This document shows, piece by piece, positions 1-34,462 of a stretch of DNA of 34,462 nt (its first letter is position 1; every line of letters starts with the position of its first letter). The stretch comes from a virus: positions 1 through 34,462 of the IMG/VR virus record IMGVR_UViG_3300017708_000052. The stretch is one strand, 5' to 3'. Made by a program: the position numbers and the translations under genes. Below the pieces are notes generated by a model. That model worked only from the letters and a program-made list of their open reading frames with translations, searched no databases and was not told the origin of the DNA.

Positions 1-1
1 A

Positions 2-343
2 GAACAAAAGATGCTTATACAAAGAGCTGAAGTTCAACAAAAAGGTTTTAAGGAAGCAAGAGAATATGACAACAAAGGTTTCCAATGGACAAGAAGAATT
101 ATAGCATTAACTGCTGTCTTTGCGATAGTATTATTACCTAAATTAATGCCAATATTTCAACCAGATGTAAGTGTAATTGTAGGTTATTTAGAATTTAAAC
201 CTGCTTTTTTCTTTATACCTGAAAAAGAAATAATGAAATGGGTAACACTATCTTCTAATAGTTTGGTTATTACACCATTAGATACTAACTTAGTATCAGC
301 TATTATTGGATTATACTTTGGTGGTTCATTAGTTAAAAAATAA
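2..343 (+). CDS. putative holin, 5' end outside window
   Basis: The reading frame is open to the left edge (Glu-Gln-Lys precede the first Met at 11), so the true start may lie before the window; from that Met it is 110 residues. A basic, amphipathic N-terminal part ends in WTRR and is followed by a clear hydrophobic segment at about residues 29-48. A second hydrophobic stretch near residues 95-107 (SAIIGLYFGGS) closes the protein. This layout and the IIG-YFG ending recall the three-segment holins (GTA_holin_3TM type) of marine phages, which would permeabilise the inner membrane and release the lysozyme at 2491. Its position just before TerS matches the holin (gene 17.5) of T7. The family assignment is from memory of the pattern, so another small membrane protein is possible. 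Confidence 0.6.
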   Translation, partial: EQKMLIQRAEVQQKGFKEAREYDNKGFQWTRRIIALTAVFAIVLLPKLMPIFQPDVSVIVGYLEFKPAFFFIPEKEIMKWVTLSSNSLVITPLDTNLVSAIIGLYFGGSLVKK

Positions 344-346
344 TTT

Positions 347-535
347 ATGAAACGACAACATAATACAGCTCTGATTGCTTTACTTGGCACTATTCTTTTA
401 GGGTTATCCACTTATGTATTGATTACTATTGTTGAATTACAAATTCATATTGGTATGTTATCAGAAGAGATAATGAATGTTGATAAACAAATAGGTAGAA
501 TCTATAATTTTATAGATAGTATTAGAGATAGATAA
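347..535 (+). CDS. small single-pass membrane protein, possible lysis accessory
   Basis: This 62-residue protein has a short basic N-terminus (MKRQH), one strong hydrophobic segment at about residues 8-30, and a polar, heptad-like C-terminal helix (LSEEIMNVDKQIGRIYNFI). It starts 3 nt after the stop of the holin-like gene, with no strong Shine-Dalgarno sequence, so translation is probably coupled. An N-terminal anchor with a coiled-coil tail resembles a miniature Rz (i-spanin), and T7 carries its Rz-like gene 18.5 in this neighbourhood, but 62 residues is short for a spanin. It could also be a holin partner or antiholin. I do not recognise a named family. Confidence 0.6.
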   Translation: MKRQHNTALIALLGTILLGLSTYVLITIVELQIHIGMLSEEIMNVDKQIGRIYNFIDSIRDR

Positions 536-537
536 TT

Positions 538-663
538 ATGGCTAAAAAATTTAAAGAATTTGAAGTAAGAGAAAAACCTAAGAAGAGAAAAGGAATACAT
601 GTCAAACGACCAAATAAAAGAAGTACCTTCAAAAAGTACAACAGACAAGGAAGACCACAATAA
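538..663 (+). CDS. small highly basic protein upstream of TerS
   Basis: This 41-residue gene runs from ATG 538 to TAA 661-663, beginning 2 nt after the preceding stop and overlapping the TerS start at 599 by 65 nt in another frame. The product (MAKKFKEFEVREKPKKRKG...) is about one third Lys and Arg, with no hydrophobic segment. Similar short basic proteins with a KFKEFxVREKPxKRKG start occur next to the packaging genes of many marine podoviruses, as I recall, which supports a real gene. Nucleic-acid binding is plausible from charge alone; the function is unknown. Confidence 0.7.
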   Translation: MAKKFKEFEVREKPKKRKGIHVKRPNKRSTFKKYNRQGRPQ

Positions 664-856
664 TTTAGATAACATTATTAAAGAGTTACCTGAATTACTG
701 GTTAAACACGCATATTCAAAATTAAAGTCAGGACAAGAGTTGACTGCTTCAGAAATGAAAGTATGTCTTGAGGTTTGTAAGACTTATAGTACAGATAGTT
801 TACAAAAGAAGCCTGATAACATACTAGACGAAGTACCTTTTGATACAGATGAATAG
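599..856 (+). CDS. terS: terminase small subunit (gp18-like)
   Basis: The 85-residue acidic protein lies directly upstream of the large terminase and matches the size of T7 gp18 (89 residues). In that family the small subunit recognises concatemeric phage DNA and stimulates the large-subunit motor. A disordered acidic N-terminus (to about residue 22) is followed by a helical core (NIIKELPELLVKHAYSKL, then ELTASEMKVCLEVCKTY), consistent with a helix-turn-helix-like multimerising domain. The end overlaps the TerL start by 8 nt (ATG 849, TAG 854-856), which suggests translational coupling. The assignment rests on position and size more than on a diagnostic motif. Confidence 0.75.
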   Translation: MSNDQIKEVPSKSTTDKEDHNNLDNIIKELPELLVKHAYSKLKSGQELTASEMKVCLEVCKTYSTDSLQKKPDNILDEVPFDTDE

Positions 857-2489
857 TAAACTTAAAAATTTTAAAAACTTTTTATATCTTTGTTGGAAGC
901 ATTTAAATCTTCCAGAACCAACACCAATACAATATGATATAGCTGACTATCTACAGTCTAAAGAAAAAAGACTTGTAATAGAAGCATTTAGAGGTGTAGG
1001 TAAATCATGGATTACGTCAGCATTTGTATGTCACCAATTATTACTTAATCCACAACGTAATATACTTGTAGTATCTGCATCTAAAAGCAGGGCTGATGAT
1101 TTCAGTACATTTACACAAAGATTAATAGGTGAAATGCCTATATTACAGCATTTACAGCCTAGAGACAATCAAAGACACTCTAAGGTTAGCTTTGATGTGG
1201 CACCTGCGTTAGCATCTCATGCACCCTCAGTTAAATCTATGGGTATTACAGGACAATTAACAGGTTCACGTGCAGACTTAATTATTGCTGATGACGTAGA
1301 GAGTGCTAATAACTCTCAGACACAGTTAATGAGAGACAGGCTAGGTGAGACAGTAAAAGAATTTGATGCAATTATCAAACCTGAAGTAGGACGTATTATA
1401 TTTCTAGGTACACCACAAACAGAAATGTCATTATACAATGACTTAGAAGAACGTGGTTTTAAAACTAAAATATGGACAGCTTTATACCCTACTAAAGAAC
1501 AATTAACAGGTTATGGACATAAGATAGCGCCAATGATTGCAGATGTAACAGATAATGAAGGTAAGCCTACAGACCCTAAAAGATTTGATGAAGTAGACTT
1601 ATTAGAACGTATGTCTTCATATGGACGTTCAGGGTTTAATTTACAATTTATGTTAGACACAACAATGTCTGACGCTAATAGATACCCTTTAAAACTAAAC
1701 GATTTAATTGTATTATCAGGTTGTTCTAAATGGACAGAAGCTCCGGCTAAATTACAATGGGCATCATCTCCAGAACAGATGAAAGCTATTGACCCTGAGA
1801 TACCAAATGTAGGTTTAAAAGGTGATTACTACGTGGCACCTATGCATACCAGTCCTGAGTTTACGCCTTTTGAGGGGTCTGTTATGTCAATTGACCCTTC
1901 TGGTCGTGGGGAAGACAAAACAGCGTATGCGGTGCTTAAAATGCTTCATGGAGTGCTTTATTTGACTGCCATAGGTTCTTTAGATGGTGGTTATAGTGAA
2001 GATACTATGGCTAGATTGTCACAGATTGCTAAACAACAAGATGTAAACTATGTAGTTATTGAGAGTAACTTTGGTGATGGTATGGCTACACAGTTATTAA
2101 AACCTGTTATGGCTAGAATACACCCATGTGAAATAGAGGAAGTAAGACATAATATACAGAAAGAAAAACGTATTATTGATACTTTAGAACCTATTATGAA
2201 TAGTCATAGGTTAGTTATTGATGATTTAATTATTAAAGAAGACTTTAAACTAGAGCCTGACCATCAGTTGTTTAGACAGATGACTAGGATTACTAGAGAC
2301 AAAGGAGCTCTAAGACATGATGACCAAATTGATGCGCTTGCTATTGCTGCTAATTATTGGGTTCAGCGTATGGACAGAGACCAAGTCTTATCGTACAACC
2401 AACACAAAGAAGATTTACTTGACCAAGAGCTTGAACGATTTATGGAGACAGCCATTGGTAAAGAACCAGAAGAGGACAGATTTATATAA
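849..2489 (+). CDS. terL: terminase large subunit (gp19-like packaging ATPase/nuclease)
   Basis: The 546-residue motor pumps DNA into the prohead and cuts concatemers. The N-terminal ATPase shows Walker A (FRGVGKS, residues 47-53), Walker B (LIIADDVE, 144-151) and the coupling motif FLGTPQ (185-190). The C-terminal RNase H-like nuclease shows SIDPSGRGED with Asp349, VIESN with Glu405 and DDQIDA with Asp492 and Asp495. Length is close to T7 gp19 (586). I chose ATG 849, which overlaps the TerS stop; a TTG at 840 would add three residues but is less likely. The lysozyme gene follows 1 nt after the stop. Confidence 0.97.
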   Translation: MNSKLKNFKNFLYLCWKHLNLPEPTPIQYDIADYLQSKEKRLVIEAFRGVGKSWITSAFVCHQLLLNPQRNILVVSASKSRADDFSTFTQRLIGEMPILQHLQPRDNQRHSKVSFDVAPALASHAPSVKSMGITGQLTGSRADLIIADDVESANNSQTQLMRDRLGETVKEFDAIIKPEVGRIIFLGTPQTEMSLYNDLEERGFKTKIWTALYPTKEQLTGYGHKIAPMIADVTDNEGKPTDPKRFDEVDLLERMSSYGRSGFNLQFMLDTTMSDANRYPLKLNDLIVLSGCSKWTEAPAKLQWASSPEQMKAIDPEIPNVGLKGDYYVAPMHTSPEFTPFEGSVMSIDPSGRGEDKTAYAVLKMLHGVLYLTAIGSLDGGYSEDTMARLSQIAKQQDVNYVVIESNFGDGMATQLLKPVMARIHPCEIEEVRHNIQKEKRIIDTLEPIMNSHRLVIDDLIIKEDFKLEPDHQLFRQMTRITRDKGALRHDDQIDALAIAANYWVQRMDRDQVLSYNQHKEDLLDQELERFMETAIGKEPEEDRFI

Positions 2490-2490
2490 T

Positions 2491-2976
2491 ATGGATGAAA
2501 AGACATTAGAAGTTACTGCTAATCGTATTAAAAAGCATGAAGGTAAGGAATATAGACCTTATCAATTAGAATACAAAGGTAACATGAATAAAACAGTAAA
2601 AGAAGACTTTTATACAGTTGGTTATGGTCATGTTATTACTGGTAAAGTTAAAGATATGTATAGTGAAGAAGAAATAGAAACATTTTTTCAACAAGATTTT
2701 AAGAAAGCTCAAGATGGTGCTTTAAGATTACTTGATGGTGTTGCCGTAAAACCTGAAGCTTTTGGTATTTTAACAGAAATGGTATATCAAATGGGTGAAA
2801 AAGGTGTAAGTGGTTTTAAGAAAACATTGGATTTTCTAAAAGCAGGTGAGTATAAAAAGGCTTCTGAAGAGATGCTAAAGGGTGCGTCAGAAGGTACTGT
2901 GAGTAATTGGGCACTACAGACACCTGATAGAGCCTATGAAGCCTCTAACATTATACTTAGCTTACAAGACAAGTAA
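2491..2976 (+). CDS. T4-type lysozyme endolysin (GH24)
   Basis: This 161-residue muramidase would cleave the MurNAc-GlcNAc bonds of peptidoglycan at lysis. The start RIKKHEG holds the likely catalytic Glu17, and the segment FYTVGYGH (residues 40-47) matches the GH24 beta-hairpin with its Thr. Length is close to T4 lysozyme (164). The open frame extends upstream into TerL in another frame, but ATG 2491 lies 1 nt after the TerL stop, has a purine-rich AGAGGACAG upstream, and begins at the family's usual point. There is no signal peptide or membrane anchor, so it should depend on a holin for access. T7 instead uses its gp3.5 amidase, also present here at 9742. Confidence 0.93.
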   Translation: MDEKTLEVTANRIKKHEGKEYRPYQLEYKGNMNKTVKEDFYTVGYGHVITGKVKDMYSEEEIETFFQQDFKKAQDGALRLLDGVAVKPEAFGILTEMVYQMGEKGVSGFKKTLDFLKAGEYKKASEEMLKGASEGTVSNWALQTPDRAYEASNIILSLQDK

Positions 2977-2978
2977 TA

Positions 2979-3016
2979 GTATATATAGGCAGTAGTATAT
3001 ACCTGTTTTATCTTTT
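2979..3016 (+). terminator. weak terminator candidate after lysozyme gene
   Basis: GTATATA (2979-2985) pairs with TATATAC (2996-3002), followed by the T-rich CTGTTTTATCTTTT. The stem is all A-T except one G-C pair, so it is weak. Its place at the end of the late operon suits a terminator. Confidence 0.25.
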
Positions 3017-3019
3017 ATT

Positions 3020-3042
3020 ATCTATCTTATACGGGAACCTTA
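3020..3042 (-). promoter_or_regulatory. phage RNA polymerase promoter-like element, reversed
   Basis: Read on the - strand this is TAAGGTTCCCGTATAAGATA, matching the + strand element at 3328-3347 over 19 bases and the copy at 6212 over its first 10. If active it would transcribe leftward into the 3' end of the lysozyme gene. It is the only copy found in this orientation. Confidence 0.5.
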
Positions 3043-3150
3043 ATATTTGGTAAAAAATTATGAAGGGGTATATCGTACATAGAAAAGCCGAGTTTCCCCG
3101 TGTATATCTAAGGACAGCAGCAGCGGATGACCCATAGTAACACACAAAGA

Positions 3151-3213
3151 GCCGGCTAAGTTGTATATATAGGGTATTCTTTGGGTAGGCTGTGCGGGTG
3201 CCGGCGGTTTTTT
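3151..3213 (+). terminator. weak long-loop terminator candidate
   Basis: GCCGGC at 3151-3156 can pair with GCCGGC at 3200-3205, which is followed by GG and six T residues (3208-3213). The loop of about 43 nt is long and each GCCGGC is self-complementary, so the call is tentative. It lies between the two inverted promoter elements. Confidence 0.2.
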
Positions 3214-3327
3214 GTTTAAGGTGTGCCTTTGTGCTAGTCTGTTTTTTTAGTTTGGTACACATAGCATACACAAAGAATACACGTATCATACATATAGTAT
3301 ACACGCAGCAACACACACAATATATAT

Positions 3328-3350
3328 AAAGGTTCCCGTATAAGATATAT
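3328..3350 (+). promoter_or_regulatory. phage RNA polymerase promoter, leftmost copy
   Basis: AAAGGTTCCC followed by five bases and AGATA matches the copies at 6212, 8723, 18458 and 32877. It precedes the whole early region and could correspond in position to the leftmost phage promoter (phiOL) of T7, which also serves replication. Expected initiation is at or near the AGA. Confidence 0.6.
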
Positions 3351-3397
3351 ACAAGTCAATACAGTGTATACTATGTGTATATATGTATGTGTGTATG

Positions 3398-3447
3398 TAC
3401 TCAGGGTATACTTAGAGTATATACTCAGGTGTCATAGGTGTACTCAG
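3398..3447 (+). repeat. TACTCAG direct repeats in a TGTATAC-rich tract
   Basis: TACTCAG occurs at 3398-3404, 3422-3428 and 3441-3447, inside a run of alternating GTATAC and TATATAC sequence from about 3361 to 3470. T7 carries arrays of 7-base repeats beside its terminal repeat; this could be a diverged counterpart, by inference from position. Confidence 0.45.
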
Positions 3448-3532
3448 TGTATATACTCTTTATAACTATCTAATATAGGTATAGAATAGAGGTGTCTGTT
3501 TTTTTCTTAGTCATGCATATCATGCATACCTG

Positions 3533-3562
3533 TTATGCAAACATAGCATAAGACAATATAAT
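3533..3562 (+). promoter_or_regulatory. weak host sigma-70 promoter candidate
   Basis: A perfect TATAAT lies at 3557-3562, about 18 bases after TTATGC (3533-3538), a poor -35 match. A T7-like phage needs host promoters upstream of its early genes, and this is the best -10 sequence I found there. TTATGC also pairs with GCATAA at 3546-3551. Confidence 0.25.
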
Positions 3563-3624
3563 TGTTTTCGTTTATAGTGTTTTTATGTTCAATAATTTAA
3601 ATACTTACCATGTGCTAACAGCAG

Positions 3625-3701
3625 TGACAGCAGGCTTAAGCTTAAGTTTTAAATTGTTTCTGACAGCCTCAGCAGCATAGAGGTTACACGGGTGTGACAG
3701 C
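3625..3701 (+). repeat. TGACAGC direct repeats about 35 bases apart
   Basis: TGACAGC occurs at 3625-3631, 3661-3667 and 3695-3701 (spacings 36 and 34), in a more GC-rich stretch than its surroundings. The even spacing hints at a protein-binding array or repeated RNA elements in the early leader. No function can be assigned. Confidence 0.4.
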
Positions 3702-3775
3702 CCCAAATAAGTCGGACACCGCACCAGTAGAGATACGAGCCGGTCAAGCGCTTCAGCGTCATTGCTTTGAGCCAG

Positions 3776-3796
3776 TACAAACAACCTATGTTTGTA
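3776..3796 (+). promoter_or_regulatory. hairpin competing with hammerhead stem III
   Basis: TACAAACA (3776-3783) pairs perfectly with TGTTTGTA (3789-3796) across a 5-nt loop, giving 8 bp. The right arm is also the 5' arm of stem III plus the GUA cleavage site of the ribozyme at 3789-3844, so the two folds exclude each other. The hairpin is transcribed first. After cleavage behind A3796 it would sit exactly at the 3' end of the upstream product. Confidence 0.7.
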
Positions 3797-3844
3797 TCAT
3801 ATTATTTTATATGACTGATGAGCTCCAGTAGAGCGAAACAAACA
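3789..3844 (+). ncRNA. hammerhead ribozyme 1 (type III)
   Basis: Stem III is open: TGTTTG (3789-3794) pairs with CAAACA (3839-3844). The cleavage triplet is GUA (3794-3796). Stem I is the hairpin TCATAT/ATATGA (3797-3802 with 3809-3814). The core CUGAUGA is at 3815-3821, stem II is GCTC/GAGC (3822-3825 with 3831-3834, loop CAGTA), and GAAA is at 3835-3838. All conserved core bases are present and the A15.1-U16.1 pair is intact. Predicted cleavage is after A3796. The Shine-Dalgarno sequence of the gene at 3854 directly follows the stem III arm. Confidence 0.92.
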
Positions 3845-3853
3845 AAGGACGTT

Positions 3854-4018
3854 ATGAAATACAATCACACTATACAAAAAATACTTACTAAGCACCATGC
3901 GGACAAGTTCAAAGACGCTGCAAACAAAGCAGCATTTTTGTCTAACTATGCCAAAGAGACTGACAAAGTAAAAAAAATTGAGATGTTAAGAGAAGCAAAC
4001 AGACAAGGATGGATATAA
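3854..4018 (+). CDS. hypothetical early protein
   Basis: This 54-residue basic protein (MKYNHTIQKILTKHH...) is the first gene of the early region. The frame is open from 3818, but the upstream ATG lies inside the ribozyme core. ATG 3854 follows AAAGGAC (3844-3850) and is preferred. The sequence is rich in Lys, Ala and Asn and predicted helical, with no membrane segment and no recognised domain. Its end overlaps the next gene by 10 nt. In T7 the first early gene product (gp0.3) blocks host restriction; that role cannot be inferred here from sequence. Confidence 0.7.
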   Translation: MKYNHTIQKILTKHHADKFKDAANKAAFLSNYAKETDKVKKIEMLREANRQGWI

Positions 4019-4332
4019 ATATGGATATTGCACAAATTAATTTCCCAATTAATGACAATGACGGCGCTAAGTTAATGGCGCCGTTGTTAATTCAAAAAGA
4101 GCTATGCGCTGAGTTTGGCGGGTGTACAGCCTATGACGGCGCCGGCTCATGGGTCAGCGATGATGGCAAGTTATACGCTGAGCCAGTTAAGATAATACAA
4201 ACAGCATTTAAAAATAATTCTAAGAATAGATTGTTTTTAAAAAACTTAGTTAAGAAATACGGCAAGATTTCCAAACAAGAAGCCGTTTATCTTGCTATTA
4301 ATAACAAGGCTGATATAATTAATATTAAGTAA
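4009..4332 (+). CDS. hypothetical early protein, GSWV-DDGKLY type
   Basis: The 107-residue protein begins at ATG 4009 after AAGGATGG; an in-frame ATG at 4021 is an alternative. The first half has a conserved-looking stretch with PLLIQKELCAEFGG and GSWVSDDGKLYAEPVKI (about residues 25-63), of a kind I associate with small phage and plasmid accessory proteins of unknown role. The C-terminal part is Lys- and Asn-rich (KNLVKKYGKISKQEAVYLAIN). It overlaps the preceding gene by 10 nt, so both should share one processed mRNA between ribozymes 1 and 2. Its TAA stop (4330-4332) lies inside stem I of ribozyme 2. Base composition is more GC-rich (GGCGCC, GCCGGC) than the phage average. Confidence 0.8.
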   Translation: MDINMDIAQINFPINDNDGAKLMAPLLIQKELCAEFGGCTAYDGAGSWVSDDGKLYAEPVKIIQTAFKNNSKNRLFLKNLVKKYGKISKQEAVYLAINNKADIINIK

Positions 4333-4394
4333 CACTGATGAGCTGTTATTCAGCGAAACTGAGCGGCGCCTTACCTTGCCGCTTAGTCTGTTAC
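4329..4394 (+). ncRNA. hammerhead ribozyme 2 (type I)
   Basis: Stem I is open: GTAACA (4329-4334) pairs with TGTTAC (4389-4394). CUGAUGA is at 4335-4341, stem II is GCTG/CAGC (4342-4345 with 4351-4354, loop TTATT), and GAAA is at 4355-4358. Stem III is a 9-bp hairpin (4359-4367 with 4378-4386, one G-U pair), and the cleavage triplet is GUC (4386-4388). Predicted cleavage is after C4388. The TAA stop of the upstream gene is bases 2-4 of the stem I arm, so a terminating ribosome would mask the fold. Confidence 0.95.
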
Positions 4395-4403
4395 ATAAGT
4401 AAC
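4390..4403 (+). promoter_or_regulatory. refolding hairpin at 5' end of ribozyme 2 product
   Basis: GTTAC (4390-4394, the 3' arm of stem I) can pair with GTAAC (4399-4403) over the tetraloop ATAA. The pairing competes with stem I and would cap the 5'-OH end of the downstream mRNA after cleavage. Confidence 0.5.
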
Positions 4404-4429
4404 TACAAACAAACAAACTAAAGGACACT

Positions 4430-4792
4430 ATGCAAAAACATTATTTAAGAACTACAAAAAACCTTTATAGCTGCACTGACAGCGGCGTGACTGTTTATTA
4501 CTCATACGTCACACCGGTAGCAATTAGAGACCCATTTGGAGTGTTACATGTTAGCCAAAATGGATGGAGCGTTACAACTGGTAGACACTTAACATGGATT
4601 GACGGCGGCAGCCCTGAAGCAAAAAAGCGTAGACTTAGCGGCGAGGATTTTGTAAAGCTTATGAAATTATACGGCGTTGAGCGTTCTTATAATTTACAAT
4701 CAGGCTTTATACGTCCTAAGACTGACACGGTGCCGGACATCATTAAGTTTGATGAGCAGTTACCGGACAGCCTGCAACTGTTAAAAATATAA
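4430..4792 (+). CDS. hypothetical early protein
   Basis: This 120-residue protein starts at ATG 4430 after AAAGGAC (about 4420-4426). It contains LYSCTDSGVTVYYSYVTPVAIRD, a GxxHVSQNGWSVTTGRHL segment (about residues 37-54) and a basic stretch, EAKKRRLSGEDFVKLM. The pattern of a tyrosine-rich strand, a W-S-xTTxRH core and a basic helix resembles small DNA- or RNA-associated proteins carried by phages and plasmids, but I cannot name the family. It is the only gene between ribozymes 2 and 3, so it would have its own processed mRNA. GC-rich motifs (GCGGCG, CGGCGG, CCGG) set it apart from the AT-rich late genes. Confidence 0.8.
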   Translation: MQKHYLRTTKNLYSCTDSGVTVYYSYVTPVAIRDPFGVLHVSQNGWSVTTGRHLTWIDGGSPEAKKRRLSGEDFVKLMKLYGVERSYNLQSGFIRPKTDTVPDIIKFDEQLPDSLQLLKI

Positions 4793-4802
4793 TAATAAAC
4801 AA

Positions 4803-4872
4803 AGAGCGAAACATTGCGCCGTTGTAACGTCCGGCGCTTTGTCTCATGGTTAAGCCATGACTGATGAGCTCT
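4803..4872 (+). ncRNA. hammerhead ribozyme 3 (type II)
   Basis: Stem II is open: AGAGC (4803-4807) pairs with GCTCT (4868-4872). GAAA (4808-4811) comes first, then a stem III hairpin: CA pairs with TG, a UU/UU internal loop follows, and GCGCCG (4816-4821) pairs with CGGCGC (4832-4837). The cleavage triplet is GUC (4841-4843). The stem I hairpin is TCATGG/CCATGA (4844-4849 with 4855-4860), followed by CUGAUGA (4861-4867). Predicted cleavage is after C4843. The upstream gene's stop (4790-4792) is 10 nt away. A conventional order starting from CUGAUGA would give a poor stem II and a GAAC core, so type II is the only good fold. Confidence 0.88.
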
Positions 4873-4923
4873 AGCTAATAGACGGCGAACTTTTATCAGC
4901 AACCAAACAAACCAAAGGATGTT

Positions 4924-5055
4924 ATGAATATACTACTAAAAATACTTTATGATTTTTTACATCAAAGAGTATTAGCTGACGAGCAAGCTTTTAGAAATAA
5001 AAGACTAGCCGTGAGAATGAAGTTAAACAACGGTTACAGTAAGGCGGGTCATTAA
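4924..5055 (+). CDS. small hypothetical early protein
   Basis: This 43-residue gene starts at ATG 4924 after AAAGGAT (4914-4920) and ends at TAA 5053-5055, overlapping the next ATG by one base (TAATG). The N-terminus is amphipathic or weakly hydrophobic (MNILLKILYDFLHQRVL) and the remainder is basic (FRNKRLAVRMKLNN). The strong ribosome binding site and the coupled downstream gene support expression. The leader matches those following the other ribozymes. No function is recognised. Confidence 0.65.
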   Translation: MNILLKILYDFLHQRVLADEQAFRNKRLAVRMKLNNGYSKAGH

Positions 5056-5360
5056 TGGCTAATATCGTTGTATCTAACTTTATTAATGAGCGTTGGGTTG
5101 ACCGGTTGTATCAGAATTTTAATAAGTCAGTATACTTGTTAAAACCTGATGGCAAGGTTGACCCGTGCAAAGTAAAAAAGGTCAAGTCAAAATACTATCT
5201 AACCAGTACTGGTAAATGGTTTAATAGTGCAGGTCTCAGAATTGATGAGCCTGCGGGTCTTGATAAACGAGCGGAGCTAAGCAAGTTTAAGTCTGAGATT
5301 GAAAAAGATGAGACTGATGCAAAGTTCCAAAAACTAAAACAAACAATAAGAGGTAATTAA
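5055..5360 (+). CDS. hypothetical early protein
   Basis: The 101-residue protein begins at a TAATG overlap with the preceding gene. It has a structured N-terminal part with aromatic and basic residues (ERWVDRLYQNFNKSVYLL, then CKVKKVKSKYYLTSTGKWFNSAGLRID) and ends in a charged helix (KRAELSKFKSEIEKDETDAKFQKLKQ). No known domain was recognised. The next gene follows by 1 nt. It is the second of three genes on the mRNA predicted between ribozymes 3 and 4. Confidence 0.75.
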   Translation: MANIVVSNFINERWVDRLYQNFNKSVYLLKPDGKVDPCKVKKVKSKYYLTSTGKWFNSAGLRIDEPAGLDKRAELSKFKSEIEKDETDAKFQKLKQTIRGN

Positions 5361-5361
5361 T

Positions 5362-5574
5362 ATGCATGTAAGTAAATATGATGTACAAGTAATAGGTGAT
5401 AAATGGAATGAAAAAAAAGATAAATATGAAGGCGGATATACAATAGTACGTCTTAACAGTGATGAAGGTATACGTTTTAAAAAATTAATACCTTTAGTTG
5501 CTGAGCTTGACGAGGCACATGACGGCACTGAAATTGAAGTTAGTGTCATTATAAAACAAAGAAGTTACGAGTAA
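5362..5574 (+). CDS. hypothetical early protein
   Basis: This 70-residue protein, starting at ATG 5362, is predicted mostly beta (YDVQVIGDKW, GGYTIVRLN, GTEIEVSVIIKQRSYE), with an acidic linker. No family was recognised. It starts one base after the preceding stop. The last codons and the TAA stop (5572-5574) form part of stem I of ribozyme 4, and GTTA at 5564-5567 can pair with TAAC at 5572-5575, a short hairpin competing with that stem. Confidence 0.72.
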   Translation: MHVSKYDVQVIGDKWNEKKDKYEGGYTIVRLNSDEGIRFKKLIPLVAELDEAHDGTEIEVSVIIKQRSYE

Positions 5575-5655
5575 CACTGATGAGCCTGTTATGCGTGGTG
5601 AGTGAATACCACGTGGCGAAACTAGAGCCGGTACTATCCGGCTTTAGTCTGTTAC
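5571..5655 (+). ncRNA. hammerhead ribozyme 4 (type I)
   Basis: Stem I is GTAACA (5571-5576) with TGTTAC (5650-5655). CUGAUGA is at 5577-5583. Stem II starts with GCC/GGC (5584-5586 with 5615-5617), continues past an asymmetric internal loop, and ends in a 6-bp hairpin (5594-5599 with 5608-5613). GAAA is at 5618-5621, stem III is a 10-bp hairpin (5622-5631 with 5638-5647, one G-U pair), and the cleavage triplet is GUC (5647-5649). Predicted cleavage is after C5649. The stem I arms are identical to those of ribozyme 2, and both again contain the upstream stop codon. The large stem II internal loop may make the loop-loop contacts known to speed hammerheads. Confidence 0.95.
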
Positions 5656-5679
5656 AATCTAACCAAAGGAGCTTAAACC

Positions 5680-5862
5680 ATGATTGAACTAATACTAGAA
5701 CTACCATTTGAAGGACATGTATTAATACTAGGTGCGATAATAACGGGTATAATACATGTAATGCAAACACCTAAGAAGGAGCGTAGCATCAACCCTTTTG
5801 AACAAACAACACAACTAACAGATAAACAAATCAAATCATTACAGGAGCACAATGACAGATAA
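5680..5862 (+). CDS. small membrane protein, early region
   Basis: The 60-residue protein has one hydrophobic segment at about residues 11-28 (GHVLILGAIITGIIHVM) followed by a polar tail with Lys and Gln (PKKERSINPFEQTTQLTDKQI). ATG 5680 follows AAAGGAGC (5665-5672), a strong Shine-Dalgarno sequence placed just after ribozyme 4. It overlaps the next gene by 11 nt. A role at the host membrane is likely from topology; nothing more specific can be said. Confidence 0.72.
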   Translation: MIELILELPFEGHVLILGAIITGIIHVMQTPKKERSINPFEQTTQLTDKQIKSLQEHNDR

Positions 5863-6214
5863 AGAACAAATACAACATTTGATTGATAAGAATAATAAAT
5901 TAGAGGCTGAGCTTATTGTCTTAAAAACCAAAGCAACGGGATGGTTTGAAGATATAGCTGAGTTTCGTAATACATTAATGATTAGAAATAGTGAGCTTAA
6001 CCAATACAAAAATATCAAAGTAGATTGGGAGCTTAAAAAGAAAATCATATTGTTTTTACAGAAAACGCAATCTGTTGAAGCGTATGACGCAATGACACCA
6101 AACCAAATAGCACATAGAGCGGCACATTTTATAGAGAATATACTTACATCTAAACTGCCACCAAAACTTGCTATTCCACTTGAGCTACAAGTTACTACGA
6201 GGGAGCCTGACTAA
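5852..6214 (+). CDS. hypothetical coiled-coil protein before RNA polymerase
   Basis: The 120-residue protein opens with a long charged helix (residues 1-27, heptad pattern in IQHLIDKNNKLEAELIVLKTKA), then a second helix and a C-terminal segment with MTPNQIAHRAAHFIENIL. ATG 5852 follows AGGAG. It is the last gene before the RNA polymerase, and its TAA stop (6212-6214) forms the first bases of the phage promoter there. No family was recognised. Confidence 0.75.
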   Translation: MTDKEQIQHLIDKNNKLEAELIVLKTKATGWFEDIAEFRNTLMIRNSELNQYKNIKVDWELKKKIILFLQKTQSVEAYDAMTPNQIAHRAAHFIENILTSKLPPKLAIPLELQVTTREPD

Positions 6215-6240
6215 GGTTCCCATAGTAGATATTATAAACA
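6212..6240 (+). promoter_or_regulatory. phage RNA polymerase promoter upstream of RNAP gene
   Basis: TAAGGTTCCC (6212-6221), five bases, then AGATA matches the other copies. It lies 32-60 bases before the RNA polymerase start and would give positive autoregulation of the polymerase gene once the first molecules are made. Confidence 0.65.
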
Positions 6241-6271
6241 TAACCCACTGATAATTATAGGAGTTAGACAC

Positions 6272-8719
6272 ATGGCACGACTGATTGAGAGTATGCCTAC
6301 TTATAAAGATGAAGTAGAGCACGAAAAAGAGATGAGGAACTTAGGTTCAAACAGAACTAATAAGCGTCTTCATTCTCACATTGAGAGAGAAGAAGAAAGT
6401 GTTACCAGTTATGGAAAAGTAATGGTAGCAAACACAATAAGACCTTTAGCAATGGCTATTGCTGAATGGACACAAGAACAATCTAAAAAGACAATAGGCA
6501 AACCTTCTATTGCCTTCTTAAAGATGTGTGAAGTTGAGCCTGAGATACTGGCACTAATTACTGGTAAACACATCATAAATACAATCACACAATACAAACC
6601 TTTAACAGCAACGTGCATAAGTTTAGGTGGTAAAGTTGAGACTGAGATTAGTCTTAAAAACTTTAAACATCTAAACCCTGATTTGTACCAAACAGTTAAA
6701 CAAGACTTAGACAAACGTAGTTTTAATTATACTTACAAGCGTAGAAAATTAAGAGAGAGTGCCAAACGTGACGAGGTAATGAAATGGGAAGAGTGGACAA
6801 CACCTGTTAAATTACACGTAGGTCTTAGACTTGTAGAGCTTATGATTTATGCAACAGGTATGATTGAGATAGGTACTGAAACTGTTAAACATAAAAAAGC
6901 AAAGATAATCAAACAGACTGACAAAACTAGAGAGTGGATTAAAAGTAGAAACAGTTTTAATGAACTGTTAAATCCGGAATACTTACCTACAGTCATGCCA
7001 CCAAAATTATGGACGTCAGTTGTAGGTGGCGGTTATTGGACTAAAGAGCTTCCTGAACTTGAGCTTGTTAAACAAAAAAACAAGAAATACAAAAAGGAAC
7101 TTGAAAACTTTGACATGCCTGAAGTGTATGACGCTGTTAATACAATGCAAGCAACACCATTTAAGATTAATAATTTTATCTTAAAAGTTATGCAAGAAGC
7201 ATGGGACAAAGGGTTAGCTGTTGGTGGTATGCCGCCTAGTACTAACTTTGATATTCCAAACAAACCGCATGACATTGAAACTAATGTTGACAGTAGAAGA
7301 GAATGGAAGAAGAGAGCTGTTATGGCTCACACTGAAAATGCTAGAATGTTTTCTAAACGTTTATTGTATGCTAAAATTATACACCTTGCACAAAAGTTTA
7401 AAGATTATGCAACGTTGTATTTTCCAGTTCAATTAGACTTTAGAGGTAGAGCGTATGCAGTACCGGCATTTTTAAACTATCAATCTATTGGTGGTGCTAA
7501 AGCTTTGTTGTCTTTTTCACAAGGCAAAGCAATCACAAAAGAAAACAAAGGTGATTATTGGTTGGCTATACACGGTGCTAACCAATACGGTGAAGATAAA
7601 ATATCGTTTGCTGACAGAGTAAAATGGACTAACGATAATGAGAGTTGGATTATTGATTGTGCTACAGACCCAATGTTACATAGACAATGGGAAAATGCAT
7701 CTAATCCATTTCAGTTTTTAGCATTTTGTGATGAGTGGAAAAGATTTAAAGAACAAGGATATGGTTTTATTTCTAGTATTCCTGTTAATGTAGACGGTTC
7801 TTGTAACGGTCTTCAAATCTATTCTTTAATGTTAAGAGACGAAAAAGCAGGCAAGCTTGTTAATTGTTTGCCTAGTGCTACACCGCAAGACATTTATCAA
7901 TTAGTTGCAGATGCAGTTAATGATAAATTAAAACAGCATGCAGCTGAAAACAAACCGTATGCTCAGTTGTGGTTAGACTACGGAGTTAAGCGTTCAACTA
8001 CTAAAAGAAGTATCATGACTATCTGTTATGGTTCAACTAGATATTCATGTACTGACTTTGTAATTGAAGACTTAACAAAACGTAAAGACAAGGGAGAGAA
8101 CCATCCATTTCAAGATGAGATATTCAGACCGGCTAGTTATTTAGCAAGTGTCATATGGGACAGTATCGGTGATAATCTGAAATCTGCTAGGACTGGAATG
8201 GACTATCTACAAACAATCGCACGTACAGTTGCGAAACAACAACTACCAGTGCATTGGGTAACGCCGGTTGGCTTTCCAGTGTATCAGTCATATCCAGAGA
8301 TGAAGTCTAAAAGAGTTAAGGCTATGTTGATGGGTGAAGTTATTAAGCCTCGTATAAATACTGAGACTGACTTAACTGACAAACTACGAATGGGTAACGG
8401 AGTAGCACCTAACGTAGTTCACTCGGTGGACAGTGCAGCTATGATGAGTACAGTTAATATTGCTTATAAAAATGGTATTACTAATTTCTGTAACGTACAT
8501 GATAGTTTTGGCACAACAGCAGGTGATGTTGAAACACTTAATAAATCTATTAGAGAAGCATTTATTAAAATGTTTAGTGAGAATGATATTCTTGATAATT
8601 TTAGGAATGACGTTCTTAGACAATTACCTGAAGAGCTACACGATAAATTACCTGAAGTTCCCGCCAAAGGTGATTTAGATATTCAACAACTGCGGGACAG
8701 TGAGTTCTTTTTTGCGTAG
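6272..8719 (+). CDS. T7-type single-subunit RNA polymerase (gp1)
   Basis: The 815-residue enzyme (T7: 883) transcribes phage genes from the repeated promoters in this window. Palm motif A, VNVDGSCNGLQ, has catalytic Asp508; motif B, TTKRSIMTICYGS, has Lys578 and Tyr586, spaced like T7 Lys631 and Tyr639; motif C, NVHDSFG, has Asp744, 71 residues from the C-terminus as in T7 Asp812. The segment YFPVQLDFRGRAYAVP matches the family. The protein ends in EFFFA, like the T7 C-terminal foot (DFAFA) that enters the active site. The start ATG 6272 follows TAGGAG. The shortening relative to T7 falls mainly before and between the motifs, not at the C-terminus. Confidence 0.98.
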   Translation: MARLIESMPTYKDEVEHEKEMRNLGSNRTNKRLHSHIEREEESVTSYGKVMVANTIRPLAMAIAEWTQEQSKKTIGKPSIAFLKMCEVEPEILALITGKHIINTITQYKPLTATCISLGGKVETEISLKNFKHLNPDLYQTVKQDLDKRSFNYTYKRRKLRESAKRDEVMKWEEWTTPVKLHVGLRLVELMIYATGMIEIGTETVKHKKAKIIKQTDKTREWIKSRNSFNELLNPEYLPTVMPPKLWTSVVGGGYWTKELPELELVKQKNKKYKKELENFDMPEVYDAVNTMQATPFKINNFILKVMQEAWDKGLAVGGMPPSTNFDIPNKPHDIETNVDSRREWKKRAVMAHTENARMFSKRLLYAKIIHLAQKFKDYATLYFPVQLDFRGRAYAVPAFLNYQSIGGAKALLSFSQGKAITKENKGDYWLAIHGANQYGEDKISFADRVKWTNDNESWIIDCATDPMLHRQWENASNPFQFLAFCDEWKRFKEQGYGFISSIPVNVDGSCNGLQIYSLMLRDEKAGKLVNCLPSATPQDIYQLVADAVNDKLKQHAAENKPYAQLWLDYGVKRSTTKRSIMTICYGSTRYSCTDFVIEDLTKRKDKGENHPFQDEIFRPASYLASVIWDSIGDNLKSARTGMDYLQTIARTVAKQQLPVHWVTPVGFPVYQSYPEMKSKRVKAMLMGEVIKPRINTETDLTDKLRMGNGVAPNVVHSVDSAAMMSTVNIAYKNGITNFCNVHDSFGTTAGDVETLNKSIREAFIKMFSENDILDNFRNDVLRQLPEELHDKLPEVPAKGDLDIQQLRDSEFFFA

Positions 8720-8722
8720 CAT

Positions 8723-8750
8723 TAAAGTACCCATAGTAGAATGGAGAAAC
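8723..8750 (+). promoter_or_regulatory. phage RNA polymerase promoter upstream of SSB
   Basis: TAAAGTACCC (8723-8732), ATAGT, then AGAATGGAGAAACA leads directly into the SSB start. The GGAG in the presumed initial transcript also serves as the Shine-Dalgarno sequence, giving a very short 5' leader. Confidence 0.65.
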
Positions 8751-8754
8751 ACAT

Positions 8755-9369
8755 ATGAAAAATAATTATGTTAAGATTGTAAGTCCTGAAGGCGTGTCTC
8801 AGTATGCATGGTTGACAAAACCTGATACTAAATTTGACAAAGACGGACATTACAAAGTAAATCTTGTAGTGCCTACTGACAAGGCTTCTTCATTGATTAA
8901 ACAGATTGATGAAGAAATTAAAAAGAGCGTAGAGATTGCCAAAGAAAAAAACAAAGGCAAAGCTGTAAAGCAAGCAAACGCTCCGTACGAAGAACAACTT
9001 GATGATGAAGGTAAGCCAACTGGCAATACTGTTTTCAAGTTTAAAAGAAAAGCACAAATAATATCTGCTGATGGAAAAGTCATTCCATTTAAAGTAGCAT
9101 TGTTTGATAGCTCCGGTAAACCTTTAATTGATGCTAACGTTTGGTCTGGAAGTGAGATGAAAGTTAGTGCTGAGTTAGTACACTGGTTCACTGCAATGGC
9201 AGGCGCAGGCGTAAGTCTGAGATTAAGAGCAGTACAAATAACTAAGCTAGTTGAAGGTGGTGCCGGCAATGCTGAAGGCTACGGCTTTGATAAAGTAGAA
9301 GGTGGCTATACAGCAACAGAAAGTGTGAACAATGTGGTACAAGAAGAAACCGCAGAAGCTGACTTCTAA
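8755..9369 (+). CDS. single-stranded DNA-binding protein (gp2.5-like)
   Basis: This 204-residue protein (T7 gp2.5: 232) coats single-stranded DNA during replication and coordinates polymerase and primase-helicase. It has an OB-fold-like body with a Lys-rich loop (EIAKEKNKGKAVKQ, about 62-75), beta strands (VFKFKRKAQII, KVIPFKVALFD) and the W-SGSEMKVSAEL segment typical of gp2.5. The acidic tail ends in EETAEADF; a terminal Phe after acidic residues is the known interaction tail of gp2.5. It is transcribed from the promoter just upstream. The endonuclease gene overlaps its end by 38 nt. Confidence 0.93.
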   Translation: MKNNYVKIVSPEGVSQYAWLTKPDTKFDKDGHYKVNLVVPTDKASSLIKQIDEEIKKSVEIAKEKNKGKAVKQANAPYEEQLDDEGKPTGNTVFKFKRKAQIISADGKVIPFKVALFDSSGKPLIDANVWSGSEMKVSAELVHWFTAMAGAGVSLRLRAVQITKLVEGGAGNAEGYGFDKVEGGYTATESVNNVVQEETAEADF

Positions 9370-9745
9370 TCAAGTTGGTTTAAAATACGGCTTTAGGTCA
9401 GGCTTAGAAGAAGCAATTGCTTCTGAGCTTGACACTAAAAAAGTTAAGTATGAGTTTGAACAATCTAAACTTAACTATACAAAGCCGCAAAAAGTTCACA
9501 CTTATACCCCTGACTTTTATCTAACTGGGTCTGACATTTACATTGAGACTAAAGGTTACTTTACTTCTCAAGACCGTCAGAAAATGCGTCTTATAAAAGA
9601 ACAGCATCCTCAGTTAGATATTAGATTTATATTTTCTAATTCCAAAACAAGAATAAGTAAAAAATCAAAAACAACATATGGCATGTGGTGTGATAAGTAT
9701 GGATTTAAATACGCAGACAAACATGTTCCAACGGAGTGGTTATGA
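9332..9745 (+). CDS. endonuclease I, Holliday junction resolvase (gp3-like)
   Basis: The 137-residue nuclease (T7 gp3: 149) resolves branched DNA and helps degrade host DNA. Catalytic residues align with T7: Glu26 in FRSGLEE (T7 Glu20), Asp61 in YTPDFYL (Asp55), and Glu72 and Lys74 in IETKG (Glu65, Lys67). The C-terminal KYGFKYADKHVPTEWL also matches. ATG 9332 lies inside the SSB gene and gives a slightly longer N-terminus than T7; there is no later ATG before FRSGLEE. Its stop overlaps the amidase start as ATGA. Confidence 0.95.
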   Translation: MWYKKKPQKLTSNQVGLKYGFRSGLEEAIASELDTKKVKYEFEQSKLNYTKPQKVHTYTPDFYLTGSDIYIETKGYFTSQDRQKMRLIKEQHPQLDIRFIFSNSKTRISKKSKTTYGMWCDKYGFKYADKHVPTEWL

Positions 9746-10167
9746 GTAACATAAGAAAAGAAACAAAGTACATTGTTGTTCACTCAAGTAATACAAATCC
9801 AAAACAAAATTTAGATGTTAAAGATTTAGACAAGCAACATAGAAAAGAGGGTTTATTCTCATGTGCGTTCCATAAAATAATCAAAAGAGACGGTTCTATT
9901 CAGGATGGTCGTGATATTATGATAGCAGGCGCACACATTGAAACAGATGTTAACTTGTCTAATAAAAATTCTATTGGCATTTGTCTAATTGGCGGACAAA
10001 ATGCTGATGGACAACCTGATTGTAATTTTACTTTCAAACAATACCAAAGTTTAGTTAAACTGGTAGATGTTTTAAAAGACAGTTATGGTCAGGTTGAAAT
10101 TGTTGGTCACAGAGATGTGACTAGCTCCTCGTGTCCGCAATTTGATGTAAAAGAATTGTTGACATAA
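9742..10167 (+). CDS. N-acetylmuramoyl-L-alanine amidase (gp3.5-like)
   Basis: This 141-residue zinc amidase (T7 lysozyme: 151) cuts the amide bond between MurNAc and the stem peptide. In T7 it also binds and inhibits the phage RNA polymerase, timing the switch to late genes and replication. Zinc ligands fit His14 (IVVHSS), the His of VGHRD and the Cys of SSSCPQF near the C-terminus. Other family marks are CAFHKIIKRDGSIQDGR and NSIGICLIGG. ATG 9742 overlaps the endonuclease stop; GTG 9736 would add two residues. With the GH24 lysozyme at 2491 the phage has two mureinolytic enzymes, so this one may be mainly regulatory. Confidence 0.94.
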   Translation: MSNIRKETKYIVVHSSNTNPKQNLDVKDLDKQHRKEGLFSCAFHKIIKRDGSIQDGRDIMIAGAHIETDVNLSNKNSIGICLIGGQNADGQPDCNFTFKQYQSLVKLVDVLKDSYGQVEIVGHRDVTSSSCPQFDVKELLT

Positions 10168-10181
10168 TTTGTTTGTTTGTG

Positions 10182-10215
10182 CCTACTGGGTAGAAATATC
10201 CAGTAGGTTTTTATT
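10182..10215 (+). terminator. intrinsic terminator after amidase gene
   Basis: CCTACTGG (10182-10189) pairs perfectly with CCAGTAGG (10200-10207) over a 10-nt loop, followed by TTTTTATT. This is the clearest rho-independent terminator in the window. It separates the SSB-endonuclease-amidase block from the replication genes and would modulate read-through. Confidence 0.85.
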
Positions 10216-10242
10216 AACCCAAATATTAAGGCAAAAAATTTT

Positions 10243-11841
10243 ATGGAAAATACTGATAGTACGTTTTTATATCATTCAGCATGTGATGAGTGTGGCTCTT
10301 CAGATGCTAATTCGGTATATGATGATGGACATACCTATTGTTTTTCATGTAACACACACAAACAAGGAGAAAAAGAAATGCAAACAAACGTAAAAGAAAA
10401 ATGTAAAGATTTTATAACAGGTACTGTATCTGCTTTGTCTAAAAGAAACATTGACTTTGATACAGCACAAAAATTTAATTATCAAACTGGCGCATGGTTT
10501 GGAAGACCTTGTCAGATTGCAAACTACTATGATAAAGACAAACAATTAGTAGCACAAAAACTAAGATACCCTGATAAAACATTTCAGTGGTTAGGTGATG
10601 CAAAAAAAGCAACACTATTCGGACAGCATTTATGGAGAGAAGGTGGACGAATGTGTATTGTTACAGAAGGCGAGATAGATGCCTTATCAATTTCCAGAAC
10701 TAATCAAAATAAATTTCCCGTAGTAAGTATTAAGACAGGTGCACAAGGCGCTAAAAAAGATATACAAAAAGAATTAGAGTGGCTTGAAAAATTTGAGAGT
10801 GTGGTACTTTGCTTTGACCAAGACGAGTACGGAGAAAAAGCTGCTATTGAATGTGCAAAATTATTTACACCAAACAAAGCTAAGATTTGTACAATGCCAT
10901 TAAAAGATGCAAACGAAATGTTACTTGCAAACAAAGTAAGAGAGTTAACAGATTGTATATGGTCAAGTAAACCATACAGACCTGATGGTATTGTAGTTGG
11001 AAAAGAATTATGGAATGAAATACAAAAAGAAGATGAGTATGTAACAGTTCCATATCCATTTGAATGTTTAAATGTTAAAACACATGGACTACGTAAAGGT
11101 GAGCTTGTTACTATCACTGCCGGAAGTGGTGTTGGTAAATCTAGTTTTTGTAGACACGTAGCATTAAACTTATTAAAAAATAATTACACCGTAGGTTACA
11201 TTGCATTAGAAGAAAGTATTAAACGTAGTGCACTTGGTATCATGGGTGTTGAATTACAAAAACCATTACACTTAACAAGAGAGGGTATCAGTGAAGAAGA
11301 TTTACTTAAGACGTTTAACAATACTGTGGGCAGTGGCAACTTTTATCTTTACAATCATTTTGGTTCAACAGTTGCAGATAACTTGCTCTCTAAAATAAGA
11401 TACATGGCTAAAGCCTGTAATGTAGACTATGTAATACTAGACCATTTACATATGGCTTTGTCTGCATTAGGTGATGCCAATACAAATGATGAACGTAAAC
11501 TTATAGATTATTTTGTATCAAAACTTAGAACGCTAGTAGAAGAAACTGGTATTGGTTTAATACTTGTTTCACATTTATCACGTACTAAAGATGGTAACAA
11601 AGGTTATGAAGATGGAGTACAAGTATCTATGAATAGTTTAAGAGGCAGTCAAAGTATTGCTCAGTTAAGTGACATGGTATTAGCCTTGTCCAGAGACTTA
11701 CAAGCTGAAGATAACATTGCACAAGTTAATGTTTTAAAAAATAGATTTAGTGGTGAGACTGGAAAAGCTTGTAGTTTAAGATATGATTTAGACACAGGTT
11801 GTTTAACTGAAGTACAATCGGAGACTGTTAATGACTTCTAA
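10243..11841 (+). CDS. primase-helicase (gp4-like)
   Basis: The 532-residue bifunctional enzyme (T7 gp4: 566) unwinds DNA at the fork and makes RNA primers. Order of domains: N-terminal zinc finger (CDECG at about 14-18 and CFSC at about 33-36), primase core with TOPRIM (VTEGEIDALS), linker, and hexameric helicase with Walker A (GSGVGKSS, Lys299), Walker B (ILDHLHMAL), LVSHLSR and the SLRGSQSIAQLSD segment. An internal ATG at 10378 (Met46), after AAGGAGA (10364-10370), would give a form without the zinc finger, as gp4B in T7. Its end overlaps the next gene by 11 nt. Confidence 0.96.
   Translation: MENTDSTFLYHSACDECGSSDANSVYDDGHTYCFSCNTHKQGEKEMQTNVKEKCKDFITGTVSALSKRNIDFDTAQKFNYQTGAWFGRPCQIANYYDKDKQLVAQKLRYPDKTFQWLGDAKKATLFGQHLWREGGRMCIVTEGEIDALSISRTNQNKFPVVSIKTGAQGAKKDIQKELEWLEKFESVVLCFDQDEYGEKAAIECAKLFTPNKAKICTMPLKDANEMLLANKVRELTDCIWSSKPYRPDGIVVGKELWNEIQKEDEYVTVPYPFECLNVKTHGLRKGELVTITAGSGVGKSSFCRHVALNLLKNNYTVGYIALEESIKRSALGIMGVELQKPLHLTREGISEEDLLKTFNNTVGSGNFYLYNHFGSTVADNLLSKIRYMAKACNVDYVILDHLHMALSALGDANTNDERKLIDYFVSKLRTLVEETGIGLILVSHLSRTKDGNKGYEDGVQVSMNSLRGSQSIAQLSDMVLALSRDLQAEDNIAQVNVLKNRFSGETGKACSLRYDLDTGCLTEVQSETVNDF
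10364..10380 (+). promoter_or_regulatory. internal ribosome binding site for short primase-helicase form
   Basis: AAGGAGA at 10364-10370 lies 7 nt before an in-frame ATG at 10378. It is a better Shine-Dalgarno sequence than the one before the full-length start. The product would begin at Met46, just after the zinc-finger cysteines. Confidence 0.65.
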
Positions 11842-12064
11842 ATTACCTGTTAGAAAAAGAAAAACAAAACAAGACACTGTGTCTTGGACATTTTATGTTT
11901 TATCTGCTGTTAAAAAAGCAAAAGAAAGTTCAACACCTGTAGTATTACATGTTGCTAAAGATAGTTCAGCATCCTTATTACAAGATGCATTGATGGCACT
12001 TGCTATGAATGGTGAAGATGCAGCATGGAACGTAGATATAAAAATACACAAACACATACATTAA
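11831..12064 (+). CDS. hypothetical protein between primase-helicase and polymerase
   Basis: This 77-residue protein overlaps the end of the primase-helicase gene by 11 nt. The N-terminus is strongly basic (KLPVRKRKTKQD). The rest looks like a small alpha/beta domain (VSWTFYVLSAVKKAKES, VVLHVAKDSSASLLQDALMALAMNG). Position and coupling imply co-expression with the replication proteins. No family was recognised. Confidence 0.7.
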   Translation: MTSKLPVRKRKTKQDTVSWTFYVLSAVKKAKESSTPVVLHVAKDSSASLLQDALMALAMNGEDAAWNVDIKIHKHIH

Positions 12065-12066
12065 TT

Positions 12067-12348
12067 ATGAAACTACCTACAATAACTAAAAAAACATTAG
12101 ACGCTAAATTTGTTTTATGTCATTGGCTTGATATAAACTCTGATGCTTCGTGGATGTCATTAGAAAAAGCAAAAACAAGTACACCAACAATTTGTGTAAG
12201 CACTGGTTGGTTAATAAAACAAGATAAGAATGTACACATTTTATGTGGTGACATAAACTTTGAAGATGATGGTACACTAGGTGACGTTGGTAATGTAACT
12301 GTTATACCAACTATTAATGTTATTAAAAAGAAAGTATTAAAAATATGA
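12067..12348 (+). CDS. hypothetical protein upstream of DNA polymerase
   Basis: This 93-residue protein starts at ATG 12067, 2 nt after the preceding stop; the frame is open to 12025, but those extra codons overlap the upstream gene. It contains HWLDINSDASWMSLEKA and CVSTGWLIKQDKNVHILCGDIN, a D-SW---E-A--P---STGWL pattern I associate with small conserved proteins next to phage replication genes. Its stop overlaps the polymerase start as ATGA. The function is unknown. Confidence 0.7.
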   Translation: MKLPTITKKTLDAKFVLCHWLDINSDASWMSLEKAKTSTPTICVSTGWLIKQDKNVHILCGDINFEDDGTLGDVGNVTVIPTINVIKKKVLKI

Positions 12349-14081
12349 GATACATATTTGATATAGAAACTGATGGATTTCTTAACGTCTGTACTAAAAT
12401 ACATTGTTTAGTTTTAAAAGATGTAGACACTAATGAGTTTTTGTCTTTATCAGTTGATGAAGCATTAGATAAATTATCTACAGCAAAAGAAATTATAGGA
12501 CACAACATTATAAAATTTGATTTGCCTGTAATAAAAAAATTATATCCTACCTTTAAAACTGAAGCAAAAATTTTTGACACACTTGTAGCAACAAGATTGT
12601 TATTTCCAGATGTAAAAGAAAAAGATTTTCAACGTAAAGATTTTCCAAAAGATTGTATAGGAAGACACAGTTTAAAAGCATGGGGTAATAGAATAGGCAA
12701 TTACAAAGCACAGTTTGATACAGACTGGCAAACTTTCACACCTGAGATGCTAGAGTATTGTAAACAAGATGTAGAAGTAACTTATAATCTTCACAAAATG
12801 ATACATGAAGATATGAAATATTCTCAACAAGCTATGGACTTAGAGCACTCTGTAGCACAATTAATTTATAATCAAGAAGTTTATGGTTTTAGTTTTAATA
12901 CTGAAGAAGCTAGAAAACTTTATTCAGAATTAAATGGTAGACGAATGGAAATAGAATACAAGTTACAAGTAATGTTTCCACCTGAAAAAGAACACATACC
13001 TTTTATACCTAAAGTAAATAACAAAGCTAGAGGATATGTTAAGGGTGAAGTATTCTATAAAGAAAAAACTATTATCTTTAATCCATCTAGTAGACAACAT
13101 ATTTCAGATAGATTAATTAAAATACACGGATGGAAACCTAAAGTTTATACTGATGATGGTAAGCCTAAGTTAGATGAAACTATTTTAGAAAGTTTACCAT
13201 ACCCTGAAGCTAAAATATTATGTGAGCATTTTCTATTAGATAAAAGAATTGGTCAGTTAGCTACTGGAGCTCAAGCTTGGTTAAAGCATGAGAAGAATAA
13301 TAAAATACATGGTACTTGCAATACTAATTCAACAGTAACTGCAAGAGCAACACACTCATACCCAAACATGGCACAAATTCCAAGTGTTAGTGTGAAATAT
13401 GGTAAAGAGTGTAGAGCATTATTCACGGTTCCAACTGGTAAAAAACTTGTAGGCATTGATGTCTCAGGTTTAGAGGTGAGAATGTTGGCTCACTACATGG
13501 CTAAGTACGATAACGGCAACTATGCTAAAGTTGTTTTAGATGGTGATATACACTCTGAAACAAAAACATTAGCAGGGTTAGATAGCAGAGACTTAGCCAA
13601 ACGTTTTTACTACTGTTTTCTTTACGGTGGTGGTGTTAAAAAGATTGCAGCAGTTACAAATAAAACTGTAGCAGAAGCATCTAAGATAAAGAAACGTTTC
13701 TTAAATAACTTACCTGCATTAAACAAACTAATTGAAAATGTACAGCAAGCAGCTGAACGTGGTTACTTAGTAGGTCTTGATAAGAGACGTGTTAAAGTAC
13801 GTTCAAGCCATGCTGCATTAAACACGTTGCTTCAATCGTCCGGAGCCTTAGTGTGTAAGCAGTGGTTAGTAGAGTTTGATAAAGTGATTAAAAAAATACC
13901 TGAAGCACATCAAGTAGTGTGGGTACATGATGAAATACAAGTAGAGTGTCTTGAAAAAGATGCTGAGCAAGTTGGGCAATTAGCCGTAAAAGCAATAAAA
14001 GACACTGGTAAGTATTTTGATTTAAGACTTCCGCTAACTGGTGAATACAAGATAGGAGATAACTGGAGTGAAACACACTGA
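12345..14081 (+). CDS. DNA polymerase, family A with 3'-5' exonuclease (gp5-like)
   Basis: The 578-residue replicative polymerase has an N-terminal proofreading domain (FDIETDG with Asp6 and Glu8; GHNIIKFDLPV; a YCKQDVEVTY ExoIII-like motif) and a polymerase domain with motif A (GIDVSGLEVR, Asp372), motif B (DLAKRFYYCFLYGGG) and motif C (WVHDEIQVE, Asp529). It ends in NWSETH; the terminal His is shared with T7 gp5. T7 gp5 is 704 residues. Much of the difference lies between LQVMFPP and IFNPSSRQHI, where only about 30 residues stand in place of the longer T7 stretch carrying the thioredoxin-binding loop. It overlaps its neighbours on both sides. Confidence 0.97.
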   Translation: MRYIFDIETDGFLNVCTKIHCLVLKDVDTNEFLSLSVDEALDKLSTAKEIIGHNIIKFDLPVIKKLYPTFKTEAKIFDTLVATRLLFPDVKEKDFQRKDFPKDCIGRHSLKAWGNRIGNYKAQFDTDWQTFTPEMLEYCKQDVEVTYNLHKMIHEDMKYSQQAMDLEHSVAQLIYNQEVYGFSFNTEEARKLYSELNGRRMEIEYKLQVMFPPEKEHIPFIPKVNNKARGYVKGEVFYKEKTIIFNPSSRQHISDRLIKIHGWKPKVYTDDGKPKLDETILESLPYPEAKILCEHFLLDKRIGQLATGAQAWLKHEKNNKIHGTCNTNSTVTARATHSYPNMAQIPSVSVKYGKECRALFTVPTGKKLVGIDVSGLEVRMLAHYMAKYDNGNYAKVVLDGDIHSETKTLAGLDSRDLAKRFYYCFLYGGGVKKIAAVTNKTVAEASKIKKRFLNNLPALNKLIENVQQAAERGYLVGLDKRRVKVRSSHAALNTLLQSSGALVCKQWLVEFDKVIKKIPEAHQVVWVHDEIQVECLEKDAEQVGQLAVKAIKDTGKYFDLRLPLTGEYKIGDNWSETH

Positions 14082-14490
14082 TAAAACATGGACTAAAGAA
14101 TATGATTTAAAAGCTAGTTTTAAACATTGTTTAGACAAAGGTAAACTAGGAGAAGATTTAACAAACAGACTTATAAATGGTGAATTAAAATTAGAAGTTA
14201 AAACAGATTTCATGTGTAAAGACACTGGAAATGTTTTTATTGAATATAAAAGCAGAGGAAAAGATAGTGGTATAAAAATTAGCACTGCTGATTATTGGGT
14301 ATTTGTATTGCCTTATAATAAAACTGATAATCCAAAATTAGATTTTATTCCTTTAGAAAAATTAAAACAATTAATTAAAACTAAAAAATACAAAACTGTT
14401 AGAGGCGGTGACGCTTTAACTTCTCAAGGTTATTTGATGCCAAAAGAAGATTTATCAACACTTAACATAGAGGAAAAAAATGAAACTTAA
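14068..14490 (+). CDS. putative PD-(D/E)XK-type nuclease-like protein
   Basis: The 140-residue protein starts at GTG 14068, inside the polymerase end, with AGGAG 9 nt upstream. The core GKLGEDLTNRLI...KLEVKTDFM...NVFIEYKSRGKDSGI has the Glu, E-x-K and second E-x-K spacing of a PD-(D/E)XK fold, and ADYWVFVLP fits the strand that follows in such enzymes. It sits between the polymerase and the 5'-3' exonuclease, so a role in recombination or DNA degradation is plausible. The order of acidic residues is suggestive rather than diagnostic. It overlaps the exonuclease gene by 11 nt. Confidence 0.6.
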   Translation: MKHTDKTWTKEYDLKASFKHCLDKGKLGEDLTNRLINGELKLEVKTDFMCKDTGNVFIEYKSRGKDSGIKISTADYWVFVLPYNKTDNPKLDFIPLEKLKQLIKTKKYKTVRGGDALTSQGYLMPKEDLSTLNIEEKNET

Positions 14491-15229
14491 AAGAGTATTA
14501 TTAATTGATGGTGATATTTTATTATATAAGATAGCACTTAATAATGAAGTAGAAACAAACTGGGGTGACGGTTTATGGACACTACACTGTGATGAAGCTT
14601 TATGTAAAGCTGATGTAGATTCAGTTATAGATGACTTAGGCGCTAGTTTACAAGCTGATGACTATGTTATTGCATTAACAGACAGTAGTAATTTTAGAAA
14701 AGATGTATTGCCTTCATACAAAAGCAATAGAAAAGACAAACGTAAACCAATTACATTAAAAGCTTTAAGAGAATATGTATTAGAAAAACATAACGGAGTT
14801 GTATGGAAGAACTTAGAAGCAGATGATGTTATGGGTATTATGTCTACAGAGCCTGTAGATGAAGAGCGTATTGTTGTTAGTATAGACAAAGATTTACGAA
14901 CCGTACCTTGTAAACTATCACAAGATGCTATGAATATAGAACAAATATCACAACGAATGGCTGACTATTGGTTTATGATACAGACTTTGACCGGAGATAA
15001 AGTTGACGGGTATGATGGCATAGAAGGTGTCGGAATTAAGACTGCTGAAAAGCTGATTAAGAAATATACTAACGTTCCCCTTTTAGACCTATGGAAGATA
15101 GTTAAAAAGATTTACGTAGATAAAGGATATACAGAAACTGAAGCTTTACAACAAGCTAGAGTTGCACGCATACTAAGACATGGTGATTACAATAAGAAAA
15201 CAGGAGAAGTAAAATTATGGACAATATAA
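14480..15229 (+). CDS. 5'-3' exonuclease / flap endonuclease (gp6-like)
   Basis: This 249-residue enzyme removes RNA primers and degrades host DNA from 5' ends. It has the metal-binding FEN signatures in order: LLIDGDILL (Asp10, Asp12), SSNFRKDVLPSYKSNRKDKR, LEADDVMG, VSIDKDL, and the helix-hairpin-helix region TGDKVDGYDGIEGVGIKTAEKL. T7 gp6 is 300 residues, so this is a compact version. ATG 14480 follows AGAGGAA. The end overlaps the DUF3310 gene by 13 nt. Confidence 0.93.
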   Translation: MKLKRVLLIDGDILLYKIALNNEVETNWGDGLWTLHCDEALCKADVDSVIDDLGASLQADDYVIALTDSSNFRKDVLPSYKSNRKDKRKPITLKALREYVLEKHNGVVWKNLEADDVMGIMSTEPVDEERIVVSIDKDLRTVPCKLSQDAMNIEQISQRMADYWFMIQTLTGDKVDGYDGIEGVGIKTAEKLIKKYTNVPLLDLWKIVKKIYVDKGYTETEALQQARVARILRHGDYNKKTGEVKLWTI

Positions 15230-15441
15230 AAAAACCGTTACACTATAATAAGGGTGGCATAGAACCTATAGATTATATTATACAAAATGACCTCACGTAT
15301 TGTGAGGGCAACGTTGTAAAGTATATTTCTAGGTGGAGATACAAGGGACATGGCATTGAAGACTTGAAGAAAGCTAAACAATATATTGATTTTATTATAG
15401 AAAAAGAAGGAAAACCAAGAGTAACGGAAACAAAAGAATGA
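15217..15441 (+). CDS. DUF3310 protein (gp1.7-related)
   Basis: The 74-residue protein shows the DUF3310 pattern from end to end: PLHYNKGGIEPIDYI, then YCEGNVVKYISRW-YKG, then IEDLKKAKQYIDFII. In T7 the related domain forms part of gp1.7, described as a nucleotide kinase. Many phages carry the domain alone, as here, in nucleotide-metabolism clusters. It overlaps the RNR alpha gene as ATGA, consistent with joint production. Catalysis by the isolated domain is not established by sequence. Confidence 0.87.
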   Translation: MDNIKKPLHYNKGGIEPIDYIIQNDLTYCEGNVVKYISRWRYKGHGIEDLKKAKQYIDFIIEKEGKPRVTETKE

Positions 15442-17192
15442 TAGATTACGAAAGAGATAATTTACTTACTGATTTTGGTAAGACGACATTAAAAGATAGA
15501 TACTTATTACCAGAAGAAACATCACCTCAAGAAGGTTTTATGAGAGCAGCAAAAGCTTTTTCTGATAATGATGAGATGGCACAGCGTATATATGATTATG
15601 CATCTAAACTTTGGTTCATGTATTCTACGCCTGTTTTGTCTAATGCCGGCAGTAAAAGAGGCATGCCTATTTCATGTTTCTTAAATTATGTAGGTGATAG
15701 TAGAGAAGGATTAACAGGACACTACACAGAGAACGCTTGGCTTGCTTCTGTTGGTGGTGGTATCGGTGGGTACTGGGGACATGTAAGAAGTGATGGTACA
15801 CAAACCTCTGGTGGTTCACAGTCTTCTGGTTCAATACCTTTTTTACACGTAGTTGACAGTGAGATACTTGCGTTCTCTCAAGGTAAAACAAGACGTGGTA
15901 GTTATGCAGCATACATGGATATATCACATCCAGAGATAATAGAATTTTTAGAAATGAGAAAACCTAGTGGTGGTGACGTGCATAGAAAATGTCTTAACTT
16001 ACATCATGGTGTAAACATATCTGATGAGTTTATGCATCTAATAGATAACTGCATTAAAGAACCTACGTTTGATGACACTTGGAATTTAATTGACCCGCAC
16101 ACTAAAAAAATAGTACGGACTGTTTCAGCTAGAGATTTGTGGTTAAAAATATTAGAGACAAGAGTTGCCACTGGTGAGCCTTATGTTTCATTTATTGATA
16201 CAGTAAATGATGCACTGCCTGAAACACAAAAGAAACTAGGACTAAAAGTTAATCATTCTAATTTATGTACAGAGATAACACTAGCTACTGATGAAAACAG
16301 AACAGCTGTTTGTTGTTTGTCTTCTGTTAACTTAGAAAAGTATGATGAGTGGAAGAACAACAGTTTATTTATACCTGACTTAGTTAGGTTCTTAGATAAT
16401 GTGCTACAGTATTTTATTGACAAAGCACCTGATGAATTGTTTAGAGCTAAGTTTAGTGCAAACAGTGAAAGAAGTTTAGGTTTAGGTGCTATGGGTTTTC
16501 ACGCATACTTACAATCAAGAGGTATAGCGTTTGAAGGTGCACTTGCTAAATCATTAAACATGAAAATATTTAAAAGTATTAAAGAGCAAGCTGTAGAAGA
16601 AAGTAAAAGACTAGCAGTAAAAAGAGGTGAAGCGCCGGACATGGAAGGAACCGGTATGCGTAATGCACACTTGTTAGCTATTGCACCTAATGCTTCTAGT
16701 TCTATTATTTGTGGTACAACATCACCATCAATAGAACCATACAGAGCTAATGCTTATGTGCAAAAAACAATGTCAGGTTCTTTTCTAGTTAAGAATAAAT
16801 ACTTAGAAAAATTATTAGATAAAAAAGGAATTAACAATGAAGAAACATGGACTTCTATTTTAGCAAACAGAGGTTCAGTATTACATTTAGATGCTCTTTC
16901 TGATAATGAAAAAGATATATTTAAAACAGCAATAGAAATAAATCAACAATGGATAGTTGAGCATGCGGCAGACAGACAAAAACATATTTGTCAAGGACAA
17001 TCAGTAAATGTATTTGTGCCTGCTGATGTAAACATTAAAGAACTGCATGACATGCATATGTTGGCTTGGAAGAAAAAGTTAAAGACTTTGTATTATTGTC
17101 GTTCAGAAGCAATTAAACGTGCTGAGTTAGTATCAAAAAAAGTAGAAAGAACAATCATACCTGAAGCAGATTGTTTAGCTTGTGAGGGATAA
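15438..17192 (+). CDS. nrdA: class I ribonucleotide reductase, large (alpha) subunit
   Basis: The 584-residue catalytic subunit reduces ribonucleotides to deoxyribonucleotides. It has the first redox Cys (PISCF, Cys80), the active-site Asn275-Cys277-Glu279 (NLCTEI), a partner Cys in AVCCLSSVNL, the phosphate-binding PNASSSIICGTTSPSIEP loop, the radical-transfer pair Tyr552-Tyr553 and a C-terminal Cys pair (CLACEG). It is much shorter than E. coli NrdA (761). The protein starts close to the catalytic barrel, so the N-terminal ATP-cone is missing and dATP shut-off is not expected. The NrdA or NrdE subclass cannot be settled by eye. Confidence 0.95.
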   Translation: MIDYERDNLLTDFGKTTLKDRYLLPEETSPQEGFMRAAKAFSDNDEMAQRIYDYASKLWFMYSTPVLSNAGSKRGMPISCFLNYVGDSREGLTGHYTENAWLASVGGGIGGYWGHVRSDGTQTSGGSQSSGSIPFLHVVDSEILAFSQGKTRRGSYAAYMDISHPEIIEFLEMRKPSGGDVHRKCLNLHHGVNISDEFMHLIDNCIKEPTFDDTWNLIDPHTKKIVRTVSARDLWLKILETRVATGEPYVSFIDTVNDALPETQKKLGLKVNHSNLCTEITLATDENRTAVCCLSSVNLEKYDEWKNNSLFIPDLVRFLDNVLQYFIDKAPDELFRAKFSANSERSLGLGAMGFHAYLQSRGIAFEGALAKSLNMKIFKSIKEQAVEESKRLAVKRGEAPDMEGTGMRNAHLLAIAPNASSSIICGTTSPSIEPYRANAYVQKTMSGSFLVKNKYLEKLLDKKGINNEETWTSILANRGSVLHLDALSDNEKDIFKTAIEINQQWIVEHAADRQKHICQGQSVNVFVPADVNIKELHDMHMLAWKKKLKTLYYCRSEAIKRAELVSKKVERTIIPEADCLACEG

Positions 17193-17368
17193 TGACAGAC
17201 AGTAGTTTATTTGATGGTGTTAATTATAAACCACTAAAAAAGAAAAAGAGAAAACAAAAAAAGAAAGAAAAACAATCTGTGCTATGGACAGTATATCATA
17301 CTATCTTAGCCATAGAATTATTAATCATAATTATTATAGAAGGAGTAGAATTATATCATGGGTTTTAA
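17192..17368 (+). CDS. small membrane protein between RNR subunits
   Basis: This 58-residue gene overlaps the RNR alpha stop by one base (TAATG). A very basic stretch (KPLKKKKRKQKKKEKQ, about residues 13-28) is followed by one hydrophobic segment (about 31-52, with LAIELLIIIIIEG). This suggests a type of small inner-membrane protein with the basic part in the cytoplasm. No function is recognised. The start and stop are tightly coupled to the neighbours, supporting a real gene. Confidence 0.6.
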   Translation: MTDSSLFDGVNYKPLKKKKRKQKKKEKQSVLWTVYHTILAIELLIIIIIEGVELYHGF

Positions 17369-17513
17369 TAGTTATAAAATAAGAGACGGAAAACATATTC
17401 CAACTGAAAAATATAAAGAAAACTGGGACAGTATATTTGGTAAAGATAAAACTAAAGAAGAGTTACCAAAAGAAGAAGAAGATTACATTAAGGAGTTAGA
17501 AAAAAAGATATGA
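17358..17513 (+). CDS. small charged protein before RNR beta
   Basis: The 51-residue protein (MGFNSYKIRDGKHIPTEKYKENW...) overlaps the preceding gene by 11 nt and the RNR beta start as ATGA. It is rich in Lys and Glu, ending in a helical EEEDYIKELEKKI. AGAAGGAG lies about 12 nt upstream. The function is unknown; coupling suggests it accompanies the reductase. Confidence 0.6.
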   Translation: MGFNSYKIRDGKHIPTEKYKENWDSIFGKDKTKEELPKEEEDYIKELEKKI

Positions 17514-18460
17514 GTTTATTTGACAAACGAACTTACTACAAGCCATTTGATTATGGGTGGGCTTTTGAAGCTTACGACATGCAGCAGAAAATGCACTGGC
17601 TTCCAAGTGAAGTACCTTTGCATGAAGATGTAAGAGACTGGAATGAAAGATTAACAGTAGAAGAAAAAAACTTAATAGGACAAATATTAAAGTTTTTTAC
17701 TCAAGGTGATGTAGATATAGCACAAGCTTATTTAGATAAATACATACCTAAATTTAAAGCACCAGAAGTTAGAATGATGTTGTCTTCTATAGCAACAAGT
17801 GAAGCTAATCATGCACATAGTTATTCATTATTAAATGATACCATTGGTTTGCCTGATAAAGAATACAAAGCATTTCAAGAATACAAAGAGATGTCTGATA
17901 AACATGAATACTTGTTTACATCTAAAGGTAAAGGACTAGAGGGTATGGCTAGAGAGATAGCCTGTTTCTCTGCATTTGGTGAAGGCTTACAGTTGTTTGC
18001 ATCCTTTGTTATGCTTCTTAACTTCCAAAGATATGGACGTATGAAGGGAATGTGTCAGATTGTAACTTGGTCTATTAGAGATGAGACACACCATGTTGAA
18101 AGCATGATTAAATTGTTTCATCAATTAATAAAAGAAAACCCAAATATTTGGACAGAAAAATTTAAAGCAAGTATCTATCAAACATGCAGAGATATGGTAG
18201 ACTTAGAAGATAAGTTTATTGATTTGGCTTTTGCTATGGGTGGTATTAGAGGATTAAAAGCAGAAGAAGTTAAACAATATATTAGATACATTGCTGACAG
18301 AAGACTGTTACAGCTGTCTTTAAAACCTAATTATGGTGTAAAAGATAATCCATTAGGTTGGTTAGACTGGGTGTTAAATGGTGTAGAACACGCTAATTTC
18401 TTTGAAAATAGAGCTACAGAATATAACAAAGGAACTATAACAGGAAACTTGTGGGACTAA
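17510..18460 (+). CDS. nrdB: class I ribonucleotide reductase, small (beta) subunit
   Basis: The 316-residue diiron subunit generates the radical for the alpha subunit. Metal ligands align with E. coli R2: Asp67, Glu98 and His101 (SEANH), Glu158 (FGEGL), Glu192 and His195 (RDETHH). The radical tyrosine is Tyr105 in EANHAHSY, at the same spacing as Tyr122. The C-terminus ends in GTITGNLWD, which would contact the alpha subunit. Its TAA stop (18458-18460) forms the first bases of the next phage promoter, so the RNR gene closes the middle operon. Confidence 0.96.
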   Translation: MSLFDKRTYYKPFDYGWAFEAYDMQQKMHWLPSEVPLHEDVRDWNERLTVEEKNLIGQILKFFTQGDVDIAQAYLDKYIPKFKAPEVRMMLSSIATSEANHAHSYSLLNDTIGLPDKEYKAFQEYKEMSDKHEYLFTSKGKGLEGMAREIACFSAFGEGLQLFASFVMLLNFQRYGRMKGMCQIVTWSIRDETHHVESMIKLFHQLIKENPNIWTEKFKASIYQTCRDMVDLEDKFIDLAFAMGGIRGLKAEEVKQYIRYIADRRLLQLSLKPNYGVKDNPLGWLDWVLNGVEHANFFENRATEYNKGTITGNLWD

Positions 18461-18485
18461 AGTGCCCTTTTTAGAAGAAGAAACA
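18458..18485 (+). promoter_or_regulatory. phage RNA polymerase promoter for structural operon
   Basis: TAAAGTGCCC (18458-18467), five T, then AGAAGAAGAAACA. The TAA is the stop of the RNR beta gene. The AGAAG initiation end resembles SP6 promoters. It would drive the gp7.3-like, portal, scaffold and capsid genes. Confidence 0.7.
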
Positions 18486-18487
18486 AT

Positions 18488-18670
18488 ATGATTGACCAAG
18501 AAGATTTAGTTTTACCTGCGACAGTAGACGAGTTAGTTAAACTTTTAAACAAAGTTTATCCTGAAAAGTCTGCTGTTTTAACAGATAATCCTAATAAAAT
18601 ATACTTTGAAGCAGGTCAACGTGATGTTGTTAAGTTCATTAACATGTTAAAAGAGAGGACAGAAAAATAA
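18488..18670 (+). CDS. conserved small protein upstream of portal
   Basis: The 60-residue acidic protein (MIDQEDLVLPATVDELVKLLNKVYPE...) begins 3 nt after the promoter element, with the purine-rich start of the transcript serving as ribosome binding site. It appears to be a compact alpha/beta domain (TVDELVKLLNKVYP, KIYFEAGQRDVVKFINML). It is the first gene of the late operon. Small proteins with a DELVKLLNxxYPE helix sit here in other marine T7-like phages, as I recall. The function is unknown. Confidence 0.72.
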   Translation: MIDQEDLVLPATVDELVKLLNKVYPEKSAVLTDNPNKIYFEAGQRDVVKFINMLKERTEK

Positions 18671-18672
18671 TT

Positions 18673-18882
18673 ATGTGTATGTCAACACCTAAACCACCTG
18701 CACCTACTCCTGCTCCACCGCCGGCAGCTCCTATTGAAGAAGATAAAGCTCCTAAAGTAGAAACAGCAGTAGATATAGATACAGAAATGCAAACTAAGAA
18801 GAAAAAGAAAAGCGGAACAGCTGCTTTACAAACTTCTTCTGGTTTAAATATTCCTACTACATCTGGTTTAAATATAAGTTAA
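18673..18882 (+). CDS. gp7.3-like tail assembly protein candidate
   Basis: The 69-residue protein has an unusual Pro-rich start (MCMSTPKPPAPTPAPPPAAP, residues 1-20), an acidic middle, a Lys run (KKKKKSG) and a repeated SGLNI near the end (SGLNIPTTSGLNIS). The MC...PKPP start and G-AL...GLNI end, together with the position just before the portal, resemble the gp7.3 group of T7-like phages, a small virion or tail-assembly protein. The likeness is low-complexity, so the match is moderate. Confidence 0.55.
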   Translation: MCMSTPKPPAPTPAPPPAAPIEEDKAPKVETAVDIDTEMQTKKKKKSGTAALQTSSGLNIPTTSGLNIS

Positions 18883-18885
18883 TTA

Positions 18886-20448
18886 ATGCAATATAACAAT
18901 ATGTTACAACAAAGCGCTAAAGAGCGATATGAAACATTAAAACAACACAGAGAACATTTTTTAGATAGAGGACAAGAGTGCAGTGAATTAACTATACCTT
19001 CTCTTTTACCACCAGACGGTTTTCATTCCTCTACAGATTTATATAATCCATTTCAATCTGTTGGCGCAAGAGGCGTTAACAACTTAGCAAGTAAACTTCT
19101 TTTACTTTTGCTTCCACCTAATTCCCCATTTTTTAGATTATCAGTATCAGGCAACGCTAAAAGAGATTTAGACCAACAAAAAGAAATTAAGTCTGAAGTA
19201 GAAAAATCTTTAGCAACTATTGAAAGAGAAGTTTCAAGTAAAATAGAACAACTGGCATTAAGAGTTAGTGTGTTTGAAGCATTAAAACATTTAATTGTAG
19301 CAGGTAATGTCTTAACTTACTTACCTAAAAAAGGAACTATGAGAGTATTTCCTTTAACAAATTTTGTATGTAAAAGAGATGCTTCAGGTAACATTGTAGA
19401 AATAGTTATTGAAGAAACTATTCATCCAACATATTTAGATGGTGACACATTAGAAAGAATTTCACAGTTTGAAGATTACAAACCAGATGAAGAGTGTGAA
19501 CTTTACACACACATTTACAAATTAAATGATAAAGAATTTTACACTTGTCAAGAAGTAAAAGGTGTTAAGATTGAAAGCTCACAAGGTACCTACCCTATAG
19601 ACAGTCTACCGTACCAAGCATTAAGAATGGTAAGAGTAGACAATGAAGATTATGGTCGTGGTTATGTAGAAGAGTTTTTAGGTGATTTAAAATCATTAGA
19701 AGGATTATCTCAATCACTTGTAGAAAGTGCAGCTGCATCTTCTAAAGTAGTATTTATGGTAAGACCTAACTCTGTTACTAGAAAAAAAGATTTAGCTAAC
19801 ACTAGAAATGGTGACATAATTACTGGTAGTGCGGATGATGTAGCAGTATTACAAGCACAAAAACAATATGACTTACAAGTAGTAGAGAGAAGTATTGCTA
19901 AGTTAGAAGAAAGATTGTCATATGCCTTCTTATTAAACACAGCTATACAAAGAGATGCTGAAAGAGTAACAGCACAAGAAATTAGATACATGGCACAGCA
20001 ATTAGAAACTGCTATGGGTGGTATATATTCATTACTATCACAAGAGTTTCAATTACCTTTGGTGACCATATTAATGAAACGTATGTCTCAAGCAAATGAG
20101 ATACCTTCATTACCTAAAAATTCTGTTAAGCCTACAATCATAACAGGTGTAGAAGCTTTAGGTAGAGGAAATGATTTACAAAAATTAAGAGAATTTGTAG
20201 CTGAGATTGCAAACTTAGCACAAGTAAATCCTGCTGTAGTACAAAGTTTAAATGCTCAGGATTTAATTAAACGTATTGCTACTGGTTTAGGTATTGATAC
20301 GGAAGGTCTTGTCAAGTCTAAAGAACAACTAGCACAAGAACAGGCTGAGCAAGAAGAACAAATGCAAAATCAACAGATGATGCAGATGGCAGAGAAGGCT
20401 ATAGCGCCCGCAGTACAAGGTGCTATGAAACAATCACAAGAAGGATAA
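18886..20448 (+). CDS. portal (head-tail connector) protein, gp8-like
   Basis: The 520-residue protein (T7 gp8: 536) forms the dodecameric ring at one capsid vertex through which DNA passes and to which the tail attaches. Family marks are RYETLKQHREHFLDRGQECSELTIP at the N-terminus, GARGVNNLASKLLLLLLPPNSPFFRL (about residues 60-85), and VTAQEIRYMAQQLETAMGGIYSLL-QEFQLP in the C-terminal half. The tail is Gln- and Met-rich (about residues 480-512). The start ATG 18886 follows the preceding stop by 3 nt. Confidence 0.97.
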   Translation: MQYNNMLQQSAKERYETLKQHREHFLDRGQECSELTIPSLLPPDGFHSSTDLYNPFQSVGARGVNNLASKLLLLLLPPNSPFFRLSVSGNAKRDLDQQKEIKSEVEKSLATIEREVSSKIEQLALRVSVFEALKHLIVAGNVLTYLPKKGTMRVFPLTNFVCKRDASGNIVEIVIEETIHPTYLDGDTLERISQFEDYKPDEECELYTHIYKLNDKEFYTCQEVKGVKIESSQGTYPIDSLPYQALRMVRVDNEDYGRGYVEEFLGDLKSLEGLSQSLVESAAASSKVVFMVRPNSVTRKKDLANTRNGDIITGSADDVAVLQAQKQYDLQVVERSIAKLEERLSYAFLLNTAIQRDAERVTAQEIRYMAQQLETAMGGIYSLLSQEFQLPLVTILMKRMSQANEIPSLPKNSVKPTIITGVEALGRGNDLQKLREFVAEIANLAQVNPAVVQSLNAQDLIKRIATGLGIDTEGLVKSKEQLAQEQAEQEEQMQNQQMMQMAEKAIAPAVQGAMKQSQEG

Positions 20449-20452
20449 TTAG

Positions 20453-21211
20453 ATGGTAGATAAAGTAGAAATACAGGAAGAAGAAACTGGTATTGAACAA
20501 CCAGTAGAACAAACAAACGAGACACAGTCGGCACAAAGTAAACCTGAAGGCTTGCCTGAAAAATTCAACAGTGTTGAAGATTTAGCAAAGTCATATGCAG
20601 AGTTAGAAAAGAAACTTGGTGGACAATCTCAAGAAACAAAAGAAGAAGTAGACCCAGTTGCTAAGTCAACTCCTAAGTCTGACAATAATTTAGAAATAGC
20701 TGAAAAAGCTGTTGATAGTGCAGGTTTAGATATGTCAGCGTTACAAGCAGAGTATTCTGAAAAAGGTGAGTTAGATACCAAATCTTATGAAGCTTTAGAA
20801 AAAGCAGGCATTTCAAAAGAATATGTAGATAGTTATATTGCCGGTCAAGAAGCTATTGCTAAAACACAAGCAGATGAAATTAAATCTACTGTTGGTGGTG
20901 ATGAAACATATCAAGAGATGGTTGATTGGGCTTCCAAGAATATGACTGAAGGCGAGAAAACTGCTTACAATAAAGCTGTAAACAGTGGTGACATGGACAC
21001 AGTTAAACTAGCTGTCAATGCACTAAAAAGTCAATTTGAAAGAGCTAATGGTGTTGAACCTAAACTTGTAGAAGGTAAAGCACAACCAAGTCAAGAACAA
21101 GGTTTCTTGTCATGGGCTCAAGTAACAGAAGCTATGTCTGACCCTAGATATGCTAAAGATATGGCATACCAAAACGAAGTTAAAAATAAATTAGCTAACA
21201 GTAACTTATAG
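20453..21211 (+). CDS. capsid assembly scaffolding protein, gp9-like
   Basis: This 252-residue acidic protein (T7 gp9: 307) lies between portal and capsid, as in T7. It has the marks PEKFNSVEDLAKSYAELEKKLGG (about residues 35-57), a long charged helical middle and a C-terminal FLSWAQVTEAMSDPRYAKDMAYQNEV segment, which matches the capsid-interacting end of T7-type scaffolds. It directs prohead assembly and leaves before packaging is complete. ATG 20453 follows AAGGATAATTAG. Confidence 0.93.
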   Translation: MVDKVEIQEEETGIEQPVEQTNETQSAQSKPEGLPEKFNSVEDLAKSYAELEKKLGGQSQETKEEVDPVAKSTPKSDNNLEIAEKAVDSAGLDMSALQAEYSEKGELDTKSYEALEKAGISKEYVDSYIAGQEAIAKTQADEIKSTVGGDETYQEMVDWASKNMTEGEKTAYNKAVNSGDMDTVKLAVNALKSQFERANGVEPKLVEGKAQPSQEQGFLSWAQVTEAMSDPRYAKDMAYQNEVKNKLANSNL

Positions 21212-21221
21212 GAGATAAAAT

Positions 21222-21326
21222 ATGTACGGAAAGAAAAAAGCTAAAGGTAAAAAAATGTTAAAAGGTGGACAGAAAAAACTACCTGCTGCATTACAGAAAA
21301 AAATAATGAAAGCTAAAAAGAAGTAA
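21222..21326 (+). CDS. very small Lys-rich protein
   Basis: This 34-residue product (MYGKKKAKGKKMLKGG...) is nearly half Lys. The start follows TAGGAG (overlapping the scaffold stop) at good spacing. Its stop overlaps the next start as TAATG. It is the first of three consecutive basic mini-genes between scaffold and capsid. Nucleic-acid or capsid binding is conceivable from charge only. Confidence 0.65.
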   Translation: MYGKKKAKGKKMLKGGQKKLPAALQKKIMKAKKK

Positions 21327-21475
21327 TGGCTAAAAGAGGATTGTACGCCAACATCCATGCGAAGCGTAAACGTATCGCTGCGGGTTCTGGTGAAAAAATG
21401 CGTAAGGTAGGAGCTAAAGGTGCACCTACTAAAAAACAATTTAAAAGAGCGGCAAAGACAGCTAAGAAAAAGTAA
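21326..21475 (+). CDS. small basic protein, second of trio
   Basis: The 49-residue product (MAKRGLYANIHAKRKRIAAG...) begins and ends with TAATG overlaps, so all three mini-genes are probably translated by re-initiation. The MAKRGLYANIHAKRKRI start is a pattern I recall from marine phages near capsid genes. It is strongly basic throughout, without hydrophobic segments. Confidence 0.72.
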   Translation: MAKRGLYANIHAKRKRIAAGSGEKMRKVGAKGAPTKKQFKRAAKTAKKK

Positions 21476-21720
21476 TGCCGGCTAAAAAATATCAGTCACC
21501 TTCCGGCGGTTTAAATGCTGCCGGGAGAAAATATTTTAAAAGAAAAACTGGTGCTAACTTAAAAGCTCCAGTCACAGGAAAAGTTAAACGTGGTTCTAAA
21601 GCAGCCAAACGTAGAGCTAGTTTCTGTGCACGTATGTCCGGAGTAAAAGGTGCAATGAAAAAACCTAATGGTAAACCTACAAGAAAAGCTCTAGCATTAC
21701 GTAAATGGAAGTGTAGATAG
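21475..21720 (+). CDS. small basic protein, DUF6321-like
   Basis: The 81-residue protein has MPAKKYQSPSGGLNAAGRKYFKRKTGANLKAPV, then RRASFCARMSGVKGAMKKPNGKPTRKALALRKWKC. The GGLN-AGR-YF start and SFCARMSGVKG...RKALALRKWKC end form a well-conserved pattern in marine phages, which I associate with DUF6321. Cys and Trp near the end suggest a folded, perhaps metal- or nucleic-acid-binding domain. The function is unknown. Confidence 0.82.
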   Translation: MPAKKYQSPSGGLNAAGRKYFKRKTGANLKAPVTGKVKRGSKAAKRRASFCARMSGVKGAMKKPNGKPTRKALALRKWKCR

Positions 21721-21866
21721 TTGTGCACGCTTTTTAGCGGGCAACTTGCCAACACATATTTAATAAAGTGTAATAACTTGACCACCTGCGGGTGACAATC
21801 TTGAATGTGAAACTGAAACATATGTAGAGGCTTTTATAAATAAACGTCATAACAAAGGAGAACACT
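21721..21866 (+). promoter_or_regulatory. capsid gene leader with small hairpins
   Basis: This 146-base gap before the capsid gene holds short hairpins (CGC-TTTTTA-GCG, GGC-AACTT-GCC, CACC-TGCG-GGTG) and the palindrome ACATATGT, then a strong AAAGGAG ribosome binding site. I found no copy of the phage promoter, unlike T7, where a strong promoter precedes the capsid gene; only TAAAGTG without CCC occurs. It may be a translational leader. Confidence 0.35.
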
Positions 21867-22844
21867 ATGGCAAATGCAAGTCCAGTATCAGTTGGAAGAG
21901 TAAATGCAAGTGGTTCGGAAGACGCTCTGTTTCTGAAAGTTTTTGCGGGAGAAGTACTTACTTCTTTTGATAGAGCTTCAGTAACTCAAGGTGCAGAAAT
22001 GGTTAGAAGTATTTCTAACGGTAAATCTGCAACTTTCCCAGTAATGGGTAGAGTGGATGCTTCGTACCATACAGCAGGTGCTGAAATAACTGGTTCAGAT
22101 GTAAACCACAACGAGAAAGTTATTACAATTAATGACCTTCTTTTATCTTCAGTATTTTTATCAAATATTGAAGAAGCAAAAAACCATTGGGATGTAAGAA
22201 GCGCTTACTCTACAGAAATTGGTAGAGCGTTAGCTTTCCAAAAAGATAAGCATATCTTACAAACAATTGGTCAAGCAGCACAAGCTTCTGCAAACGTAGC
22301 CGATAGCGGTTATGCAGCAGGAACTGTACTTACAAACACAGGTATTGCTTCAACTACTGCTTCAACAGCAGCGAACGCAATGATTGATAGTTTGTTTGAT
22401 GCGGCTAAACAATTAGATGCAAACTACGTTCCAAAAGAAGGTAGAAAAGCATTTATCAAATTAGAAGAGTACTACAAATTAGCAAACGGTACTAACGTAA
22501 CTAACGTTGACTTCTCAGGTCAAGGTTCAATTGCGGAAGGTAAAGTTGTTAAAGTAGCAGGTATTGAATTAATACCTACTGCACACTTTGTAGCGTCTAA
22601 CGTAACTGCGGCTCCGGATGCAGGTTCAGCAACTGCGGGTGGTTCAAACCCTCAAGCTGTTAACTTATCAAACTACGTATGTTTGGTATCTCATCCTTCT
22701 GCTGTAGGTACTGTAAAACTTATGGATTTAGCTGTTGAAAGCGAATATGATATAAGAAGACAAGGTACTCTAATGGTTGCTAAATACGCTATGGGACACG
22801 GTGTCCTAAGAGGCGAGGCAGCTGTAGGAATTAAAGAAGCGTAA
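21867..22844 (+). CDS. major capsid protein, gp10-like
   Basis: The 325-residue HK97-fold shell protein (T7 gp10A: 345). Recognised segments are DALFLKVFAGEVLTSFDRAS (about residues 18-37), the V-SISNGKSATFPVMGR strand, ITINDLLLSSVFLSNIEEA and AFQKDKHILQTI, and the C-terminal SEYDIRRQGTLMVAKYAMGHGVLRGEAA. ATG 21867 follows AAAGGAGAACACT, one of the best ribosome binding sites in the window, as expected for the most abundant protein. A GC-rich hairpin follows the gene. Confidence 0.97.
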   Translation: MANASPVSVGRVNASGSEDALFLKVFAGEVLTSFDRASVTQGAEMVRSISNGKSATFPVMGRVDASYHTAGAEITGSDVNHNEKVITINDLLLSSVFLSNIEEAKNHWDVRSAYSTEIGRALAFQKDKHILQTIGQAAQASANVADSGYAAGTVLTNTGIASTTASTAANAMIDSLFDAAKQLDANYVPKEGRKAFIKLEEYYKLANGTNVTNVDFSGQGSIAEGKVVKVAGIELIPTAHFVASNVTAAPDAGSATAGGSNPQAVNLSNYVCLVSHPSAVGTVKLMDLAVESEYDIRRQGTLMVAKYAMGHGVLRGEAAVGIKEA

Positions 22845-22865
22845 TAGCTTAACTTTAATATTATT

Positions 22866-22897
22866 AGTGGCGGTAGAGGGAGACTGAAGCCGCCGCT
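22866..22897 (+). terminator. GC-rich hairpin after capsid gene, Tphi-like position
   Basis: AGTGGCGG (22866-22873) pairs with CCGCCGCT (22890-22897), 8 bp with one G-U pair and a 16-nt loop. No T-run follows, so it is not a typical intrinsic terminator. T7 places its phage-polymerase terminator Tphi just after gene 10, at the same spot. RNA processing or stabilisation of the capsid mRNA is an alternative. Confidence 0.5.
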
Positions 22898-22917
22898 ATA
22901 TTAACTAATAGGATATT

Positions 22918-23523
22918 ATGACTACACAGATTACACCAACTACGGAACTGCAAGCGATAAACATAATGTTGTCTGTTATCGGTGAGGCTCCAGTTAACTC
23001 AATTACAGGCACTACATCAGTTGATGTAAGTACAGCAAAAAATATTTTAGATGAAACTTCTATGTCAATTCAATCTCAAGGATGGCATTTCAATACACAT
23101 GAAAATTATAAAAACTTGGCATTAGACCAAAATAGTAAAATTCCCCTACCTTCAAACTGCGTTAAAGTTGACGCTAGTAAAAACTTTAGATACATAAATG
23201 TTACATTAAGAAATGGTTTTCTATATAATTTAGAAACACATACAGATGTTTTTACAACAGTACCAGAAGTAGATTTAGTTTTAGTACAACAGTTTGAACA
23301 ACTTCCAGAATATGCAAGACAATATATTACACAAAAATCAGCAAGAAGATTTGCAGCAAGATTTCTTGGTGATGCTCAAATTGTTCAGTTAATTGGTAAT
23401 GATGAAAATGAAGCATTAATGTCATTTCATCAAGCTGATAGCCAACAAGCGGATGTAAATATATTAGAAGGTGATAGCAATACTTATTCAATAATTAATA
23501 GACCAACTCGAAGGACTTATTAA
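22918..23523 (+). CDS. tail tubular protein A, gp11-like
   Basis: The 201-residue protein (T7 gp11: 196) forms the dodecameric adaptor between portal and nozzle. The N-terminus TELQAINIMLSVIGEAPVNSI and the segments ILDETSMSIQSQGWHFNT and YITQKSARRFAARFLGD are characteristic of the family. ATG 22918 follows AGGATATT. The stop overlaps the tail tube B start (TAATG). Confidence 0.96.
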   Translation: MTTQITPTTELQAINIMLSVIGEAPVNSITGTTSVDVSTAKNILDETSMSIQSQGWHFNTHENYKNLALDQNSKIPLPSNCVKVDASKNFRYINVTLRNGFLYNLETHTDVFTTVPEVDLVLVQQFEQLPEYARQYITQKSARRFAARFLGDAQIVQLIGNDENEALMSFHQADSQQADVNILEGDSNTYSIINRPTRRTY

Positions 23524-26015
23524 TGGGTGGTGTCGTATCACAGAGTATTCCTAATTTTCTAAATGGTATCTCACAACAAACACCAACACAAAGAGGTATT
23601 AATCAGGCAGAAGACCAGATAAATTTACAAAACAATATTGTAGATGGTTTATCTAAAAGACCGCCATTTGATTATTTAGCAACTTTAGATAACACTAATG
23701 TATATCCTAACACTATTAAATTTTGGTCTATACAAAGAGATAAAGACAATCAGTACATGGTTGCCTTTTATAATGGTGGTGTCAAAGTTTGGGATTTAGA
23801 TGGTAATGAAAAAACTGTTACTATAGCAAGTGGTTCTAGTTATTTAACTTCTACTAATCCTAAATCAGATTTTAAATTAGTTAACATTGCTGATTACACT
23901 TTTATTGCTAATAAATCAAAAACAGTTTTAGCAGATACAAACACAAGTTCTGCAAAGATAGAAGAATTTTATATTAATGTTGTTACATCTAATTATGGTA
24001 GGGAATATGCTATAACAGTACAACATCCTAACATGTCTTACGCTGTTAAATCTTCTTTACAAATGCCAAGCGGCAGTAATTTAAACCATGATGCTGTGTT
24101 TAGAGATACAGCGCATATTGCAGATATTTTATTTAGAGGTGAATCTAGTGCTTATTTTGATTCATCTTCAGATGCTGATTTTAAATTAACTAGAGAAGAC
24201 ACAGGTGCAACTTTAAGCACAACGCAAGGATTAGGAACATCAACAGAAGTTACAAATTACTTTACTATGTCTCAATATCCTGGTGTTATTAGAGGTGTTT
24301 CAACAAATGGCAATAGTAATTACACAGTGTTAACAGCTGATGGTTCTGGTAATACCGGTATGTATTCTATAAGAGATGAAATATCTGACTTTACAAAATT
24401 ACCTTATCATGCAAGCACAGACAGTATTATAAAAGTTACAGGTGAAGATGGAGATACATTATCTGATTATTACGTAAAGTTTGAAACAGATGGTGTTTGG
24501 AAAGAAACTATAGGTCAAAGCGTTAGTTTAGGTTTAGATAATTCTACAATGCCGCATGCATTAATAAATAATAATGATGGCACATTTACATTTCAAGAAA
24601 TAGACTGGACTGACAGAACATGCGGAGATGGTATTACTAATTCAAACCCTAGTTTTGTAAATAATAAAATTAATAATTTATTGTTTTATAAAAATAGATT
24701 AGGAATATTAGCTAGAGATAATTTAATTTTTACAGAAAATGCAGAATTTTTTAATTTCTTTTCAAAAACTGTAACACAAGTTTTAGACACTGACCCTATT
24801 GATATAGCAGCTTCAGGCTCTGAAGTTAACACATTGTTTGATAGTGTTGCATTTAATGAAAGTTTATTATTATTTTCTGAAAAAGCACAATATAAATTAG
24901 GAAGTGTAGGAGAAACAATATCCCCTACATCAGCTGTTTTAAATGAAGTATCTGCTTTTGAATATAATAATAATGTTAAACCTGTTTCAGCAGGTAAGTT
25001 TGCATATTTTTCACAAGCAAGAAACAATAATACAGCTATAAGAGAATATTTTGCCGATGATGACACTTTAACTAATGACGGTTTAGACATTACAGTGTCT
25101 GTACAAGATTTAATACCAAGTAATACTTACCAATTAATTAGTAATACCACTGAAGATACATTGATTGCATTAGCTTCTGATACAGTAGATACTCAAATAG
25201 CTCCATACACAACTGGCACCAATGTTACTTCTGTTAATGCAGGTACATTATTTATCTATAAATACTTTTTTGATAAAGGTGAAAAAGTACAAACTGCATG
25301 GTCTAAATGGGTGTTTAACAATGCTAAAATATTAGGTGGTATGTCTTTTGAAAGTTTTATTTATTTAATGGTAGTAGAAGGTACTAACACAAAATTAATA
25401 AAAATAGATTTACGAAATTTAAAAGATACGACTATAGGATTTGGTGTTTATTTAGATTTAAAAACAAATGTTACTGGAACATATAATAGTGGTACAAATT
25501 TAACAACATTTACATCACCATATGGTGTTAAAACAGGTTTAATAGCAATTGATGCTGTTAATGGTAATAACTATGCTGTCACAAATACAAGTGGTTCGAC
25601 ATATACTTTAGAAGGCGACCACACAAATTTATATATTGGTATTCCTTACGAAAGTATATATAGAATGTCACAACAATATGTAAGAGAACGTTCTGGTAGA
25701 GGTCTAGTAGCAATTACTTCAGGTCGTTATCAAATTAGAAACATGTCATTTAATTATGAAACTTCAGGTTATTTTCAAATTGAAGTAACACCTAACGGCA
25801 GAAGTACAAGTTACTCATTTATGAATGGATATGTTATTGGTACAGCTACAAGTAAAATAGGTGTACCGGCTATTAGTTCAGGAACTATTAAGGTACCCGT
25901 TTCATGTAGAAACACAGATTTTACATTAGATATTAAAAGTTCTTCACACCTGCCAATGTATATTGCTAGTGCAGAGGTAGAAGGATATTATCATAATCGT
26001 TCAACAAGGATTTAA
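23523..26015 (+). CDS. tail tubular protein B, gp12-like nozzle
   Basis: The 830-residue protein (T7 gp12: 794) builds the tail nozzle. The N-terminus VVSQSIPNFLNGISQQTPTQR followed by QINLQNNIVDGLSKRPP is diagnostic. Other family marks are NNKINNLLFYKNRLGILARDNLIFTE and YEYNNNVKPVSAGKFAYF-like segments near residue 480, and QQYVRERSGRGLVAITSGRYQIR near the C-terminus. Ser-, Thr- and Asn-rich beta structure fits its propeller-like domains. Confidence 0.96.
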   Translation: MGGVVSQSIPNFLNGISQQTPTQRGINQAEDQINLQNNIVDGLSKRPPFDYLATLDNTNVYPNTIKFWSIQRDKDNQYMVAFYNGGVKVWDLDGNEKTVTIASGSSYLTSTNPKSDFKLVNIADYTFIANKSKTVLADTNTSSAKIEEFYINVVTSNYGREYAITVQHPNMSYAVKSSLQMPSGSNLNHDAVFRDTAHIADILFRGESSAYFDSSSDADFKLTREDTGATLSTTQGLGTSTEVTNYFTMSQYPGVIRGVSTNGNSNYTVLTADGSGNTGMYSIRDEISDFTKLPYHASTDSIIKVTGEDGDTLSDYYVKFETDGVWKETIGQSVSLGLDNSTMPHALINNNDGTFTFQEIDWTDRTCGDGITNSNPSFVNNKINNLLFYKNRLGILARDNLIFTENAEFFNFFSKTVTQVLDTDPIDIAASGSEVNTLFDSVAFNESLLLFSEKAQYKLGSVGETISPTSAVLNEVSAFEYNNNVKPVSAGKFAYFSQARNNNTAIREYFADDDTLTNDGLDITVSVQDLIPSNTYQLISNTTEDTLIALASDTVDTQIAPYTTGTNVTSVNAGTLFIYKYFFDKGEKVQTAWSKWVFNNAKILGGMSFESFIYLMVVEGTNTKLIKIDLRNLKDTTIGFGVYLDLKTNVTGTYNSGTNLTTFTSPYGVKTGLIAIDAVNGNNYAVTNTSGSTYTLEGDHTNLYIGIPYESIYRMSQQYVRERSGRGLVAITSGRYQIRNMSFNYETSGYFQIEVTPNGRSTSYSFMNGYVIGTATSKIGVPAISSGTIKVPVSCRNTDFTLDIKSSSHLPMYIASAEVEGYYHNRSTRI

Positions 26016-26495
26016 ATGACCAGAGAAAATTACGTACGACCCGCTATACTAAAAGATACTTTAGAGTTAGCACCTAGAATACGCCAAGCTGACCGTGCAG
26101 AGATTAGAGCATCTAACAACTCTTCACCTTTACAAGCTTTAGTATTTCCATTTACGGAACCTAATGGTAAAGTTTATAGTATAATAGGTAAAACAGATGA
26201 AGGTGTTATAGGTATGTTTGGTGTTGCTAAGTGTGCTGAGCCTGAATATGGTGTAGCATGGATGTTGTCTAGTGAAACACTCTTTAAACATACAAAACAA
26301 TTTATAAAAGAATGTCCGTATTGGATAGATGAGATGGGTAAAGGTTATAAATATCTTTATAACTTTGTAGATAAAAGAAATTGGAAGTCACTTAAATGGC
26401 TTCAGTATTTAGGCTTTGAACCAAAAACTGAAATAGGAGATTATGGTTTTGGTAAAATGCCATTTTTATTAATGATGAAGGAGACAAATAATTAA
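26016..26495 (+). CDS. gp13-like protein with acetyltransferase-like fold
   Basis: The 159-residue protein starts immediately after the gp12-like stop. It begins VRPAILKDTLELAPRIRQADRAEIRAS and has GVIGMFGVAKCAEPEYGVAWMLSSETL and a WLQYLGFEPKTEIGDYGFGKMPF ending, the layout of GNAT-like proteins that occupy the gene 13 position in T7-like phages. T7 gp13 (138 residues) is needed for virion assembly. The acetyl-CoA-binding loop (Q/R-x-x-G-x-G/A) is not obvious, so a structural or assembly role is more likely than catalysis. Confidence 0.85.
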   Translation: MTRENYVRPAILKDTLELAPRIRQADRAEIRASNNSSPLQALVFPFTEPNGKVYSIIGKTDEGVIGMFGVAKCAEPEYGVAWMLSSETLFKHTKQFIKECPYWIDEMGKGYKYLYNFVDKRNWKSLKWLQYLGFEPKTEIGDYGFGKMPFLLMMKETNN

Positions 26496-26497
26496 TT

Positions 26498-27049
26498 ATG
26501 TGTGATGTAGTAACTGCATTAAAAATAGGAACAGCGATAGTTAGTCATAGAAACCAAAGAGCTATAGCTAAAGGACAGGAAGAAGCTAATGAACTAACAA
26601 GAAAAAATTCTGACCAAGCATATTTAAATGATTTATCTAAAATAGATAGAGAAGCTGTTTCTGCTAGTAGAGAAAAAAAGGTAGCAGATTTTAAAACTTC
26701 TCAAGAAAATAATAAAAAACAAGCACAAGCTTTAAACATGAACGCAGGTAATGGTGATAAAATTATACAAGACATTGCAGGCACTTACGATATGCAATTC
26801 TTAGATGTTGCAAGAGATTACGAAACAGATGTAATTAAATTAATGGGACAAGAACAAGAAGCTTATGCAGCACAACAAAGAAGATATAACAGTATTAAAC
26901 CAGTAGTAATGCCTAGTAGGACTGGCTTGTTATTAAACATTGGAACTATTGGTGCTGAAGGGTATCAAAAATATAAAAATAATTTAAAACCAGTTAACAA
27001 AGTTAACACTGTAGCTAAAAACAAATTTACACAATATGGGTACAAATAA
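26498..27049 (+). CDS. internal virion protein gp14-like
   Basis: The 183-residue protein (T7 gp14: 196) is ejected first and forms an outer-membrane channel in T7. It has a mildly hydrophobic start (VTALKIGTAIVSH), a long Lys/Glu/Gln-rich helical region, NAGNGDKIIQDIAGTYDMQFLDVARDYETDV (about residues 78-108) and a QEQEAYAAQQRRYNSIKPV segment, typical of the family. It lies 2 nt after the preceding gene. Confidence 0.88.
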   Translation: MCDVVTALKIGTAIVSHRNQRAIAKGQEEANELTRKNSDQAYLNDLSKIDREAVSASREKKVADFKTSQENNKKQAQALNMNAGNGDKIIQDIAGTYDMQFLDVARDYETDVIKLMGQEQEAYAAQQRRYNSIKPVVMPSRTGLLLNIGTIGAEGYQKYKNNLKPVNKVNTVAKNKFTQYGYK

Positions 27050-27051
27050 TT

Positions 27052-29025
27052 ATGGCATATAAATCAAGAGTAACAAATAAATACATGGGTTCTACATTTG
27101 CAGGTAGAGTGAATGTTGCAACAACTACTGAAACTTCTGACTTAATAAACGTATTACAAAAAAATGTAAACCCTGCATTATCAAGAATTTACAATCAAAA
27201 TATAGCAAATAAAAAAGATGAAGCTGTACAAGAAATTAATCAATTGTTAACTACAAGAGATGCTAACACAGTTCAAAAAGAAATACTAGAAGGGAAACAT
27301 CCTAATTTAAATAATAAATATGTACAAAAAACTGTACAATATCACACAGGAAAAGTACAAGCTATTGATGCTATAAAAAATATAGAAGAAAATAAAAATG
27401 ACTATGATTTTCAAACAACAAATTTACCGGCATTTTACAAACAGTATTTACCAAGTTTTGCAGATAAAGAAGGTTCTTATGCTTTAGGTTTTTCAACAGT
27501 ATTTAATAAATATAAAGCAGATGAAGCTATTAAAGACGCAAAAGTTAGAAGTGATTTTGCTCAAACCACAAAAATAAATGAAGGTGTAAAATTAGTTTTA
27601 AATGAAGACATTGGAGATGAATGGGACACTATTAATAAAGGATTAGATTATGATTTACCACCGGAAGAAGGTGGTGGAACAATTAGAAAATTTTATTCTA
27701 ATGAAGAAAAAAATGACATTGCAATTGCAGCTGCTGAAAGTTTGTATAACACAGCAACGACACCACAAGAAATAGATAGAGGTTTAAAAATATTAGCAGC
27801 TAATAGAGGTGTTGGAAAAGATGGTATGAATTTGGGTTCATTAATGAATACCAAAAGAGAAGATGTTGACAAATTAGTTAAAAAATTAAGAGATAGAAAA
27901 GTAACATTAACACAACAAGATAGACTTAACAAAGATAATATTAGAAAAGATGAAATTAGAGAAATATTTACAACATCAAATTCTAAAATTACTGAAGAAA
28001 AAAATGGCGTAAGTGTTGAGAGATACCGTACTTATGATGAACAATTAAAGTTAAGAGAAAAATTAACAACATATGGAGACCCTACAATATTAGCAGCGTT
28101 TGATGCTATGGTGGATAAAAACAGATTTGTAAACACTGACCCTAATGTATTCACAGATATTACAAGTCAAATATTTGAAGGTGGTTATGGTAGTCAAAGT
28201 GAGTTAATGGAAGACTTACTTTCTAAAAATGTTTCTTCTGAAAACTTTGGTAAAGCATTAACGTACTACAATAATTATACTTCAGATTTAAACAACGGTA
28301 TTAAACCAATTTACAAAACAGATTTTACTTACAGCAGTGTTACAACTGATATTATTAATAGTATTAAAGGTAATTTTAATGTAGGAATGGTTGGAATGGA
28401 AAAACCTAATTCTGGAGAAGCTATTAGAAATGCCAATGCATATCTTAGAAAAGAAATTATTGATTTTGAAAATAATTACAAATTAGAAAATAATGGTAAG
28501 TCACCTTCAAGAAAAGAAAAAGATGAATTTATGCAATCATTAGGTGATGTAATGAAAACAAGATTTACACCAGATAATGTACAACCACAAATGCAGTCAT
28601 TTACATCTTATGACGAAGAACAAAAAAAGTTAGAAGCAGCTCGTCAAGATAAATTAAAACGTTACACTGAAGCAGGTATAACACCTATTATACAAGCTCT
28701 TAATAATCAATTACAATTAGATGAAGGACTTATTAAACTTCCTGAAATTACTGAAGATAGTAGATTTAAAGATTTTATACCTTTTAATCAACCATCATTA
28801 GATGAGTTTAAAGAACAAAAAATAATACCTTTTATTTCTAATTATTTAGAAAATGCATTGGGAGACCTTGAGTTTACTTCTGAAACTATTAAAGCTATGG
28901 AACAAAAAGATTTTAATGAGTTACTTAGAAACATATCTGACCAGTTTAGAGGTACTTCTAAAACATATCAAATATCCCCTATTGATATACAAAACGCAAT
29001 TAAAGCAATAACTAAAGGTAATTAA
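27052..29025 (+). CDS. internal virion protein gp15-like
   Basis: The 657-residue protein (T7 gp15: 747) occupies the gene 15 position and would form the periplasmic tunnel section of the ejection machine. It is largely helical and charged, with few conserved marks visible by eye. The segments YQISPIDIQNAIKAITKG at the C-terminus and ALGFSTVFNKYKADEAIKDA in the first third fit repeating helical hairpins. The assignment rests on position and length; no transglycosylase motif is visible. Confidence 0.82.
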   Translation: MAYKSRVTNKYMGSTFAGRVNVATTTETSDLINVLQKNVNPALSRIYNQNIANKKDEAVQEINQLLTTRDANTVQKEILEGKHPNLNNKYVQKTVQYHTGKVQAIDAIKNIEENKNDYDFQTTNLPAFYKQYLPSFADKEGSYALGFSTVFNKYKADEAIKDAKVRSDFAQTTKINEGVKLVLNEDIGDEWDTINKGLDYDLPPEEGGGTIRKFYSNEEKNDIAIAAAESLYNTATTPQEIDRGLKILAANRGVGKDGMNLGSLMNTKREDVDKLVKKLRDRKVTLTQQDRLNKDNIRKDEIREIFTTSNSKITEEKNGVSVERYRTYDEQLKLREKLTTYGDPTILAAFDAMVDKNRFVNTDPNVFTDITSQIFEGGYGSQSELMEDLLSKNVSSENFGKALTYYNNYTSDLNNGIKPIYKTDFTYSSVTTDIINSIKGNFNVGMVGMEKPNSGEAIRNANAYLRKEIIDFENNYKLENNGKSPSRKEKDEFMQSLGDVMKTRFTPDNVQPQMQSFTSYDEEQKKLEAARQDKLKRYTEAGITPIIQALNNQLQLDEGLIKLPEITEDSRFKDFIPFNQPSLDEFKEQKIIPFISNYLENALGDLEFTSETIKAMEQKDFNELLRNISDQFRGTSKTYQISPIDIQNAIKAITKGN

Positions 29026-29027
29026 TA

Positions 29028-32000
29028 ATGGCTGAGTTTTTATCAGAAACTACATATAGCAACACAAGTGATTTACAAAAAGCACAGAACGCTCAAGCAG
29101 CTTTAGATGAAATACAGACTGAAAGATTTTATAATACTTTAAGAAGTTATTATTCTTATAGAAATAATGACCCAAGTTTTCAAAATAAAAATGCTGCTGA
29201 TTTGTTAGAGTATTTTTATGAAGACAGGTCTTGGAGAAACAACAACACTATCTCTATGGGTTTTGATTTAGCATCTGTTTCGAATGAAACTAATCCTGAA
29301 AGGATAAAAGAATTTTCTTATATTCAACAAACTTATTCTTCTTTACCTTCTTTTTGGGATGACCCTAATAGAAGTTTTGGTGGATGGTTAATTGACAACG
29401 GTGGTGCTATGTTAGCTGACCCTGTTAATTTAGTAGGTGTTGGTGTTGGTGGTCAAGTTGCTAAACAAAGTTTTAGACTAGGTTTAAAAGAGTTATTAAA
29501 AGGAAAAATGGCTCAAGAAATTAATAAAGCTGCTATAGAAGAAATGGCTAAACAAGCAACAAAAGAATCTATAGGTCAAGCTGTAAAAAAAGGTGCATTG
29601 TATGAAGGTTATTTTGGTGCTATTACAAATGGTGCTCAAGATATAATATTACAAAACACAGCTATAAAAGCTGATATACAAAACGAATTAGATTTAAAAC
29701 AAACCGCTTTAAGTACAGCTGCGGGTTTCGGTTTAGGTACTGTTTTTGGTGGTGCTTTTTCTGCCGGCGCTTTTAAACTAACAAATAGAAATTTAAAAAA
29801 CACTGCTGTTAAACAATTAGTTGACATACATGAATATGGACAAAGTAATATTACAGGCAGACAGCTATTTAAAGATTTAAGTATACCTAAAACAAAAGCA
29901 GAATTATATCAAAACCAACCTAAAAAAACTAAAAAACAAATTGAAGCTGAACAAGAATTAAACAAAGATACCTTTAATAATAGATTTTTAAACTTTAAAC
30001 CTGAGCGTATAACAGGTGAAGACAAACCTTCTAAACTTCCAATAAACCTTACACGATACAAGCCCGGTTCTTATAGACAACTTATTAAACAGAGAGCTAA
30101 ATTATTAAAAAACAAAGTTGATAGTGGTGAAGTAGTTTCATTAGATGAAATGGTTGAGATAGCAGGAAAAAGAGCTATAGAAATGGGTGGTGACCCAAAG
30201 AAAATTAGAAAAGAACTTAAACGAATGGCAAATGACCCTAAGACAAAAGAACAGTTTACTTATAGGGTTATTGCAGGAGATTTGCTTGCAAAAGACAGTG
30301 CTGAACTTGTTAATAAATCTAATGAATATTCAAGAATAGATTTAACACCTACAAGAAGAAAAGAAATTGAAAAACAATTTGATGAAATGCTTGTAGGATT
30401 AGATGAGTTAATTCAAATAAATTCTGACTTAGGAACAGCAGCAGCTAGAAGTACGACTGCCGGTAGAATTGTAAAAGACAAAGCACGTATTGCTGAATTA
30501 ATTGCTAGACCTGAAGACCCTAAAATGGCTAAATTAAAAACTGGTAATAAAGAAAAATTTATAGAAGCTATTGGTAAATTAGATGATGACGAGCAAGTTA
30601 TCTTAGCGTTACAAGATGCTAAAAAAACAAACAAGTGGGATTTAGCTGCTGAGTATGTCAACAATAATTTACTATCTTCACCTGATACACATGAACTTAA
30701 TTTAATATCTGGTTTAATACAATCTCAATGGAAACCTTTTGTACAACTTTTAAGAGCTGCAAATATGGTTACTACTGATAGACAAAGAGCTTTAGTAATT
30801 GCTAGAGAAGCATTACAAACTTATATTTATCAATACATTTATTTAGGACACGCATTAAAAGCAGCAGGTAAAACACTTATTAAAGGTAGAGCAACTTTAG
30901 ATAGTGCTCAAATGAAATTTGATGCAAACATTAGACAAGGTCAATTACAAAGATTTATAAGTGAATGGGGTAAAACTATTTCAGAACCGATTGCTGAACT
31001 TGGTGCTAGAATTTCTAATGATGCTATCGGAAGTGCCGCAGGTAAAATTGCACAAACACCTTTTGAAGTTGTAGGGTTTGCACAAACTATACCATTAAGA
31101 GTACTTGCAGCAGGTGATGAATTTATGAAAACTATGGCTTTTAAAGCTAGGTTAACTTCTATTATTAATTCAGAAATAATGCAAAACAATCCTGATTATG
31201 GTATTTATTTAAAAGGTAAACTATTTACACAAGATTATAAAGCTAAATTTAAAGAAATAGAAAAAAGGTTTGTAGATGAAAATGGTGTTGCAACTGCAAT
31301 TGGAACTACAGTTGATGAAACTTTAAATTCTCCATTACAGTATGCAAGAGAATTATCTTTTACACAATCAGCTTATTCAACAAATCCTGTCACAGGTGAA
31401 GAAGAAGGTGGTATTACTGGTTGGGTATTAGACCAAACACAAGGTAAGGGAAGAGTGGCTAGAGTTTTAGGATTACACTTTATTAATACACCTTCAAATT
31501 TATTAAGATGGAATTTTCAACATTTACCTGTGTTAGGTAGATACCAATTTCAAATGAGACACATGTTAGCAGAAACAGAAGATTTAGTTGATGGTAAAAT
31601 TAAACACGTTGCTAGAAAAAGTTTTGCAGGAGTTAGCTCAGTAAAATCAGGTTTATCAGCAAGTAAGAAAAACTATTTAAATCCAGAAGCAGCCGCAGAA
31701 GCTAATGCTAGAATACAGTCAGGTTGGTTGTTATGGTCTACAGCTTTTGCTTTAGTTTCAGCAGGTAGGTTTACAGGTGGTGGAAGTAATGATTGGAGAG
31801 AAAATCAAGCTAAAGAAGATTTAGTGGGTTGGAAACCTTATTCTTATGTTACAGCAGATGGAAGATATATTCAATTTAATCGTCTTGACCCTATAATGAC
31901 ACCAATATTTATAATGGCAGATATATTTGAAACTATGGATAAATCAAATGGAGTGTTATCACCACAAGAACAATCTATAATACATGAGTTAGCAATGGGA

Positions 32001-32879
32001 ACTGTGTTAGGTATTACAAGAAACTTTACTTCTAAGTTTTATACCAAAAATATTGTTGACACTTATCAAGCATTTTTTGGTGGTGGATTAGCTAGTTCAA
32101 GAAAACCTGAACAAAGAATTGAAGCTTCTCTTGCAAAAGGTGCTTACAAATTTTTACCTTTATCAGGTGGTGTGAGATATGTTGACAGAGTAACAGATGA
32201 ATATGAAAAAGATTTATGGACATTAAGCGATAGGTTACAAAGATATTTTGCAGACAATCCACAAGAAAGAGTTATGCCTAAAAGAAATGTTTGGGGTGAA
32301 AAAGTAAAAACTAAAAGAGCTTGGTTATTTGGTTTAGGTGGAAGAGATGGTGTTATTTCTAGTCCGTTCAGTATGTCCGATTACAGAAATGATGCAACCT
32401 CTAACTTTTTTAAAGACCGAACTGATATTAATTACAGACCACCATCAGCAGTTGCAAAAAGAATTACAGGACAAGATATTGATTTAAAAAGTTTAAGAAA
32501 ATTTGATGGACAAACAGCTTATGATAGATGGATGGAAATAAAATCTGAAATTAAAATTACACCAACCGGTCAAATAAGTAAAACTAAAGGTGTATCAATA
32601 AAACAATTTGTAGAAGACCAGATTAAAAACAAAAATAGCAGTCTTAATTTAAACATTCCAAACCCTGAAAATACTAATGGAATAGTTAATGGTATTGATT
32701 TACAACAAAAATACATAAACAGCATAATAACTACTGTTGAAAGTGTTGCATATAATTTAATGGCTGAAGAGTTTCCACAATTAGCAACAATAGAGGAAGA
32801 AGAAATGTCTATTCTTAAAGATGCTTATAAAGACTTAAAAAAGAAAAAGAAATCAGCAATAACTATACTAACTGAATAA
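29028..32879 (+). CDS. internal virion protein gp16-like
   Basis: The 1283-residue protein (T7 gp16: 1318) is the largest core protein, ejected to form the inner-membrane part of the DNA channel. Hydrophobic segments at about residues 122-145 (GGAMLADPVNLVGVGVGG) and 230-250 (STAAGFGLGTVFGGAFSAGAF) fit membrane insertion. The C-terminal half carries FINTPSNLLRWNFQHLPVLGRYQFQMR and SYVTADGRYIQFNRLDPIMTP, which recur in this family. The N-terminal lytic transglycosylase of T7 gp16 is not apparent. The TAA stop (32877-32879) is the start of the fibre promoter. Confidence 0.92.
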   Translation: MAEFLSETTYSNTSDLQKAQNAQAALDEIQTERFYNTLRSYYSYRNNDPSFQNKNAADLLEYFYEDRSWRNNNTISMGFDLASVSNETNPERIKEFSYIQQTYSSLPSFWDDPNRSFGGWLIDNGGAMLADPVNLVGVGVGGQVAKQSFRLGLKELLKGKMAQEINKAAIEEMAKQATKESIGQAVKKGALYEGYFGAITNGAQDIILQNTAIKADIQNELDLKQTALSTAAGFGLGTVFGGAFSAGAFKLTNRNLKNTAVKQLVDIHEYGQSNITGRQLFKDLSIPKTKAELYQNQPKKTKKQIEAEQELNKDTFNNRFLNFKPERITGEDKPSKLPINLTRYKPGSYRQLIKQRAKLLKNKVDSGEVVSLDEMVEIAGKRAIEMGGDPKKIRKELKRMANDPKTKEQFTYRVIAGDLLAKDSAELVNKSNEYSRIDLTPTRRKEIEKQFDEMLVGLDELIQINSDLGTAAARSTTAGRIVKDKARIAELIARPEDPKMAKLKTGNKEKFIEAIGKLDDDEQVILALQDAKKTNKWDLAAEYVNNNLLSSPDTHELNLISGLIQSQWKPFVQLLRAANMVTTDRQRALVIAREALQTYIYQYIYLGHALKAAGKTLIKGRATLDSAQMKFDANIRQGQLQRFISEWGKTISEPIAELGARISNDAIGSAAGKIAQTPFEVVGFAQTIPLRVLAAGDEFMKTMAFKARLTSIINSEIMQNNPDYGIYLKGKLFTQDYKAKFKEIEKRFVDENGVATAIGTTVDETLNSPLQYARELSFTQSAYSTNPVTGEEEGGITGWVLDQTQGKGRVARVLGLHFINTPSNLLRWNFQHLPVLGRYQFQMRHMLAETEDLVDGKIKHVARKSFAGVSSVKSGLSASKKNYLNPEAAAEANARIQSGWLLWSTAFALVSAGRFTGGGSNDWRENQAKEDLVGWKPYSYVTADGRYIQFNRLDPIMTPIFIMADIFETMDKSNGVLSPQEQSIIHELAMGTVLGITRNFTSKFYTKNIVDTYQAFFGGGLASSRKPEQRIEASLAKGAYKFLPLSGGVRYVDRVTDEYEKDLWTLSDRLQRYFADNPQERVMPKRNVWGEKVKTKRAWLFGLGGRDGVISSPFSMSDYRNDATSNFFKDRTDINYRPPSAVAKRITGQDIDLKSLRKFDGQTAYDRWMEIKSEIKITPTGQISKTKGVSIKQFVEDQIKNKNSSLNLNIPNPENTNGIVNGIDLQQKYINSIITTVESVAYNLMAEEFPQLATIEEEEMSILKDAYKDLKKKKKSAITILTE

Positions 32880-32905
32880 AGTACCCCTTTTAGAAGAGAT
32901 AAACA
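32877..32905 (+). promoter_or_regulatory. phage RNA polymerase promoter upstream of tail fibre
   Basis: TAAAGTACCC (32877-32886), CTTTT, then AGAAGAGATAAACA, nearly the same as the copy at 18458. The TAA is the stop of the gp16-like gene. It gives the fibre and downstream lysis and packaging genes their own transcript. Confidence 0.7.
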
Positions 32906-32911
32906 CAAATT

Positions 32912-34462
32912 ATGGCAAATTCATTCGTAAGATACACCGGAAACGGTACAACTACTACATACGCTATACCTTTTAGTTATAGAGATACAGCTGATTTATC
33001 TGCTACAGTAGCAGGTGTAAACATAACAGCATATTCTTTAGATGCAGCAGGCACTAATCTTACGTTTACTACAGCACCGGCTAATGGCTCTGCTATTGAA
33101 ATAAGAAGAACTACATCTCAAACTACTAAACTTGTAGACTATGTATCAGGTTCAGTACTGACTGAAAATGACCTAGATACAGACAGTGACCAAGCTTTCT
33201 TCATGTCACAAGAAGCAATTGATAATGCTAGTGATGTAATTTCTTTAGATAATGCAGATTTTCAATATGACGTAGGTAATAAAAGATTAAAAAATGTATC
33301 AGACCCCACAGCAGCCCAAGATGCTGTAACTAAAAATTATTTAGAAAACACTTGGTTATCACCAACCAACAAAACAGCTTTAACTACAGTAAACGCTAAC
33401 ATAGCAAATATTAACGCTGTAAATAGTAACGCTTCTAATATTAATTCAGCAGTATCTAACGCTACAAATATCAATACAGTAGCTACTAACATTGGTTCAG
33501 TAAATACTGTTGCAACAGATATTTCTAAAGTTATTGCAGTAGCTAACGATTTAGCAGAAGCAGTTTCAGAAGTAGAAACTGTAGCAGATGACCTTAATGA
33601 GGCTACATCAGAGATAGACACAGTTGCCACTTCAATTACAAATGTAGATACAGTTGGTACAAATATAGCCAACGTAAATACAGTAGCAGGAATAAATTCT
33701 GATGTAACAACAGTTGCAGGAATATCATCAGACATTACTACGGTAAGAGGTATAAATTTAGCAGTAAGTAATGTTTCAAATATTTCTAGTGATGTATCTG
33801 CTGTTAACAATAACAGTGCTAACATTAATACTGTTGCAGGTAACAATTCTAATATTTCAACAGTTGCAGGTATATCTGGTAATGTTACTACAGTAGCAGG
33901 AATTTCATCAGATGTAACTTCGGTTGCTAATGACGCAACAGATATTGGAACAGTTGCAGGAATTAGTTCTGATGTAACATCAGTTGCAGGTATCTCAAGT
34001 GTAGTATCAGCAGTAAATTCTAATTCATCAAATATTAATGCAGTTAATTCTAACTCAGTAAACATCAACACAGTTGCAGGAAACAATACAAATATTAATA
34101 CAGTAGCAGGTGTATCTTCAGACGTAACAACAGTTGCAGGTATATCTAGTGACGTACAAGCAGTAGAAAATATTGCTTCAAATGTGACTACAGTTGCAGG
34201 TATGTCTACTGCAATTAATACAGCAAATTCAAATTCATCAAATATCAATACAGTAGCAGGAGCAATTACCAATGTTAATAATGTGGGTGGCTCTATTGCT
34301 TCAGTAAATACTGCAGCATCAAATTTAACTTCAATAAATAGTTTTGCAAATACTTATCTTGGTGCATCAAGTTCAGCTCCAACGCAAGACCCAGATGGTT
34401 CTGCATTAGATTTAGGAGATTTATATTTTGATACAGGTTCGAACCAATTAAAAGTTTACTCA
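32912..34462 (+). CDS. tail fibre protein, 3' end outside window (gp17-like)
   Basis: The frame is open from ATG 32912 to the window end (517 codons), so the C-terminal host-binding part is missing. The start NSFVRYTGNGTTTTYAIPFSYRD and the following PANGSAIEIRRTTS, LTENDLDTDSDQAFFMSQEAIDNA and VSDPTAAQDAVTKNYL are the T7-type fibre attachment domain (about residues 1-145). From about residue 165 to 470 runs a repeat region built on units such as NINTVAG, ISSDVTTVAG and NSNSSNINAV. This should form an extended trimeric shaft. After it comes SSAPTQDPDGSALDLGDLYFDT, a common junction to the distal domain. Confidence 0.93.
   Translation, partial: MANSFVRYTGNGTTTTYAIPFSYRDTADLSATVAGVNITAYSLDAAGTNLTFTTAPANGSAIEIRRTTSQTTKLVDYVSGSVLTENDLDTDSDQAFFMSQEAIDNASDVISLDNADFQYDVGNKRLKNVSDPTAAQDAVTKNYLENTWLSPTNKTALTTVNANIANINAVNSNASNINSAVSNATNINTVATNIGSVNTVATDISKVIAVANDLAEAVSEVETVADDLNEATSEIDTVATSITNVDTVGTNIANVNTVAGINSDVTTVAGISSDITTVRGINLAVSNVSNISSDVSAVNNNSANINTVAGNNSNISTVAGISGNVTTVAGISSDVTSVANDATDIGTVAGISSDVTSVAGISSVVSAVNSNSSNINAVNSNSVNINTVAGNNTNINTVAGVSSDVTTVAGISSDVQAVENIASNVTTVAGMSTAINTANSNSSNINTVAGAITNVNNVGGSIASVNTAASNLTSINSFANTYLGASSSAPTQDPDGSALDLGDLYFDTGSNQLKVYS
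33400..34320 (+). repeat. degenerate coding repeats in fibre shaft
   Basis: The DNA encoding the fibre shaft repeats ACAGTTGCAGG-type units with periods that are multiples of three, encoding NTVAG or TTVAG followed by ISSDV, NNSNI and variants. The repeats are imperfect. Their similarity could allow recombination that changes shaft length. Confidence 0.8.

Follow-up and report, generated by a model that had tools for sequence, protein, structure and literature searches.

The window analysed here, a stretch of DNA taken at its full length of 34,462 nucleotides, comes from a marine, apparently integrase-less T7-like Pelagibacter phage (Autographiviridae, Pelagivirus) that is common in the ocean and whose hosts are SAR11 bacteria. 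Its RNA polymerase is 99% identical to that of HTVC142P. As in other T7-like early regions, small genes precede a single-subunit RNA polymerase gene, in an order (e1–e8) that is syntenic in relatives, and several same-strand hammerhead motifs flank these genes in close series. The features of the region are as follows.

3789–3844, + strand: site A, type III hammerhead, predicted cut after 3796 (GUA); scanner, fold, Rfam alignment, covariation
3854–4018, + strand: early gene e1, 54 aa, function unassigned; ORF and synteny, no PHROG match
4021–4332, + strand: early gene e2, DUF3574-like, phrog_3543; PHROG match and sequence
4329–4394, + strand: site B, type I hammerhead, predicted cut after 4388 (GUC); scanner, fold, covariation
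4430–4792, + strand: early gene e3, 120 aa, phrog_5643 of unassigned function; PHROG match
4803–4872, + strand: site C, type II hammerhead, predicted cut after 4843 (GUC); scanner, fold, covariation
4924–5055, + strand: early gene e4, 43 aa
5055–5360, + strand: early gene e5, 101 aa
5362–5574, + strand: early gene e6, 70 aa
5571–5655, + strand: site D, type I hammerhead with an extended stem II, predicted cut after 5649 (GUC); scanner, fold, covariation
5680–5862, + strand: early gene e7, 60 aa
5852–6214, + strand: early gene e8, 120 aa
6219–6229, + strand: CCCATAGTAGA, conserved motif directly 5' of the RNA polymerase gene, putatively promoter-like
6272–8719, + strand: single-subunit phage RNA polymerase gene, the downstream limit of the array

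The stop codons of e2 (4330–4332) and e6 (5572–5574) lie inside stem I of sites B and D, respectively, and a second copy of the promoter-like motif is found at 8730–8740.

Four hammerhead motifs in the early region

Both strands of the window were searched with a purpose-written scanner covering all three circular permutations of the hammerhead. A preliminary description of this DNA had claimed four complete plus-strand hammerheads in gene junctions, and the scanner returned the same coordinates and identical cut positions, with no match on the minus strand. The four sites score 17–22; a chance origin was rejected, as 10.3 Mb of Markov-shuffled window sequence gave a single match, with a score of 14. 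One further match in the window, at 13143–13227 (score 15), was discarded as spurious because it lies in DNA polymerase coding sequence that is conserved as protein. The core CUGANGA...GAAA with its A15.1-U16.1 pair and an NUH triplet between stems III and I are present in all four sites, and the unconstrained minimum-free-energy fold of each is a complete hammerhead (z −2.5 to −4.6), in agreement with the intact core, three helices and GUA or GUC site described earlier.

At its gathering score Rfam reports no hammerhead in the window. Site A aligns with the type III model RF00008 (Hammerhead_3) from end to end (E 8.5e-6), but its 37.6 bits fall under the curated cut-off of 48.5; site B, the first of the type I motifs, has a weak match below gathering score, and types I and II of the window are missed or nearly missed. 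The GenBank records of relatives examined carry no annotated ribozyme feature, perhaps because such motifs escape the gathering cut-off.

Conservation and covariation among relatives

Among 34 related early regions, defined by an RNA polymerase at least 80% identical and at least 2.4 kb of upstream sequence, all 34 contain at least two hammerheads and 32 contain at least three, with 120 on the coding strand and none antisense. Arrays are carried by the cultured phages HTVC031P, HTVC142P, HTVC168P and Eistla, whose hosts are SAR11 strains, and in the complete relatives (L001–L003) the hammerheads are confined to the early region. Wider T7-like phages and prophages have essentially none (0 of 9 loci at 45–60% identity, 2 of 84 below 45%).

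Covariation over related phages, a check proposed in the preliminary description, proved strong in all three types, with scores of 0.50 (type I), 0.58 (type II) and 0.47 (type III) against 0.12–0.17 in shuffles; none of 500 shuffles reached the real scores, and slid partners gave 0.001–0.13. Stem III of type I was tabulated apart, by position from the core, because MAFFT misaligned it. Two-sided changes were seen in 7 of 9 pairs in type I, 14 of 20 in type II and 13 of 19 in type III; since the alignments consist of scanner-selected matches, high pairing is partly by construction, but this does not hold for the count of two-sided changes. In the unique related motifs the core varies at N7 alone (CUGAUGA, CUGAAGA or CUGACGA), an invariance that is partly by construction because the scanner required that core, and the cleavage triplets are GUC (82), GUA (14) and GUU (1). 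Comparison among relatives shows these motifs to be real hammerheads kept by selection, as far as sequence can tell. Conserved letters also occur in some loops (CAG in type III loop II, for example), at most a hint that stem I touches stem II in the tertiary fold.

Arrays differ between clades, and the small early genes turn over quickly. The junction before e3 holds a type I motif in 34 relatives, type III in 4 and none in 6, and that before e7 holds type I in 48 and type II in 3. As orthologous junctions are held by different topologies, what is conserved appears to be a cut at that place; the comparison shows predicted cuts conserved at fixed junctions, with topologies I, II and III interchangeable.

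Predicted ends of the cleaved RNAs

The following hairpins may form beside the predicted cuts.

3777–3795, + strand: ACAAACA-ACCUA-UGUUUGU, containing the upstream strand of site A stem III after cleavage; minimum-energy fold of the upstream product
4390–4403, + strand: capture hairpin GUUAC-AUAA-GUAAC, with the released stem I strand at the new 5' end of site B; fold, permutation
4861–4899, + strand: predicted post-cleavage hairpin in which core strand CUGAUGAG (4861–4868) pairs with UUUAUCAG (4892–4899); downstream-product fold only
5651–5663, + strand: weak capture hairpin GUUA-CAAUC-UAAC after site D, 4 bp; absent from the minimum-energy fold

The first of these can form in the modelled product and would close off the leader fragment at its 3' end; across type III sites as a class, upstream pairing is borderline (p 0.05). 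By motif construction, upstream 3' ends are paired with a probability of 0.96 in type I and 0.93 in type II, and downstream 5' ends with 0.92 in type II and 0.88 in type III; at site C, stem I (4844–4860) would be the 5'-terminal hairpin of the downstream RNA after the cut. The downstream 5' ends of type I are not paired by construction, and here pairing was 0.60 against 0.42 in controls, with 55 of 76 sites above their control. The released type I strand matches a downstream partner beyond permutation in the discovery set (0 of 5000) and in 20 held-out sites (p 0.02), although the p-values of these capture and pairing tests are optimistic because the test sites are related. Several clades (L104, L200 and the integrase-bearing relatives) lack the partner. 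Partners after type II sites were weak (permutation 1172 of 2000) and those before type III sites borderline (105 of 2000), so capture is not claimed as a feature of these classes. From the computed folds we infer that the new RNA ends tend to be sealed by hairpins. Unmasking of the RBS by cleavage was considered and set aside: computed accessibility is little changed at sites B, C and D, and rises modestly, from 0.51 to 0.66, at site A.

Proposed processing of the early message and its alternatives

The four hammerheads are probably cis-acting processing elements by which the early mRNA would mature autonomously. Since similar arrays occupy the same junctions in close relatives, these viruses probably divide their early message themselves, without a host enzyme. 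Transcription would start upstream of 3789 and yield one polycistronic RNA, in which each ribozyme would fold while emerging and cut after 3796, 4388, 4843 and 5649, giving a trimmed leader and mRNAs for e1–e2, e3, e4–e6, and e7–e8 with the downstream genes. The last cut would part e7–e8 from the upstream genes and leave the polymerase gene joined to them. After cutting at types I and II, the upstream RNA would end one base beyond the GC-rich hairpin of stem III; after cutting at types II and III, the downstream RNA would begin with the hairpin of stem I. Type I sites would have no such 5' hairpin; often they carry, further downstream, a repeat of their 5' strand with which the released strand may refold into one. 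Hairpins of this kind would shield the 2',3'-cyclic-phosphate ends from 3' exonucleases and the 5'-hydroxyl ends from 5'-sensing RNase E (RNase E/G was found in all eight SAR11 genomes), such that processing would yield separate and more stable early mRNAs with no need of a protein nuclease. We put forward more tentatively, and with slightly less than even confidence, that RNA catalysis alone matures the early mRNA throughout this lineage of abundant marine phages, with swappable topologies at fixed gene junctions and both ends sealed, and with a covarying type I capture hairpin that would make the cut irreversible and protect the 5' end.

Host RNase III processes the early mRNA of T7 at gene junctions. 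The likeness is that an early transcript around or upstream of the RNA polymerase gene is cut at junctions into stable units; in T7 a host protein cuts RNA duplexes, whereas here the RNA would cut itself, leaving 5'-hydroxyl and 2',3'-cyclic-phosphate ends. That SAR11 hosts are devoid of RNase III was rejected, as the enzyme was found in 4 of 6 incomplete genomes; its absence therefore cannot explain a need for self-processing. The earlier proposal that hammerheads divide the operon in place of RNase III thus survives in part: conserved cuts at fixed junctions fit the division, but replacement of RNase III, or of ancestral sites for it at these junctions, is unsupported. Conversely, RNase III or RNase E might itself cut the junctions, the hammerhead-like folds being mere hairpin substrates, as the T7 precedent and the SAR11 genes for both enzymes would allow; yet such a substrate needs no invariant CUGANGA/GAAA core, NUH site or three topologies, and we regard this reading as extremely improbable.

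A regulatory role, in which translation of the upstream gene, a ligand or an ion governs cleavage and hence early gene dosage, is unlikely, though the likeliest of the alternatives. Of 71 type I sites preceded by an ORF, 50 have its stop codon between −12 and +8 relative to the motif (median 0), so that a terminating ribosome would cover stem I, for whose strand an alternative pairing exists just downstream. The overlap may, however, reflect mere genome compaction; the loops are short and differ among sites, there is no conserved aptamer-like domain, and an Rfam search finds no riboswitch. It is very improbable that the motifs are selfish or decaying hitchhikers with no role in expression. Mobile elements often carry self-cleaving ribozymes (PMC3088659), early genes turn over fast and arrays vary by clade, but the motifs are solely sense and junctional, their cores are intact with compensatory changes, topology is replaced at orthologous junctions, and no mobile-element sequence was noticed. 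Ligation of the freed RNA into circles, as in retrozymes and viroid-like RNAs, is very improbable. The segments between successive cuts, of 592, 455 and 806 nt, would have ends suited to joining, but eight (incomplete) SAR11 genomes yielded no RtcB, the enzyme that normally ligates ends of this kind; sealing hairpins would hinder end joining, and phage arrays gave no circular products in the work of Perreault et al. (PMC3088659).

Self-processing of phage transcripts is itself a published idea. Perreault et al. described clustered hammerheads in prophages in 2011, among them a triple array around ardA in Agrobacterium tumefaciens, near marR and an integrase. That array is active in vitro as well as in E. 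coli, and the authors proposed that such ribozymes cut long transcripts into gene-length mRNAs (PMC3088659). As in the window, several hammerheads of mixed type lie on one strand and flank single genes or short blocks; cleavage was shown there and is predicted here. Those clusters have no constant gene neighbours, whereas the window array is conserved gene by gene across its lineage, within a T7-like early operon, with exchange of topology at orthologous junctions and capture hairpins. The HHphage motif of haloviruses HF1 and HF2 lies 13 nt upstream of an early-gene operon, with a mapped transcript 5' end at most 3 nt from the cut, and differs in being single, with a variant core, in an archaeal virus (PMC3088659). 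Upstream regions of four Rhizobiaceae T7-like prophages contained no hammerheads, and the known Agrobacterium array could not be placed in a T7-like prophage. In a T7-like prophage of Chelatococcus (L106), one type I and one type II hammerhead precede a MarR-like gene, an integrase and the RNA polymerase; this order includes the ribozyme-marR-integrase neighbourhood described for Agrobacterium. The literature searched contained no paper linking hammerheads to pelagiphages or Autographiviridae. The novelty first claimed for the array is accordingly narrowed, since phage clusters and the mRNA-processing idea date from 2011 (PMC3088659); what is new is a conserved, mixed-topology and, by prediction, end-sealing array in a T7-like early operon.

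A 2017 review (PMC6155905) called the role of bacterial and phage hammerheads an open question. Cultured pelagiphage–SAR11 pairs and base-exact predicted cuts make that role directly testable, with relatives that have one hammerhead, such as HTVC019P, or none as natural controls. The capture-hairpin pattern would give a simple design rule for one-way ribozyme cleavage with stable products. If the array is active, T7-like phages would process their early mRNA in two ways, through host RNase III or through ribozymes of their own.

Hammerhead motifs of the early region

The window, a complete IMG/VR record 34,462 bases long, comes from a T7-like Pelagibacter phage. Its RNA polymerase shares 99.1% identity with the enzyme of the cultured Pelagibacter phage HTVC142P and 91–96% with those of HTVC031P, Eistla and HTVC168P, relatives assigned to Autographiviridae, Pelagivirus. 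Four predicted hammerheads (sites A–D; types I–III are circular permutations) lie among its small early genes, e1–e8:

840–2489, +, terminase
2491–2976, +, endolysin
3789–3844, site A, type III, cut site 3796
3854–6214, +, small early genes e1–e8
4329–4394, site B, type I, cut site 4388
4803–4872, site C, type II, cut site 4843
5571–5655, site D, type I, cut site 5649
6272–8719, +, RNA polymerase

DUF3574 for e2 is the sole functional assignment among the early proteins. The ~0.8 kb after the endolysin gene (2977–3788) lacks clear genes and is abundant in TATA/ACAC runs; near 3190–3215, T follows a GC-rich hairpin. This stretch probably corresponds to the genome end and the early promoter region.

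A scanner that accepts any circular permutation, provided that CUGANGA, GAAA, an A15.1-U16.1 pair, H17 and three helices are present, recovered all four motifs with the coordinates and cut sites of the preliminary description, and the optimum of unconstrained folding was in each case the complete hammerhead. The hammerhead observation is confirmed; cleavage of the motifs is predicted. All three topologies occur in one operon, in the order III, I, II, I. A 10.3 Mb shuffled control gave one match, scoring below all four. Rfam reported none of the four at its curated cut-offs; site A aligned end to end with the Hammerhead_3 model RF00008 (E 8.5e-6, below the curated cut-off). The scanner's sole additional match in the window (13143–13227) is weak and was judged spurious, lying inside the DNA polymerase gene and conserved in relatives along with the coding sequence.

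Conservation and exchange of topology at gene junctions

Early regions of relatives were obtained through RNA polymerase homology. Among loci with a polymerase identity of ≥80% and ≥2.4 kb of available upstream sequence, 34/34 held at least two hammerheads and 32/34 at least three; at 60–80% identity, at least one was found in 20 of 28 loci and at least two in eight, at 45–60% none in nine loci, and below 45% hammerheads in 2/84. All loci together gave 163 sense and 0 antisense motifs, and in the complete relatives L001–L003 hammerheads were confined to the early region. Helices vary on both sides while cores remain intact. Since the motif set consists of scanner picks with helices required, the selection itself accounts in part for its near-100% pairing, but not for the count of two-sided changes or for its collapse when partners were slid. 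Certain relatives, mostly integrase-bearing (L088–L091, L254, L053, L203, L214, L217), each carry a single type I hammerhead, in annotated members a few genes upstream of marR and integrase genes.

The syntenic order is III-e1-e2-I-e3-II-e4-e5-e6-I-e7-e8-RNA polymerase. The junction before e3 bears a hammerhead in 38 of 44 orthologs (34 type I, four type III), that before e7 bears type I in 48 and type II in three, and the e3-to-e6 stretch holds type II in one clade and type I in another. Because topology cannot change by point mutation, selection appears to act on the cut at that place rather than on a single inherited motif. The early leaders at 3845–3853, 4403–4429, 4900–4923 and 5660–5679 have in common AAC(AAAC)n-AAAGGA, an unstructured stretch preceding the start codon that is present at ribozyme-free junctions too.

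Predicted RNA ends

In types I and II, stem III directly precedes the cut, so that a hairpin with one overhanging base would terminate the upstream RNA; in types II and III, stem I directly follows it, so that the downstream RNA would begin with a hairpin. Type I is the only topology without a built-in hairpin at the downstream 5' end, and at many type I sites a second copy of the partner lies a few bases past the released strand (at site B, UGUUAC, then AUAA GUAAC), permitting refolding into what we term a capture hairpin. Strand and copy change together (GUUGC/GCAAC, UAUUGC/GCAAUA, UCAGC/GCUGA, AUUUGC/GCAAAU). The observed pairing was reached by 0/5000 flank permutations among sites in the discovery set and in 208/10,000 for 20 later-found sites, p-values that are optimistic because the sites are related. 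Predicted 5'-end pairing at type I sites was 0.60, versus 0.42 with shuffled flanks (55/76 higher). The feature is absent from some clades and weak at site D, and analogues at type II and III sites are statistically insecure. A distant T7-like viral contig, L241 (RNA polymerase identity 41%), has three type I hammerheads at 3602–5316, among them one whose 6-bp capture hairpin is perfect.

Probable processing of the early transcript

A 2011 paper described clustered phage hammerheads and proposed that they divide long phage transcripts into mRNAs of operon or gene length; three phage arrays cleaved in vitro, the Agrobacterium ardA array also did so in E. coli, and a halovirus hammerhead cut coincides with the mapped 5' end of an early transcript (PMC3088659). 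According to a later paper, bacterial hammerheads are enriched in the vicinity of Mu-like phage genes and of other self-cleaving ribozymes, for reasons unexplained (PMC10085705). Our literature search, mostly of open-access papers, linked hammerheads to neither pelagiphages nor Autographiviridae, and an earlier report is possible. A Chelatococcus sambhunathii T7-like prophage (L106) has two hammerheads (6025–6085 and 6593–6660; one type I, one type II) on either side of one gene, with a MarR-like gene, an integrase and the RNA polymerase farther downstream; this gene order hints that the element holding the published Agrobacterium array may be of a similar kind.

Judging from sequence, self-processing is likely. 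Most likely, self-cleavage would divide the early transcript into a leader, the units e1-e2, e3 and e4-e6, and a last unit made up of e7-e8 and the genes downstream. Sealed ends would protect these products from 3' exonucleases and from RNase E of the 5'-sensing kind; RNase E/G was found in 8/8 SAR11 genomes. The preliminary description went further in proposing that self-cleavage replaces RNase III, which is unproven, as SAR11 hosts encode that enzyme. Circularisation of the released RNA is unlikely, RtcB being found in 0/8 SAR11 genomes. Translation may modulate cleavage, a reading that competes with or supplements this one, since at most type I motifs the upstream gene's stop codon falls in or immediately beside the motif.

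The promoter-like CCCATAGTAGA immediately precedes and follows the RNA polymerase gene (6219–6229 and 8730–8740), with a related copy at 3131–3139, and is conserved at this gene in the relatives L001, L002, L003, L005, L071 and L086. It is a candidate promoter of the phage RNA polymerase and, because it flanks that gene in several relatives, later transcription may bypass the array.
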